64,000 bases of DNA from an uncultured Eggerthellaceae bacterium (GTDB lineage Bacteria; Actinomycetota; Coriobacteriia; Coriobacteriales; Eggerthellaceae). Below, piece by piece: positions 1 to 64,000 of the stretch. The DNA lies in the NCBI GenBank assembly GCA_905234785.1, contig CAJOIP010000021.1, positions 1-64,000 of the forward strand, given 5' to 3'. Below the pieces are notes generated by a model. That model saw only the letters and a program-made list of their open reading frames with translations, was not told the DNA's origin and searched no databases. The number at the start of each line of letters is the position of its first letter. Positions within the stretch are counted from its first letter, which is position 1. A program made the translations under genes and the position numbers.

Positions 1-167
1 TAGCGAGCTTCTTCGTCGCGAACGTGTCTGAGAATCTCTGATGCTGAAGGTGATTGTGGCGAAACGGGAATAGGGTTGAGTTCGGCAATGCGATTGAAAA
101 TCGACTTGCGCTTTTCAACATAATCAGGTTTATGGAATCTGACCTCGTTTCGCATAAAACTTCCTTA

Positions 168-1094
168 CTATGCTTCAGCAGCACCGTCCCCCAAGCGTGC
201 GCTAATCTTGCACGCCATGACGCCATCACCGCACAGTTCGCGTTCGACAACGTCGACGTCTGCAAACGCCTTATGCAAAACCATGAGCACATCCTGCATG
301 TGAGTTTGGGAAATGACGGCATCGAGCTTGATTGCCCCCTCGTCAAACCCGTCGAGAACCCGCGCATTGTAAGACTCGTTTGCTCCGAGAGCCAGCGAGA
401 AGCCAAGCAGCGTCTCGTTATTGTCGTCGGTATCATCGAAATCGGCATACGAATAAACATGAACGTACTGCCCGTATTTCATATCCGCATACACATCCGG
501 ATTTCCATCTCCGTTCAGATGCCTATGAATGCTGGCGCCCATATCCTCTGAACGCCCCATGAACAAACCCGTATACTTCGCTGCACCATCGCGCGCGGGC
601 TTGCCTTTGTATGTGGCTATCGCATAATACCCTGGTATCTTTAGCGGCATGAGCCCGTTGCTTTCGATTGCTTGTGACCAGTTTTTCTCGAAGTCAGCCG
701 CTGACAACGAAGCGGACGCGCCCGCAAGAACTTGCTGCCGTGCTTCAAGAAGCGCCTTCTCACGCGCCCGTGCATCCTGAGCGTTCTTAACCGCATCTGA
801 TGCGCCATCAAAAAGCTTTCCGACTCGCTTCGATGCGCCAGAGAAAGCCTTGCCTGCAGCGTCTTTGACCTTCTCGCCCGCTTCCGCACCTGCGCTTGTC
901 ACCTTCTTTGCAACAGGAGACAACGTTTCGGCGGCTGCCCCAGCCGTTTCTGCTCCTGCATTTATGGCCTTTGTAGCCGCATTCGCAATTTCGGCCACAT
1001 TGTTCATTGCCTCTGGGTCGCTCATTATTGCTGCTGCCGCAGAAATTGCTGCAGTTATTGCCGTCACTGGAATCGCCATGAGCCCTCCAACCAC
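168..1094 (-). CDS. Hypothetical protein: Ala-rich helical N-terminus, degenerate GIY-YIG-like C-terminal region
   Basis: 308-aa ORF; segment PGYYAIATYKGKPARDGAAKYTGLFMGRSEDMGASIHRHLNG resembles the GIY-x(n)-YIG-x-S/D...R..H pattern. Confidence 0.6.
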   Translation of the reverse strand: MVGGLMAIPVTAITAAISAAAAIMSDPEAMNNVAEIANAATKAINAGAETAGAAAETLSPVAKKVTSAGAEAGEKVKDAAGKAFSGASKRVGKLFDGASDAVKNAQDARAREKALLEARQQVLAGASASLSAADFEKNWSQAIESNGLMPLKIPGYYAIATYKGKPARDGAAKYTGLFMGRSEDMGASIHRHLNGDGNPDVYADMKYGQYVHVYSYADFDDTDDNNETLLGFSLALGANESYNARVLDGFDEGAIKLDAVISQTHMQDVLMVLHKAFADVDVVERELCGDGVMACKISARLGDGAAEA

Positions 1095-1324
1095 TGGCTA
1101 TTTATTATTTTCAACGATTATATACTCAATTAGAGTTTTGCATGGAACGGTAATCTGCCCAAACTGTCAGCAGAGCACACTTGTTAACACGGCCTCGCAA
1201 CGCAGGAAGGGCCGCTCGAAAGTGGCCCTTCCTGTCATGAAAGTATTTGAACGGCTTCCCCTGCAAGCCGTTTCGTTAAGGAAACTATAAGGCGGGTTCA
1301 GCATTATTCTTGGTATGGGTAAGA

Positions 1325-1355
1325 CAAGGCTGTTGCAAAATATGCAACAGCCTTG
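1325..1355 (-). terminator. Hairpin CAAGGCTGTTGCA/TGCAACAGCCTTG downstream of the LysR gene
   Basis: 13-bp perfect stem, 5-nt loop, just past the end of the minus-strand LysR ORF. Confidence 0.5.
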
Positions 1356-1410
1356 ATCAACACTTCTCTCTACTACGGAACACTTACTGCAGGCGAGTTT
1401 CGATACTCCG

Positions 1411-2364
1411 CTACTCGAAGCTCGCCATGGAAAAGCCGATGGCGTCGTTTTCCTTTGCGGCATCCCAGCTCCTCATGGATTGCTGGCACGACTCGAAGCC
1501 CTTACGGCAGGCATCGTACGCATCGGCGGGGATATCGTCGCTGTAAAACGCGCTCACGCTGAACGACGAATCGATGCCGGTCACGGGCACGATTGCCAGC
1601 GCGTCGCCGAACATGGCGTTGTTCAGGCCCGACGAGAACGCCACGAAGCCCTCGGTTTGCACCTTCAGGTACAGCATGTCAATGTCGCGGTAGTATTCGC
1701 GGGCCACGGCCTGCGGCGACGACTCGACGAGCTCGTCGATGAGCTCGCTTAAGCCCGCGAACACGAAGCTATCGGGAAGCAGCAGCTTCTCGGCGGGAAG
1801 CTCGTCGATCGAGACGCCTTCCGTGCGGCCCGCCAGCGGATGATCCTTGCTCATGACCGCATAGAACCGGTCGGTGTAGATGGGCGTCGAGCGGTAATTC
1901 CGCGATATGCGCGGATCGACGTTCACGGCGAGCGCGATGTCGACGCCGCCCTCGTCCATGGCGCGGCGCAGCTCGCTGTATTCCATGCACGTCATGTCGA
2001 GCTGCACGTCGGGGTGCTCGTGGTTCATGTAGCGCACGAACCGCACGAGGACGGGCCGGGCCGCGTTCTTCAAGTAGCCGATGCGCACCGTCCGGCCGTC
2101 CATGCGTCCGACCTCGCGCGTGCGGTCGACGAGGTTCGAGTAGGCGCGCAGCACGGTTTGCGCCTCGCGGTAGAACACCTTCCCCGCCTCGGTCAGCTGA
2201 GCCGACTGATTGCCGCGGTCGATCAGCTTCACGCCGATGACTTCCTCGAGCGCCGCCAAGTGACGGCTAATGACCGAACGGCTGACATAGAAGTAATCGG
2301 CCGTGCGCTTGAAGCTCAGCGTCTCGGCAAGGTATATGAACTCGATGAGGTGGTTGACGTTCAT
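1411..2364 (-). CDS. LysR-family transcriptional regulator
   Basis: N-terminal wHTH MNVNHLIEFIYLAETLSFKRTADYFYVSRSVISRHLAALEEVIGVKLIDR followed by substrate-binding-like domain. Confidence 0.9.
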   Translation of the reverse strand: MNVNHLIEFIYLAETLSFKRTADYFYVSRSVISRHLAALEEVIGVKLIDRGNQSAQLTEAGKVFYREAQTVLRAYSNLVDRTREVGRMDGRTVRIGYLKNAARPVLVRFVRYMNHEHPDVQLDMTCMEYSELRRAMDEGGVDIALAVNVDPRISRNYRSTPIYTDRFYAVMSKDHPLAGRTEGVSIDELPAEKLLLPDSFVFAGLSELIDELVESSPQAVAREYYRDIDMLYLKVQTEGFVAFSSGLNNAMFGDALAIVPVTGIDSSFSVSAFYSDDIPADAYDACRKGFESCQQSMRSWDAAKENDAIGFSMASFE

Positions 2365-2672
2365 GCCGCAGCCTTATTACCAACATTCCACCCGCTGCTG
2401 AAACTACACGGCATGCGGGCTTTTCGTGCTATGTGACAGCAGAGCACATCATGGTTTTCGCAGACGTTGCAATCTTTGCAATGCGTTGCAACTCCTGCAA
2501 TCACCCACTGTGCAAGGCTCTCATCAGGCATTATACCCGAAACATTATCCTCAGTAGCTTCACATAGCCTACATCCACTATGCCGTTCACGATATTATCC
2601 GCGCACGACCTGTTTCGTTGGGTATGGTTGCAGAGGTTCGAAACCGACAACCCTCAACGAAAGGACGAAACA

Positions 2673-2831
2673 ATGGAGAACACCGCACGCGACTACGCAA
2701 ACATGAGCATGAACGACGTCATCGAGGCCGTCATCCGCGACTCGAAGCTTCAGGGCACCATCACCTACCCGCTGCGCACCGAAGGCTACCACACCTGCAG
2801 CAACCTGCTCTACACCGAGCGCCTGAAGTAA
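2673..2831 (+). CDS. 52-aa small protein of unknown function
   Basis: ATG preceded by GAAAGGACG; MENTARDYANMSMNDVIEAVIRDSKLQGTITYPLRTEGYHTCSNLLYTERLK; followed by terminator-like hairpin. Confidence 0.55.
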   Translation: MENTARDYANMSMNDVIEAVIRDSKLQGTITYPLRTEGYHTCSNLLYTERLK

Positions 2832-2866
2832 TTACCGCGGGTCACGCGCCCGCACAGGCATCACGA

Positions 2867-2901
2867 GAAAGCGCCCTGGCATTGCCGGGGCGCTTCTTGT
2901 T
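2867..2901 (+). terminator. Rho-independent-like terminator after the small ORF
   Basis: AAGCGCC..GGGGCGCTT stem followed by CTTGTTTT. Confidence 0.6.
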
Positions 2902-3054
2902 TTCCAAGGCTTTGGCAATTCGAAACCGCTTTCGACGCTTCCCCCCTTTCGCACCATACGGCAATCGTGCCGGCACGCGCTTGCCAAGCTGAAGCAGCTT
3001 TCGACACTTCCCCCAGTTGTTCGCATTGAACGGCAACCACGGAAGCACGCGCTT

Positions 3055-3238
3055 ACACATAGACCCGATATCGCTTCATATTGCATTCTTTTTCGCGTTT
3101 CGCGCAGTGATATGAGGCCCGTGTGTATCGATTATGCCGTGCGCAGGGGGAATACGATGCACATGTGCATCGTATCGCTGCATGGAGGTACACATGGAGC
3201 CCATATCGCTGCGCGAAACGCAAAATAAGATGCAGCTT
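3055..3238. repeat. Palindromic intergenic element, copy 1
   Basis: ACACATAGACCCGATATCGCT inverted against AGTGATATGAGGCCCGTGTGT, 24-bp perfect palindrome ATACGATGCACATGTGCATCGTAT (3152-3175), third arm ACACATGGAGCCCATATCGCT; similar copy at 30524-30709. Confidence 0.85.
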
Positions 3239-3274
3239 GCAACAATAGGGGGCTTGTGCGCGAGTTAGAGCCCC

Positions 3275-4021
3275 TCAGAGCACGTGGGCTTCGCCGGAAG
3301 AGACGGGACAGTCGCCGACGAGGAGGCTGCCATCTGCGTTAACGCCGGTGACGGGACCGGACGCGACCACGTTGCCGTTGCGGTCGGCGATGTCAACCTG
3401 CTTGCCGGACAGAGCGTTGCAGGCGTTGTACTCGTCGACGAACGGCGCGAAGCCTTCGCGCTGCCATTGGGCGTAGCGCTGCCAAAGCACGGCCATGACC
3501 TCGTCGCCCACGAAATCGATGGCGGATTGGCGGTCGGCGGCCTGATCGAGGCCGTTACGGGCGATTTCGGAAACGTAGGCGGGCGTGTTCTTCCCGCCGA
3601 CCGGCTGCTCGTCTGCAGGGCGCCACACGTTCACGCCAATACCGACGCACACGCCATCGGCATGCTTTTCCATGGAAATGCCAGCGAGCTTGCCTTCCGC
3701 GCACATGACATCGTTGGGCCATTTCACCTGCACCTCGTCGGACATGAGGGCGGCGGCGCTGAGCAACGCGCGTCGCACCGACAGCGCCACGACCAAGCCC
3801 AGCGTGGGAAGTTGCCCTGCCGGCACGTCGGGGCGCAACAGGACCGACTGGTACAGGCCGCCGCGTGGGCTCGACCATGTGCGGCCCTGACGGCCATAGC
3901 CGCCGACTTGCTCGGCGGCGCGACACACGAGACCCTCGTCATAGCCCATTTCCAGGCCGTGTTTCACCAGCTCGTTAGTGGAAACGACGGTATCGAAACG
4001 TTCGATGCGGTACATCTGCAT
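3275..4021 (-). CDS. birA: Biotin--[acetyl-CoA-carboxylase] ligase
   Basis: STNE, GRQGRTWSSPRGGLYQSVLLRP and KWPNDVMCAEGKLAGI motifs. Confidence 0.9.
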   Translation of the reverse strand: MQMYRIERFDTVVSTNELVKHGLEMGYDEGLVCRAAEQVGGYGRQGRTWSSPRGGLYQSVLLRPDVPAGQLPTLGLVVALSVRRALLSAAALMSDEVQVKWPNDVMCAEGKLAGISMEKHADGVCVGIGVNVWRPADEQPVGGKNTPAYVSEIARNGLDQAADRQSAIDFVGDEVMAVLWQRYAQWQREGFAPFVDEYNACNALSGKQVDIADRNGNVVASGPVTGVNADGSLLVGDCPVSSGEAHVL

Positions 4022-4030
4022 TACGGGCGA

Positions 4031-5341
4031 CTATTCAATGCGTGTGGCTTTGCCGTACTTCACGTCGGCATTGTCGAGCGACTTGCCGTCGGCGAAGGCG
4101 AAATGCGGACGCAGCTCGGCCAAGGGCCGCACGACGAAATCGCGCTCGAGGGCGCGGGGGTGCGGCAGCGTGAGCACCTCGTTTTCAGTGACGTACATCT
4201 GGTAATCGACGATGTCGAGATCGCACGTGCGCGGCCCGTTTTCAATCGTGCGCACGCGGCCGAGGCTGTTCTCGATGGCATGCAGGTACTGCAGCAACTC
4301 CTTCGGCGGCACGCCGCAACGCATGAGCACGATGGCGTTCACGAACTCATCCTGGTCCTCGTAATAAGCCGGCTCGCTCGCGTAGAAGCTCGAAATGTCG
4401 ACGATCTGCGAGTCGGGAACGGTGCACAGCTGGCTGATGGCATGGTTGAGCTGGGCGATCTTGCCTTCACGCTCTTCCCCGTCGTTGGCGACGAGCGCGA
4501 TGTTGCAGCCGAGCGCCACCACGACGAGCGGGCGCAGGTTCGCAAGCGCCTTCGCCGTCGCGGCCACGTTATGCGCACGAACCACGGTCGCACCGAGCTC
4601 GGCAGCCATGAGCGCCTCGGCTGCCGACGCCTCGTCACGCGCGCTGGGCTCGTCGATGTGGTACGCCCACCCGATGAAGCTCTTGCGCGACACGGCGCAC
4701 ATGACCGGGTACCCCAGCCGCGCGAACTCGTGGAAGTTGCGCACGAGCTCGAGCGTCTGGCTCGGCGTCTTGCCGAACCCGGGACCCGGATCGACGCAGA
4801 TGCGCTCGCGCGCGATGCCGGCAGCTTCCAGCTCGGCCGCACGGTCGCGCAGGTAATCGCAGACCTCGGCAACGACGTCGTCGTACACGGGGTCGGCTTG
4901 CATGGTCTTGGGCTCGCCTTTCATGTGCATGACGACCAGGCCCGCATCGCATCCGCAGGCGACCTCCACCATGGCGGGGTCACGGAACCCCGACACGTCG
5001 TTGATGATGGCGGCACCAGCCTGAACAGCCGCGCGGGCGACCTCGGCATGGCGCGTGTCAATGCTGACGCATGCGCCCTCTTCGGCAAGCACGCGCACGA
5101 CCTCGATGGTGCGGGCCAGCTCTTCCTCGATCGCGACCTCGTCGCTTCCCGGGCGCGTGGACTCGCCTCCCACGTCGATGATGTGGGCGCCTTCGTCGAG
5201 CATGCGGTGCGCATGGGCGATGGCGTCTTCCTGTGCGTTGTGGGTGCCGCCATCCGAGAAGGAATCGGGCGTAACATTGAGGATGCCCATGATGATGGGC
5301 ATCCTCTCGTCGAATTCGAATGTGGCGCATTGCCAGGTCAT
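4031..5341 (-). CDS. folP-folK: Bifunctional dihydropteroate synthase / HPPK
   Basis: N-term MGILNVTPDSFSDGG (DHPS); C-term VVVALGCNIA...ENSLGRVRTIENGPRTCDLDIVDY (HPPK). Confidence 0.9.
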   Translation of the reverse strand: MTWQCATFEFDERMPIIMGILNVTPDSFSDGGTHNAQEDAIAHAHRMLDEGAHIIDVGGESTRPGSDEVAIEEELARTIEVVRVLAEEGACVSIDTRHAEVARAAVQAGAAIINDVSGFRDPAMVEVACGCDAGLVVMHMKGEPKTMQADPVYDDVVAEVCDYLRDRAAELEAAGIARERICVDPGPGFGKTPSQTLELVRNFHEFARLGYPVMCAVSRKSFIGWAYHIDEPSARDEASAAEALMAAELGATVVRAHNVAATAKALANLRPLVVVALGCNIALVANDGEEREGKIAQLNHAISQLCTVPDSQIVDISSFYASEPAYYEDQDEFVNAIVLMRCGVPPKELLQYLHAIENSLGRVRTIENGPRTCDLDIVDYQMYVTENEVLTLPHPRALERDFVVRPLAELRPHFAFADGKSLDNADVKYGKATRIE

Positions 5342-5356
5342 GTGACCCCTTTCGGT

Positions 5357-7762
<2,406 letters not shown>

Positions 7763-7808
7763 GTGCTTCGTCTCTCTTATGCTCGTATGCTACGCGCGTC
7801 TCGTATGC

Positions 7809-8360
7809 TTATTCGTACACTTCGGGTTTGAGGATGCCGATGTAGGGCAGGTTGCGGTAACGCTCGGCGTAGTCGAGGCCGTAGCCGACGATGAACTCGT
7901 CGGGGCACTCGAAGCCGACGTGCGCGCAGTCGATGTGGACCTGCTCCTTGGTCTTCTTGCGCAAAAGCGTGATGACCTCGATGGAAGCGGGCTCGTGCTG
8001 CTCGAGGTAGTTGATGAGGAACTGCAGCGTCAGGCCCGAGTCGAGGATGTCCTCGACCACCACGACGTGCTTGCCCTTGATCGGCGACGTCAGGTCCTTC
8101 TGAATCTGAACGCGGCCCGAGCTCTTCGTGGAACTGCCGTACGACGACAACGCCATGTAGTCCATTTCCAGCGGAATCTCGGTTGCGCGGGCGAGGTCGG
8201 CCATGAAGATGGCGGCGCCGCGCAGCACCGACAGCAAAAGCACGCCTTCCCCGCGAGATGCAGCCTCGGAGTACTCGTCGGTCAGCGCCGCGCCGATTTC
8301 CTTCACGCGCGCCTGAATCTCGGTGTCGGCGAACAGGATTTCCTTGATGTCCTTATGCAT
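7809..8360 (-). CDS. hpt: Hypoxanthine phosphoribosyltransferase
   Basis: VVVEDILDSGLTL PRPP motif and overall HPRT pattern. Confidence 0.92.
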   Translation of the reverse strand: MHKDIKEILFADTEIQARVKEIGAALTDEYSEAASRGEGVLLLSVLRGAAIFMADLARATEIPLEMDYMALSSYGSSTKSSGRVQIQKDLTSPIKGKHVVVVEDILDSGLTLQFLINYLEQHEPASIEVITLLRKKTKEQVHIDCAHVGFECPDEFIVGYGLDYAERYRNLPYIGILKPEVYE

Positions 8361-8494
8361 GGTTGCCCAATCTATCAGCTCTTATACACAAACGGAAAGT
8401 GTACCATTTGGCGGTTAATTGGGCTTTGCGATACGTCAACGGCCAGCTAACAAACCATAGGGAATGCACACCACGGGAAAACTGGCGCGCGTGC

Positions 8495-9133
8495 TCATCC
8501 GAAGATGTCGGGGAATTCGGCTTTCAGGCGCTCGACGGGAAACCCGATGACGGTGTCGAGGCTGCCCTCGATGTGGTCGACGAAGGCGCCGCCGCCCGAC
8601 TGGATGCCATAGGCGCCGGCCTTGTCGAAGGGGTCGCCGCTTTCGATGTAGGCGGCGATTTCGGCGTCGGAAAGCTCGCGGAAGTACACGTAGGTCGTGT
8701 CGACGAACGTGCGGTAGAACAAGCCGACGTCCTGGCCTTTCGGGGCGTTGACCGCCCAAAACGACACGGCCGTGTGAACATCGTGCCCATGGCCGGAAAG
8801 CGCGCGGAGCATGCGCTCGGCATCGGCGGCGTCGCGCGGCTTGCCGAAGATCTCGCCGCGGAACACCACCATGGTGTCGGACCCCAGCACGACCATCGTG
8901 CCGTCGTAGTCAGGCGTGACCAGCTGCTCGACCGCGGCTTTCGCCTTGCGCTCGGCCAGCTTCCTCACGGCTTCGAGGGGGTCTTGCGCCAGGCGCTCGT
9001 CAAGCGACTCGTCGACGTCGACCGCGTGCACGCGAAACTCGACGCCCGTTTGCGCCAACAACTCGCGGCGCCGCGGCGACGCGCTTGCCAATACGATGTC
9101 GAATGCGTCGATCTGATCAGGCAAGTTTGACAT
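8495..9133 (-). CDS. maf: Maf-family nucleotide pyrophosphatase
   Basis: LASASPRRRELL and VLGSDTMVVF motifs. Confidence 0.9.
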   Translation of the reverse strand: MSNLPDQIDAFDIVLASASPRRRELLAQTGVEFRVHAVDVDESLDERLAQDPLEAVRKLAERKAKAAVEQLVTPDYDGTMVVLGSDTMVVFRGEIFGKPRDAADAERMLRALSGHGHDVHTAVSFWAVNAPKGQDVGLFYRTFVDTTYVYFRELSDAEIAAYIESGDPFDKAGAYGIQSGGGAFVDHIEGSLDTVIGFPVERLKAEFPDIFG

Positions 9134-9134
9134 G

Positions 9135-10220
9135 CTACACCCGCTTCCGGCGCGTGCGGAAGGCGGCCATGGGCTCGATGCGCACGCCTTGCTTGTTGGC
9201 GCTGACGGCCAGGTTGCCCTGCACGTTCACGACGTAGCCGCCGTTGGGCTTGCCGTCAGAGAACCCGGCGAGAACCGCTTCTATGGTGGCCGTGTCGATG
9301 CGCTCGTCGGCCCCGAGCATCTGCGCAAGCGCACCGGACACCACGCGGCGCTGCAAGGGCACGGGCACGCCGGCGAACGCGGGAGCAATGAGGCAGCCCT
9401 CCCCCTCGCCCAGCCACTGCACGTGTTTGGCTGCGACTTCGTCGGCCATGGCGGACACCATGTCGTCTTCGTCGGCGATGAGGTTCATCGTGCGCATGAG
9501 CGTCTCGCGCAAGCGCGGGTTGCGCTCTTCGGCCCGCGGGATGATCTCGTGGCGGACGTACGCGCGGAAGCGGTCGGTGTGCTCGTTGGTGGCGTCTTCG
9601 CGCCAAAGCGCGCCGGCCGCGTCGCGGGCAACCGGGAACCCATCCTTCGCCCGGCGGCGGATGTAGTCCCTCAGCTCTTCGCGGCTCGCGTCGAGCACGG
9701 GGCGCACCACCTGGCCGTTGCGGTACAGCATCGACCTGAAACCGCCCGGCCCCGTGCCCACGATGGATCGCATGTAGAAGTTCTCGATGCGGTCATCGAC
9801 CGTGTGCGCCACGAAAATGCGCCCCTGCGACACCGGCGCCTCCTCGCGCCGGCACAAATCGGCGAGCGCGTCATGGGCGGCCGCGTATCGCTCGCGGCGC
9901 GCAACCGCCTCCACGTTGCCGTGCTCCGCTTCCGCTATGGCGCCGACTTCGACCGTCGCGCAGGTGAAGGGAATGCCCAGAACCTCGGCGAGCTGCCGCG
10001 CGAATGCGGCGTCGGCATCGGCCGCCTCGCCGCGAAGCCGGTGGTTCACATGCAGCATGGCGAGCGGTCCGATTGCGCCCCGCTCGCAAAGCCCCCGCGC
10101 AAGGTAGGCCATCGCCGTGGAATCCGACCCTCCCGACACCATGAGCAGCACGGGGCCGCCCGCTTCCACGAGCCCGCGGCTTGCAAGCACGAGCTCGGTT
10201 CGGAACAGCAGGTCTATCAT
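9135..10220 (-). CDS. tilS: tRNA(Ile)-lysidine synthase
   Basis: SGGSDSTAM PP-loop motif; ATG at 10220 overlaps upstream stop (ATGA). Confidence 0.9.
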   Translation of the reverse strand: MIDLLFRTELVLASRGLVEAGGPVLLMVSGGSDSTAMAYLARGLCERGAIGPLAMLHVNHRLRGEAADADAAFARQLAEVLGIPFTCATVEVGAIAEAEHGNVEAVARRERYAAAHDALADLCRREEAPVSQGRIFVAHTVDDRIENFYMRSIVGTGPGGFRSMLYRNGQVVRPVLDASREELRDYIRRRAKDGFPVARDAAGALWREDATNEHTDRFRAYVRHEIIPRAEERNPRLRETLMRTMNLIADEDDMVSAMADEVAAKHVQWLGEGEGCLIAPAFAGVPVPLQRRVVSGALAQMLGADERIDTATIEAVLAGFSDGKPNGGYVVNVQGNLAVSANKQGVRIEPMAAFRTRRKRV

Positions 10221-11974
10221 GGCTGTTGCCCGTTTTCCGCGCTTGCCTCGGCAGCGGCGCGGTCGCGCCTGCGCCTGTATTGCTGCTTGTCCTCGTACAT
10301 GCGCTCGTCGGCACGGGTGAACACGTCTTCGACGCACGTATCCTGCCCCGGCGCGAACAGGGCCATGCCCTTGGCGATGTTGATGCGCTTCCAGGGCTCG
10401 GAAACGGCGGCATTCACCTCTTCGACCTTCTTGTCGAACGCTTCGAGCAGCTGGCTTCTGTTGTCGTAGTCTTCGCCTTGCAAGACGACCGCGAACTCGT
10501 CGCCGCCCACGCGGAACACGGCGCTGTGGGCGAACACCCGGCAGATGACCCTGCGTGCGCTTTGCAGGTACACGTCGCCGTTCGCATGCCCGTACTCGTC
10601 GTTGATCTGCTTCAGGTCGTTGCAGTCGAGCACGATGAGGCCGAACGTGGGCGGCTCGCCCTCGCCGCTTGCGTCTATCGTCCCGTCGATCTTGGCAGCC
10701 AGGGCATCGTATGCGCCCTTGTTCCTCACGCCCGTCAGGGCGTCCGTCGAAGCGCGGCTGTTCAAATCGGCAATGTGGGTTCGCAGCTCGTCACGCATCT
10801 GCCTGAACGAGTCGGTGAGCACGCCGACTTCGTCTTTCCCGTCGTATTCGAGCTCCACATCGTAATCGCCGGACGCGAGCTTGCGGGAAGCAGCCGTCAG
10901 GCGTTTCAGCGGTTCGGTGACAGCCTCCATGATGACCATGGCGAATATGGCGAAAAGCACGAGGAGCACGGCAGCCGCCACCAAGATGAGCTCGGTCAGC
11001 TGACGCCGCGACGCGGCGATCTCGCTCACCGGCGCCGCAACCACGATTTTCAGGCCGTTGGTCAGCGTCGAGAACGCGAGCTGGCGCTCCTGGCCGTCCA
11101 CGAGGTAGCGGATCATCTCGCCGTTGCTGCTTTCCTGTTGGAAGACGCCCGAGCTGATCAGGTCTTCGATGGCCTGCGGCACGCTTCCCTTTTCCATGCT
11201 GGGGTGATACAGGATGTGGCCGTCTTGATCGAGCAGGCAGGCGAAGCCCGTGTCGTACACCTTGATGGAGCTGATTTGGGAAATCATCGTTTCCATGAGG
11301 ATGTCCATGCCGATGACGCCGATGAGCGTGTTGTCCCTGTACGTCGGAACCACGTACGAGATCACCTGCGCGCTGTCGTGGTAGCGGTCCCTGTAGGGGC
11401 CCACCCAAACGGGTGCGCCGGCCTGGATGGCCGCGAAATACCAGACGTCGCGGTCGACTTCGCGCGGGTCGAGGGTATGCGAGTTTATGGGCTGCTGCTC
11501 TTCGAACTCGGTAAGGCCCACTTTCGAATAGAAGAAGCCATGGTTCGACGAGCCGAGGTTGGCGTTGATGCAGTAATAGTATTCCTCGACGCCGCTCGTG
11601 GAGCTGGCCACGCTGCCGAACGCGCTTCGCACGAGCTCGAAATGCGACGCGAGGAACTCGTCGAGCTTCTGCGCCTGCTCGGGCGTTTGGTTCACGGCAC
11701 GCGAAGACGCATTGGGAATGTTGTAGTCCTCGAGGCGAATCTGCGACAACGAGTCTTCCGCCACGAAGTCGGCCATGTCGACCGACTGTTTCAGGCTGTC
11801 GAGGTACGCGTCGAGCGACTTCTGCGCGTTCTCGCTTATGAGCTGCATCTTCTCGGTCGCGGCCTCGTCGCTTTCCACGCCGATGGTGAACACGGCGATG
11901 AAGCCCAGCGTCAGCACGCTGACGATGATCGCCGCAATGGTGACCGCCGTGATCTTTACGCGAATCGAATGCAT
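10217..11974 (-). CDS. Membrane diguanylate cyclase (extracellular sensor, HAMP, GGDEF)
   Basis: Two TM segments, HAMP-like linker, intact RVGGDEFAVVL. Confidence 0.9.
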   Translation of the reverse strand: MHSIRVKITAVTIAAIIVSVLTLGFIAVFTIGVESDEAATEKMQLISENAQKSLDAYLDSLKQSVDMADFVAEDSLSQIRLEDYNIPNASSRAVNQTPEQAQKLDEFLASHFELVRSAFGSVASSTSGVEEYYYCINANLGSSNHGFFYSKVGLTEFEEQQPINSHTLDPREVDRDVWYFAAIQAGAPVWVGPYRDRYHDSAQVISYVVPTYRDNTLIGVIGMDILMETMISQISSIKVYDTGFACLLDQDGHILYHPSMEKGSVPQAIEDLISSGVFQQESSNGEMIRYLVDGQERQLAFSTLTNGLKIVVAAPVSEIAASRRQLTELILVAAAVLLVLFAIFAMVIMEAVTEPLKRLTAASRKLASGDYDVELEYDGKDEVGVLTDSFRQMRDELRTHIADLNSRASTDALTGVRNKGAYDALAAKIDGTIDASGEGEPPTFGLIVLDCNDLKQINDEYGHANGDVYLQSARRVICRVFAHSAVFRVGGDEFAVVLQGEDYDNRSQLLEAFDKKVEEVNAAVSEPWKRINIAKGMALFAPGQDTCVEDVFTRADERMYEDKQQYRRRRDRAAAEASAENGQQP

Positions 11975-12040
11975 CCCCCGCCCCTGCCGGCCTGCTCGGA
12001 AAAGCGACGATGAACGGCCGACACCAGCATTATACGGCTT

Positions 12041-13111
12041 TCAGCAGGCAATCGCCCGCCAATATGCGATGCTCGGCACCACGCTCTGGCAAAAAGCGAT
12101 TGCCGGGGCGGATTTACCGCAATTCAACCGGCTTCTCGTCATCGCAGAACGTGACGGCGCTTCGACGAGCTGGTTGAACGGTCCGCGGTTGAGGACGCCT
12201 GTGAGCGGGTCGGTTTCAGCCTCATGCTTCAACGACGCCCTGCGCTTCTGCGCTTCGGCCAGCAGGCTGTTGTAAGCAACCGCCACACGCCTGATCTCAT
12301 AGCTTCCGACCACGTCGAAGGGGCGCTCTTCCCTCAGGTTCTTCTCATGTGCCCGCATCGGCCGCATCACCAGGAAATAGTTCGAGATGGTGGCGAACGC
12401 CACCAGAAGCAGGAGCAGCACGGTTATGACCACCTGCATGAAGAGGAGCCTGTCGGTCGCGCGCTCGTGGTCGAGCACCTTCTGCTCGAGGCCGCGGACA
12501 AGCTCGCCGGCGCAATTGTCGACGTCTTGCAGGATGATGCCCTTCATGTCGCGGTACGCATCGCCGAGGACCATCGATTGCGCAAGCGCCCTCTTCTCGG
12601 AAGCCGTCAGCACCTCGTCTTCGGCGCTTATACCGACTGCGGCGAGCTGATCGGGAAGCGGGGTCACGCCGACGGCCTCCGCCGTGAGCTTCATGGCGTA
12701 CATCTCGGTTTCCGCGAGCTCGTTCGACTCCGCAAGGGCCGCGGTCAGCTCCGCAGTGGCGTTCGCGTCCCCGCCTTCCGATCCGAGGGTCGTCACGGCG
12801 ACATCGCGGCGCTTCGTGACGTAGAGCTCCTCGAAGTACGCGTCCAGGTAGCCTCTCTCGCCCGTCATCACGAACATGCGGCATTGCGTCGTGAGGTAGT
12901 CGGAAGCGATGCGCAGCTCGGTGGCGGCGCTGGCGCACTCGTTGTAGCGGGAGTGCACGTGCTCCGACTGGTTGCTCGATTGCACGAGGCGCCCCACGAC
13001 GACGATCGACACGATGACGAGAATCGCCGCGATGACGACCGATATCGTGTTCAGGACCTGAATCTTGGGCGCATGAATATCCGGTTCGGAAACCTTGTCT
13101 GTATCGCTCAC
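12041..13111 (-). pseudogene. Membrane sensor protein with C-terminally truncated GGDEF domain
   Basis: Domain starts (ETDPLTGVLNRGPFNQLVEA) then becomes unrelated sequence and stops; no GGDEF motif. Confidence 0.65.
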
Positions 13112-13247
13112 AACGCCCTCCCCCGAAGCATGTAGAGCTACCTGCGAGGATGCGTCACGCGCAGCCTCGCGCCCTCCCGATATGGTGAAGCGCGGTTCAT
13201 AATAGAGATAGCGGCACCGCTATTCTGCGGAAATCTGCATTCGGCCT

Positions 13248-14486
13248 TCAAAATGTTGACGAATTGGGATTTCTGACGAGGGCTGCTACCGTTTCGATGT
13301 GGTCGGTATGCGGGAACATGTCGACCGGCTGCACCACCCGGGTTGGGTAACCGCGCTGGGCCAGGTGGCGCAGGTCGCGCACCTGGGTTTCGGGATTGCA
13401 GCTGACGTAGACGATGCGCTGTGGCGCAAGGCGTGCGCACGCATCGAGGAACTCGGGCGTCGAGCCTGCGCGCGGCGGGTCCATGAGCACCACGTCGGCA
13501 TGTTCGCCTGCCGCCGCCATGTCGTGCATGAACGCCGTCGCGTCTGCGACGACGAAACGGGCGTTCTCGATGCCGTTGTGGCGCGCGTTCTCGCGGGCGT
13601 CGCGAATGGCCGATTCCACCGAATCGACGCCTATCACCTGCACAGCCCCGCGCTTTGCGGCCACCAGCCCGATGGTTCCCGTGCCGCAGTACGCGTCGAT
13701 GACCTTGGAAGGCTCGCCTAGCCCGGCGGGAGCGGCCCCCTTCGGGCCGACGAGGCCCGCCAGCTGCATCGCCGTTTCGTACAGCACCGTGGTCTGCACG
13801 GCGTTCACCTGGTAGAACGATTGCGAAGAAATGCGGAAGCTCAGCCCGCAGAGCGTGTCCAGGATGAACCCCGGCCCGTACAGGCGGCGTTCGTCTTTCC
13901 CCAAGATGACGTTGGTCTGGCGCGTGTTCACGTTCTGCACGATCGTGGTGATGAACGGGCAGCGCTTCACGAGCGCGCGGCAAAACGCCTTCGACGCCGG
14001 GAATTCGTCGGCGTTCGTGACGAGCGTCACGAGCACTTCGGCACTTTCGTGCCCCACGCGCACGACCACGTGGCGCATGAACCCGGTGTGGCGGTCTTCG
14101 TCGTAGGGCTCGATGCGGTGCTTGCGCATGAGCTGGCGAATGGAGCGCACGACCTGCTGCGCCTGCTCGTTTTCGACCAGGCAGCCATCGGTGCTCACGA
14201 GCTTGTGCGTGCCGGCGGCGTACATGCCCGTCAGGATTTCGCGGCCGCCGTTAGGCCCGCGCTTTCCCGGCGCGAACGGCGAGATGACCTTGTTGCGGTA
14301 GTGGAACGGCTCGTCCATGCCGATGATGGGCCGCAGCTCGGCGTTTGCGAGGGCCTCGCCCGAAAACAGTTCCGCCACCCGCGCGTCCTTCGCCTTCAGC
14401 TGCTCGGCGTATGGCTCGCCCACATGCTGACACGCCCCGCACGCGCGGGACACGGCGCATTCGAGTTTTGACGATTGGTTGACCAT
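13248..14486 (-). CDS. 23S rRNA (uracil-5-)-methyltransferase, RumA/RlmD type
   Basis: CGACQH Fe-S region, DAYCGTGTIGL, DPPRAG, VYVSCNPET. Confidence 0.9.
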   Translation of the reverse strand: MVNQSSKLECAVSRACGACQHVGEPYAEQLKAKDARVAELFSGEALANAELRPIIGMDEPFHYRNKVISPFAPGKRGPNGGREILTGMYAAGTHKLVSTDGCLVENEQAQQVVRSIRQLMRKHRIEPYDEDRHTGFMRHVVVRVGHESAEVLVTLVTNADEFPASKAFCRALVKRCPFITTIVQNVNTRQTNVILGKDERRLYGPGFILDTLCGLSFRISSQSFYQVNAVQTTVLYETAMQLAGLVGPKGAAPAGLGEPSKVIDAYCGTGTIGLVAAKRGAVQVIGVDSVESAIRDARENARHNGIENARFVVADATAFMHDMAAAGEHADVVLMDPPRAGSTPEFLDACARLAPQRIVYVSCNPETQVRDLRHLAQRGYPTRVVQPVDMFPHTDHIETVAALVRNPNSSTF

Positions 14487-14545
14487 GCCGCTCCTCCAGT
14501 TGAAAACATGATACCTTCCTGTTGGAAGCACGATGAGGAGCCGCC

Positions 14546-14914
14546 ATGAATTTCATCATCCGTTGGATCGCAACCGCCATCGCCGTGGGCGCAGCCGTCT
14601 GGCTCGTGCCGGGCATCACCACCGTGGGCAGCGACGCCACCATAGCCATCGCCGTCGGCGCGCTCGTGCTGTCGCTCATCAACATCGTGTTGAAGCCGAT
14701 CCTGCAGGTCATCAGCTTGCCCATCACCGTGCTGACGCTGGGCGTCTTCTACGTCATCGTGAACGCCCTGCTGCTGGAATTGGCGGCATGGGCTGCCACC
14801 GGCCTGTTCGGCAGCGGCATCGCCGTCGACGGGTTCGGCGCGGCGTTCATCGGCAGCATCATCATCAGCATCGTGAGCGCCATCGTGAACAGCGTTCTCG
14901 GCGGCAAGGATTAA
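14546..14914 (+). CDS. Phage-holin-4/YvlD-like membrane protein
   Basis: 122-aa hydrophobic protein, four predicted TM segments, family-like LINIVLKPILQVISLPITVLTLG. Confidence 0.8.
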   Translation: MNFIIRWIATAIAVGAAVWLVPGITTVGSDATIAIAVGALVLSLINIVLKPILQVISLPITVLTLGVFYVIVNALLLELAAWAATGLFGSGIAVDGFGAAFIGSIIISIVSAIVNSVLGGKD

Positions 14915-15100
14915 GACCGCGAAGCCGAAACGTCGTTTTTGCCGGTAAATGTACGGCTAGATACGTTTCCGCGCATACATTTCCAGCGATTCTTGGCTTA
15001 TGTACGACTTAGAAGGTTGTCAGGCGTACATTTCCCTTTCGGAATGTCGTTTTCACTCGCCAAACCTGAATCGGCTACGCAGCAAGCCAATAAATTACCA

Positions 15101-15520
15101 TTACAGGGTAGAAGCCTCGGTTGGCGGGGCAAAGGGCACGATGTGCCCGTTCGGAAACGCGGCGAGCATGCCGTGGTCGTTGCCCTTCAGCAGCTCCTCG
15201 GCAATGGCGGTTGCCGCCGCGCCGTACAGCGGATGCGACTGGTCGATGGGATGCGGCTCGGGCGAATTCCCCTGCTGTTCGGCAATGAGCACCACGAACA
15301 GCTGGCCGTTCAGGTCGTAGGCGTTCTGCCCGCGTGCCATGCCGATGCCGAGCATCTGCACGATCTTGTCGCGGTTCACGGCGTAGTCGGCGTAGTTGTC
15401 GGCGTCTTCGAGCGATTGCGTCTCGGAGTGTGCGAGGCAAATCTGCCAACCCAACAGCTGCGTCGGCTGCTGCGCACCGCCTGCATCGTAGTTGAACGTG
15501 TATCCCGCCAAGTCCGCCAT
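15101..15520 (-). CDS. Hypothetical protein
   Basis: 139-aa ORF in line with minus-strand neighbours; no family recognised. Confidence 0.55.
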   Translation of the reverse strand: MADLAGYTFNYDAGGAQQPTQLLGWQICLAHSETQSLEDADNYADYAVNRDKIVQMLGIGMARGQNAYDLNGQLFVVLIAEQQGNSPEPHPIDQSHPLYGAAATAIAEELLKGNDHGMLAAFPNGHIVPFAPPTEASTL

Positions 15521-15538
15521 AATGCTGCAATCGTAGCA

Positions 15539-17083
15539 CTAGTCGGCCGGGAAGAACACGGCCCGCGTTTCGTCGTCGGGTTGCTTCGTCGCCAGCGAGC
15601 CGGCCACCATGAGCACGAGCGCCACGGGAATGCCGATGACGATCTGGTGCAGCCCGAACAGCTTGAAGCCGAGCGCCATGGCGATGCAATATGCCGCCGT
15701 GCCGCCGACCATCGACAGGATGGCGCCTTCTTTCGTGGCCCGCTTCCAGAACAGGCCGCACACGAGCACCCAGCAAAACGCCGTTTCCAAGCCGCCGAAC
15801 GCGAACATGTTGATCTTCCAAATGAGGTCGGGCGGCGTGATGGAAAGCACGAACACCGCAATGCCGATGAACAGCGTCATCGCATGGCTGACGATGCGCA
15901 CCACGCGGTCGTCGCGCACGGCGTCGGGCTTTCCTGAGGCGCCTCCGACCGGCACCGATTCTTGCACGTGGGCCCTCGGGTGGCGGTAGTTCAGCCACAC
16001 GTCCTTCACGATGGCCGACGACGCCGCGATGAGCAGCGACGACACGGTTGAGATCGACGCCGCGATGGGCCCGACGATGGCGATGCCCGCCAACCACGGC
16101 GGCAGCGTGGCGACGATGACCTGCGGGATGATGTTGTCGACCGAGCCGCCGTACGCCGCCAGGTCGTCGGTCAGCACGCCGGCCGAGAACGTGCCGAGCG
16201 CCGTCACGCCGATCATCATGAAGCCGATGATGACCGTGCCGAGCACCATGGCGTTGCGCATGGCTTTCATGTCCTTGAAGCCCATCGTGCGCACGACCGA
16301 CTGCGGCAGGCAGAACGTGAACACGCCGACGAGCAGCCACTGCGTGAAGTAGAGCCCCACGGGCATGCCGCCCGCGTCGAGCGGTTCGAGCATCTCGGGG
16401 TGGTTGGCCGCGATGGTGTCCATGACCTGCTCGTAGCCGCCGCCAGCAGTGAAGATGCCGCCCGCCAGCACCACGATGCCCACGAGCATGGCGATGCCGC
16501 AGAGCGCATCAGTGATGGCCACGCCGCGGAAGCCCCCCAGCGTGGTGAACGCGACCACCGCCACCGCGAAGATGACGAGCCCCGTGACGTACGAGTAGCC
16601 CGTCACGGCCGCGAACAGCTTCGCACCGCCCACGAACTGGGCGATCATGGTGGTGGCGAAGAACACGACGATGATGATGGCCGCCGCGTTGGCCAGCACG
16701 TTACTCTTGTAGCGCGCGCGGATGACGTCGATGACCGTGACCGCGCCGAGCTTGCGCGACACGAGCGCCATCTTCTTACCCATGAGGCCGTACAGCAAAA
16801 ACAGCGTCGTCACCTGCACGGCGGCCATGTACACCCAGCCGAAGCCCGTCTGCCACGCCTGCCCCGGGCCGCCCACGAACGAGCTCACGGAGCCGTACGT
16901 GGCGATGGTGGTCATGGCCAGCACGAACGCGCCGAGGCTGCGGTTTCCCAGGAAGTACTCGCCCACGAACCCGCCGCCTGCGGCCTTTGCAGCGCGGCTG
17001 CGGGAATACACGGCGATGCCGAGCGCGGCGGCGAGGAAGACGACGACGGGCACAAGCCCCGCCAAACCGGTGAGGCTACTCAT
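15539..17083 (-). CDS. panF: Sodium:solute symporter, pantothenate permease-like
   Basis: SSS-family topology, EYFLGNRSLGAFVLAMT; adjacent YhdT-like gene and coaX. Confidence 0.8.
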   Translation of the reverse strand: MSSLTGLAGLVPVVVFLAAALGIAVYSRSRAAKAAGGGFVGEYFLGNRSLGAFVLAMTTIATYGSVSSFVGGPGQAWQTGFGWVYMAAVQVTTLFLLYGLMGKKMALVSRKLGAVTVIDVIRARYKSNVLANAAAIIIVVFFATTMIAQFVGGAKLFAAVTGYSYVTGLVIFAVAVVAFTTLGGFRGVAITDALCGIAMLVGIVVLAGGIFTAGGGYEQVMDTIAANHPEMLEPLDAGGMPVGLYFTQWLLVGVFTFCLPQSVVRTMGFKDMKAMRNAMVLGTVIIGFMMIGVTALGTFSAGVLTDDLAAYGGSVDNIIPQVIVATLPPWLAGIAIVGPIAASISTVSSLLIAASSAIVKDVWLNYRHPRAHVQESVPVGGASGKPDAVRDDRVVRIVSHAMTLFIGIAVFVLSITPPDLIWKINMFAFGGLETAFCWVLVCGLFWKRATKEGAILSMVGGTAAYCIAMALGFKLFGLHQIVIGIPVALVLMVAGSLATKQPDDETRAVFFPAD

Positions 17084-17351
17084 GCGCCCCACCTTCTTCC
17101 ACGTCGTCGAGGTCGACGTCGGTGATGACGCGCCTGCTCATGACCACGGCCACGATGATGGCGACGATCCACGTGCCCACCGTTCCCGTGATGACCCACA
17201 GCGGCGTGTGGAACACTTCGATGCCCGTCGACGCGACGCCGAAGCCCAATGCGACCCAGGCGATGACCACGACGGCGAGCCCGACAAGCGTCGCCTTCGC
17301 CTCGCGGTTGGCCTGGCGCATCTTATCGGCATAAGATGCCCTGTTCTTCAT
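17076..17351 (-). CDS. YhdT-like small membrane protein
   Basis: Two-TM protein directly upstream of panF-like gene. Confidence 0.65.
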   Translation of the reverse strand: MKNRASYADKMRQANREAKATLVGLAVVVIAWVALGFGVASTGIEVFHTPLWVITGTVGTWIVAIIVAVVMSRRVITDVDLDDVEEGGAHE

Positions 17352-17500
17352 GATTGCCTCTTTCGTATATCCGCTTCCCCTTCGTTCGGGAAGTCGGGTT
17401 ACGATGCGAACTATAACGCACTTCACGTGGCCAGGCTATTGCTACACTGTATACGGTTGGTTAACGGACGGTGCACGGCATCGCGCGACGGAGGACGGAC

Positions 17501-18274
17501 ATGGGCAACTCGACACTGCTTGCCGTGAACGTGGGCAATTCGGAAACGGCGATGGGGCTGTTTGACGACGGGGAGCTTTTAGGCCAGTTCGCCATCGCCA
17601 CGGCCACGAGCACCACAGCCGATGAAGCCGAGCAGGCCATCTGGTCGTTTTTGCAGATGCGCGACGTGCCCGAGCCAGTCGAAGCCATCATGTGCTCGGT
17701 CGTACCGTCGCTTTCTTCCACGTGGGGCGCGGCGCTGGAATCGCTCGTTGGAAAGCGCCCGCTCGTCGTGGGCCCCGGCCTGAAAAGCGGCATGCGCCTC
17801 GGTTACAAGGACCCCGGCCAGATGGGCGGCGATCGCGTTGCCTGCGCCGTGGCCGCGCGCGAGCTGTTCGGAAGCCCGGTCATCGTCGCCGATTTCGGCA
17901 CGGCAACGAGTTTCACCGTCGTGGACGAGAAGGAGTCGCTGCTCGGTGGCGCCATCGCCCCGGGCATCCGCGTGGGCATGGAGGCGCTCAGCGATTCTGC
18001 CGCCCAGCTTGCGGAAACCGACCTCCAGGCTCCGCGCCAGGCCATCGGCCGCAGCACGGCCGACGCCATCCGGTCGGGGGTCGTGTTTGGCGAAGCCGCG
18101 CGCGCCGACGGTCTCGTCGAGGCTATGTGGGACGAGCTTGGCTACGAGACCGCCCTGGTCGCAACCGGACGCTTCGCGCACGTTGCTTGTGCGGTTTCCC
18201 GCCACGACTTCAACCAGCGCGACGACCTGACATTGCAGGGCCTTCGCCTCATCTTCAACGCAAACCGGAAGTAG
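17501..18274 (+). CDS. coaX: Type III pantothenate kinase
   Basis: LLAVNVGNSETAMGLFDD and GGAIAPGIRVGMEAL motifs. Confidence 0.9.
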   Translation: MGNSTLLAVNVGNSETAMGLFDDGELLGQFAIATATSTTADEAEQAIWSFLQMRDVPEPVEAIMCSVVPSLSSTWGAALESLVGKRPLVVGPGLKSGMRLGYKDPGQMGGDRVACAVAARELFGSPVIVADFGTATSFTVVDEKESLLGGAIAPGIRVGMEALSDSAAQLAETDLQAPRQAIGRSTADAIRSGVVFGEAARADGLVEAMWDELGYETALVATGRFAHVACAVSRHDFNQRDDLTLQGLRLIFNANRK

Positions 18275-18316
18275 CAGCGCAGGGGCGAGTGCGGAACTTT
18301 CAATCACGGGCGTCGC

Positions 18317-18591
18317 GGGGTGCAGAACCCGTATTTTCGCGCACTGCGAGGTGCAAAACCCACAATTTGGAACACCCGGTGCACGAGATTCGGGGTCTTG
18401 CACCCAGCCTCATGCATACGAAAGTTTGTGAACTGGGAAAACGCATGATGGCGAAGGGCTCAATGCCTCATTTCAGGTGCAAAATTCGCATTCTGAAGCA
18501 TCGAGTGCACGAGATTGCGGGTTCTGCACCCGCAACGCACGAGATTGCGGGTCCTGCACCCCGCAGTGCGCGAGATTACGGGTCCTGCACC
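18317..18591. repeat. Intergenic repeat tract built on GTGCAGRACCCGYAATCTCGTGC, in both orientations
   Basis: GAGATTGCGGGTYCTGCACC at 18511, 18541 and 18572, diverged copies at 18385 and inverted copies from 18317; 54-nt hairpins with GTGCA..TGCAC ends. Confidence 0.75.
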
Positions 18592-18680
18592 TCGGCGTTA
18601 TGCAGCAAAAGCGTTCCTGATGCAATAAGCCGCGGCTAGCACGACCATGAAACAGAGCGCCAAACAAGTATCCTGTGCGT

Positions 18681-19334
18681 CTATAGGAAGTCGGCGGGGT
18701 TCAGGGCTGTGAAGTCGTCGATGACCCTGTCCGCGTAACGGCCGAGCTCTTCGTGGGTGCCGCAGCGATCGGAGCTGTGGACGCCGATTGCGTGCAGGCC
18801 CGTTTCGTGCGCCGTTTGCACGGCGTACCAGCTGTCGTCGAACAGCCACGTGTCAGCAGGGTCGGTGCCAAGCAGCGCGCAGACACGCTGGAAGGTTTCG
18901 GGGTTGCGCTTCGTCCAACCGCGATCCTCAGCCGAGATGATGAGGTCGCCTTCGAAGTACTGCTTCAGGTCCGCATGCCCAAGGCCAGCCTGCAAGAACT
19001 CCTGGGGACTCGACGAGAGCACGCACATAGGCGCCCCGGCGCTGTGAAGGGCCGCCACGAACTCGGTGACGCCGGGGTTCGGCTGCACCTTGTTGCGGTA
19101 CGAGTCGATCATGTAGTCGACAATCGTGCGCGCGACCTCGTCCCCGCTGCCCATGACGCCGAACTTGTCATGGAACCAATCGCCGGCTTCTTCGAGCGTC
19201 AGCGTGTTCAGCTCGTCGCGCTCGTCTTTCGTCAGCTTCGCGCCGACCATGTCGAGCACGTACTGCTCGGAGTCGAACCAGAGGTTGATGCTGTCGAGCA
19301 GGCAGCCGTCCATGTCGAAGATGAAGCCGGCCAC
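18681..19334 (-). CDS. HAD-superfamily hydrolase
   Basis: FDMDGCLLDS and CVLSSSPQEFLQAGL motifs. Confidence 0.85.
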   Translation of the reverse strand: MAGFIFDMDGCLLDSINLWFDSEQYVLDMVGAKLTKDERDELNTLTLEEAGDWFHDKFGVMGSGDEVARTIVDYMIDSYRNKVQPNPGVTEFVAALHSAGAPMCVLSSSPQEFLQAGLGHADLKQYFEGDLIISAEDRGWTKRNPETFQRVCALLGTDPADTWLFDDSWYAVQTAHETGLHAIGVHSSDRCGTHEELGRYADRVIDDFTALNPADFL

Positions 19335-20618
19335 TTAGTCCTCCACGCGAATGACGGTCGGGTCGACGAGCAGCATGTCCTCCATGGCGGCGAGCTCGGC
19401 CAACGCCGTGCGGATGTTCTTCTCGCGGGCGGTGTGCGTGACGAAGATCAGGTTCACGGCATCGCGCTCGCGCGTGCCCTCCTGCACGACCGAGCGCAGC
19501 GACACGCCATGCCTCGCAAAGACCTCGGCCGCCGCGGCGAGCACGCCCGTGCGGTCGGGCACGACGAAGCGGATGTAGTAGCGGGTCTCGAGGTTGTCCA
19601 TGGGGACGATGGGCAGCTTGTCGGTGCACGTGCAGCCGACGATCGGCGGCACGCCCAGCGTGATGTGGCGCGACACTTCCAGCACGTCGCCCATGACGGC
19701 GCTCGCCGCCGGGCCCGAACCCGCGCCGGCGCCGAAGAACATCGTCTCGCCCACGGAATCGCCCGTGACGTAGATGGCGTTGTCGACGCCGTTCACGTGC
19801 GCGAGCTGGTGGGTGCGCGGGATCATCGTGGGGTGCACGCGCACGTCGACACCCTCGGGCAGGCGGTGCCCGATGGCGAGCAGCTTCACGGCGTAACCCA
19901 TGTCGCGGGCCGTCGCCAGGTCGATGGGCTGGATGTTGCGGATGCCCTCGTTGTGCACGTCGCTCATGACCACGCGCGAGTTGAAGGCGATGGAGGCCAG
20001 GATGGCGATCTTGGCCGCGGCGTCGAAGCCGTCCACGTCGGCGGTCGGGTCGGCCTCGGCGAAGCCCTTCGCCTGCGCCTCGGCGAGCACCTCGTCGTAG
20101 GGCATGCCGTCTTCGTCCATGCGCGTGAGCATGTAGTTGGTGGTGCCGTTGACAATGCCGAGCACCGAGGAGATCTCGTTGGAGATGAGCGAGTGCTTCA
20201 GCGGGTCGATGATGGGGATGCCGCCGCCGACGCTGGCCTCGAAGGCGATTTCCACGCCAGCCTCGTCGGCCAGGTGGAAGATCTCCTCGCCGGCCGTGGC
20301 CATGAGCGCCTTGTTGGCGGTGACCACGTGCTTGCCGTTCTTCAGCGCCTCGGTGACGATGGCATGCGCCACGCCCGTGCCGCCGATGAGCTCGATGACC
20401 AGGTCGATTTCGGGGTCGGTCGTGATGTCGTGGAAATCGCTCGTGAACAGGTGGCCCACGCCGTGCGCCTCGGCTTCGGCGGGGTCGAGCGAGCACACGC
20501 GAGCAAGCTCGATGTCGATGCCGTAATGGCGAATGAAATCATCACGATGCTTCTGGATGATGTCGATGCAGCCGCCGCCCACGGTGCCGGTGCCGACAAG
20601 GCCGATTCTCACAGGCAT
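19335..20618 (-). CDS. hom: Homoserine dehydrogenase with C-terminal ACT region
   Basis: GLVGTGTVGGG, VNGTTNYMLTRM, PTADVDGFDAAAKIAILASIAF. Confidence 0.93.
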   Translation of the reverse strand: MPVRIGLVGTGTVGGGCIDIIQKHRDDFIRHYGIDIELARVCSLDPAEAEAHGVGHLFTSDFHDITTDPEIDLVIELIGGTGVAHAIVTEALKNGKHVVTANKALMATAGEEIFHLADEAGVEIAFEASVGGGIPIIDPLKHSLISNEISSVLGIVNGTTNYMLTRMDEDGMPYDEVLAEAQAKGFAEADPTADVDGFDAAAKIAILASIAFNSRVVMSDVHNEGIRNIQPIDLATARDMGYAVKLLAIGHRLPEGVDVRVHPTMIPRTHQLAHVNGVDNAIYVTGDSVGETMFFGAGAGSGPAASAVMGDVLEVSRHITLGVPPIVGCTCTDKLPIVPMDNLETRYYIRFVVPDRTGVLAAAAEVFARHGVSLRSVVQEGTRERDAVNLIFVTHTAREKNIRTALAELAAMEDMLLVDPTVIRVED

Positions 20619-20717
20619 GGTATCTCCGTTTCCCTACGCTGAAATTGAATGCACACCAGTATACCCGTCGATTCGCGCTCTGCGAATCGACTCGGCGAAA
20701 TGCGCATGAGACTGCTG

Positions 20718-20857
20718 GGGAAAGGGCCGCTGGCGGAGAGGGTGAGCGTTTGTCCTCGCACGCTCAGCGGCAATAGCGCATCAAAAACCGCAACAGCAAT
20801 CGCCGCTTCGCTTAGCTGCGGAATCGCGCTCATCCTCTTCGCCAGCGGCCCTTTCCC
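20718..20857. repeat. Long near-perfect inverted repeat (31-bp arms)
   Basis: GGGAAAGGGCCGCTGGCGGAGAGGGTGAGCG vs reverse complement of 20827-20857, 2 mismatches. Confidence 0.85.
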
Positions 20858-20863
20858 TGCGGC

Positions 20864-21520
20864 TTATTCGCGGGCGTTGTTGCTGGCGAGGTATAGAAGC
20901 GCGTTGCAGATGGCGGCGGCGACGTTGCTGCCGCCCTTGCGGCCGCGCGCCACGATGTGCGGCACGTCGAGCTCGCAGATGAGCTCCTTCGACTCGACCA
21001 CGTTCACGAAGCCGACGGGAACGCCGACGATGAGCGCGGGCGGGCACGGCATCTCGCCTGCCTGCAGCATCTCGTAGAGGCGCACGAGGGCCGTCGGCGC
21101 GTTTCCCACGGCGTAGATGAGCGGCTTGCCGAGCGCGGCGGCGCGTTCCATGCACACGGCCGAGCGCGTGAGGCCGCGCTCCTTCGCCTCGGCTGCCACG
21201 TCCGGATCGGAGATGAAGTTGAAGACCTCGCCGCCGAATTTCGCGAGCACGCGCTTGTTGATGCCCGACGCCGCCATCTTCGTGTCGGTGACGATGGAGC
21301 AGCCGCCCTTCAACGCCTCGACCCCGATGGTGGTCGCATGCGGCGAGAACACCAGGTTGTCGGCGTAGTCGAAATCGGCCGACGTGTGGATGACGCGCTT
21401 CACGACGAGCTCGTTTTCCGGGTCGAGCGCGCGCCCGCCCAACTCGGCCGTGATGATCTCGAAGCTGCGCGCCTCGATGTCGGCCGGCTTCACGAACTGC
21501 AACTTGTCTAGGCTGCTCAT
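20864..21520 (-). CDS. cbiC: Precorrin-8X/cobalt-precorrin-8 methylmutase
   Basis: RVIHTSADFDY and GVPVGFVNVVESKELI motifs. Confidence 0.92.
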   Translation of the reverse strand: MSSLDKLQFVKPADIEARSFEIITAELGGRALDPENELVVKRVIHTSADFDYADNLVFSPHATTIGVEALKGGCSIVTDTKMAASGINKRVLAKFGGEVFNFISDPDVAAEAKERGLTRSAVCMERAAALGKPLIYAVGNAPTALVRLYEMLQAGEMPCPPALIVGVPVGFVNVVESKELICELDVPHIVARGRKGGSNVAAAICNALLYLASNNARE

Positions 21521-21611
21521 GTTTCCTCTTCTCCTTCGGGCAATGTGCTCGATTCGTCACTACGCTTCGCGGAGATTCCTCGCTGCGCTCGGAATGACGA
21601 GCGGGCGTTGC

Positions 21612-23084
21612 TCATACGCCCTCCTCGATGATGCGGTAGATCAGGTCCATGTCCATGTTGTCGCGCATGGCCTGCGCGAGCTTGTCGTATTGCTCTTCCT
21701 TGTAGGCCTTCATGTCGTGCGCCTGGACGTCGGCGGCATCGAGACCCTTCGCCTCGAACAGGGCGCCTGCCAGCGCCTCGGCGCATTCCCTCGTGTCGAA
21801 GACGCCATGAATGTAGGTGCCGTACACGTTGCCCTCGTTGACCATCGGCGCCGTGACGGGCTCGCCTTCGATGAACGTCTCGCCCATGTGAATCTCGTAC
21901 CCCTCGACGGGCATGCCCGACAGCGCCGCGAGCGCGCCGCCCACCTCGCCGAGCTTCGTGCGCACGCGCACCTGGCGCTTCTCGGGCTCGAACACCGTGC
22001 GGGTCGGCAAAAGCCCCACGCCGCGCACGCAGCCGCCGCCCTCCACGCCATGCGGATCGCTGACCTCGAGCCCGAGCATCTGGTAGCCGCCGCAAATGCC
22101 CACGACCGGGGTTCCCGCAGAAGCGCGCTTCAAAAGCACCGTCTCGATGCCGCTTTCGCGCAGCCACTTCAAATCGGCGATCGTGTTCTTCGTGCCCGGC
22201 AAGATGATGAGGTCGGGCTCGCCCAGATCGGACGCCCGTTGCACGTAGCGCACGCCCACGCCGTCGATGGCCGACAACGCGATGAAGTCGGTGAAGTTCG
22301 ACACCTTCGGCAGGCGGATGACCGCGACGTCGACGAGCGCGCCTGCGCGGCGCACGTCCAGGCGGTCGGACAGGCTGTCCTCGTCGTCGATGTCGAGCTG
22401 CGTGTAGGGAATGACGCCCGCAATCGGGATGCCCGAGCGCTCGCGTAGAATGTCGAGCCCCGGGTCGAGGATGGTCTTGTCGCCGCGGAACTTGTTCACG
22501 ATGAGGCCCTTCACGCGGGCGCGCTCGTCGTCTTCGAGCAGCATGAGCGTGCCGAGCAGCTGCGCGAACACGCCGCCGCGGTCGATGTCGCCCGCCAGCA
22601 GCACGGGAGATGCCGCCATGCGCGCCATGCCCATGTTCACAATGTCGTCGTCTTTCAGGTTCACCTCGGCGGGGCTGCCCGCGCCCTCGATGACGATGAT
22701 GTCGAAGCGGCTGGCCAGGTCGTTGTACGCCCGCATGATGTCGGGCACCAGCTCGTGCTTGAAAGCGAAGTAGTCGCGCGCGCTCATGGTGCCGATGGCC
22801 TGGCCGTTCACGATGACCTGGCTTCCCGTGTCGTTCGTGGGCTTCAGCAGAATCGGGTTCATGGCGGCCTCGGGGGCTATGCCGGCGGCTTCGGCCTGCA
22901 CGACCTGCGCGCGGCCCATTTCGGCCCCTTCGGCCGTGATCGACGAGTTCAGCGCCATGTTCTGCGATTTGAACGGCGCCACGCGATACCCGTCTTGCGC
23001 GAAGATGCGGCACAGGCCCGCCGCGAGCAGGCTCTTGCCCGCCCCGGACATCGTGCCCTGCACCATGATGGGCTTGGCCGTCAT
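21612..23084 (-). CDS. cobQ: Cobyric acid synthase
   Basis: MVQGTMSGAGKS, FKSQNMALNS, GICGGYQMLG. Confidence 0.93.
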   Translation of the reverse strand: MTAKPIMVQGTMSGAGKSLLAAGLCRIFAQDGYRVAPFKSQNMALNSSITAEGAEMGRAQVVQAEAAGIAPEAAMNPILLKPTNDTGSQVIVNGQAIGTMSARDYFAFKHELVPDIMRAYNDLASRFDIIVIEGAGSPAEVNLKDDDIVNMGMARMAASPVLLAGDIDRGGVFAQLLGTLMLLEDDERARVKGLIVNKFRGDKTILDPGLDILRERSGIPIAGVIPYTQLDIDDEDSLSDRLDVRRAGALVDVAVIRLPKVSNFTDFIALSAIDGVGVRYVQRASDLGEPDLIILPGTKNTIADLKWLRESGIETVLLKRASAGTPVVGICGGYQMLGLEVSDPHGVEGGGCVRGVGLLPTRTVFEPEKRQVRVRTKLGEVGGALAALSGMPVEGYEIHMGETFIEGEPVTAPMVNEGNVYGTYIHGVFDTRECAEALAGALFEAKGLDAADVQAHDMKAYKEEQYDKLAQAMRDNMDMDLIYRIIEEGV

Positions 23085-24463
23085 CGCTGACCCCTTTCCC
23101 CGCCGTATGCCGCGCACGCGTCGACGAAACGGCGCGCGGCCTGCGGATGTGCCGGTAGATACAAGTGCGGATAGCCCGCGTACATGGAAGGCGTGGACAT
23201 GCCGCATTTCCACGAACGCCCCGATTGCGGTTTCTCGGCCGTGAAATCGTTGCCGGGCGTCTCGCTATCCCAGTAATGGAACTCGTGCGCCCGCAGCTTC
23301 TCGTCGGCGTCGGCGAGCAGGCCGTCGTGCGCGGCGGTCAGCGTGATGTAGCCGAACCGCCCGAGCTTCGAGGTCTTAAACGACGCGCCCGGCACGACGC
23401 CCACCTCGGAATACGTGCCGCCGTCGGAGTCTTCCAGCACGTCGTGCAGGTACATGAACCCGCCGCACTCGGCGATGGTCGGCATGCCGGAGCGGATGGC
23501 GCGCGCAATCGCCGTGCGCATGGGCGCGTTCGCGTTCAGCTCGCGCGCGTGCAGTTCGGGGTAGCCGCCGCCCAGGTACAGGCCCGAGGCGCCTTCGGGA
23601 AGGCCCGCGTCGGCGAGTGGGGAGAATTCGACGAGCTCGGCGCCGAGGTGCTGCAGCAACCGCAAGGCGTCGGCGTAGTAGAAGCAGAACGCGTCATCGC
23701 GGGCGATTGCGATGCGCGGCAGCGCGGGAAGCGTGCGCGGCTCGATGCCCTGCCATGCGGACCCATTCAGGACGGGCGCTGACGAGGCCAGGCGCAGCAG
23801 GCCGTCGATGTCGACCGTGCGCTCCATCACGCTCGCCAGCTTGTCGAGCTTCGCCTGCAGGTCGGCAACCTCGGAAGCCGTCACCAATCCCAGATGGCGG
23901 CTCTCCAGGCTGCAGTCTTCGAGCACGGGCAGGTAGCCGTACACACGCACACCCGTCTCGGCTTCGATGACGTCTTTCAGGCGAGGGTACAGCATGTCTG
24001 ACACGCGGTTCAGCACGACGCCTTCCACATGGCTGTCCGCACGGAAGCGGGCGAAGCCGGCGACCTCGGCGGCAATCGAGCGCGCGCGCCCGCGGCCGTC
24101 GATGACGAGCACCGCCGGGGCGTCGATCGTGCGCGCGACGTCCCATGCGCTCGCCTCGTCGCTCACCGCGATGCCGTCGTAATAGCCCATGACGCCCTCG
24201 ATGACCACGGCGTTGCCATGCGCGGCGCTGTCGGCGACGAGCGCGCGGACCTGGGCCGCATCCGAGAAGAACAGGTCGAGGTTGCGCGAATAGGCGCCGA
24301 TGACCTCGCTGTGGAACATCGGGTCGATGTAATCGGGGCCGCACTTGCACGCGGCGGGCGCCATGCCGCGCCGCACGAGCGCCTGCAGCAGGCCGCACGT
24401 GAACGTGGTCTTGCCCCCGCCGCTTGCAGGGGCGCCGATGACGATGCGCGGTGCCGCTGTCAT
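23081..24463 (-). CDS. cbiA: Cobyrinic acid a,c-diamide synthase
   Basis: GAPASGGGKTTFTCGLL, CKCGPDYIDPMFH, ECGGFMYL; ATGA overlap with cobQ. Confidence 0.93.
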   Translation of the reverse strand: MTAAPRIVIGAPASGGGKTTFTCGLLQALVRRGMAPAACKCGPDYIDPMFHSEVIGAYSRNLDLFFSDAAQVRALVADSAAHGNAVVIEGVMGYYDGIAVSDEASAWDVARTIDAPAVLVIDGRGRARSIAAEVAGFARFRADSHVEGVVLNRVSDMLYPRLKDVIEAETGVRVYGYLPVLEDCSLESRHLGLVTASEVADLQAKLDKLASVMERTVDIDGLLRLASSAPVLNGSAWQGIEPRTLPALPRIAIARDDAFCFYYADALRLLQHLGAELVEFSPLADAGLPEGASGLYLGGGYPELHARELNANAPMRTAIARAIRSGMPTIAECGGFMYLHDVLEDSDGGTYSEVGVVPGASFKTSKLGRFGYITLTAAHDGLLADADEKLRAHEFHYWDSETPGNDFTAEKPQSGRSWKCGMSTPSMYAGYPHLYLPAHPQAARRFVDACAAYGGERGQR

Positions 24464-25698
24464 TGCCGATCACCTTCTATAATCAATTTCCTCGGAGGAT
24501 ATTGATTATCGAACGTGACGATGTAGACCGGGTTCTCGGCGCGCATGAGGTGGTACGAGCCCACCGCGTCGGCGCGGGCGACCGACACCTGCACGATGTC
24601 GGCGTCTTCCACGTCGTGCGCGCGCAGGCAGGCCAGCACGTCGGCAAGCGTCTCGAGCGTCACCGCCGTGACGCAGATGCGCACCTGCGGGTTGGCGGCC
24701 AGCGCCGCGTTCACGATGGCGTCGAGGTTGCCGGACGACCCGCCGATGAACACGCGGTCGGGCGCCGGCAAGCCGGCAAGCGCGTCGGGCGCCTCGCCTT
24801 CCACGGGGACCATGTTGAAAGCGCCCTTGGCAGCTCGGTTCTCGCGCATGAGCGCCAGCGCGTCGGGGTTCTTCTCGACGGCGTACACGACGCCGCGGTT
24901 CGCCGCGAGCGCTGCCTCGACCGACACCGAGCCCGTGCCCGCGCCGACGTCCCAGACCACATGGCCGGGGGCGATCCGAAGCTTCGCGATTGCCAGCGCG
25001 CGGACTTCCTCTTTCGTCATGGGGGCCTTCCCGCGCGCGAAATCGCCGTCTGCCAGCGACGGCGCCGCGAACGGGCGTTTCACGGAATGCGGGTTCTCGG
25101 CGAGCATGACCGACAAGTCCGCGAAGCTCATCTCGGCGAGCTCGGACGCCGTGCCGCGCACGATGCGCTCGTCGTCGTACGACAGGCGCTCGCCCGCCGC
25201 AACCGACACGCCACCCATCCCCCGTTTCACGAGGTCGCGGCAAATGTCTTCCACTTTGGTCTTGCCGCCCGTGATGCAAAACGTCTTCGGGCTCGACTGA
25301 ATCGCGCCCACCGCGTCGTGGTCGCGGCCGTGCGCCGACACGAGCGTCGCGTCCTGCCAGGGCGTGCGCAGCTTCGCGCAGAAGTACACGAGCGACGAGA
25401 TGCCGGGGACGACCTCGACCTCGAAGTCGGCCAGCTTGCCGTACAGCGCCGTCGCGCCGCTGTAGAAGCCGACGTCGCCGGAAAGGAGCACGCTCGCCTG
25501 CTCGCACGTGGCGGCGTGAAGCGCGGCGACGATGTCGTCGGACTTGATGAGCTCAAGCTTTTCGCAGTCGTTGCCTTGGAACGGCTCGAGCAGTCGTTTC
25601 GCCCCGATGAGCAGGCCGCTTTCGCGAATGGCGCGCTCAGCGCCCAGCGTCAGCGTGTCGGGGTTTCCCATGCCGATGCCGATCAGATATACCTTCAT
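24460..25698 (-). CDS. cbiET: Precorrin-6Y C5,15-methyltransferase, fused CbiE-CbiT
   Basis: CbiE N-term VYLIGIGMGNPDTLT; CbiT C-term VWDVGAGTGSVSVEAAL. Confidence 0.9.
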   Translation of the reverse strand: MKVYLIGIGMGNPDTLTLGAERAIRESGLLIGAKRLLEPFQGNDCEKLELIKSDDIVAALHAATCEQASVLLSGDVGFYSGATALYGKLADFEVEVVPGISSLVYFCAKLRTPWQDATLVSAHGRDHDAVGAIQSSPKTFCITGGKTKVEDICRDLVKRGMGGVSVAAGERLSYDDERIVRGTASELAEMSFADLSVMLAENPHSVKRPFAAPSLADGDFARGKAPMTKEEVRALAIAKLRIAPGHVVWDVGAGTGSVSVEAALAANRGVVYAVEKNPDALALMRENRAAKGAFNMVPVEGEAPDALAGLPAPDRVFIGGSSGNLDAIVNAALAANPQVRICVTAVTLETLADVLACLRAHDVEDADIVQVSVARADAVGSYHLMRAENPVYIVTFDNQYPPRKLIIEGDRQ

Positions 25699-26495
25699 AA
25701 CCCCAGCACCTTTTCCAATTCCTGTTTCGCCTGATCCATGCTCAGGCCCTCTTCGTCGCGCGGGCGGTGGATGACCACGAGGTCGCACCCGCATTCACGG
25801 GCCGCCTCGACCTTCTCCCAGAAACCGCCAGCCGCACCCGACGCCTTCGTCACGAGCGTGCGGATGCCGAACTCGCGGATCAGCGCCATGTTGAGCTCCT
25901 TCGAGAAGGGGCCCTGCATGGCGATGATGTGGCTCGTCGGAATGCCGAGCTCGTCAGCCGCGGCAAGCGACGAGGCGACGGGAAGCACGCGCGCGTACAG
26001 CCGCTCGGCATAATCGGGCAGGGCGCCCACGTACAGCGGAAGGTCCTTGCTGCCCGTCGTCAGCATGACGGGTCCCATCTTCCGCGCGATGAGCTGCGCA
26101 GCCTCAGCCGGGCTGCCTGCGCCTTCCCACGGGCCCTCGGGCTCGCGTTCGCGCAGCACGCGCAACAGCAGCACGCCGCACGCTTCGGCGGCGCCCGCAA
26201 TGCTTTCCGACACGCCGGCAGCGTAGGGGTGCGTCGCGTCGACGACGCATGCGAAGGGCTCGTCGCGCATGAGCCGTTCCATGTCGCCCGGCAGCATGCG
26301 CCCCGTAAGCGACGTCACGTTGGGAATGTTCTCGACAAGCGACCCGCCGTATTCCGTAAGCGAGCTGACGTACACCTGGCAGCCGCCGCGTCCGCCCAGC
26401 CACGTGGCGAGCTCGCGGCCTTCGGTCGTGCCGCCGAACACGAGGACGCGCGGCAACGTGGAACGCGTTTCCGGTTTCCGCTCCATTTGCTCCAC
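25695..26495 (-). CDS. cbiJ: Precorrin-6A reductase
   Basis: VLVFGGTTEGRELA and VDATHPYA motifs. Confidence 0.88.
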   Translation of the reverse strand: MEQMERKPETRSTLPRVLVFGGTTEGRELATWLGGRGGCQVYVSSLTEYGGSLVENIPNVTSLTGRMLPGDMERLMRDEPFACVVDATHPYAAGVSESIAGAAEACGVLLLRVLREREPEGPWEGAGSPAEAAQLIARKMGPVMLTTGSKDLPLYVGALPDYAERLYARVLPVASSLAAADELGIPTSHIIAMQGPFSKELNMALIREFGIRTLVTKASGAAGGFWEKVEAARECGCDLVVIHRPRDEEGLSMDQAKQELEKVLGL

Positions 26496-26496
26496 G

Positions 26497-27240
26497 CTAA
26501 TCCTCCCGCTGAAGGTAGCCGCGCGGAGTGACCATCTTGCCGTTCAGCTCGACCGTCTGGCTGTTGCCGACGAACACGCACGTGAACATGTCGACCTGCG
26601 TGTCGCGCAGTTCGGCCAGCGTCATGACATGCGCTTCCTGCCCCTCGCGCCCGATGTTGCGCACGGTGCCGCACACGGTGTCGGGGCTCTTGCCCGCGCC
26701 GAGCAGGATGTCGCACGCCCGCTGCAGGTAATCGGGACGCTTGTGCGACGAGGGGTTGTACAGGCTGATGACGAAGTCGGCCTGCGCCGCCGCCACGAGC
26801 CTGCGCTCGATCGTTTCCCACGGGGTGAGCAAGTCGGAAAGCGAGATGGCGCAGTAGTCGTGCATGAGGGGCGCGCCGAGTACGGCCGCTCCCCCGTTCG
26901 ACGCCGACACGCCGGGGATGACCTCGATGTCGACGGGAGGGAACTCGTCTGCCAGCTCGTAGATGAGCCCGGCCATGCCGTACACGCCCGGGTCGCCCGA
27001 GCACACCATGGCGACGCTCAGGCCAGCTGCGGCCTTTTCCAACGCGGCGCGGCACCGCTCGACCTCTTTGCGCATGGGCGTGGTTATGATCTCCTTGTCG
27101 GGAAACTCGTCGCGCAGCAAGTCGACGTACACCATGTATCCTGCGATGAGGTCGCATGACTCGATGCCCGCGCGCGCACGGCCCGACATGTCCTCGGCCC
27201 CTCCCGGGCCCAAGCCCACGACCAGCAGCTTTCCAACCAT
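26497..27240 (-). CDS. cbiH: Precorrin-3B C17-methyltransferase
   Basis: LLVVGLGPGGAEDMS and VCSGDPGVYGMAG motifs. Confidence 0.9.
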   Translation of the reverse strand: MVGKLLVVGLGPGGAEDMSGRARAGIESCDLIAGYMVYVDLLRDEFPDKEIITTPMRKEVERCRAALEKAAAGLSVAMVCSGDPGVYGMAGLIYELADEFPPVDIEVIPGVSASNGGAAVLGAPLMHDYCAISLSDLLTPWETIERRLVAAAQADFVISLYNPSSHKRPDYLQRACDILLGAGKSPDTVCGTVRNIGREGQEAHVMTLAELRDTQVDMFTCVFVGNSQTVELNGKMVTPRGYLQRED

Positions 27241-27266
27241 ACTCTTCTCCTGTTTCGTTTATAACC

Positions 27267-27368
27267 GTAGGAGCTCCATTCATCGAGCCCACGCCGCGGA
27301 GCGGCAATATATCGGTTATCACCAATATATCCGCCTTCGGCGGCGGGCGCGATGAATCGCGCCCCTAC
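27267..27368. repeat. Palindromic element of the GGGCGCGATGAATCGCGCCCCTAC family, two half-copies inverted
   Basis: GTAGGAGCTCCATTCATCGAGCCC... pairs imperfectly with ...GGGCGCGATGAATCGCGCCCCTAC. Confidence 0.75.
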
Positions 27369-27377
27369 GAGTCCAAC

Positions 27378-28407
27378 CTATAACAGCAGCGGCCCGCAGG
27401 CCAATGCAACCGTCACGCCGTCTTGGGCTTGCTTGCCCAGCAGCAGCGTGCCGCCATCGGCGCACGCGGCGCGCTCGCACACGTTGCCGACGCCCACCGT
27501 CTTCTCGACGAAATCGGATTGCGCGAAATCGCCCAGAACGGCGGCCAGCTCGTCGGCCGTGTAAAACCTCAAATCCCACCCTTCCGACAGGGCGAGGGCG
27601 CGTATCGCCGGCTCGTCGGCCTTCACGTCGATCGACGCCAAGGTGGAAACAGCCAGCGGAGACACGTGCGCCAGGGCAAGCGCCCTGAACACCGCTTCGC
27701 GCACGGCCTCGGCGGCCGTGCCCCTGCGGCAGCCGACGCCCACGGACGCGCGGCACCAGGTGAAGCGTGCGCGCGAACGGCGCCGACGCCTCGTCGAGCG
27801 TCACGGCGAAGCCGATTTCGGCAGGCCCGTCGGACACGCCGGCGGGAAGCTTCCAATTCATGTCGAAATCGGACCTGAAGCCGACGACGCGCCCTTCGAG
27901 CAGCGCCGCCGAGACTTCCTTGGCGATATCGCGCTCGAGGATGATGAGGCCGTGGCGCACCGCCCACTCATCGACGGCGAACAGGCCGTTCACGTCGGTG
28001 GCGGTGGACACGACGGCCTGGCCGCCCGCTATGTCCGCGACGTCGCGCGCGAGGGCGTTCGCCCCGCCCACATGGCCCGACAGCAGCGGCACGGCGAAAC
28101 GCCCCGCCTCGTCGACGCTGATGACCGCCGGGTCGGTGAACTTGTCCTTCACGTGCGGTGCGATGGCGCGCACGGCGATGCCCGACGCGCCCACGAACAA
28201 AAGCGCCTCGTCGGCGGCGAAATGCTCGGCAGCCCACGACGACAGGCTGTCGTATGCGTCGATGCCCGCTTCGTCCGCGAACCGCGCAGGCCCGCTTACG
28301 GAAAACGCCGCATCCGCGTAAGTGGGCAGCGCCGCGAGCTCGCGCGCGAGCTTGGCCGCGAGCTCGCAGCCGGCCTTCGTGAACGCAATGCAGCCAATGC
28401 TATTCAT
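27378..28407 (-). pseudogene. cbiG: Cobalamin biosynthesis protein CbiG, frameshifted
   Basis: N-terminal part in ORF 27319-28407 through LHLVPR; C-terminal VGVGCRRGTAAEAV... in another frame (27378-27743); shift at CGCGCG 27747-27752. Confidence 0.8.
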
Positions 28408-29158
28408 CGGTGCCTTTGCGGAACATGTGCGTGAACGCGGGGTCGTACAGGCGCGAGCGGTCGTACGCGCCGCCCAAGAACCCGCCGATGGTGATGAGCG
28501 CCGTGTTCTTCACGCCGGCCTCGCGCGCCGTCTCGGCAAGCGTGCCGACCGTGCACGGGAACACCTTCTCGTCAGGCCACGTGGCCTTGTACACGATGGC
28601 CGCGGGCGTGTCGGGTTCGTACGCGCCAGCCAGCAGCTCTTCCTGCGCCTGCTCGAGCAGGCTCGTGGAGAGGAACAGCACCATGGTGCAGCCGTGACTC
28701 GCCATCGACCGAAGCTTCTCGCCATCAGGCACGGGCGTGCGGCCTTCCATGCGCGTGATGATGACCGACTGAGACACGTTCGGCAGCGTGTATTCCGCCT
28801 TCAATGCCGCCGCCGCGCCGCAAAACGACGAAACGCCCGGCACCACGTCGTAGGCGATGCCCTCTTCGTCGAGCAGGTCCATCTGCTCGCGGTGCGCGCC
28901 GTACAGCGACGGGTCGCCCGTGTGCAGGCGCACCGTCATCTTGCCTGCGGCCTCGGCGGCCTTCATGACCTCGATGACTTCCTCTAACGTCATGTGCGCC
29001 GAGTTGTGGATCTCGCATCCCTCGTGAGCGTACTCGAGCAACGCCGGGTTCACGAGCGAACCAGCGTAAATGATGACGTCGGCCTCTTCGAGCAGCTTGG
29101 CGCCCCGCACCGTGATGAGGTCGGCCGCGCCAGAACCCGCGCCTACGAAATGAATCAT
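28400..29158 (-). CDS. cbiF: Precorrin-4 C11-methyltransferase
   Basis: MIHFVGAGSGAADLITVRG and LHTGDPSLYGA motifs. Confidence 0.92.
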   Translation of the reverse strand: MIHFVGAGSGAADLITVRGAKLLEEADVIIYAGSLVNPALLEYAHEGCEIHNSAHMTLEEVIEVMKAAEAAGKMTVRLHTGDPSLYGAHREQMDLLDEEGIAYDVVPGVSSFCGAAAALKAEYTLPNVSQSVIITRMEGRTPVPDGEKLRSMASHGCTMVLFLSTSLLEQAQEELLAGAYEPDTPAAIVYKATWPDEKVFPCTVGTLAETAREAGVKNTALITIGGFLGGAYDRSRLYDPAFTHMFRKGTDE

Positions 29159-30342
29159 GCCAGGTCTTCCTTTCCGTCAACCTGGGACAATGGGGCCTGC
29201 CCCTTTTGTCCCATTTCTTCCAACAACGCGGCCGCGCCCGGGGTATACCCGAGCACGCCGTGAACGTTCGAGAACACGATGGCCTCGACCTGCAGCGCAC
29301 CGGCCACGCGGTGGTTCAGCTTGTCGGCGAGGCTTTCCATGACCGATTGCATCGCCGCCTCTTCTAGCCCGCACGCGATGAGCACGTCGAGCGCCGCATC
29401 GGTCGTCGCCGCGCCCATGATTTGGCGCACGGCATCTTGCGTGGCGCCGACGAGCGCGGCATGGGCCGCGAGCACCTCGACGCGGCAGTCGGCCACGCGG
29501 GAATGCGTGTTCATGATGCCGCCCGCCACCTTGGCCATCTTGCCGATATGGCCGACGATGAGCACGCGCGCAAAGCCGAGCACGCACGCCGCGTCGAGCG
29601 TGGCGCCGAAGTAGTTCGAGCACGACACCGCCTCGTCCATGTTCAGGCTGAGCTGCCCGCATGCGAAGTCGCGGCCGTAGTTGCCCGGAACGACGAGCAG
29701 GTCGGTCGCTCCGCGCGCCCGCAGCGTCTTCATCTCGAGCTCGATCGAGGAGATGAGCGCGTCTTCGCTCATGGGGCGCACGATTCCCGACGTGCCGAGG
29801 ACCGAGATGCCGCCCTCGATGCCAAGCCGCGGGTTGAACGTCTTGGCCGCGAGCTCGACGCCCGCAGGTATGGAAATGGTCACGAGCAGGCCGAGATCGC
29901 CCGCATCGGCACCACCAGCCGCTTCGGCGACCTGCTCGGCGATCATCTTGCGCGGCGTGGAGTTGATAGCCGCAGCGCCGACTGGCTGGTCGAGGCCCTC
30001 GCGCGTCACGCGCCCCACCCCGACGCCTCCGTCGACGTGGATGCCGGGCTCGTCGCAGCGCTCGACGCGCGCGTACACGAGCGCCCCGTTCGTCACGTCG
30101 GGATCGTCGCCTGAATCCTTGCGCACGGCGCATTCGGCCCAACCGTCGCCCGAGTCGTGCTCCTCGATTTCCACCACCACGTCGATGCCCGCGGGCGTGG
30201 AAACCACCACGGCCGGAACCAGTTCGCCGCGCAGCAGAAGCTCGGATGCCGCGCGTGCTGCCGCCGACGCGCAGGTGCCCGTCGTGTAGCCGCAGCGCAT
30301 GCGCTTCGTGCCGACCGTTATGTACTCTTCCAACTGCTTCAT
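29155..30342 (-). CDS. cbiD: Cobalt-precorrin-5B C1-methyltransferase
   Basis: RCGYTTGTCASAAARAA motif. Confidence 0.92.
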   Translation of the reverse strand: MKQLEEYITVGTKRMRCGYTTGTCASAAARAASELLLRGELVPAVVVSTPAGIDVVVEIEEHDSGDGWAECAVRKDSGDDPDVTNGALVYARVERCDEPGIHVDGGVGVGRVTREGLDQPVGAAAINSTPRKMIAEQVAEAAGGADAGDLGLLVTISIPAGVELAAKTFNPRLGIEGGISVLGTSGIVRPMSEDALISSIELEMKTLRARGATDLLVVPGNYGRDFACGQLSLNMDEAVSCSNYFGATLDAACVLGFARVLIVGHIGKMAKVAGGIMNTHSRVADCRVEVLAAHAALVGATQDAVRQIMGAATTDAALDVLIACGLEEAAMQSVMESLADKLNHRVAGALQVEAIVFSNVHGVLGYTPGAAALLEEMGQKGQAPLSQVDGKEDLA

Positions 30343-30523
30343 CTGGGTGCGAATAATTGTAAGCCACGACGAAGCGTTTGCGGAGCTGGCCGCGCGAATC
30401 GTGCGCATCGACGATAAACCGATGCGTCAATCAGGCCAGGCCAGGCTGACGCGCTTCCAATAACGTTAGCCTAGAGGGGCCTGTCTTCTTTGCATCGGTC
30501 AACCCGAATTGCCTTTTCAGCTT

Positions 30524-30709
30524 ACACACGGAGGCCATATCGCTGCATCATGACGATGATTTCCAGTTTCGTGCAGCCATATGAGGTCCGTGTGTAGGTT
30601 ATCGACCGCGCACGTAGGAATACGATGCACGTGTACATCGTATCCATGCACGGCGATACACATAGACCCCATATCGCTGCGCGAAATCGAGAAAAAGCTG
30701 CAATGTGAA
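30524..30709. repeat. Palindromic intergenic element, copy 2
   Basis: Same architecture as 3055-3238; core ATACGATGCACGTGTACATCGTAT at 30620-30643. Confidence 0.85.
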
Positions 30710-30868
30710 GCAAATGCCGGGCGATGTCGTCGGCGTAGGATTCGAACGCGGCGAGGAAGAGCATGCGCAAGAACTCCTCTCGTGCGCTTCAGCCGAATCG
30801 CGCCATGCCCGCTCGTGCTACAATCCACCCACTGCGCCCTTTCGCCCATCCGACCTCGGAAGGTTTCC

Positions 30869-31852
30869 TTGAAAGCCAAAGGCCCGATACTGCTGCTCAT
30901 CACCGCCATGCTGTGGGGCATGGCGTTCGTCGCGCAGACATCGGCGGCGGAAAGCGTCGGGCCGTTCACGTTCAACGCCTCGCGCAACCTCATCGGCGCG
31001 TTGTTCTTAACCGGGGTGATTGCGTTTCGCAAGCGGACGGGGCAAGATGCGCCGCCCGTCGACAACGCCTCCTTGCCCGACGCGCGCGACGCCGCAGGCG
31101 AACAGGCTGAAGCCAAAGGGACGTACACAAGGCGCACGCTGATCGTCGCGGGCGTCATGTGCGGCATCGCCCTCTGCACCGCGTCGCTGTTGCAGCAGGC
31201 CGGCATTACATCGTACCCACCCGAGGCGGCGGCTTCGTCGCGGTCCGGGTTCGTCACGGCGACCTACATGGTGATGGTGGCCGTCATGATGATCGGAATG
31301 GGAAAACGGCCGCACATTGTCGTATTCGCGGCCGTCGTGGTCGCGCTCGTCGGAATGTATTTGCTCTGCGTGCCCGACGGGCTCGGGAGCGTATACCTAG
31401 GCGACTGGCTCGTTCTGGCTTCGGCATTCGGATACGCGGTCCACATCCTGATAATCGACCGGTTCACGCAGGTGGATGGCGTGCGCCTCTCGTGCGTGCA
31501 GCTCATGGTGTCGTGCGCGATCTCGCTGGTCGGCGCGCTTGTGTTCGAACATCCTGAGCCTGCCGCCATCCTCGCCGCGCTCGTGCCGATCCTGTACGCG
31601 GGCATCTGCTCCGACGGCATCGCCTACACGCTGCAGATCATCGCGCAGAAGACGACCGACGCCACCGTGGCCTCCATCATCATGAGCCTGGAATCGGTGT
31701 TCGCCGCGCTCGGCGGCTGGCTGATCCTCTCGGAGAGCCTGACGCCCGTCGAGCTTGGCGGATGCGCGCTCGTCTTCGCAGCCGTGCTCCTCTCGCAGGT
31801 CCCCGACTTCATCGAGGCGAAGCGCGGAGACGGCGATGCGGCAGCGTCTTAG
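30869..31852 (+). CDS. EamA/DMT-family transporter
   Basis: Ten-TM DMT pattern; TTG start with GGAAGG 6 nt upstream. Confidence 0.85.
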   Translation: MKAKGPILLLITAMLWGMAFVAQTSAAESVGPFTFNASRNLIGALFLTGVIAFRKRTGQDAPPVDNASLPDARDAAGEQAEAKGTYTRRTLIVAGVMCGIALCTASLLQQAGITSYPPEAAASSRSGFVTATYMVMVAVMMIGMGKRPHIVVFAAVVVALVGMYLLCVPDGLGSVYLGDWLVLASAFGYAVHILIIDRFTQVDGVRLSCVQLMVSCAISLVGALVFEHPEPAAILAALVPILYAGICSDGIAYTLQIIAQKTTDATVASIIMSLESVFAALGGWLILSESLTPVELGGCALVFAAVLLSQVPDFIEAKRGDGDAAAS

Positions 31853-31922
31853 GGATAGGCGCGCATGCAACGGCCGAACGCCGCGCGCTTCCCGCTGTTC
31901 AACGGAATTGCAGGCCCGCGCC

Positions 31923-32432
31923 TTAGCCCCTGAAACGCTTCGCGATCATGACGCCCAGGGCGACGAAGGCGGAGACGATGACGGCAGACGAAATCGCCTC
32001 GGCGACGATCGCCTGCCTGTCGGCGACGGCCGTGTCGCCCACTTTGGGCCCGACCTCGCCGAACACGCGGGCAGACGGCTTGCTGCGGCCGATTTGCGTC
32101 ATGTGGGCCCAAAAGTGGTTCGACGTAACCGGGATGCCCTTCGCCTTCAGGATCTTACGCAGCGCCAGCACGGTGCGGCGCGACCAGTTCGACGTGCTGA
32201 ACAGCACGACGCGCCCGACCTTGTCCGGCGCGAGGCGCTCGGCGTATTCCCGAAGTTCGGGCGCCATGATGTTGGCATAGGGCGCACCGCCTAAGAACAG
32301 CACGTCCACATGCTCGGGAAGTTCGGGCTCGTCGACGATCGAGACGGCCTTCACGCCCGCGCCGGCTGCGATTTCCTCCGCGATGGCCTTGGTGTTGCCG
32401 AGCACCGAAAAGTACCTGACTGCGATTTCCAT
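31923..32432 (-). CDS. Flavodoxin-like protein with C-terminal transmembrane segment
   Basis: VRYFSVLGNTKAIAEEIA flavodoxin P-loop; C-term SSAVIVSAFVALGVMIAKRFRG. Confidence 0.75.
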   Translation of the reverse strand: MEIAVRYFSVLGNTKAIAEEIAAGAGVKAVSIVDEPELPEHVDVLFLGGAPYANIMAPELREYAERLAPDKVGRVVLFSTSNWSRRTVLALRKILKAKGIPVTSNHFWAHMTQIGRSKPSARVFGEVGPKVGDTAVADRQAIVAEAISSAVIVSAFVALGVMIAKRFRG

Positions 32433-32519
32433 GGCAAACCCCTTATCGTTGCGGTATTTGCTCATAGTGTACCGCAGCGGGGCAACAGTGCCGAGAACCA
32501 GGGCTCCTGCACCCGGACG

Positions 32520-33740
32520 CTACCCTTTAACGCCCTTAAGCGGTGCGGACGAGCGCAGCAGGGCGGCCCAGCCGACGAGCGCGAAGGCCATGCCGCCGGC
32601 CATGAGCCAGGCGACTGCCGAAATGTAGTCGGAAAACACCGGAGCCACCACGGCGAACATGCCGATGACCCCCATGAACGTGCGCGTGAAGTTGATGAGC
32701 GCCGATGCGGACCCGGTGTCGTTTTCCTGCTGGGACAGCAGCACGTTCACCGCATAGGGGCGCACGGACGACTCGAAGAACGCAAAGGCCGTGAACAGCG
32801 CGCAGAACACGAACGCGCCTGCGGAGCCGAGCACGAGCTCCCCCGCTCCGATTGCCAGCGACGCGATGATGGCGATTGTCGTGAACTTCCGTTTCGTCAT
32901 GACACGCGAGATGCGCAGCCATGCCACGGGGCCGATAGCACACGTAAGCGCCGCCACCGCGAAGAACAGGCTGTAGCCAATGGGAGGGAACCCGAAGTAC
33001 TCGATGTAGATGTACGAGCCGACCGAAACGTACCCCATGTAGCCGAGCTCCCACGCGCTCGTGATGAGCAAAAACGCCGTGAACCCGGGGTTACGCGCCA
33101 CAACGCCCAGATGCCCGAGCGTCGCGAACACGCCCACGCCAAGGCGCTTTTCGACTGGCAGCGTCTCATGGAAGAGCAGCGCCATGACGAGCTCTGCGGC
33201 GGATATGAGCGCGAGCGTCCAGAACGTGCCGCGCCAGTCGGTGATGGCCAGGATGCCCGCGCCGATGATGGGCGCCGCAACCGGCCCGATGACGAACATC
33301 ACCTGGATGATGGCGAGCATCCTCTCGCGCATGTCCTCGCGCACGGCATCCTTCACGACCGCCGTGCACACCGCGCTCATGGCGCCTGAGCCGAGCGCCT
33401 GCACCACGCGTGCGGCAACGAGCATCCATATGCTTGCAGACAGAGCGCACGCCATGCTTGATGCGCAGTACGCTGCGATGCCCGCCACGAGCACCGGCTT
33501 GCGCCCGTACTTGTCGGAAAGCGGCCCGAAGATGAGCAGCCCCACGGCGAGGAACAGGTAGTAGCCCACGAGCGTGAGGTTCACGATCTCGTCGGTCGTC
33601 GAGAAGTACTCCGCCATGCCGGGAACTGCTGGCGTGTACATGTCGAGGGAAAGCGGCGCTACGAGCGAGCCCATGACGAGCAGCACGAGCAGGCCTGCAA
33701 CGCCCAGCCGCGGCTGCGGCTCGACCAGCCACTCGTCCAT
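32520..33740 (-). CDS. MFS transporter, Bcr/CflA type
   Basis: SLDMYTPAVPGMAEYFSTTDEIVNLTL and GPLSDKYGRKPVL. Confidence 0.88.
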   Translation of the reverse strand: MDEWLVEPQPRLGVAGLLVLLVMGSLVAPLSLDMYTPAVPGMAEYFSTTDEIVNLTLVGYYLFLAVGLLIFGPLSDKYGRKPVLVAGIAAYCASSMACALSASIWMLVAARVVQALGSGAMSAVCTAVVKDAVREDMRERMLAIIQVMFVIGPVAAPIIGAGILAITDWRGTFWTLALISAAELVMALLFHETLPVEKRLGVGVFATLGHLGVVARNPGFTAFLLITSAWELGYMGYVSVGSYIYIEYFGFPPIGYSLFFAVAALTCAIGPVAWLRISRVMTKRKFTTIAIIASLAIGAGELVLGSAGAFVFCALFTAFAFFESSVRPYAVNVLLSQQENDTGSASALINFTRTFMGVIGMFAVVAPVFSDYISAVAWLMAGGMAFALVGWAALLRSSAPLKGVKG

Positions 33741-34059
33741 CTTCCCCACTTCGTCCCCTCCTTCTGCTCCCCCGAAAGCAGCACCAGCTATTCTGCCATG
33801 AAAGAACCTGGTCAACAAGGTGTTTTGCGCAGTGAAGATTCACGGGAAGCTGGCTTTGCGCAGCCGTGGTGCGCTACCGGGGTTGAAGCGCAACGGATGC
33901 GTCATGCAATTCGACAAGGTTGCACCGTTCTCGCTCGTTTCCGCAATTATTGGTGTATGTTGTCATGGATGGCAAAACGGGCGTCGGAGAACCGCGAGCT
34001 CGGCGCGCGTTTGCTTTCAGCCAATTGGATGAAGCGTTTGGAACAGCAAGGAGGCAAGC

Positions 34060-34995
34060 ATGACCATCAAGAAGGTGACCGTTGCAGGTGGCGGCGTTTT
34101 GGGAAGCCAGATCGCGCTTCAAAGCGCGTATTGCGGCTTCGACGTGACCATCTGGCTGCGCAGCGAAGGCTCGATCGAGCGTTGCGCCCCGAAGCTCGAC
34201 CGCTTCGCCGGCATCTACGAGGCCACGTTGCAGGCGACCAAGGCCAACCCGGCGGCTCGCGCCCGCGGCCTTTCCGACGAGGGCGCCACGGCCGAAGAGC
34301 TCGACGCGTTGTGCGCGAAGGTGGCCCCGGCCCGCGCCGGCATTAAGCTGACGTGCGACTGGGACGAGGCGTTTGGCGACGCCGACCTGGTCATCGAGGC
34401 CGTAGCCGAAGACCCCGCGCAGAAAGTCGAGTTCTACACCGAGCTGCAAAAGCACATCCCCGAGAAGACCATCTTGGTGACGAACTCCTCCACCCTGCTG
34501 CCGAGCCAGTTCGCCGAGGCCACCGGCCGCCCCGCGAAGTTCCTGGCGCTTCACTTCGCCAACAACATCTGGATGGGCAACACCGCCGAGGTCATGGGCC
34601 ATGCCGGCACCGACCAGCAGTACTACGACCAGATCGTCAAGTTCGCCGAGGACATCCGCATGGTGCCGCTGTGCCTGAAGAAGGAGCAGCCCGGTTACAT
34701 CCTGAACTCCATGCTCGTACCGTTCCTGTCCGCCGCCGAGGCGCTCTACGCCAACGACGTGGCCGACCCCGAGACCATCGACAAGACCTGGACGCTCGCG
34801 ACCGGCGCGCCGAACGGCCCGTTCCGCATCCTGGACGTCGTGGGCCTGGTGACGGCGTACAACATCGTGAGCATGAACCCCGAGGCCGCCGACCCGAACT
34901 CGACGCCCGGCAAGATCTGCGCCAAGCTGAAGGAGAAGATCGACGCCGGCAAGACCGGCATCAACGCCGGCGAGGGCTTCTACAAGTACAACTAA
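34060..34995 (+). CDS. 3-hydroxyacyl-CoA dehydrogenase-like protein
   Basis: VAGGGVLGSQIALQSAYCGFDV Rossmann; NSSTLLPSQFA; LHFANNIWMGNTAEVMGH. Confidence 0.88.
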   Translation: MTIKKVTVAGGGVLGSQIALQSAYCGFDVTIWLRSEGSIERCAPKLDRFAGIYEATLQATKANPAARARGLSDEGATAEELDALCAKVAPARAGIKLTCDWDEAFGDADLVIEAVAEDPAQKVEFYTELQKHIPEKTILVTNSSTLLPSQFAEATGRPAKFLALHFANNIWMGNTAEVMGHAGTDQQYYDQIVKFAEDIRMVPLCLKKEQPGYILNSMLVPFLSAAEALYANDVADPETIDKTWTLATGAPNGPFRILDVVGLVTAYNIVSMNPEAADPNSTPGKICAKLKEKIDAGKTGINAGEGFYKYN

Positions 34996-35028
34996 CACCC
35001 GGTGAAACCCCGCCCAGGAGTGGTTGGC

Positions 35029-35871
35029 ATGAACAGTGCGGAATTACGCGAACGGCTTCGCGAGCACGTGCTCACGAGCCCCGATAACGCGATTCAGCCA
35101 GAATGAGCCCTGAGCAAGGACATCGTCGGCATGCGCATGTGGGACGCCCCGCTTGTGGGCGTGGCGCGTGCCGACGACCCCCTCTTCGAGACCATTCGCG
35201 CCACCGACCACATCCTGGGCGACACCTTCCGCCTCCCCGGCGATTGGCTGCCCGGGGCGAAAAGCGTCATCTCCATTTTCTACCCGCACACGAAAGACGT
35301 GCGTCGCAGCAACTGGGAGAACCTGGGCGTTCCGTCCGGCCCTTGGCTGCACGGACGCATCGAAGGGCACGACTTCATACATGCGACAGACCGCATGGTG
35401 GCGGGATGGCTTCAGGAAGAGGGACATGCCACTTGCATACCCGCGCTCGAGCCGTCCCTGGTCATCAACAAACGCGAGCCGGAGGATGCCGTTGGGCGCC
35501 CGATGTTCACCAGCAGCTGGTCGGAGCGCCACGTCGCATTCACATGCGGGCTCGGAACGTTCGGCTTGACCGCGCATCTCATTACGGAAGCGGGCAAATC
35601 GGGGCGTTTCGGAAGCATCATCACGACGGCCGAGCTCGAGCCAACCGAGCGGCCGTACGGCGAAGACCCGTACGCGTACTGCATCCGCTGCGGAGCATGC
35701 ACGACGCGCTGCCCGGTTGATGCCCTTTCACTCGAGCACGGCAAGGACTTCCAAACGTGCTGGGTTTACCTGGAAGAGTCGAAGATCCGATTCAAGCCCC
35801 GCTACGGCTGCGGGAAGTGCCAGCTGCAAGTGCCGTGCGAAACGCGCATCCCCGCCGCTTCGGCCCTATAA
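35029..35871 (+). pseudogene. Double 4Fe-4S reductase (epoxyqueuosine reductase-like) interrupted by in-frame TGA at 35104
   Basis: AGGAG + ATG 35029, MNSAELRERLREHVLTSPDNAIQPE-TGA-ALSKDIVGMRMWDAPLVGVA...; CIRCGACTTRCPVDAL and CGKCQLQVPC downstream. Confidence 0.7.
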
Positions 35872-36242
35872 GCGCCGGTGGCTGCGCGCACATTGCAGAA
35901 CGTCTGTTTTTTGCCGGGTTTCCAATCAGAACGGCTCATTCTTGCCCTCAGCTAGAACTCGCGGTAAGAATCTCCCAAGCAGAATAGAGATGACGATGCA
36001 GAACCGCTAAAACTTGGCGTTTCCCATTCACTTCAACTCATTCTTACCGCGTTTTGGTTCTATTCAATCAATTATTGCCATGAAAACATCATGCTGGCAA
36101 CAATACGCCGTTGTGAAGAGTCCGCCCTGCGTTGGCCTTGCTTGGTCACTTTGGCGCGTTAACATCCGCTTTGCGCAGCTTAAGAATCCGTTACGAAAAC
36201 GGGCGCGATGAATCACTTCCCCACGGATGGACGCGCAGCAGG

Positions 36243-37415
36243 TCACTTTTCGGGTTCGGAGAGAACCTGGGCGAGCAGCGGCATGAGGAACACCGATATC
36301 GCGGCGCCGGAGATCATGAGCGAGGCGCCGGCCTGCGTGAGGGCGCCGGCATCCACCGCGGTCGAGGACACGGCCACGATGATGGAAAGCGCCGTGGTGA
36401 TGTACGCGGAGACGGCGGCGCGGTTGCGCACCGAGAGCTTCTCGCCCTTGCCCAGCGACTGAGCGATGAACGCCGGCAGCGCGCGGACGATGACGAGTGC
36501 GAGCACGGCGATGACCAAGCGCGTCGGAGCGGCGCCGACCGAGAGCAGGTCTATCTTCATGCCCGATTCCACGAAGAAGATGGGGATGAAGAACCCGTAG
36601 GCGATGGCGTTGAGCTTGTCGTCGGTGCGCTGGTGGCCCTCCGGCAAGATGAAGCGCAGCACGAAGCCGGCGGCGAACGCGCCCAAGATGACGTCGAGGC
36701 TCGCCACCGAGGCGGCTGCGACGAGCACGACGAGCAGCAGCACGGCGCAGCGCACGAACAGCTGCGAGGACGAGTCGCCCTTCTCCTCGATGATCCGCAT
36801 GAGCTTGCCGCCGCGGTTCTTGACGCGGCGGGTGCCGAGCGCCACGAGGATGCATATTCCCACGAGAACCGCCAGCACGATCAGCGTCTGGTACGCGCGG
36901 CGCGTGGAGAGCAGCAGCGCGATGGCGATGACCGGGCAGAGCTGGCCCCACACGCCATACGTCATGATGTTGTCGCCGAGCGCCGTGCCCTCAAGCCCGC
37001 GCTCTTTCATGATGCCGATGAGGGTGCCGAGCGCCGTGGACGTCATGGCGATGGCGACGGCCGCGAAGGCCATGAAGTTGTCGGCCGGATTGAACAGCAA
37101 AGCCGCCGCGCCGAGCGCAAGTGCGAACGTGACGCCCCACGTGGCCAGCCCCTTCATGCCGCGCTTGCCCGTGAGCAGCGTCGGGTCGATCTCGTAGCCT
37201 GCGATGAGAAACTGGAACGCCAGGCCGAGCTTGGCCATGAACTGGATGGTCTGGTCGTCTTGTATCGTGCCGACCAGATGCGGACCGAAGATGGCGCCCG
37301 CGAGCAGCAGCAACACGGCTTCGGGAATGATCTTCCTCGGCACGATCTGCGCGATGATCGGGCAGATGACAGCCGCGGCGACAATGGCGAGTAGCGAGAT
37401 GTAATCAGCGGTCAT
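36243..37415 (-). CDS. Cation:proton antiporter (CPA2/Kef-like membrane domain)
   Basis: PEAVLLLLAGAIFGPHLVG; multi-TM antiporter pattern. Confidence 0.85.
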   Translation of the reverse strand: MTADYISLLAIVAAAVICPIIAQIVPRKIIPEAVLLLLAGAIFGPHLVGTIQDDQTIQFMAKLGLAFQFLIAGYEIDPTLLTGKRGMKGLATWGVTFALALGAAALLFNPADNFMAFAAVAIAMTSTALGTLIGIMKERGLEGTALGDNIMTYGVWGQLCPVIAIALLLSTRRAYQTLIVLAVLVGICILVALGTRRVKNRGGKLMRIIEEKGDSSSQLFVRCAVLLLVVLVAAASVASLDVILGAFAAGFVLRFILPEGHQRTDDKLNAIAYGFFIPIFFVESGMKIDLLSVGAAPTRLVIAVLALVIVRALPAFIAQSLGKGEKLSVRNRAAVSAYITTALSIIVAVSSTAVDAGALTQAGASLMISGAAISVFLMPLLAQVLSEPEK

Positions 37416-39238
37416 GCTTTGGCTCCTTCCGTTGTCTGAAAGCCGTCCGTTGCCGGCGCCGGCAAAGCGCAGAGGTTGGCGCCGAGCCACTGGGCATGCG
37501 CGATGAGACCCGCCACGCCAGGCTGGCCGTCTGGCGGCGCGTCGTCGGGAAACGCGTCGAACGACACGCGCTCGACCCGCTCCACGATATCGCCGATGGC
37601 GCCGCGCCCGGACATGACGTCATCGATGCCGCACAGGACCAGATCGAGGCAAACCAGCGCGAACTGCTCGACCTGCTCGCGCTGGCCGGCATCGGCTGCG
37701 TCGCCGGCGTGTTCGCGCCTCAGCTCGTCGGATGCCGCCGAGTACTCGGTGAACGCCTCGGTCAGCACGATGGGCCTATCGGCGTTATCGCGCAGGGTTT
37801 CCAGCACGCACAGCGTAGAGCGCCACATGGTGTCGACGCTTTCGCGCATGGTCGGATGCGGCACGGGGCGCACCACCACGAAGCCGCCGACGACGCCCAC
37901 AACGATGGACGCGGCGATGACGACGAGGTACTCGACGATGTAGGAAACGGGGTCGGCTCCGCTCGTGCCCACGGCCATGCCGATGGACATGACGGCCATG
38001 AAGAAGTACGCCAGCGCGGGATTCGACAGCATGAACCACATGCCGAGCAGCTGGCAGACCATGGCCACGGGAAGCATGACGTGCGCGGGAAGCACGGCGG
38101 TCAGCACGGCCGATACGACCATGCCCGCCGACACGCCGATGATGCGCGCCTTCGATTTCGCCAACGTGGCATGCCAGCTCGACTGGAGGATGGCGAACGT
38201 GCACAGCAGCGCCGACGCCTTCAGCGAAGTGCCCGGGGGAAGCAGCGCCGTGGTGAGCGCGATCATGACGCTCATGCCGATGAACGTGCGCAGCGCATGG
38301 GCGATCTGCACCTTGCGCTCGCGCAGCAGCGGCTTGCCGGCGATGGCCCGCAGCGATTCGCGCGAGGGGCGCGTCGTGACGCCGGCCGGGCGCGCGATTG
38401 CCGCTTCGAAGGCAACGGCCAGGCCATCGGCGGCTTGGCCGGACATGCGGCCAGCCTCGCCTTCCAGATGGACCTCGGGCAGGGAAAGTTGGCAATGCGC
38501 ATCGGGCGCCTTCGCACGCACCTGGCCGGCAACCTGCCCGGCGGCGTCGGTGTACTGGGCGATGAGGTCGTCGAAGCGGCTGTCAGCACGCCCGAGCAAA
38601 CGCAACATGTGAATGCCGCCGCGCGAGCGGCATGCGGCCGAAATCACCTTCGCCTGCCAGAGCTTGCGCCCTCCGAGCAGCCAAGCATGCAGCACGCCTT
38701 CCAAATCGGGCTCGTCGGCTTCGAGCAAACCCGCGATGCTCTCGCGCGTGGCCTTGTCGGGGTCGCGCGCACCCGTCAGCAGGCGCAACAGCACCGGCCA
38801 GATCACGGCCACGGCGATGGCCACCACGAACTGCGCCGCATTGAATTCGCCGGGCAGCGCCATCGCATACGAGAAGATGACCGCCATGCCCCCTCCCATG
38901 CGCGCGTTGCCGAGCCGCTCGTCGTGCAGGGGCAACAGCACGACCACGAGCAAGCACGCGCACGCCGCTACAGCACCGGCGACGGCGTTCCATTCGGAAA
39001 CGAGGCGGGGAACCGTGGCGGCCACGAAGATGAACGGCACTACGACCGCAGCGGTTTTCATGTCGGCGAGCAGCGAGCCGCCGATGATCGAGATAAACGT
39101 GAACAGCGACACCATCATCGCGATCATGGCCACCGAACCTGCGCCGAACAGCGTCGCGAGCGCGTAGGCGGGTAGCCCGCAGACAACGAGCCCCACTATG
39201 ATGATGGGCAGTGCGTTGGCTTTTCCGCCTGCGGCCAT
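37412..39238 (-). CDS. FUSC-like membrane protein
   Basis: Two blocks of TM helices around a soluble domain; stop overlaps antiporter start. Confidence 0.7.
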   Translation of the reverse strand: MAAGGKANALPIIIVGLVVCGLPAYALATLFGAGSVAMIAMMVSLFTFISIIGGSLLADMKTAAVVVPFIFVAATVPRLVSEWNAVAGAVAACACLLVVVLLPLHDERLGNARMGGGMAVIFSYAMALPGEFNAAQFVVAIAVAVIWPVLLRLLTGARDPDKATRESIAGLLEADEPDLEGVLHAWLLGGRKLWQAKVISAACRSRGGIHMLRLLGRADSRFDDLIAQYTDAAGQVAGQVRAKAPDAHCQLSLPEVHLEGEAGRMSGQAADGLAVAFEAAIARPAGVTTRPSRESLRAIAGKPLLRERKVQIAHALRTFIGMSVMIALTTALLPPGTSLKASALLCTFAILQSSWHATLAKSKARIIGVSAGMVVSAVLTAVLPAHVMLPVAMVCQLLGMWFMLSNPALAYFFMAVMSIGMAVGTSGADPVSYIVEYLVVIAASIVVGVVGGFVVVRPVPHPTMRESVDTMWRSTLCVLETLRDNADRPIVLTEAFTEYSAASDELRREHAGDAADAGQREQVEQFALVCLDLVLCGIDDVMSGRGAIGDIVERVERVSFDAFPDDAPPDGQPGVAGLIAHAQWLGANLCALPAPATDGFQTTEGAKA

Positions 39239-39603
39239 TCCCTCGCTCCCCGATTTCCACTCGTAGCCCAGAAGGAACACGCCCCTTTTGGTTCAGCGCG
39301 GGCAAGAGCTTATACTATGGGTATGTCAGCCGTCAATCGAAGGCTTCGCGGCACGCGAGGGCGAACGACCTGGAAGGAAACCGCGAAACGAGCTACGGCG
39401 TGGATTTGGCAGCTCACGCACAGCGTGACAGATGGCGTCGCGACTTCGCAAACGCGGTGCGCATTGCGGTCGTCATCATCGTGCTCGTGGTGATGACGGG
39501 CTCCATCGGCGTGGTCGGCGCCATGGGCTAAGCTGCCTGGGCGAGTCTAGCTGCGCGTTGCAGATTAAGCGAGGCCGCATCGAATTCCAGCTTGGCAGCC
39601 TAC

Positions 39604-40671
39604 TCAGCGCTCGAGAGAATCGCTCCTCGCATATCGAGTCTTCCGGCCTGCGCCGATCCTGCTTAGGGTCCCGTCGTCCACGAGTTTCTTCAGCGCAGAT
39701 TCGACCGACGAGCTGCCCAAGCTCGGGCAGGCTTCGAGCGCGTCCCGCTTAGTGAACGTGCCCACCTTCCCCATGACATAGCTCCTCACGATGTCGTATG
39801 AAGTGCTCCGGGCTCCGGCGTCTTCGACAGCGCCCACACGCGAGTCAAAGTCGCGGTAGCAAGACAGGACAACGCCCAGCAAGTACTCGATGAAGGGCTT
39901 GGGGTCGTTCTCGCCGTCGTGCCAGCCAGCGTCTGCTGCGGAGAGCGCCCGGTAGTAGGCTTCCTTCGTGTCATCTATTGCCTTCTCGACGCTGACATAG
40001 CGGCCCACCAAATATCCGGCTTGATACAGCAAAAGCAGCGTCAACAGGCGGCTCATACGCCCATTGCCGTCTTTAAAGGGATGGATGCACAGGAAGTCGA
40101 GCACGAAGCATGGGATGAGTATCAGGGGATCGACTTCGCCCTCGGCGATTGCAGTGTTGTACGCTTCGCACAGCTGCTCCATAGCCCCAGGCACTTCGTG
40201 CGGCTCGAGCGGCGCGAACAACGTGACCACTTCACCGCTGGGAAGCACCGTCCCTATCTCGTTGGGAGCCGACTTGAAGCTACCGCCGAAGGAGTAACCG
40301 GTATAGCGCAACAGGTCGCGATGAAGCTGCAGGATGTAATTCGGGCGCACAGGGATGTACTCGTAGCTCTCGTGGATGAGGTCGAGCACGTTGCGATAGC
40401 CGAGTATCTCCTCCTCGTCGCGGTTCCTGGGCGTGGTCTTGTCTGCGATGAGCTGTCGGAGCCGAGGGCCGGTGGTTCTTATTCCCTCGATGCTGTTCGA
40501 GCCCTCGGTGCTCCGGATCCTTGCGATGTCAACAAGGCGGTCGAGTGCCGCGGGTTTTGCGGTCAGGTACAGCCCCTGCCTGCCCTTGTACTCATGGATC
40601 TGGGCGACACGGGAGACGATTTCGTTGCTCCATGTGCGTTTTTTCAGAACGCCGTAATCAAATTCCCTCAT
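39604..40671 (-). CDS. Fic-domain protein with C-terminal winged helix
   Basis: HPFKDGNGRMSRLL; SNSIEG inhibitory-helix-like motif; wHTH-like C-term. Confidence 0.93.
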   Translation of the reverse strand: MREFDYGVLKKRTWSNEIVSRVAQIHEYKGRQGLYLTAKPAALDRLVDIARIRSTEGSNSIEGIRTTGPRLRQLIADKTTPRNRDEEEILGYRNVLDLIHESYEYIPVRPNYILQLHRDLLRYTGYSFGGSFKSAPNEIGTVLPSGEVVTLFAPLEPHEVPGAMEQLCEAYNTAIAEGEVDPLILIPCFVLDFLCIHPFKDGNGRMSRLLTLLLLYQAGYLVGRYVSVEKAIDDTKEAYYRALSAADAGWHDGENDPKPFIEYLLGVVLSCYRDFDSRVGAVEDAGARSTSYDIVRSYVMGKVGTFTKRDALEACPSLGSSSVESALKKLVDDGTLSRIGAGRKTRYARSDSLER

Positions 40672-40694
40672 GCGTTTTCTCTCAACTTGCTTCT

Positions 40695-40748
40695 ATTTCT
40701 CCCAAATATACCACCATTTTGGGAGAAATAAACCGACGCTTGGGAGAA
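40695..40748. promoter_or_regulatory. Candidate operator upstream of fic
   Basis: ATTTCTCCCAAA (40695-40706) inverted against TTTGGGAGAAAT (40718-40729), plus third site TTGGGAGAA (40740-40748). Confidence 0.6.
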
Positions 40749-40812
40749 TGCCTCATCGCATTGCTCGAGCAAGGGCGACGGCGAGGTCTATGCCCCTATG
40801 GGCCCGTGCGCG

Positions 40813-42021
40813 TTACGCGCGGCGGATGTGGTCGTTTTCGACGGGCACGATGTCTTCGACCTTGCCGTCGCCGAGGCACTTCAGCGTCTGCACCGTGTCG
40901 CCTTCGTGCGTCGATTCGACGAGCACGAACGTGGCGGTGTTGTTGAGGTCGTCGGTGTTGTTGTCGACCCACGTGCCGCTGTTGGCGAACACCTTCGGGC
41001 GGTCGTAGCCCGTGAAGTCCTTGTAGCCGGGCACGTGCGTATGGCCGAACACGACCACGTCGACGCTCGGGTCGACGTCGAAGTACGCGCGCGCGGGCAG
41101 CTCCTCGATGCGCTCCTCGTTGTCGGCGGCGTGTTTCAGCGAGTGCTCAGCGCTGACGGGCGCGGGCACGAGGTTTCTGCGCTGCACCTCATCCCAGTTC
41201 TTCCACAGGTCCTTGTACAGCACCGCGTTCAGGCTGCCGTCGGGCTGCACGGCGGGCAGCAGGTCGGAAAGCGAGAACTCGCCGGCCAAGCCGTCGACGG
41301 CCACCTTCACGAACGTGTCCTGCATGCCCTCTTTCACGGGGAACCAGTCGTTGATGATGTCGGCCCACACCTTCCAGTACTCGTAGGCCGCACGCGCGTC
41401 GGCGTCGTCCGCGTCGGGCGCAGGCGGTGTGGGAAGGTCTTTGCGCAGCGATTCGTCCTTCGAATACGCGAGCCCCTCCGCCCCCGACTGCACGCCCACG
41501 CGCGCGAAGAAGTACCCGGCCGGGAGCATGGGGTAGCCGTATTCCATGAGCTCGGCGTTGGTGATGGTGTCGGGCGCGCACATGATCTCGTAGCGGTGCG
41601 AGTGCTCGATGACGACCTCGCCGCGCACGCCGGTGCGGTAACGGCCCAGGCCCGGCACGTCGCGCGCCTGGCGGATGCCCGGCACGATTTCCGCGAGGAT
41701 CTCGTGGGTCATGGTCATGTCGTGGTTGCCCGGCACGTACACCACGGGGATTCCCGACTCGATGAGGCGGACGAGCGCGTCGACGACGTCCTGGTTGTTC
41801 TTCGCGCAGGCCAGGTAGAACTCGCGCGAGTCGCGCGGCAAGTCCACGCTTCCGGGGTAGTACCACTGGTCGAGGAAGTCGCCCGCGATGACGAGCTCGT
41901 CGGCCATCTTCTCGGTGCGGATCTTGTCAATGAAGTCGACGAGCTTCGGGCGGTTCTTCACGTCCTCGGAAATGCGGTCGTCAAGCCCCAGGTGCAGATC
42001 GCTTACAATGATCGTCTTCAT
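40813..42021 (-). CDS. Metallophosphoesterase
   Basis: VSDLHLG, AGDFLD, YVPGNHD, VFGHTHVPG. Confidence 0.92.
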   Translation of the reverse strand: MKTIIVSDLHLGLDDRISEDVKNRPKLVDFIDKIRTEKMADELVIAGDFLDQWYYPGSVDLPRDSREFYLACAKNNQDVVDALVRLIESGIPVVYVPGNHDMTMTHEILAEIVPGIRQARDVPGLGRYRTGVRGEVVIEHSHRYEIMCAPDTITNAELMEYGYPMLPAGYFFARVGVQSGAEGLAYSKDESLRKDLPTPPAPDADDADARAAYEYWKVWADIINDWFPVKEGMQDTFVKVAVDGLAGEFSLSDLLPAVQPDGSLNAVLYKDLWKNWDEVQRRNLVPAPVSAEHSLKHAADNEERIEELPARAYFDVDPSVDVVVFGHTHVPGYKDFTGYDRPKVFANSGTWVDNNTDDLNNTATFVLVESTHEGDTVQTLKCLGDGKVEDIVPVENDHIRRA

Positions 42022-42201
42022 GCATGCCCCCGTTTCGCCGATTTATGCGGTAACTCGTCTTAGTTTACAGTATGCGCCCTTGAAATGGGTTAGGCGATAC
42101 AGGCGCGCGACGGCGCCAACCGACTTCGCCTCACCCTTTGCGGGGAGACGGCGGTTGAATGCGCGCAGATTACGTCGTGCCCAGCCCCTGCCAGGCTGCT
42201 A

Positions 42202-42738
42202 CTACGGCATCTGGATGCCGCGGACGATGAGGTCGATGCCCGAGAAGATGATGGCGACGCCCAGCATGGCGCCGACGCCGACCATGACGGCCAGCGGGTT
42301 GAACAGGCATAGCACGCCCAAGATGACGATGATGATGCCCAGCACGAGCAGCAAGCCCCAGCTGCCGTCGATGGCGCTGCCAGTGGCGTCGCGGAACTGG
42401 CGCAGCTTGACCGCCGCGATGATGCGCGTGATGCCGCCGATGACGAACCATGCGGCGATCATGTACGCGATGAACAGGTCGACGGCGAACTGCGCCACGT
42501 AGCTGACGAGCAGGATGCAGCCCAAGATGATGGAGACGATGGCGCCCAACAGCGTCCAACCGTCGGCGAACCCGAGCTTGCGGCGGTCATTCCACGTGAC
42601 GACGCTGCCGATGCCCTCGACGAGCATGGCCAGGCCGATGAGCCAGCTGAGGACGGAATACGTGGCGATGGGGGTCATCAGGCAGTACACGCCGCCGATG
42701 GCGAGCAGCACGCCGAGGACGATGGATAAGATCTTCAT
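42202..42738 (-). CDS. HdeD/DUF308-like membrane protein
   Basis: Six-TM repeat pattern with GWTLLGAIVSIILGCILL. Confidence 0.8.
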   Translation of the reverse strand: MKILSIVLGVLLAIGGVYCLMTPIATYSVLSWLIGLAMLVEGIGSVVTWNDRRKLGFADGWTLLGAIVSIILGCILLVSYVAQFAVDLFIAYMIAAWFVIGGITRIIAAVKLRQFRDATGSAIDGSWGLLLVLGIIIVILGVLCLFNPLAVMVGVGAMLGVAIIFSGIDLIVRGIQMP

Positions 42739-42813
42739 GCTGTTCCTTTCGCGTTTGAGGCCCTATTTTCTGATTCATTGTACCAGCAATCACATGAGCC
42801 GCCGCGCCCCGTG

Positions 42814-44088
42814 CTAGGACAGGTACTCGGCAATCGCGGCGAGCGTCTCGTCGATGTGCTCGTCGGTGTGCGCGCACGAGATGAACATCGCCTCGAACTG
42901 CGACGGCGCGAGCGAGAAGCCGCGGTCGAGCATGAAGCGGAAATAGCGCGCGAACGCATCGGTATCGGACGCCTTGGCCGACGCGTAATCGGTCACCGGG
43001 CCAGGCGCGAAGAACGTGCTGCCGATCGAGCCGATGTGGTTGACGCAGCACGGCGCGCTGCGATCTTCAAGCAGCTTGGCGATGCCGCCGAACAGGCGCT
43101 CGCCCGCCGCTTCGAGCCGCTCGTAATGCTCGGGATGGTCGTGCAGCTCCCTCAGCTGCGCGAAACCGGCCGTCATGGCGATGGGGTTGCCCGATAACGT
43201 GCCCGCCTGGTACACGGGGCCCGCAGGCGCCATGTGGTTCATGACGTCGGCCCGACCGCCGAATGCGCCGACCGGCATGCCGCCGCCGATGATCTTGCCA
43301 TACGTGACCAGGTCGGGGCGCACGCTGAAACGCTCGGCCGCGCCGCCGTATGCCAGGCGGAACCCGCAGATGACCTCGTCGAACACGAGCAACGCGCCCG
43401 CCTCGTCGCAGAGGGCGCGCAAGCCCTCCAGAAAGCCCGGCGCGGGAAGCACGACGCCCATGTTTGCGGCGACCGGCTCCACGATGACGGCGGCGATTTG
43501 CCCGGGGTTGCTCTCGAAGAGCGCCCGCACGCTTTCCAGGTCGTTGTACGCGGCCGTCAGCGTGTCGCGCGCGCAGCCCTCCGGCACGCCTGCGCTTCCG
43601 GGCACGCCTGCGGTCATGACGCCCGAACCGGCCTCTACGAGCATGCAGTCGCTGTGGCCATGGTAGTTGCCCGCGAACTTCACCACCTTGTCGCGCCCGG
43701 TGAAGCCGCGCGCCAACCTCAGCGCGCTCATGACGGCCTCGGTGCCGGAATTCACCATGCGGATCATCTCGACGTGCGGCACGGTGTCGCAGATGAACTC
43801 CGCGATTTGCACCTCGAGCTCGGTCGCGGCGCCGAAGCTCATGCCCCGCCCGCACGCTTCCTGCACGGCCTCGCGCACAACCGGGTCGTTGTGACCCAGG
43901 ATCATCGGGCCCCACGAACCGATGTAGTCGAGGTAGCGGTTGCCCTCGACGTCCCACACGTACGGCCCGTCGGCGCGCGCGATGAAGCGCGGCGTGCATC
44001 CCACGCTCTGAAACGCCCTCACCGGCGAGTTCACGCCGCCGGGAATGACCTTCACGGCGCGTTCCATCAATTCAGCTGAAGTCGGCAT
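42814..44088 (-). CDS. hemL: Glutamate-1-semialdehyde 2,1-aminomutase
   Basis: PGGVNSPVRAF, GSWGPMILGHNDP, VNSGTEAVMSALRLARG, GGGMPVGAFGG. Confidence 0.96.
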   Translation of the reverse strand: MPTSAELMERAVKVIPGGVNSPVRAFQSVGCTPRFIARADGPYVWDVEGNRYLDYIGSWGPMILGHNDPVVREAVQEACGRGMSFGAATELEVQIAEFICDTVPHVEMIRMVNSGTEAVMSALRLARGFTGRDKVVKFAGNYHGHSDCMLVEAGSGVMTAGVPGSAGVPEGCARDTLTAAYNDLESVRALFESNPGQIAAVIVEPVAANMGVVLPAPGFLEGLRALCDEAGALLVFDEVICGFRLAYGGAAERFSVRPDLVTYGKIIGGGMPVGAFGGRADVMNHMAPAGPVYQAGTLSGNPIAMTAGFAQLRELHDHPEHYERLEAAGERLFGGIAKLLEDRSAPCCVNHIGSIGSTFFAPGPVTDYASAKASDTDAFARYFRFMLDRGFSLAPSQFEAMFISCAHTDEHIDETLAAIAEYLS

Positions 44089-44110
44089 GTGATTCCTTTC
44101 GATTCTCTTT

Positions 44111-44194
44111 GTCATCCTGAGCGTAGCGAAGGATCTCCCTCGCCGCTTCGCGGAGATCCTTCGACTCCGCGCTTCGCGCTCCGCTCAGGATGAC
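44111..44194. repeat. GTCATCCTGAGCG-type palindromic repeat
   Basis: GTCATCCTGAGCG ... CGCTCAGGATGAC with an internal hairpin. Confidence 0.8.
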
Positions 44195-44235
44195 ATGCGG
44201 GGATGCTTCACGCGTCCTGAAGAATGACATGCGAG

Positions 44236-45219
44236 TTACCCCACGGCTCCTTCGGCAATGAGCTTCGCGATGAGCTCGGCGTAGTACGTCAGGTAGATGC
44301 CGGCGCCGGCGCGGTAGACCGAGGCGGCCATCTCGCCGACGATGCGCTCCTCGTCGATCCATCCCTGCGCGGCGGCGGCCTTCACCATGGCGTACTCGCC
44401 GCTGACGCTGTAAGCCGCGACCGGCACGTTCACGGCGTCGTGGACCTCGCGCACCAAATCGAGAAACGACATGGCCGGCTTCACCATGACGATGTCGGCG
44501 CCCTGCTCGATGTCCTGCAGCGCCTTCTTCACGGCCTCGCGGCGGTTGTGCACGTCCATCTGGTATGAGCGCCGGTCGCCGAACGCGGGCGCCGAATCGG
44601 CAGCCTCGCGGAACGGCCCATAGAACGCGCTCGCGTACTTCACGGAATACGCCATGATGGGCACCGTCGTGAAATCGGCGGCGTCGAGCGTCTGGCGGAT
44701 GCCGAGCACGCGGCCGTCCATCATGTCGGAGGGCGCCACCATGTCGGCGCCAGCTGCCGCATGCGACACGGCCGTGCGGGCGAGCAGCTCGACCGACGGG
44801 TCGTTGTCGACTTCCTGGCCGCGCAGCTGTCCGCAATGCCCGTGGCTCGTGTACTCGCACAGGCAGACGTCGGTGATGCAGTACAGGTCGGGCGCCTTTT
44901 CCTTGCACACGCGCACCGCGCGCTGCACGATGCCGTTCTCGTCGTATGCGCCTGAAGCGACCTCGTCCTTCTCGGCGGGGATGCCGAACAGCATGAGGCT
45001 GCCCACGCCCGCTTCCTGCAGCTCTTCGAGCTTTTCGGGAAGGCGGTCGAGCGACCAGCGGAACTGCCCGGGCATCGAGGGGATCTCCTCTTTCACGCCC
45101 GTGCCTTCGACGACGAACATCGGGTAAATGAGCGACGACGCATCGGCGCGCGTCTCGCGCACCATGCGGCGCAGGCCCTCCGACCCGCGCAGGCGCCTCG
45201 AACGTTGCAGCAATTCCAT
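44236..45219 (-). CDS. hemB: Porphobilinogen synthase
   Basis: YPMFVVEG, DVCLCEYTSHGHCG, VKPAMSFLD. Confidence 0.96.
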   Translation of the reverse strand: MELLQRSRRLRGSEGLRRMVRETRADASSLIYPMFVVEGTGVKEEIPSMPGQFRWSLDRLPEKLEELQEAGVGSLMLFGIPAEKDEVASGAYDENGIVQRAVRVCKEKAPDLYCITDVCLCEYTSHGHCGQLRGQEVDNDPSVELLARTAVSHAAAGADMVAPSDMMDGRVLGIRQTLDAADFTTVPIMAYSVKYASAFYGPFREAADSAPAFGDRRSYQMDVHNRREAVKKALQDIEQGADIVMVKPAMSFLDLVREVHDAVNVPVAAYSVSGEYAMVKAAAAQGWIDEERIVGEMAASVYRAGAGIYLTYYAELIAKLIAEGAVG

Positions 45220-45291
45220 GGTTTGGCCTCCTCGGCTGGCGTGATTATCTGCACGAGCAAATGATACCAGCGCGGGAGGTTTTATGCGCGG

Positions 45292-46803
45292 CTAAGCGGC
45301 CGCGGGAAGCTCGGTTTGCGCGTCTTGGCCCTCGTTGGCGCGTTTGCGCAGCTTCAGCAGCTCGGGAACGATGAACGCGGCGGTCGTGAGGATGGACAGA
45401 ACGTCGGCTGTCGGATACGTGAAGCAGATGGCCTGCAGCGCCGTGACGCTGATGAAGCCCGGCAGGAACTGCGGCAGCAACAGCAGCAGCGGGATGAGGA
45501 ACAGCACCTGGCGCGTGAGGCTTAGAAGCGACGCCTTCAGCGGCTGGCCGGTCGACTGGAAGTAGTTCGAGCTCATCATCTGGAAGCCGACGAGCGGGAA
45601 CATCGCCGTCATGACCTGCAGCGCGAAGATCGTGAATTCCTCGAGGCCGCCCTCGACGCCGAACAGCTGCACGATGGGGCCTGGAATGACGTGAATCAGG
45701 ATGAAGAAGAACGTGATGATGATCGTGGCGAACAGCACGCCCAACCCGTACGCCTTCAGCACGCGGTTCCATTTGCGGGCGCCGTAGTTGTAGCCGATGA
45801 GCGTCTGCGCGCCCATGAGCACGCCGATGGCCGGCATGAACGCGAAGCCGTTGACGCGGCCCGCCAAGCCGATGGCAGCCAGCGCGCCGGCTGCGCCGAT
45901 GGGGTCGAACTGGCCGTAATACGCGAGCGTCTGGTTCAGAATGGTGTTGATGACCGCGTTCGCCACCTGCATGATGAACGAGGCGATGCCCAGCGACAGG
46001 ATGACGCCCCATAGGTGGAAATCGGGCTTCATGCACGACAGGCGCAGGTGGAACGGCGCGTCCTTGCCGCGCATGAGGTACCAGATGACCGGCACCATGC
46101 CGCAGCCCTGGCCGATGATCGTGGCGAACGCCGAGCCCGCCACGCCGAAGCCCATCCACATGACCAGGATGAAGTTGAAGATGATGCACATGATCGTGCC
46201 GAGCACGCTCGTGCCGAGCGCGAGCATCGGCTTGCCCTCGGTGCGCAGGAAGTTGTTCGCGCCCATGCCGAGGCACTGGAACAAAAAGCCGATCATGACG
46301 ATCTGCATGAAGAGCTTGGCCATGTCGTACAGCTCGGGCGTGGTGCCCACGAGCGCGAGCAGCGGGTCGATGAGCACGACGCCCGCGATCGCGATGATGA
46401 TGGCGATGATGATGAGCAGCAAAACCGTGTTGCCCACGGTGCGTTCCACATCGTCGACCCGGTCTTCGCCCAGCTGAATGGCCGCGAGCGCATTGCCGCC
46501 CTGGCCGGCGAGCGCCGATAGGCCCATGAGCAGCGTCATGATGGGAAACGCCAACGTGGTGACCGCGATGCCGTCAGGCCCGACCGCCTGGCCCAAGAAC
46601 ACCGAGTCGACGATGTTGTACAGCGCGTTGAAGGTCATCATGATGATGGCCGGAATCGAGAACTCGATCAGCAGCTTCAGGATGCTGCTCGTGCCCAGGC
46701 GGTCGGTCGAGAGCGCGGCGCGCTCCTCTTCGACAACCTCGGCGCTTTCTTCGAGCGTATTGGTTTCAGCGAGCTCGTCGCGCTCGCTCAGTTCTTCCGT
46801 CAT
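45292..46803 (-). CDS. MATE-family efflux transporter
   Basis: Twelve-TM MATE pattern. Confidence 0.9.
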   Translation of the reverse strand: MTEELSERDELAETNTLEESAEVVEEERAALSTDRLGTSSILKLLIEFSIPAIIMMTFNALYNIVDSVFLGQAVGPDGIAVTTLAFPIMTLLMGLSALAGQGGNALAAIQLGEDRVDDVERTVGNTVLLLIIIAIIIAIAGVVLIDPLLALVGTTPELYDMAKLFMQIVMIGFLFQCLGMGANNFLRTEGKPMLALGTSVLGTIMCIIFNFILVMWMGFGVAGSAFATIIGQGCGMVPVIWYLMRGKDAPFHLRLSCMKPDFHLWGVILSLGIASFIMQVANAVINTILNQTLAYYGQFDPIGAAGALAAIGLAGRVNGFAFMPAIGVLMGAQTLIGYNYGARKWNRVLKAYGLGVLFATIIITFFFILIHVIPGPIVQLFGVEGGLEEFTIFALQVMTAMFPLVGFQMMSSNYFQSTGQPLKASLLSLTRQVLFLIPLLLLLPQFLPGFISVTALQAICFTYPTADVLSILTTAAFIVPELLKLRKRANEGQDAQTELPAAA

Positions 46804-46933
46804 TTCCGTTGTGCCCCTCTAGAACCTGTTGTTTTCCAACCCTTGATTATGCTCATATCAGCCGCCCCTATTGCAACTCGGAGCAAAAACCCTAACTTCA
46901 CCACTTTGTGTTCGGAAAACCGCCAATCGGCGC

Positions 46934-46958
46934 GGGCGCGATGAATCGCGCCCCTACG
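46934..46958. repeat. GGGCGCGATGAATCGCGCCCCTACG palindrome
   Basis: Direct match to the family at 27342-27368 and 62168-62190. Confidence 0.7.
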
Positions 46959-46975
46959 GGGGTGGCCTGCAGCTT

Positions 46976-48484
46976 CTAGCGGGAAGAGAACTCGCGAACG
47001 ATGAGCTCGGTGAGGCTGTCCATGGTGGCCTTGCCGGACATGCGGGTTCGCATGCCGAACGACGCGGCCGTGGCACGGGTCTTCTCGCCGATGCAAGCGG
47101 CGAGCACCTTCGAGAAGTCGAGCCCAGGGTTCGCCTCGGCGAAGGCGCGCACGCCCGACGAGCTGGTGAAGACGGCGCAGAAGATGCGACCTTGCTCGAA
47201 CTCGGCGGCGATGTCGACGAGGCCGCCGGGCAGCGGCACGGTATCGTACGTCGGCACGTCGTCGACCGCGTGGCCGGCGGCGACGAGTGCTTCCACGAGC
47301 TCGGGGTTGCCGATGCGCGCCCGCGGGATGAAGATCTTGCTGTTCGGCTCGGCGGCTTCCGCAAGCGCTTGGCCGAGCGCCTCGCCCGTCGCCTCCTCGG
47401 GCACGAGGTCAGCTATGTAGCCGTGTTTGCGCAGTTCGTTGGCCGTGCCTTGCCCGAGTGCGGCGATTTCCGCCATGAACAGGCGCCGGTCGATGCCTGC
47501 CTTGCCGAGCTCGTCGAAGAAGATGCGCACGCCCGACGGGCTCGTGAAAACGACCCAGTCGTACAGCGCCACGTCTTCCAACGCCCTGAAGAGCCGCTCG
47601 TTGCCCTGCACGGGCACTGTGGCGATGGCGGGAACCTCGAGCACTTCGGCGCCGAGCGCGCGCAGGCGATCCGACATCGTGGAGATGAGCTCGGCCGGGC
47701 GCGTGACGAGCACCTTGCAACCCGAAAGCGGCAGCTTCTCGTACCAGGCGAACTGGTCGGCCAGGCCGCACACCTCGCCCACCACGATGATGGCGGGCGC
47801 CGCGATCTGCGCCTTCTCGGCTTCGGCGGGAAGCGTACCGACCGTGGCGACAACCCGACGCTGCCCCGCCGTCGTGCCCTCCTGCAGCACGGCAGCAGGC
47901 ACCTCGGCGCTCATGCCCGCGTTCATGAGGCCGGCCATGATGTCGGGCAGCGAGCGGACGCCCATGAGGAACACGAGCGTGCCCTTCGTGCGCACGAGCG
48001 CTTCGAAGTCGATGTCGTAATCGGCGCCGGCGCGCTTGTGGCCGGTGATGATGTGCAGCGACGACGTGAAGTCGCGATGCGTCACGGGAATGCCGTTGTA
48101 AGCGGGAACGGCGACGGCCGAGGTGATGCCGGGCACGACCTCGTACGGCACGCCGTGCTCGGCGAGCAGCTCGAGCTCTTCCCCGCCGCGGCCGAACACG
48201 AAGGGGTCGCCGCCCTTCAGGCGCACGACCTTGTTGCCCGCAAGCGCCTCGTCGAGGAGCACCTGGCTGATCTGCTCTTGCGGCATCGTGTGATTGGCGG
48301 CGCGCTTGCCCACGTCGATCGTGCGAGCTTCGCGCGGAACGCATGAAAGCACGCCATCGCCCACGAGCGCGTCGTACACGACCACGTCGGCCTGCTGCAG
48401 CACGTCGTAGCCCTTGCGCGTGAACAGACCTGCATCGCCCGGACCGGCTCCGACCAACCACACCTTGCCCATTACCTTGCTCAT
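46976..48484 (-). CDS. cobA-hemD: Uroporphyrinogen-III C-methyltransferase / uroporphyrinogen-III synthase fusion
   Basis: [31 protein letters not shown]; HemD-like C-terminal half. Confidence 0.93.
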
Positions 48485-49368
48485 ATCTGCTCTCCTTCGC
48501 CGGCGCGTAAGCGGTCTGCCAAATCGCGTGCGTGCGTAAGGGCCTCCTCGACCGAACCGCTCACACTGCCCCGCCACGCCTGCTGAGTCCCCTCGTCGTA
48601 ATACATGCCGCGCAACTGGAACATGCCACCTTCCACCGTGGCATGCGCCGCAATGGGCGACGAGCAGCCGCCATCGAGCCGCGCCACGAACGCACGCTCG
48701 GCCGCCACGGCCACGGCCACCTGACCGTTCGCAAAGCCTTCGAAGAGCGCTGGCTGCGCATCCGCACGCCCCTGCACGGCGAGCACCCCTTGCCCGGCTG
48801 AGGGGATGACTTCATCAACCGCCAGGTAGCGCCCGATGCGCTCTTCGAGCCCCATGCGCTTCAGACCCGCCGCCGCCAACACAAGGGCACCGTAACCACC
48901 CTCATCGAGCTTGCGCAAGCGCGTCTGAAGGTTGCCGCGCACGCTTTCGAACGTCGCATGCGGGAACAGCGCGCGCAGCTGAATCTCGCGCCTGCGCGAC
49001 GATGTGCCGATGGGCTTCGACCAATCGGGTTCACTTGCCCCTTGCGGAAACACGAGCACGTCGCGCGGGTCCTCGCGCACCGAGAAACACACGAGCGGCA
49101 AGTCGTACGGCACTTCCATGGGTAGGTCCTTGCAGCTGTGCACCGTATAGTCGCATTGTTCCGCGCGTAGCGCTGCGTCGAGCTCCTTCACGAACAGCCC
49201 CTTGCCGCCGACCTCGTCGAGCCGACGGTCCAAGATCTTGTCCCCCGTCGTCTTGAACGTGGCGAGCGACACGTCCATTCCGGGATGAGCTTCGCGTAAA
49301 AACGCAATGACCATCTGGCTTTGCACGACAGCCAACTTGCTGTCGCGGCTTCCGATAACCACCTTCAC
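48481..49368 (-). CDS. hemC: Hydroxymethylbilane synthase
   Basis: VIGSRDSKLAVVQSQ, HSCKDLPM, LDGGCSSPIAAHA; GTG start. Confidence 0.95.
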   Translation of the reverse strand: MKVVIGSRDSKLAVVQSQMVIAFLREAHPGMDVSLATFKTTGDKILDRRLDEVGGKGLFVKELDAALRAEQCDYTVHSCKDLPMEVPYDLPLVCFSVREDPRDVLVFPQGASEPDWSKPIGTSSRRREIQLRALFPHATFESVRGNLQTRLRKLDEGGYGALVLAAAGLKRMGLEERIGRYLAVDEVIPSAGQGVLAVQGRADAQPALFEGFANGQVAVAVAAERAFVARLDGGCSSPIAAHATVEGGMFQLRGMYYDEGTQQAWRGSVSGSVEEALTHARDLADRLRAGEGEQI

Positions 49369-49369
49369 G

Positions 49370-50902
49370 TTACAGGTCCTCTTCTTCCAACAGCCTTTCA
49401 ATGCGGGCGCGCAACTGCCGCACGCGGCGATGGTCCTTGCCACCGGCGCTGATACCGACGACGAGCCCTGCGTTTTGCACCACGCCCGGGAAATAGAAAT
49501 CGCACTTGTACCGGTCGCTGCACACGTTCACGGGAATGTGGCGCTGTTTGCATGCAGCCCACACCTCGTCGTTCAAATTGGAATCGTTCGTACACGCAAA
49601 CACGATGTCGGCGCCCTCGAGCACCGATTCGTCGTACGGCTTCCGCACAAGTTCGAGCGCGCCGTCGAGCGCAAACCGCTCGAGCTCGGGCGTGAAATCG
49701 GGAGCGTACACCACGATATCGCCCGCAAACGGCAGCAGCGTGCGGACGCGCCGCAGGGCGATGGTGCCGCCGCCCACGAACACGGCTCGCTTGTCGCTGA
49801 TGTCGATGAACGCTGGGAAGAACGCCCCGGCAGGCGGGCGCTCGTTCGCCATGTTCTCGCGGCGACGGGTCCAATCCCAAAACTCCTCGACGCCCTCCGC
49901 CAGCATGCGCTGTGCCGTAGCGATTGCCTGCGCGTTCTCGGTTCCAATTTGCGCCGAGAAGCTGTCGATGTCGTGAAGCGCACATCCTGACACATCCGCA
50001 ATGGAGGGGTCGATGTCGTGGGGAATGGCAAGGTCGAAAAACTCAATGTGCGCATCGGCACCAAGGGCAGATGCCAACTCGCCGCGTTCGAGCGTATAGT
50101 GCGGGCTCGTCGTGGCGCTCATGACCACCTTGCAGCGCCCGATGTAATCGTAGCGGTCGGCGTAAGGAATGCCCGTGCACCCCCTGGGAATGGTCACCGC
50201 GCCGTGCGTGTACTGGCGCACGGTTACGAGCACCTCGGCACCCTGCTCGGCAAGTGTCGAGGCCGCCAAGCGGCCGTATTCGCCATTGCCGATGACCATG
50301 CACGTTGCACCGAAAAGATCGACGCCGTCATCGTTCAACTGCTCGACCGCCTGATCGATGGCCGTCGCATAGGCGCGCGTGAACCGCACCCCGCTTTTCA
50401 CCTGCTTTGCCGCCGTCACAGCTTGGCGGAACAACACCTCGAGCACGCTATCGGCCACGCCGATCTCGCGCGAGTAGGCTATCGCCTGCTTCACCTGCGA
50501 CACGATTTGGTCTTCGGCCATGATGGCCGAACGCAAGCCGCAAGCAACGTTGAACAGGTGGTCGACTGCCGCATCTCCCGACCGGCATGCGAAATACCGA
50601 GCGTAATCAGCAGGATCGACCATGTGCATCTCGCATATGACCCGCAGCAACGGATCGTCAGCTTTGGGAGCGCCGCCCGCATCCACGCTGCGCATGGGGG
50701 CTGGCACGCCGTCGAAACTCGCCCACAACTCGGTGCGGTTGCACGTGGCCAACAGCACCACGCCGCTCGCACCCAACTTGACGCGGGCGAGCGCCAACAC
50801 GTCCTCGCGCACGTCGGTCGGCAGCGAGAACGCCGAGCGCACATCGGCCGAAGCCAGCCCATGATCGGTGCCGATCATGCAAACAAGTTCATCGCGATTC
50901 AT
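49370..50902 (-). CDS. hemA-sirC: Glutamyl-tRNA reductase fused to precorrin-2 dehydrogenase
   Basis: LLATCNRTELWA, AEDQIVSQVKQA; C-term FPAFIDISDKRAVFVGGGTIALRRVRTLL. Confidence 0.93.
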   Translation of the reverse strand: MNRDELVCMIGTDHGLASADVRSAFSLPTDVREDVLALARVKLGASGVVLLATCNRTELWASFDGVPAPMRSVDAGGAPKADDPLLRVICEMHMVDPADYARYFACRSGDAAVDHLFNVACGLRSAIMAEDQIVSQVKQAIAYSREIGVADSVLEVLFRQAVTAAKQVKSGVRFTRAYATAIDQAVEQLNDDGVDLFGATCMVIGNGEYGRLAASTLAEQGAEVLVTVRQYTHGAVTIPRGCTGIPYADRYDYIGRCKVVMSATTSPHYTLERGELASALGADAHIEFFDLAIPHDIDPSIADVSGCALHDIDSFSAQIGTENAQAIATAQRMLAEGVEEFWDWTRRRENMANERPPAGAFFPAFIDISDKRAVFVGGGTIALRRVRTLLPFAGDIVVYAPDFTPELERFALDGALELVRKPYDESVLEGADIVFACTNDSNLNDEVWAACKQRHIPVNVCSDRYKCDFYFPGVVQNAGLVVGISAGGKDHRRVRQLRARIERLLEEEDL

Positions 50903-50917
50903 TCGCCTTACCTCTCA

Positions 50918-51070
50918 GGTGAGCGCAATGGCGGGCGTGAGCCCGGCGGGCAGCAGGGGCATGCGCCGCTTGCGCAGCCGCCATTTTTGAAATACCCAAT
51001 ACATTCGGCGAGCAGCCGTAGGCGCATGCCCCTGCTGCCCGCCGGGCTCACGCCCGCCATTGCGCTCACC
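50918..51070. repeat. 50-bp perfect inverted repeat around a conserved core
   Basis: 50918-50967 is the exact reverse complement of 51021-51070; core shares CGCCTACRGCTGCTCG and CTGCGCAAGCGGC with 53689-53816. Confidence 0.93.
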
Positions 51071-52148
51071 GTTTCCTTCTCTTCTTCAACACGTAATTCA
51101 AAATACCGCCCACCACAATGATGACGATGGCGATAATGAGCACCTTTATGGCCGCCTCCTGCGGGATGGCGTCCTTGTCGTCGATCGTGGTCGAATAGAA
51201 CGTCAGGTGGTACTCGATTTCCACCGGGTCGCCCATGGCCGTGGTATCGGCCACGACCGGCATCTCCTCGTCCATCTGGGTAATGGGAATGATGAACGTC
51301 GAGTTGCTGCCATCGTCGGTCAGGTTCTCATAGCGCTGCTCGTCGACGATCATGTAATCGTAGTACGAGCTCGACCACAGCAGTCGCGCATAGGCGTGGC
51401 CGTCTTCGACGATGAGCCAAGTCGGCGAGCTCACCGAGGCACGCCCGCTGCCGCCCGTCATGTTCACCTCGATGGAGTACTCGCCATCGGGCAAGTCGAC
51501 CGCAACGGCCTCGTAACCGTCCTCATGCACGACACCCGTAGCCACATCGGCACTGGTCTTCGCCACGTTCACGCTTTCCGGGTCGACGGGGTCGCCGTAT
51601 GTGGGCAAATCGACGAGCAACGCGTCGGCCGGCAACGTGGCCGCGTAGAACATGAGCTTGCGGTCGTACCACATCTTGCGGCGCTTGCTCCACGCCGCGC
51701 AGTCGATTTCGGCATCGAGCGCTTCCACGGGCACGGTGAACGTCCAGGAGTCGCCGTCGAACTCGATGTAGTCGCTTGCGGGCGCATCTGCGGCCTCCTG
51801 GCCCGTTCCCATGTACACGAGCGGATAGCTCTTCGAGTCGAACCCGATTTCCGCCGTCATCTTTCCGTTGCGCACGGTCAGCTTCGCGCTCTTTATCTTG
51901 AAGAACGGCGATGTCGATTCAGCTTCGATTTCGTACGTGCCGTCTTTCACCTTGTCGCCCGTGATGGGCGCCATGCCCTCGAGCAGCAGCACCTTCGAAG
52001 ACGCCATCTGGCTTGCAGACGCCACCTTGGCATGCGCTTCGTCGGCGAAGGCAGGCTGCGCGAACGCGCACGCGCCCAGCAGCATGCCGAGCATCAACGC
52101 CACGAGAACGGTTGCAGTATGCCGAGCGACATTACCCACGCAGGGCAA
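51066..52148 (-). CDS. Exported membrane-anchored protein with two surface domains
   Basis: Signal peptide; domain A DGTYEIEAES...WYDRKLMFY; domain B TGGSGRASVSSP...WSSSYYDYMIVD...DTTAMGDP; C-terminal TM and KKRRKR. Confidence 0.8.
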   Translation of the reverse strand: MPCVGNVARHTATVLVALMLGMLLGACAFAQPAFADEAHAKVASASQMASSKVLLLEGMAPITGDKVKDGTYEIEAESTSPFFKIKSAKLTVRNGKMTAEIGFDSKSYPLVYMGTGQEAADAPASDYIEFDGDSWTFTVPVEALDAEIDCAAWSKRRKMWYDRKLMFYAATLPADALLVDLPTYGDPVDPESVNVAKTSADVATGVVHEDGYEAVAVDLPDGEYSIEVNMTGGSGRASVSSPTWLIVEDGHAYARLLWSSSYYDYMIVDEQRYENLTDDGSNSTFIIPITQMDEEMPVVADTTAMGDPVEIEYHLTFYSTTIDDKDAIPQEAAIKVLIIAIVIIVVGGILNYVLKKRRKR

Positions 52149-52905
52149 CCTCCCTCATCATGAGCGCCTGCTCCACGTGGTCGCACACAAGCTGCTGAAT
52201 GCCGGCGTATTCGCCAAGGCCCTTCAACACGGGAACCGCCTCGAGCCCGCATGCGGCAACGCGGCTGGCCCACGAGTCGTCATCCTCGCCCGCCAAGTCG
52301 TTTTTCGCATGATCGCCGGCAACGATCATGAGCGGCGCCAAGTGCACGCGCGCAGCCCCGCTCGCCTGAACGAGCGGCCATACGTCGTCGAACGTCGGCT
52401 CGCCTTCCACCGTCGCCACGAAAAAGCGGTCGTTGCCCTGCGCATGGAACGCTTCCTGCACCTGACGGTACACCTCGTTGCCGCCGGTCGGCGATCCGTG
52501 GCCCATCAGCAGCACTGCGTCGTCGGCACCCAGGCCTGCAAACTCATCGGCAATGGCGCGCGCCACGGCGGCCTGATCGCCAGGGGAATTCAGCAACGGC
52601 TCGGCAATCTCCGTCGGAATGTTGCGCTCGGCGGCCCACGGAATAACGGCTTTCTCGATCTTGGCCATCTCGGCGCCGTGCATGAGGCACGTCGTCGACA
52701 CGATCAGGTCGTCCACGCCGTCCAGCGTATCGTGGTGCTCTCCGCGCTCGGCAGCCACCTTCTTTATGATCATGCCGCTCGTCCACGCGCTGTACGGCGT
52801 GCAATCCGGAAACGCCGCGCGCACCTTCGCCTGAATGGCGTCGATGGTCTTCACGCGCGTATCCTCGTGCGACGTTCCGAAGCTCACGAACAGCATGCCC
52901 CTCAT
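52132..52905 (-). CDS. cbiK: Cytoplasmic sirohydrochlorin cobaltochelatase
   Basis: FVSFGTSHEDTR, LMHGAE, LLMGHGSP, VAGDHAKND. Confidence 0.9.
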   Translation of the reverse strand: MRGMLFVSFGTSHEDTRVKTIDAIQAKVRAAFPDCTPYSAWTSGMIIKKVAAERGEHHDTLDGVDDLIVSTTCLMHGAEMAKIEKAVIPWAAERNIPTEIAEPLLNSPGDQAAVARAIADEFAGLGADDAVLLMGHGSPTGGNEVYRQVQEAFHAQGNDRFFVATVEGEPTFDDVWPLVQASGAARVHLAPLMIVAGDHAKNDLAGEDDDSWASRVAACGLEAVPVLKGLGEYAGIQQLVCDHVEQALMMREVALRG

Positions 52906-52915
52906 ATGCGCCCCC

Positions 52916-53647
52916 TTACAGGTTTTTCTTCTTATAGATGAACGCAAACGAAATGCCCGCGAACACCGCCAGGTACACCGCCAACACCACAAGCCCCATC
53001 AGGTTGGGGTCGTTGCCCTGCGCGATGGCGCGCACCATGTCGGAAGTTTGCGACAACGGCAGCGCCTGCACGAATTCCTTGATGCCGTGCGGCATCTGGT
53101 CGGTCGAGAAGAACGTGTTGCACAGAAACGACATGGGCATGATGATATAGGTGTTGAACCGCGGTGCGTCGGTGTAGCTCTTCGCCAAAAACGACAACGC
53201 CACCGCAATCGTGGCGAACACGGTGCCGTTCACGAACATGATGACGAACGACAGCCAGTTGAACACGAGCGACGTGCGGATGGGCGATATCAGCAGCAAG
53301 ATGACCACCGCCGCGTACATGCCGCGCAGCGCGCCGCCCACAATCTGCCCCACGATGAACTGCCACAACGGCGTGGGCGACACCATCACCTGATCGAGCG
53401 CTTTCTCGTACAGGCGCTGCACGCTCATGTTCTGCGACACGGCGCTGAAGCTGCCGGTCATCGTGACCATGGCCACGATGCCGGGAATCAGAAAGTTCAG
53501 GTACGGCTCGCCGTGCGAGGTGGTCTGAATGCCCAGCCCGAACACGAGCAGGTACATGAGCGGCGAGATCATGGCCGCGACCGTGATCTTGTAGAAGTCG
53601 CGTTTGAACTCCGCCCATTTTTCCCACAGTACCGTGATGATGCCCAT
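52916..53647 (-). CDS. ABC-2 type transporter permease
   Basis: Six-TM ABC-2 pattern, FLIPGIVAMVTMTGSFSAVSQNM. Confidence 0.88.
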   Translation of the reverse strand: MGIITVLWEKWAEFKRDFYKITVAAMISPLMYLLVFGLGIQTTSHGEPYLNFLIPGIVAMVTMTGSFSAVSQNMSVQRLYEKALDQVMVSPTPLWQFIVGQIVGGALRGMYAAVVILLLISPIRTSLVFNWLSFVIMFVNGTVFATIAVALSFLAKSYTDAPRFNTYIIMPMSFLCNTFFSTDQMPHGIKEFVQALPLSQTSDMVRAIAQGNDPNLMGLVVLAVYLAVFAGISFAFIYKKKNL

Positions 53648-53688
53648 AATTACTTCCGCCGTTGCATCTGGCGCCCCATTCCAGCTCA

Positions 53689-53816
53689 GGAAACGCCGGC
53701 TGATTCCGCCTCAGGATGCCGCCTACAGCTGCTCGGCGGGTATCTGCAAACCATCCCCATGACTATGCCGCCTGCGCAAGCGGCCACATCCTGAGGCGGA
53801 ATCAGCCGGCGTTTCC
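53689..53816. repeat. 30-bp perfect inverted repeat around a conserved core
   Basis: 53689-53718 is the exact reverse complement of 53787-53816; core related to 50918-51070. Confidence 0.92.
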
Positions 53817-54659
53817 CTACCTTTTCGTAATGCGGTGGCCCACCCTTTCCACGAACACGTCTTCCAATGTCGTCGCGCGCAGCACGGCGTCGTCCGGCAG
53901 CTCGCGCAACCGTTCGATCGCCGCTTCGCGCGTGGGGAAATACTCGCTTTCCAACTTGCCATCCACCAGGTTGTCGATGGCGAAGGGACCCAGCTGGTCG
54001 ATGAGCGCAAGCGGCGCATCCACCACGTCGAGCTTGCCGCCGTCGATGAACGCCACGCGGTTGCAGAGCGCCTGCGCCTCGTCGATGTAATGAGTCGTCA
54101 GCAAGATGGTGAGGTTGCGGTCCTTCAGGCTGCGCAGCAAGTCCCACATCTGGCGGCGCGCCAGGGCATCCATGCCGGCCGTGGGCTCGTCGAGCAGCAG
54201 GATCTCGGGTTCCACCATGAGCGCGCGGCAAATCATGAGCTTGCGCTTCATGCCGCCGGAAAGATGGCGTACCGTGCGATGCCCGAAATCGGAAAGGCCC
54301 GCGAACTCGAAAAGCTCTTCGGTTTTCGCGCGGATCTCCTTCTTGCGCATGTAATACAGGCGGCCCTGGTATTCCATGACCTCGTTCATGGTCATGTCCT
54401 GGCGCATGGAATACTCCTGCGTCACCACCGACAGCTTGCGTTTCACGGCGGCCGCCTTGCGGTTCAGCTGCTGTCCGTCGATCAGGATCTCGCCCGACGT
54501 CGGCAGCAGCACCGTCGACATCATGCTGATGGTCGTGGTCTTGCCCGCACCGTTCGGGCCGAGCAGCCCCATAAACTCGTTCGTCTGAATGGTCAAGTTC
54601 AGGTGGTCGACAGCGGTGAAGTCGCCGAATCGTTTTGTCAGGTCGCGAATCTCGATCAT
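53817..54659 (-). CDS. ABC transporter ATP-binding protein (ABC-2 associated)
   Basis: GPNGAGKTTT, LSGGMKRKLMICRAL, LLLDEPTAGMD. Confidence 0.93.
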   Translation of the reverse strand: MIEIRDLTKRFGDFTAVDHLNLTIQTNEFMGLLGPNGAGKTTTISMMSTVLLPTSGEILIDGQQLNRKAAAVKRKLSVVTQEYSMRQDMTMNEVMEYQGRLYYMRKKEIRAKTEELFEFAGLSDFGHRTVRHLSGGMKRKLMICRALMVEPEILLLDEPTAGMDALARRQMWDLLRSLKDRNLTILLTTHYIDEAQALCNRVAFIDGGKLDVVDAPLALIDQLGPFAIDNLVDGKLESEYFPTREAAIERLRELPDDAVLRATTLEDVFVERVGHRITKR

Positions 54660-54774
54660 CGAAGCAACTCCGCTGGATGCTGGGCGGGCAAAGCCCGAGA
54701 TCCCTCGCTAACGCTCGGGATGACAAAGGGGGCGTGCTTCGCGCTCCGCTCGGGTTGACAAATATGGGGCATGC

Positions 54775-55464
54775 TTACGCGCCCTTCACGATGACGACCG
54801 AGAAGTAATCGCCGTCTTCGTCGATATCGGCAAGGTGGGGAAACACCTTTTCATCGGGCAGCCCGCAATTGGCGACCATGCTGGCACGGTCGAGTTCGCC
54901 GCGCGCTTCCAGCTTGTCGCGCAAATCGTGCACAGCCTTGCCCGATTTCATGAACACCTTGTTCGCCGGCACGTTCAAGATCTCGTCGACGTTGCCCGAC
55001 ATGACCGGCGAAACGAGCAAGCGCTCGGAACCTTCGCACAGCACCATGCCCAGCCGGGCCGCGCTCGCTGAAAAAGACGTGACGCCCGGGATGATTTCCA
55101 CATCGTAGCCGGCAGCGCGCACCCGCTCGTTCACGGGCGCGAAACTGGCGTACACGCCGATGTCGCCAAGGCACAGGTAGGCGACGTTGCGCCCCTCGGC
55201 CAGAAACTCGCAAATCCTCCGCGCGTTCTCGGCATAGGCGGCCTGGCGCACCTGCGCATCGCGCGTCATGGGCGTCGAGCACTCAATCTGGGGCTTGCCC
55301 TTTATGTGTTCCGCAGCAATGGAAAGCGCCGTCTGACGTCCATGCCCGATGTTGGGCACCGCGATAACATCAGCTTCGCGAATGGCGCGTATCGCCTTCA
55401 GCGTAAGCAATTCGGGATCGCCCGGGCCCACGCTCACGCCATAGAGTGTTCCTTTAACCACCAT
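54775..55464 (-). CDS. cbiL: Precorrin-2 C20-methyltransferase
   Basis: LYGVSVGPGDPELLTLKA and VAYLCLGDIGVYAS. Confidence 0.9.
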   Translation of the reverse strand: MVVKGTLYGVSVGPGDPELLTLKAIRAIREADVIAVPNIGHGRQTALSIAAEHIKGKPQIECSTPMTRDAQVRQAAYAENARRICEFLAEGRNVAYLCLGDIGVYASFAPVNERVRAAGYDVEIIPGVTSFSASAARLGMVLCEGSERLLVSPVMSGNVDEILNVPANKVFMKSGKAVHDLRDKLEARGELDRASMVANCGLPDEKVFPHLADIDEDGDYFSVVIVKGA

Positions 55465-55558
55465 GATTCCCTTCTTGACGATTCCCATCATTCTACATCG
55501 CAAGCGAAGAGCTGCGTGTGCGAGAAGCCAAAAGCCGCTTTCGATGGCTGGCTGGAGC

Positions 55559-56428
55559 TTACAGCTCTTCCAACTCGATGTTGCCGGTTATGGGATCGAA
55601 GACGCCAGGCTCGAGGTCGTACAGGTCGTTGATGACTTCAGGCGTGAAAATCTCGTCGGGCGCGCCCTGCGCGCAGACGCGGTCGCCCTTGATGCACATA
55701 ACGTAGTCGCTTACCTTGCGCGCAAGCGGTAGCTCGTGCAGCGACATGATGACCGCCACGTCGCGCGTGCGCACCAGGCGGCGCAGCACGTTCAAAAGCT
55801 CGATCTCGTAATGGATGTCCAGGTAGTTCGTCGGCTCGTCGAGCATGATCACATGCGGTTCCTGCGCGATGGCGCGCGCGAGCATGATGCGCTGGCGCTG
55901 GCCGTCGGAAATCTGCATGAAGTCGCGGTCGCGCAAATCCCACACGTGCACCATATCCATGGCCTCGCGCACCTTGACGCGGTCTTCCTCGTCGAGGATA
56001 CCCAAACGCCCCGTATACGGGTAGCGGCCCGTTTCCACGATGTCGGCGCACGTCAGAAGCTCGGTGCGCATGCGCTCGGTCAGCATGACCGACAGCTCCA
56101 GCGACATTTCGTGGGCCGAAAGCTCGCCCACGGGCTTTCCCGAGATGAACACGGCCCCGCCGAGCGATTCCAAATAGCCCACGATGCTCTTCAGGATGGT
56201 GGACTTGCCCGCGCCGTTCGGGCCGATGAGCGTGAGGATCTCGCCCGCGTGCAGCTGGATGTTCACATCGCTTATCAGCGGCACGCCATCGTAGCCGACA
56301 ACGAGGTCCTTGGTTTCGAGATAACATGCCTTTTCTACCGTAGGGGCGCTCTCCGAGCGACCGCCGACCGCGGTAGAGGGGCGCTCGGAGAGCGCCCCTA
56401 CGGGATTATTTGCTCCGGGAGCGTTCAT
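55559..56428 (-). CDS. FecE/BtuD-type ABC ATPase
   Basis: GPNGAGKSTILKSI, ISDGQRQRIMLARA, LDEPTNYLD; N-term contains a translated palindromic element. Confidence 0.92.
   Translation of the reverse strand: MNAPGANNPVGALSERPSTAVGGRSESAPTVEKACYLETKDLVVGYDGVPLISDVNIQLHAGEILTLIGPNGAGKSTILKSIVGYLESLGGAVFISGKPVGELSAHEMSLELSVMLTERMRTELLTCADIVETGRYPYTGRLGILDEEDRVKVREAMDMVHVWDLRDRDFMQISDGQRQRIMLARAIAQEPHVIMLDEPTNYLDIHYEIELLNVLRRLVRTRDVAVIMSLHELPLARKVSDYVMCIKGDRVCAQGAPDEIFTPEVINDLYDLEPGVFDPITGNIELEEL
56338..56403. repeat. Palindromic element inside the ATPase coding sequence
   Basis: CCGTAGGGGCGCTCTCCGAGCG (56338-56359) is the exact reverse complement of 56382-56403; translated as PVGALSERPSTAVGGRSESAPT. 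Confidence 0.85.
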
Positions 56429-57480
56429 TAGCGCCTCGCCTTCTCGCGTTTCAACAAGATGCTGATGACGATGGGTGCGCCGAAGATGGCCGTGACCGCC
56501 GAGATGGAAACCTCGGTCGGGGCGAACACGCACCGTGCGATGAGGTCGCAGAACAAGCAGAAGATGGCACCGCCCAAGAACGCGCCGGGTATGACCACGA
56601 GCGGCTTCGACGTACCGAGCGCGCGCTTGATCACATGCGGCACGGCAATGCCGACGAAGCTGATGGGGCCGGCGAACGCCGTCACAGTGGCCGCGAGCAA
56701 GCTCGACAGCAAGATGAGCGCAATGCGGAAAAAGCGGATGTTCACGCCCATGCTGCGCGCGTACTGCTCGCCCAGCTGGAAGGCCCCGATGGGCTTCGAC
56801 ATGCAGAACACGGCAATGCTCGCCACGATGACGACGACCGTCATGATGCCGATGTCGTTCCAATTCGCACCCGAGAAACTTCCGAGCGACCAGTTCTTCA
56901 GGTTCACGATGTTGGCGTCGGACGCGAACGTGATAAGGAAGTCGGTGGCAGCCGAGCAGATGTAGCCGATCATGACGCCGGCCACGATGAGCATCGACAT
57001 CGAGTTGATGCGCCGCGACACCAGCAACACGAAGATCATCGCCAACAGCGAGCCGACGAATGCCGAGACCACCATCATGCCGCTCGTCATGACGCCCGAC
57101 CCGCCCACGACCACGATCATGACCAAAGCCACGACGAGCTTCGCGCCCGAGCTGATGCCCAGGATGAACGGGCCGGCGATAGGATTGTTGAAGAACGTCT
57201 GCAACAGGAAGCCCGACAGCGCCAACGCGCCGCCCAGCAGCGCCGCCGAAATCAGGCGCGGCAAACGGATGCTCCAGATAACCTGGTAGTTCGTGCTTTC
57301 GGCGCCCTGGCCGAAGAGTATTGCCCACACGTCGCCGATGGGCACGTTCAGGCTGCCGATGCACAGGTTTGCCGCCGACAGCAGCACGAGCAGCACGGCC
57401 AGCGCCGAGAAGACGACGGTCACCCGCCGATGCCGCACGCTGCGACCGAACGCATCGTCTAGTTCGCTTTGCTTCTGCAT
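56428..57480 (-). CDS. FecCD/BtuC-type ABC permease
   Basis: RLPRLISAALLGGALALSGFLLQTFFNNPIAGPFILGISSGA. Confidence 0.92.
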   Translation of the reverse strand: MQKQSELDDAFGRSVRHRRVTVVFSALAVLLVLLSAANLCIGSLNVPIGDVWAILFGQGAESTNYQVIWSIRLPRLISAALLGGALALSGFLLQTFFNNPIAGPFILGISSGAKLVVALVMIVVVGGSGVMTSGMMVVSAFVGSLLAMIFVLLVSRRINSMSMLIVAGVMIGYICSAATDFLITFASDANIVNLKNWSLGSFSGANWNDIGIMTVVVIVASIAVFCMSKPIGAFQLGEQYARSMGVNIRFFRIALILLSSLLAATVTAFAGPISFVGIAVPHVIKRALGTSKPLVVIPGAFLGGAIFCLFCDLIARCVFAPTEVSISAVTAIFGAPIVISILLKREKARR

Positions 57481-57510
57481 CTGCCCCCCTTGCAAATGCG
57501 CTCCGTCTCC

Positions 57511-57588
57511 TTGTCGTGCTGAGCGAAGCGAAGCATCTCCCCCGCTGCATCGGGGGAGATCCCTCGGGCTTCGCCCTCGGGATGACAA
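57511..57588. repeat. TTGTCRTSCTGAGCG-type palindromic repeat
   Basis: TTGTCGTGCTGAGCGAAGCGAAGCATCTCCC ... CTCGGGATGACAA. Confidence 0.7.
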
Positions 57589-57599
57589 GAAGAAGGCGC

Positions 57600-59135
57600 C
57601 TATTTCAACTTGCTCACGTACAGCGTATCGGCTCCCGAACCGGTGACCGCCGCGTTGAAGTCGGCGATGATGCGACCCGTCTGCATCATCTGCTGGTACA
57701 TGTTCTCGCTCGTCACCCACACGTCGCCGTTTCGAACGGCCTTGAAGTCGCCCAGCAGCGCGTTTTTTTGCACAAGGTCGGCCAGCTTCGACACGCTGCC
57801 GTCGATGGAAGCGTTGTAAATGATGACGTCGGCATCCTTGCCCAAGGCGTAGAAGCGCTCCATTTCCAGCGTCACGCTGCTCGTGGAGCCCTCGCCTTCC
57901 GATAGCTCGTCAAACACGTAGTGGCCGCCGGCCTGCTCGATCATCTTGGTGATGTAGTCGCCGGGCTTGCGCACGACCGCCGCCCCATTTGAATTGATGT
58001 AGAAGAACGCCACGGTCTTGCCCGTGTCGGCACTATCGATGCCGCCCACTTGCGCCACCTGCTCGTCGAACAGCTGCTGCGCCTTGTCTTCCATATCGAG
58101 CATGGCACCGTAGCACTTCACCCACTCGGTGCGGCCGAGCGGCTCCGATTCGTAGCTCGACATCTCGGTGAACACGGGAATGCCCAACTCGATGAGCTTC
58201 TCGCGCACAGCCGGCGTGTGGTTGATCATCGTCGATTCGACGGCCAGCTTCACGCCCTTGCCGAGCAACAGCTCGTAATCGGGCGTATTGTACTTGCCAC
58301 CGTACACCATAGCACCCGATTCCATGGCCTTCTCGGCGGCGGGAATGTACCAATTGTCCTTGGAAATGCCCGACACCGTGATGCAATCGAGCGCGCCAAG
58401 CGCATCGAACAGGCACATCGTGTCGGACGCAACCAAGTACACATCGGAAAGCGGCTGTTGAATGACCGCGATGTCGCTCGCGAGGCCAGACGGCACCTCG
58501 GCGCCTTTGGGCACCGTCAGGTAGCGGCCTCCGTCCGAAAGGCAGAACAGCTTGTAGCCGCCGTCGTAGTAATCGACCGTGAAGCATTTCGCGTACTGCA
58601 GCGGCATCGAGCGCACCGCCTTCCACCCATTGCCCAAATCGGCGTTGTGGAAGTTGGCCACCTGCACGGTCGTCGGGCCTTCAGCAGTGTCGTCTTCGGC
58701 GCTCGCCTCGAAACTTATCGTGTAATCAATCAGGTGCGGCGTGCTCATGGCCGTGGTCTCAGCCTGCACGGGGAAATCCTCGTCAAGCGAGGCCACGGGA
58801 ATCTCGAACGTCGAATTGCCCGACTCGTTCACGGGCAAGTACTCCACGCCGTCGACGACCATCTTGTCGTAGTTCGAGCTCGACCACACGACCGTGAGCG
58901 TCATCGAACCGTCTTCGGCAACCGCCACCTTCGCGGGGCTTTCGATGCTCGCACGGCCCGAGCCTCCCGTAAGCACGACGTCGACCTCGTGCTCTGAAGC
59001 CTGGGAAGCGGTTGCGGCCGAAGAGGAGCCCGCCAACGAGCCGGCGCCGACGCCAGTCGCCCCGCACCCCGCGCAGAGCGCGAGCGCGGAAAGCAGAGCT
59101 GCCGTCATTGCCGCAGTTATGAACCTTTTTAGCAT
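57600..59135 (-). CDS. ABC substrate-binding lipoprotein with N-terminal surface domain B fused to a BtuF/FecB-like domain
   Basis: Lipobox LCAGCG; TGGSGRASIESP...WSSSNYDKMVVD...ETTAMSTP; then periplasmic-binding-like domain. Confidence 0.85.
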   Translation of the reverse strand: MLKRFITAAMTAALLSALALCAGCGATGVGAGSLAGSSSAATASQASEHEVDVVLTGGSGRASIESPAKVAVAEDGSMTLTVVWSSSNYDKMVVDGVEYLPVNESGNSTFEIPVASLDEDFPVQAETTAMSTPHLIDYTISFEASAEDDTAEGPTTVQVANFHNADLGNGWKAVRSMPLQYAKCFTVDYYDGGYKLFCLSDGGRYLTVPKGAEVPSGLASDIAVIQQPLSDVYLVASDTMCLFDALGALDCITVSGISKDNWYIPAAEKAMESGAMVYGGKYNTPDYELLLGKGVKLAVESTMINHTPAVREKLIELGIPVFTEMSSYESEPLGRTEWVKCYGAMLDMEDKAQQLFDEQVAQVGGIDSADTGKTVAFFYINSNGAAVVRKPGDYITKMIEQAGGHYVFDELSEGEGSTSSVTLEMERFYALGKDADVIIYNASIDGSVSKLADLVQKNALLGDFKAVRNGDVWVTSENMYQQMMQTGRIIADFNAAVTGSGADTLYVSKLK

Positions 59136-59154
59136 GATCTGGCCTTTTCTGTCC

Positions 59155-59236
59155 GATAACCATCGTGGGGGCGCTTTCCGGGCGCCTGCCTGCCATGGTT
59201 GACGGGCGCCCGGAAAGCGCCCCCACGGCGGTTATC
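59155..59236. repeat. Palindromic element, same family as 56338-56403
   Basis: 32-bp arms, 2 mismatches; both encode GALSxRPS..GRPESAPT-like strings. Confidence 0.8.
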
Positions 59237-59366
59237 GTAACTCAACTTCAACACAAAGTCGGCGGGGCAGACGAGAATACGTCCGCCCCGCCTGTAGGGA
59301 AAGGAAAGCGTTCACGGGGCGGACGGATAGCCCGCCCCGCTTACCGCTCGAGAAAACAACGCTCGC

Positions 59367-60578
59367 TTAGCCGATGACGGCCTTCACGTGATCGACGTAG
59401 ATCTGCTGGATAGCCGGGATCTCGCCCAGGCCGTTGATCTGGCAGTCGATGTTCTTGAACGCGCCAGAGGCGGTGAACTGGCTGAACCAGGACTCCTCGT
59501 CCTCGGGGTCGGCCATGTCGTTGTTGGCATGGTCGCCGGCGACGACCATCAGCGGACGCAGGATGACGTTCTCGTAGCCGGCATCCTTGACCTTGTCGAT
59601 GACGACGGAGCACTCGGTGTCAGCAGGCTCGCCCTCGACGGTGCCGACGAAGACGTTCGCATAGCCGAGCTCGTCCATGACGGTCTGCATCTGGTCATAG
59701 GTGACGTTGGCGGTGTGCGACGTGCCATGGCCCATGAGCACGAGAGCGGTCTTGGCCTCGGCAGCGGCGGCGGCGTCAGCGAAGCCAGCCTCCTGCATGG
59801 CAGCGGCCACGACGGCCTCGGCGACGGCCTTCTTGTCGTCGTTGATGACGGTGGCGTCAGCGCCCACCTCGCCGAGCAGCGGCTCGGCAACGGTGATGGT
59901 CATCTTGTCCTCGTAGGGCTTCAGGGCGGCGACGAGCTCGTCGTACTCAGCACCGTGCATGAGATGCGTCGGGGCGACGACGAGGTTCTTCACGCCAGCT
60001 TCCACAGCGGCATCGAGAGCCTGGTCAACCGTGTTGATCTGCTCGCCATCGCGGGCAGCGATGTGGTTGATGATGATCTGGGCCGTGAACGCGCGACGGA
60101 CAGCCCAATCGGGATAAGCGGCCTGGATGGCCTTCTCGACGGCGCCGATCGCGGCAACGCGGCTGTCGTTGAACGACGTGCCGAAGCTCACGACGAGGAT
60201 CTCGTTCTCCTTGTCGGGAGCGGTGGCCAGCGGGTCGTCCTTAGAGGCATCGCCCGTGTCGAGGCCGAAGTAATCGGCTTCCTCGACGAGTTCCTGCTGG
60301 GCAGGGGTCAGGGCGTCCCACGCGGCCTTGGCGGCGGCGCAGTCGGCGTCGGTCGTGTCGGTGCGCTCCTGCACCTGGATGGCCGCGATGAGCTCGTCGA
60401 CCTCGGCAGCGGCGGCGGCATCGGCGTCAGCAGAAGCAGACGAAGCCGAAGCGCTTTCGGAAGCCGAGCTGGCGCTGGCGGAGGCGGCGGAAGAGCTGCT
60501 CGAAGAGGAGCAGCCGGCGACGCCGAAGGCCAGGCAGGCCGAGACAGCCATCACGGCAAGCGGTTTAACAAACTTCAT
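59367..60578 (-). CDS. cbiK: Exported lipoprotein CbiK-type cobalt/metal chelatase
   Basis: Signal peptide with lipobox FGVAGCSSSS; Ser/Ala linker; VVSFGTSFNDSR, HLMHGAEY, VLMGHGTSHT, VVAGDHANND. Confidence 0.9.
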   Translation of the reverse strand: MKFVKPLAVMAVSACLAFGVAGCSSSSSSSAASASASSASESASASSASADADAAAAAEVDELIAAIQVQERTDTTDADCAAAKAAWDALTPAQQELVEEADYFGLDTGDASKDDPLATAPDKENEILVVSFGTSFNDSRVAAIGAVEKAIQAAYPDWAVRRAFTAQIIINHIAARDGEQINTVDQALDAAVEAGVKNLVVAPTHLMHGAEYDELVAALKPYEDKMTITVAEPLLGEVGADATVINDDKKAVAEAVVAAAMQEAGFADAAAAAEAKTALVLMGHGTSHTANVTYDQMQTVMDELGYANVFVGTVEGEPADTECSVVIDKVKDAGYENVILRPLMVVAGDHANNDMADPEDEESWFSQFTASGAFKNIDCQINGLGEIPAIQQIYVDHVKAVIG

Positions 60579-60658
60579 AGTACCTTCCCTTTCTTTTTTC
60601 CTTTACGCCTTTCCCTTTTCCGTAAAGGCGAGCCGAAACCCGCCTTGCGAAACCATGG

Positions 60659-61234
60659 TTACTGTGCGATCGGATCGGTCACGGACACCTTGTGGTCGTA
60701 CCACGTGCCCTTCTCGCCGAGAATCGCCACGTCGAATTCCTCGCCGATGGCGGGCACGGGAATGTCGAACCCGTACACGTCCTCGGTGGCGCCGTCGCTG
60801 TACGTCACCGAATCGGTCGTCGGCTGAAGCCAGTTGGCCTCGTCGGCCTCGGCGTCGGCCGCCGTGCCCACGTACAGGTTGACGATCTTCTTCGACACGA
60901 GGGTAACGTGGATGGTCATGCCGTCATCGGAAACCGTGAGCACGCCCTTGCCATCGCTGGTCTCGTTCACGTGGAACATCGAGCTGTCGGTGTTGAACGT
61001 GGCGGAATACTCGCCGTTGTCCAAAGCCGCAGCCTGCGAAGCGGCGGATGCGGAGCTGGCCGAAGCCGAGGAGCTCGCGGCGCTGGCAGACACAGACGAA
61101 GCGCTTGCGCTGGCACTTGCGCTCGACGCCGAAGCGGATGCGGCAGACGAGCTTGCTCCCGAAGAGCACCCGACAAGCGCCATGGCCATGACGACCATCG
61201 CCACGACGGCGATCATGCTGATAACACGTTTCAT
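60659..61234 (-). CDS. Surface lipoprotein with Ser/Ala linker and domain A
   Basis: Lipobox ALVGCSSG; (SA)n linker; NGEYSATFNTDSSMFHV...GTAADAEAD...FDIPVPAIGEEFDVAI...WYDHKVSV. Confidence 0.82.
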   Translation of the reverse strand: MKRVISMIAVVAMVVMAMALVGCSSGASSSAASASASSASASASASSVSASAASSSASASSASAASQAAALDNGEYSATFNTDSSMFHVNETSDGKGVLTVSDDGMTIHVTLVSKKIVNLYVGTAADAEADEANWLQPTTDSVTYSDGATEDVYGFDIPVPAIGEEFDVAILGEKGTWYDHKVSVTDPIAQ

Positions 61235-61377
61235 GTACGTCTCCTCCAAACGTAACGATGCGCGCCTCTTGCGAGCGCGCAGCACATGCAAACGACTTGT
61301 TGTCGGGAACGATCAGACACGCCTCGAAGCCGCTTGAAGCGGGCTTCGATGAGCGTGCCGCCGGGGTTCACGGCGAC

Positions 61378-61520
61378 AAGGCTCCGCTGAGCAGGCTGGG
61401 TATCCTGACTTGGCAACACGCGCCTAACAGTAATGGCCCTTGTCCGGGACTTTCACCCGGTTCCCCCAGCACGTCCGCGTGCGCGGTACGCTGGCTGCCC
61501 ATGTGCGTTTTCAAATAGCC
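61378..61520 (-). ncRNA. Cobalamin riboswitch (compact form)
   Basis: Minus-strand GGGGGAACCGGGTGAAAGTCCCGGACAAGGGCCATTACTGTTAGGCGCGTGTTGCCAAGTCAGGATACCCAGCCTGC, with B12-box-like segment. Confidence 0.9.
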
Positions 61521-61758
61521 TTGCTAGTATACGACTTTGGGAGACCGAGCGCAGGCGCCGCCAGGGAATGCCGCCCAACTTCGCAAAATTTGTGCAAATG
61601 GACGAACTTTCACCTATCGTCGACTAGTTAACTGTTTATTGATGACATGTTTGTTCTGCTCCTATAAAATATTTTTATACCTGTCGGGAGGGACGGTACA
61701 GCAGGTCCGCATTCGATTATTCGATTGCGGGCATTTTGATTGTGAGGGAGGGTTTACC

Positions 61759-62109
61759 TTGGCTCCCAAGAGCGGGTGCGACTCCGCCACCGAACAGGAC
61801 CACGTGAACGCATCAGCCGCACTCGACGATCTCGTGGCCAGCATCAAATCGAACGTCAATCTGAATGGCATGCTCCACCCAGCCCTCGACAAGCTGGCGG
61901 AATACGACCGCGCGAACTCATCCGATTTCCTGCGCACCTTGAAGGTGTACCTGGAAAACGACTGCAACGCGCAGAAATGCGGCAGGCTGCTGTTCCTCCA
62001 CCGCAACTCGCTCGTGTACCGCATCCGCCGCATTCAGGAAATCGCCGGCTGCGACCTGTCCGACCCGGACGAGCGTTCCTACCTGCGCCTATCGCTGCTG
62101 CTGCGCTAG
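61759..62109 (+). CDS. Stand-alone PucR/CdaR-type C-terminal HTH protein
   Basis: LHPALDKLAEYDRANSSDFLRTLKVYLENDCNAQKCGRLLFLHRNSLVYRIRRIQEIAG; TTG start after GGGAGGG. Confidence 0.72.
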   Translation: MAPKSGCDSATEQDHVNASAALDDLVASIKSNVNLNGMLHPALDKLAEYDRANSSDFLRTLKVYLENDCNAQKCGRLLFLHRNSLVYRIRRIQEIAGCDLSDPDERSYLRLSLLLR

Positions 62110-62208
62110 ACTCGCAACCTTATGATAGCCCGCTTCGCGGGCTTCTGAAGATCCCGCCTTCGGCGGCGGGCGCGATGAATCACGCCCCTACGGGTTCAGC
62201 CTGCAATG

Positions 62209-62243
62209 GAAAAGGGCCGCAGCACGAAAGCTGCGGCCCTTTC
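62209..62243 (-). terminator. Terminator of the SDR gene
   Basis: AAAGGGCCGCAG..CTGCGGCCCTTT stem, T-run on the minus-strand side. Confidence 0.7.
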
Positions 62244-62266
62244 GTTTCGCTTGCTTCGATTGCGCG

Positions 62267-63052
62267 CTACACGCAGGTGTAACCGCCGTCGACGGCGATG
62301 GCCTGGCCGGTGACATAGCTCGATTCCTCGGCGCCCAAGAAGACCGCCACGGAGTTGAGCTCGCCCTCGTGGCCGTAACGCTGCATCGGAACCGTGGACT
62401 TCGCGAAGTTCTGGAAGTACTCGGTGTCGAGCGTCTCGGTGGTGAGCTCGGTGTAGAAGTAGCCCGGGCAGATGGCGTTGACGGTGATGCCCAGCGGGGC
62501 CAGCTCGGCGGCGGCGCCGCGGGTGAAGTTCACGACGGCGCCCTTCGAGGCGTGGTAGGCGATGGTCGGGATGGCCGTATTGCCCACGAGGCCGTAAATC
62601 GAGGCGATGTTGATGATGCGCCCGTAGGCCTGCTTGCCGGCCTCGATGTTTTCGGCCATGTAGGCGGCGAACTTCTTGGTCATGGTGAAGACGGAGCTCA
62701 GGTCGAGGTTCATGGTGAAGTCCCAGTCGCCGCGGTCGAACTCGACGAGCTTCGTGCCCGTTCCCTTCTCGCCGCCGGCGCAGTTCACGAGGACCTCGAC
62801 ATGGCCGAACTTCTCGTCGGCAGCGGCGAGGGCCGCGTCGATGACGGCCTCGTCGGTGACGTCGCATGCGAGCGGCAGCACTTCGACGCCGTACTTCTCG
62901 TTGAAGGCCTTCGCGCTTTCCTCGAGGCGCTCGACGCGACGGGCTAGCAGGACGAGGCTCGCGCCCTGCTGCGCATAGCCTTCCGCCATCTGCTTGCCGA
63001 GGCCCGAAGACGCGCCCGTGACCGCAACGACCTTGCCGGTGTAATCAAACAT
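62267..63052 (-). CDS. Short-chain dehydrogenase/reductase
   Basis: VTGASSGLGKQMAEGYA, NCAGG, YHASKGAVVN, Rossmann SDR pattern. Confidence 0.93.
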   Translation of the reverse strand: MFDYTGKVVAVTGASSGLGKQMAEGYAQQGASLVLLARRVERLEESAKAFNEKYGVEVLPLACDVTDEAVIDAALAAADEKFGHVEVLVNCAGGEKGTGTKLVEFDRGDWDFTMNLDLSSVFTMTKKFAAYMAENIEAGKQAYGRIINIASIYGLVGNTAIPTIAYHASKGAVVNFTRGAAAELAPLGITVNAICPGYFYTELTTETLDTEYFQNFAKSTVPMQRYGHEGELNSVAVFLGAEESSYVTGQAIAVDGGYTCV

Positions 63053-63154
63053 GTGAAACCTCCCGAATCATTTCCGACGATTAATATCTTTTCATAATAC
63101 TACCAATCTTGCGGAGACGTCGCCCCGAGACCGCCCGGCAATCCAGCGAACGGC

Positions 63155-64000
63155 CTAAGCGGCTTTCTTATGGTAGGCGACCCAGTACACGAGCCCCACC
63201 ATGATGGCGCCGCCGACGATGTTGCCGAGCGTCGCCAGGCCGATGTTGTAGCATGCGCCGCCTACGTTGAGCGCCTGCGTGATGGCGTCGAGCTTGGCGG
63301 CGTCGATGTCGCCGACGTAGCCGTACGTGTTCAGCGCAGCGATGCCCATCGGCAGGAAGAACATGTTGGCAACGCAGTGCTCGAAACCGCAGGCGACGAA
63401 CGCCATGACCGGGAAGATGCTGGTGAACACCTTGTCGATGACCGTACGGCCGGCAAAGCCCATCCACACCGCCAGGCACACGAGCCAGTTGCACATGATG
63501 CCGCGGAAGAAGATGACCTGCGGTGCCAGCGAGATCTTCGAATACGCCACGTTGATCATGGCGTTGCCCACCGCCCCGCCGTTCATGCCGGCGAAGTTGC
63601 CGCCGATGAGCAGCGCGACGATGATGAGCGAGCCCACCAAGTTGCCGATGTAGACGATGACCCAGTTCTTGATCATCGCGCCCCAGCTGATCTTGTTGCT
63701 GGCAGCGGCGCAGACCATCAGGCAGTTGCCGGTGAACAGCTCGGCGCCAGCCACGATGACGCACAGCAGGCCGAGCGCGAAGCACAGGCCGCCGAGCACC
63801 TGCGATGCCGCGAACGGCAACGTGGGGTCGCCCTTCACGAGCAGCATGAACGTCGCGCCCGTGGCGATCATCATGCCGGCCATGATGGACAACGCGAACG
63901 CCGGGGCTATGTCGAGCTTGGTCTTCCCAATCGCGACGTTCTGCGCCTGGGCGAACAGCGCCGCAGCGCTGCGCGCATCGGGTTTGGCGGCGGCTACCTC
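63155..64000 (-). CDS. Formate/nitrite transporter family protein, 5' end outside window
   Basis: FNT pattern (AELFTGNCLMV, NLVGSL, GFEHCVANMFFLPMG); frame stays open to the window edge. Confidence 0.88.
   Translation of the reverse strand, partial: EVAAAKPDARSAAALFAQAQNVAIGKTKLDIAPAFALSIMAGMMIATGATFMLLVKGDPTLPFAASQVLGGLCFALGLLCVIVAGAELFTGNCLMVCAAASNKISWGAMIKNWVIVYIGNLVGSLIIVALLIGGNFAGMNGGAVGNAMINVAYSKISLAPQVIFFRGIMCNWLVCLAVWMGFAGRTVIDKVFTSIFPVMAFVACGFEHCVANMFFLPMGIAALNTYGYVGDIDAAKLDAITQALNVGGACYNIGLATLGNIVGGAIMVGLVYWVAYHKKAA

Follow-up and report, generated by a model that had tools for sequence, protein, structure and literature searches.

A dispersed hairpin family with a conserved core and copy-specific arms in an Eggerthellaceae genus, probably a non-autonomous palindromic mobile element

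The window, a 64,000-nucleotide stretch of DNA from an uncultured Eggerthellaceae bacterium, carries a long hairpin between an ABC transporter ATPase gene and an ABC-2 permease gene that are both read on the minus strand. The two 30-nt arms of this hairpin are perfectly inverted, as had been predicted from the sequence, with 100% complementarity; they enclose a centre of 68 nt and extend to 35 nt at 94% complementarity. The predicted position at the end of the ATPase gene was confirmed as well: the element directly abuts the ATPase stop codon, and the permease gene, the next gene in the same direction, starts 41 nt beyond it. A GTAG at the foot of the hairpin coincides with the ATPase stop codon. 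Matches to the element were scored with R1, a covariance model built from 69 copies. The features of the focal hairpin and its neighbours are the following:

53689-53816, minus strand: whole focal hairpin element, with its core reading 5' to 3' on the minus strand (R1 match 82.6 bits)
53689-53718, no strand assigned: arm of 30 nt, perfect complement of 53787-53816
53787-53816, no strand assigned: arm of 30 nt, its outer end touching the ATPase stop codon (53817-53819)
53772-53784, minus strand: conserved core box 1, GCCGCTTGCGCAG
53721-53734, minus strand: conserved core box 2, GAGCAGCTGTAGGC
53735-53772, minus strand: inner stem and variable apical loop, from the fold and the covariation of the first inner-stem pairs
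53817-54659, minus strand: ABC transporter ATPase gene whose stop codon is abutted by the element (PF00005, E 1.2e-34)
52916-53647, minus strand: ABC-2 permease gene, downstream of the element (PF01061 and PF12698)

In the predicted fold of the focal copy, the inner stem is formed by 53735-53739 paired with 53768-53772. Chance alone would not be expected to produce an exact 30-nt inverted repeat in 64 kb, and perfect arms of at least 24 nt were present in the window only in the focal copy and in a second copy at 50918, where they reach 50 nt (50918-50967 and 51021-51070):

50918-51070, plus strand: second copy, whole (R1 90.2 bits), with its core on the plus strand, against the flanking genes
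50965-50977, plus strand: core box 1 of the second copy
51010-51023, plus strand: core box 2 of the second copy

The two copies had been proposed to share a core in opposite orientations relative to their host genes, and both points were borne out. R1 matched the window with 90.2 bits at 50944-51044 (plus strand) and with 82.6 bits at 53700-53805 (minus strand), followed by next-best matches of 17.7 and 16.7 bits, and GCCGCTTGCGCAG ... GAGCAGCYGTAGGC was present in both copies. The focal core has the same direction as its genes, the 50918 core the opposite direction to its neighbours. The right arm of the second copy reaches with its outer 5 bp (51066-51070) into the 3' end of the preceding CDS, and this overlap with the last bases of a gene suggests that the palindromes can grow into flanking DNA.

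The original prediction had made the reading as a repeat depend on additional copies of the core. A search of this genome with R1 returned 15 strong copies, defined by an R1 E-value below 1e-10, and 3 weak ones, and searching it with the element itself brought up many partial matches whose arms differed. In a collection of public genomes with one genome per species, the exact core pattern was found 58 times in 57 stretches, and these exact matches, together with an arm/core covariation far above shuffled controls, lent the shared core additional support. All but one of the exact matches came from rumen or gut Eggerthellaceae/Coriobacteriaceae metagenome-assembled genomes (MAGs). The sole match outside this group, on a Micromonosporaceae MAG contig (L084), was without paired arms and was treated as a chance match. 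The viral contigs searched with the exact pattern gave 0 matches, and a phage origin was rejected on this ground. In a sample of the family that included this genome, 12 of the 15 genomes of the genus matched R1, with 1-26 copies each, and in the rest of the family two genomes, of two other genera, matched with 1 and 2 copies. One of these two (G037) has a contig with the same element as contig 71 of the present genome, so contamination is possible. An order-wide sample of 301 genomes added no matches outside the family. The core is confirmed as a real repeat family that is restricted to the genus apart from a few matches.

Pairing was found to be conserved from the arms into the core. In A1, 84.8% of cells paired in the stated structure, against 62.6% when the 3' letters were shuffled and at most about 50% when the structure was slid, and the covariation score was 0.517 against 0.155 in shuffled and at most 0.171 in slid controls. 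The first pairing of the core, as used in R1, was contradicted by variant cores, which left the column-29 pair unpaired in 31 of 62 matches, and was replaced for that reason. In the revised core, GCU-U-GC pairs with GC-A-GC, with compensated changes between GC, CG and AU. For A2, which consists of 62 matches from four other genomes that were fitted to R1, a model that does not favour the revised pairs, the revised core reached a covariation score of 0.641 against 0.149 after shuffling. Core pair 29-130 was CG in 29 of the A2 matches, GC in 27, GU in 3 and AU in 2, while core pair 30-129 was CG in 53 and UA in 9; the core variants in A2 included GCTTCCGCAG/GAGGAGC, GCTTACGCAG/GAGTAGC and GCTTGTGAGG/GAACTGC. 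The conserved unpaired features were a bulged U, a YGUA bulge and a small internal loop beside the inner stem.

The arms behaved differently along their length, and the claim that they are unrelated between copies held only for the outer part. The outer arm is effectively copy-specific, while the inner arm has a weak family consensus (about GGAGGGGTGNNCGCC). Outer arms were 29% identical between copies in this genome (G000), about 29-35% identical in most of the genomes examined and 42-70% identical in four. One genome (G114) had arms that were alike between copies, with 88% identity over the inner 12 nt and 70% over the outer 12 nt. The element's own arms measured about 28-31 bp and were longer in some copies, giving an overall range of 28-67 bp. 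In 17 of 73 copies the arms ended 28-32 bp from the core with termini of the form (GTA or GCA)|GC...GC|GGAC-like, which places GTAGC or GCAGC at the 5' foot and a GGAC-like sequence at the 3' foot; most other copies were without these motifs. Flanking direct repeats, as expected of a target-site duplication, were at the shuffled level with none above chance. The arms were shown to belong to the element, yet to turn over quickly.

The turnover of the arms could be followed at sites that are shared between species. Orthologous comparisons yielded 51 compensated double differences, 24 one-sided differences and 3 others, counts that are partly non-independent because one locus enters the comparison in four ways and one set is inflated by a coordinated length change of a single base. 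Between L096 and L174, with flanks that are about 89% identical, there were 4 compensated differences, among them a C-G pair swapped to G-C, versus 2 one-sided differences; the pairs L082/L177 and L271/L282 showed one-sided changes only. In two sister species (L081/L089) the same site with near-identical flanks held the centre inverted between the arms. This inversion takes in the asymmetric bases beside the core, and reversing the core computationally restored the alignment. A second such case is L009, in this genome, where the remaining half-core is oriented oppositely to that of L100 relative to the flanks. Multi-base compensated arm changes and an inverted spacer between unchanged flanks, the signature of template switching, were both found. 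Template switching between inverted repeats has been described in yeast, where it homogenises arms and inverts spacers (PMC8604942), and in RNA genes it can create and maintain hairpins (PMC8794818). We infer that it causes the arm homogenisation and the flips in the present family, and compensated arm change can also stem from selection on RNA pairing.

Several of the sites are occupied differently in related genomes. At the ATPase/permease junction of nine relatives nothing like the element was present, and the spacers measured 1-117 bp. The 50918 site in G118 holds a coreless palindrome with 33-bp arms instead of the element, and several other sites of this genome are empty in relatives or hold hairpins of other families. 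Since relatives are empty or carry other hairpins, the hairpin accepted at a site near a stop codon seems to vary from species to species. The site in G103 that is orthologous to the L095 element (L164:280-510) contains a hairpin with different arms and only half of the core (GCCGCTTGCGCAGGCGGC). In one predicted gene, the same linker (L080:918-980, L082:3983-4061 and L177) holds a core element in G120, a coreless 38-bp palindrome in G118 and a short hairpin in this genome.

Gene positions were taken from a simple codon-usage gene finder. Copies between genes were flanked by co-directional genes in 52 cases, convergent genes in 28 and divergent genes in 14, and 4 copies were inside predicted genes; copies within predicted protein-coding genes were observed at L058, L080, L108 and L348. 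The element lies mostly near the 3' ends of genes, just after stop codons. Relative to co-directional genes the core was antisense in 39 copies and sense in 13 (28:8 in the first set and 11:5 in the second), with a two-sided p of 0.0004 that is optimistic because some of the loci are orthologous. The focal copy is among the sense-oriented minority.

Taken as a whole, the family is probably a genus-restricted, non-autonomous, dispersed palindromic mobile element of the REP/MITE-like kind, roughly 100-170 bp in length, that was moved in trans in the past and whose arms are kept matched by template switching. Its copies would have spread through a trans-supplied enzyme that recognised the bulged hairpin. 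Within a resident copy, template switching between the arms during replication would copy one arm onto the other, and because of this copying the arms would drift together and become copy-specific. The same process would flip the spacer from time to time and may let the palindrome grow into the host DNA that flanks it. An orientation bias is not predicted by template switching, and the 39:13 excess must have some other cause. Neither an autonomous relative nor a transposase could be tied to the family.

The enzyme that moved the copies may have been a Y1 transposase (RAYT-type, IS200/IS605-like), now inactive in this genome, in which case the family would be a REP/REPIN or TIR element moved through single-stranded DNA; we consider this unlikely. 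Y1_Tnp proteins, mostly of 250-340 aa, are encoded in 12 of the 15 genomes of the genus, and the termini seen in 17 of the 73 copies, together with the absence of a target-site duplication, would fit such elements. In one REP superfamily GTAG marks one of the ends (PMC3733652), and some Y1 genes of the same genomes are flanked by coreless palindromes. However, the 24 Y1 loci in relatives gave 0 R1 matches, and the distribution of the two does not coincide: this genome has 15 copies and no Y1 transposase (PF01797) was detected in it, whereas G119 and G125 have Y1 matches and no element copies. The hairpin family is also conserved in its centre, while REPINs are conserved at their ends and less so in the spacer (PMC3116915). 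A Y1 transposase was set aside as the mover, given that the Y1 loci carry coreless palindromes rather than the core element and that no Y1 gene was detected in this genome.

Long coreless palindromes flank several of the Y1 (RAYT-like) genes of the genus (L313, L318, L321, L324, L325, L329, L330 and others), and their types recur elsewhere, for example at L198, at L082:3983-4061 and at other orthologous sites. They look like the TIR families of TIRYT/RAYT transposases (PMC3733652), from which the core element differs by its conserved core and its absence from the 24 Y1 loci. A second, unrelated hairpin with a conserved core and variable arms, family B, was observed at L174:6424-6594 (contig 29) and also at L215-L244. 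It is about 170 bp long, its arms are perfect up to 52 bp and its termini are partly the same as those of the core element; there were 6 matches in this genome, 22 in G118 and 17 in G114. Because of the partly identical termini, a shared mover is possible. As a tentative and rather speculative extension, the hairpins might form a novel class of mobile hairpins in bacteria, conserved in nothing but their structured core and with arms that are continually rewritten by template switching from each other or from flanking host DNA. This architecture is common to the unrelated families A and B, whose termini are partly the same, and one enzyme may move any hairpin with such ends.

A role at the RNA level was considered for the focal copy and for the family. 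When transcribed, the focal element with its flanks has a predicted fold of -97.4 kcal/mol, and the hairpin between the ATPase and permease genes could, on weaker grounds, serve in mRNA processing, stability or attenuation. That it affects the ATPase/permease transcript, and hence the expression of the two genes, is plausible because similar repeats, ERIC among them, influence the stability of mRNA, for ERIC depending on orientation (PMC2229807). That the family as a whole is a cis-acting structured RNA (for 3'-end processing, attenuation or mRNA stabilisation), selected for pairing and with a conserved bulged site on which a trans factor would act, appears even less likely than movement by a Y1 enzyme. 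Conserved unpaired bases amid covarying stems would fit such an RNA, as would the location just after stop codons and the existence of an orientation bias, but the direction of this bias sets the conserved orientation antisense to the mRNA, the sites are empty in close relatives and no common flanking gene was seen. An Rfam search of 50000-55000 gave no family above the gathering score and only sub-threshold miRNA/sRNA matches, and assignment to a known RNA family was rejected. An intrinsic terminator was likewise rejected: a scan that considers only loops of 3-8 found no terminator-like site in either direction at the focal element, and no T-run was seen in its sequence. Strand inference from G.U versus A.C pairs was abandoned, since the G.T excess of 68:30 came largely from one clade-linked column and fell to 46:30 without it, a ratio at which wobble pairs are not clearly favoured.

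It is very improbable that a mobile core entered palindromes already present in the host, for example terminator hairpins, with the arms being host DNA. Arms that differ between copies, and the other hairpins that often occupy the same sites in relatives, would agree with such insertions; the reading is disfavoured because the arms carry a family consensus, seen in the inner arms generally and over most of the arm length in many G114 copies. The conserved termini of 17 copies, 28-32 bp away from the core, argue in the same direction, and none of the empty sites was seen to carry the same palindrome. Least probable of all is a programmed inverton, a phase-variable switch flipped by a site-specific recombinase: there are two in-place inversions, but both are between species, most orthologous copies compared are not flipped, the arms have no recombinase site in common across copies, inspection by eye showed no promoter-like sequence common to the apical loops, and the focal element contains no promoter match.

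The family was also compared with known systems. Like REPs and REPINs (GTAG REPs and REP doublets forming hairpins), the elements are short, dispersed, extragenic, imperfectly palindromic and near gene 3' ends, with compensatory hairpin changes, no target-site duplication seen and a GTAG/GCAG-like foot motif in a minority of copies. Unlike them, the hairpin family is conserved in its bulged centre and has copy-specific arms of 28-67 bp, whereas single REPs measure 20-40 bp; moreover, no RAYT was detected in this genome and none was found next to any copy. As its ends are not conserved and it showed no transposase association, the core element falls outside the REPINs as these are defined. With MITE-like palindromic repeats (ERIC, Correia/NEMIS and RUP) it has in common a length of about 100-170 bp, the non-autonomous and intergenic nature, the long-stem transcript and an occasional location inside genes. 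It differs from these in its central conservation and in having no common terminal inverted repeat and no target-site duplication above chance. In the broad sense of the term the element is nevertheless MITE-like, being multi-copy, non-coding, palindromic and absent at orthologous sites of relatives. Arm homogenisation, spacer inversion and the creation and maintenance of hairpins are shared with the products of template switching at quasipalindromes (PMC8604942, PMC8794818); in the present case the process apparently operates at many loci of a dispersed mobile family, across several species.

It has long been asked how a long hairpin can change in sequence and still keep its pairing perfect. 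With dozens of independent dispersed copies and a fixed core as an anchor, arm conversion, extension and spacer inversion become countable. The family further shows that a mobile DNA repeat can display strong covariation, a feature usually read as proving a functional RNA. It also points to a mobilisation system in Eggerthellaceae.

Other inverted repeats were observed in the window. Two related ones with arms of 22-23 nt, CGTRGGGGCGCTYTCCG..., are located at 56338-56403 and 59164-59227; one of the two lies near the start of an ABC ATPase gene, and a similar sequence is present in G118 at the site orthologous to L173. At 20718-20857, a perfect inverted repeat of 18 nt with a 104-nt spacer gave the weak R1 match of 17.7 bits and is possibly a decayed relative of the core family. 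The inverted repeat TGTCATCCTGAGCG is found at 44110-44195, and a similar motif recurs in locus L021.
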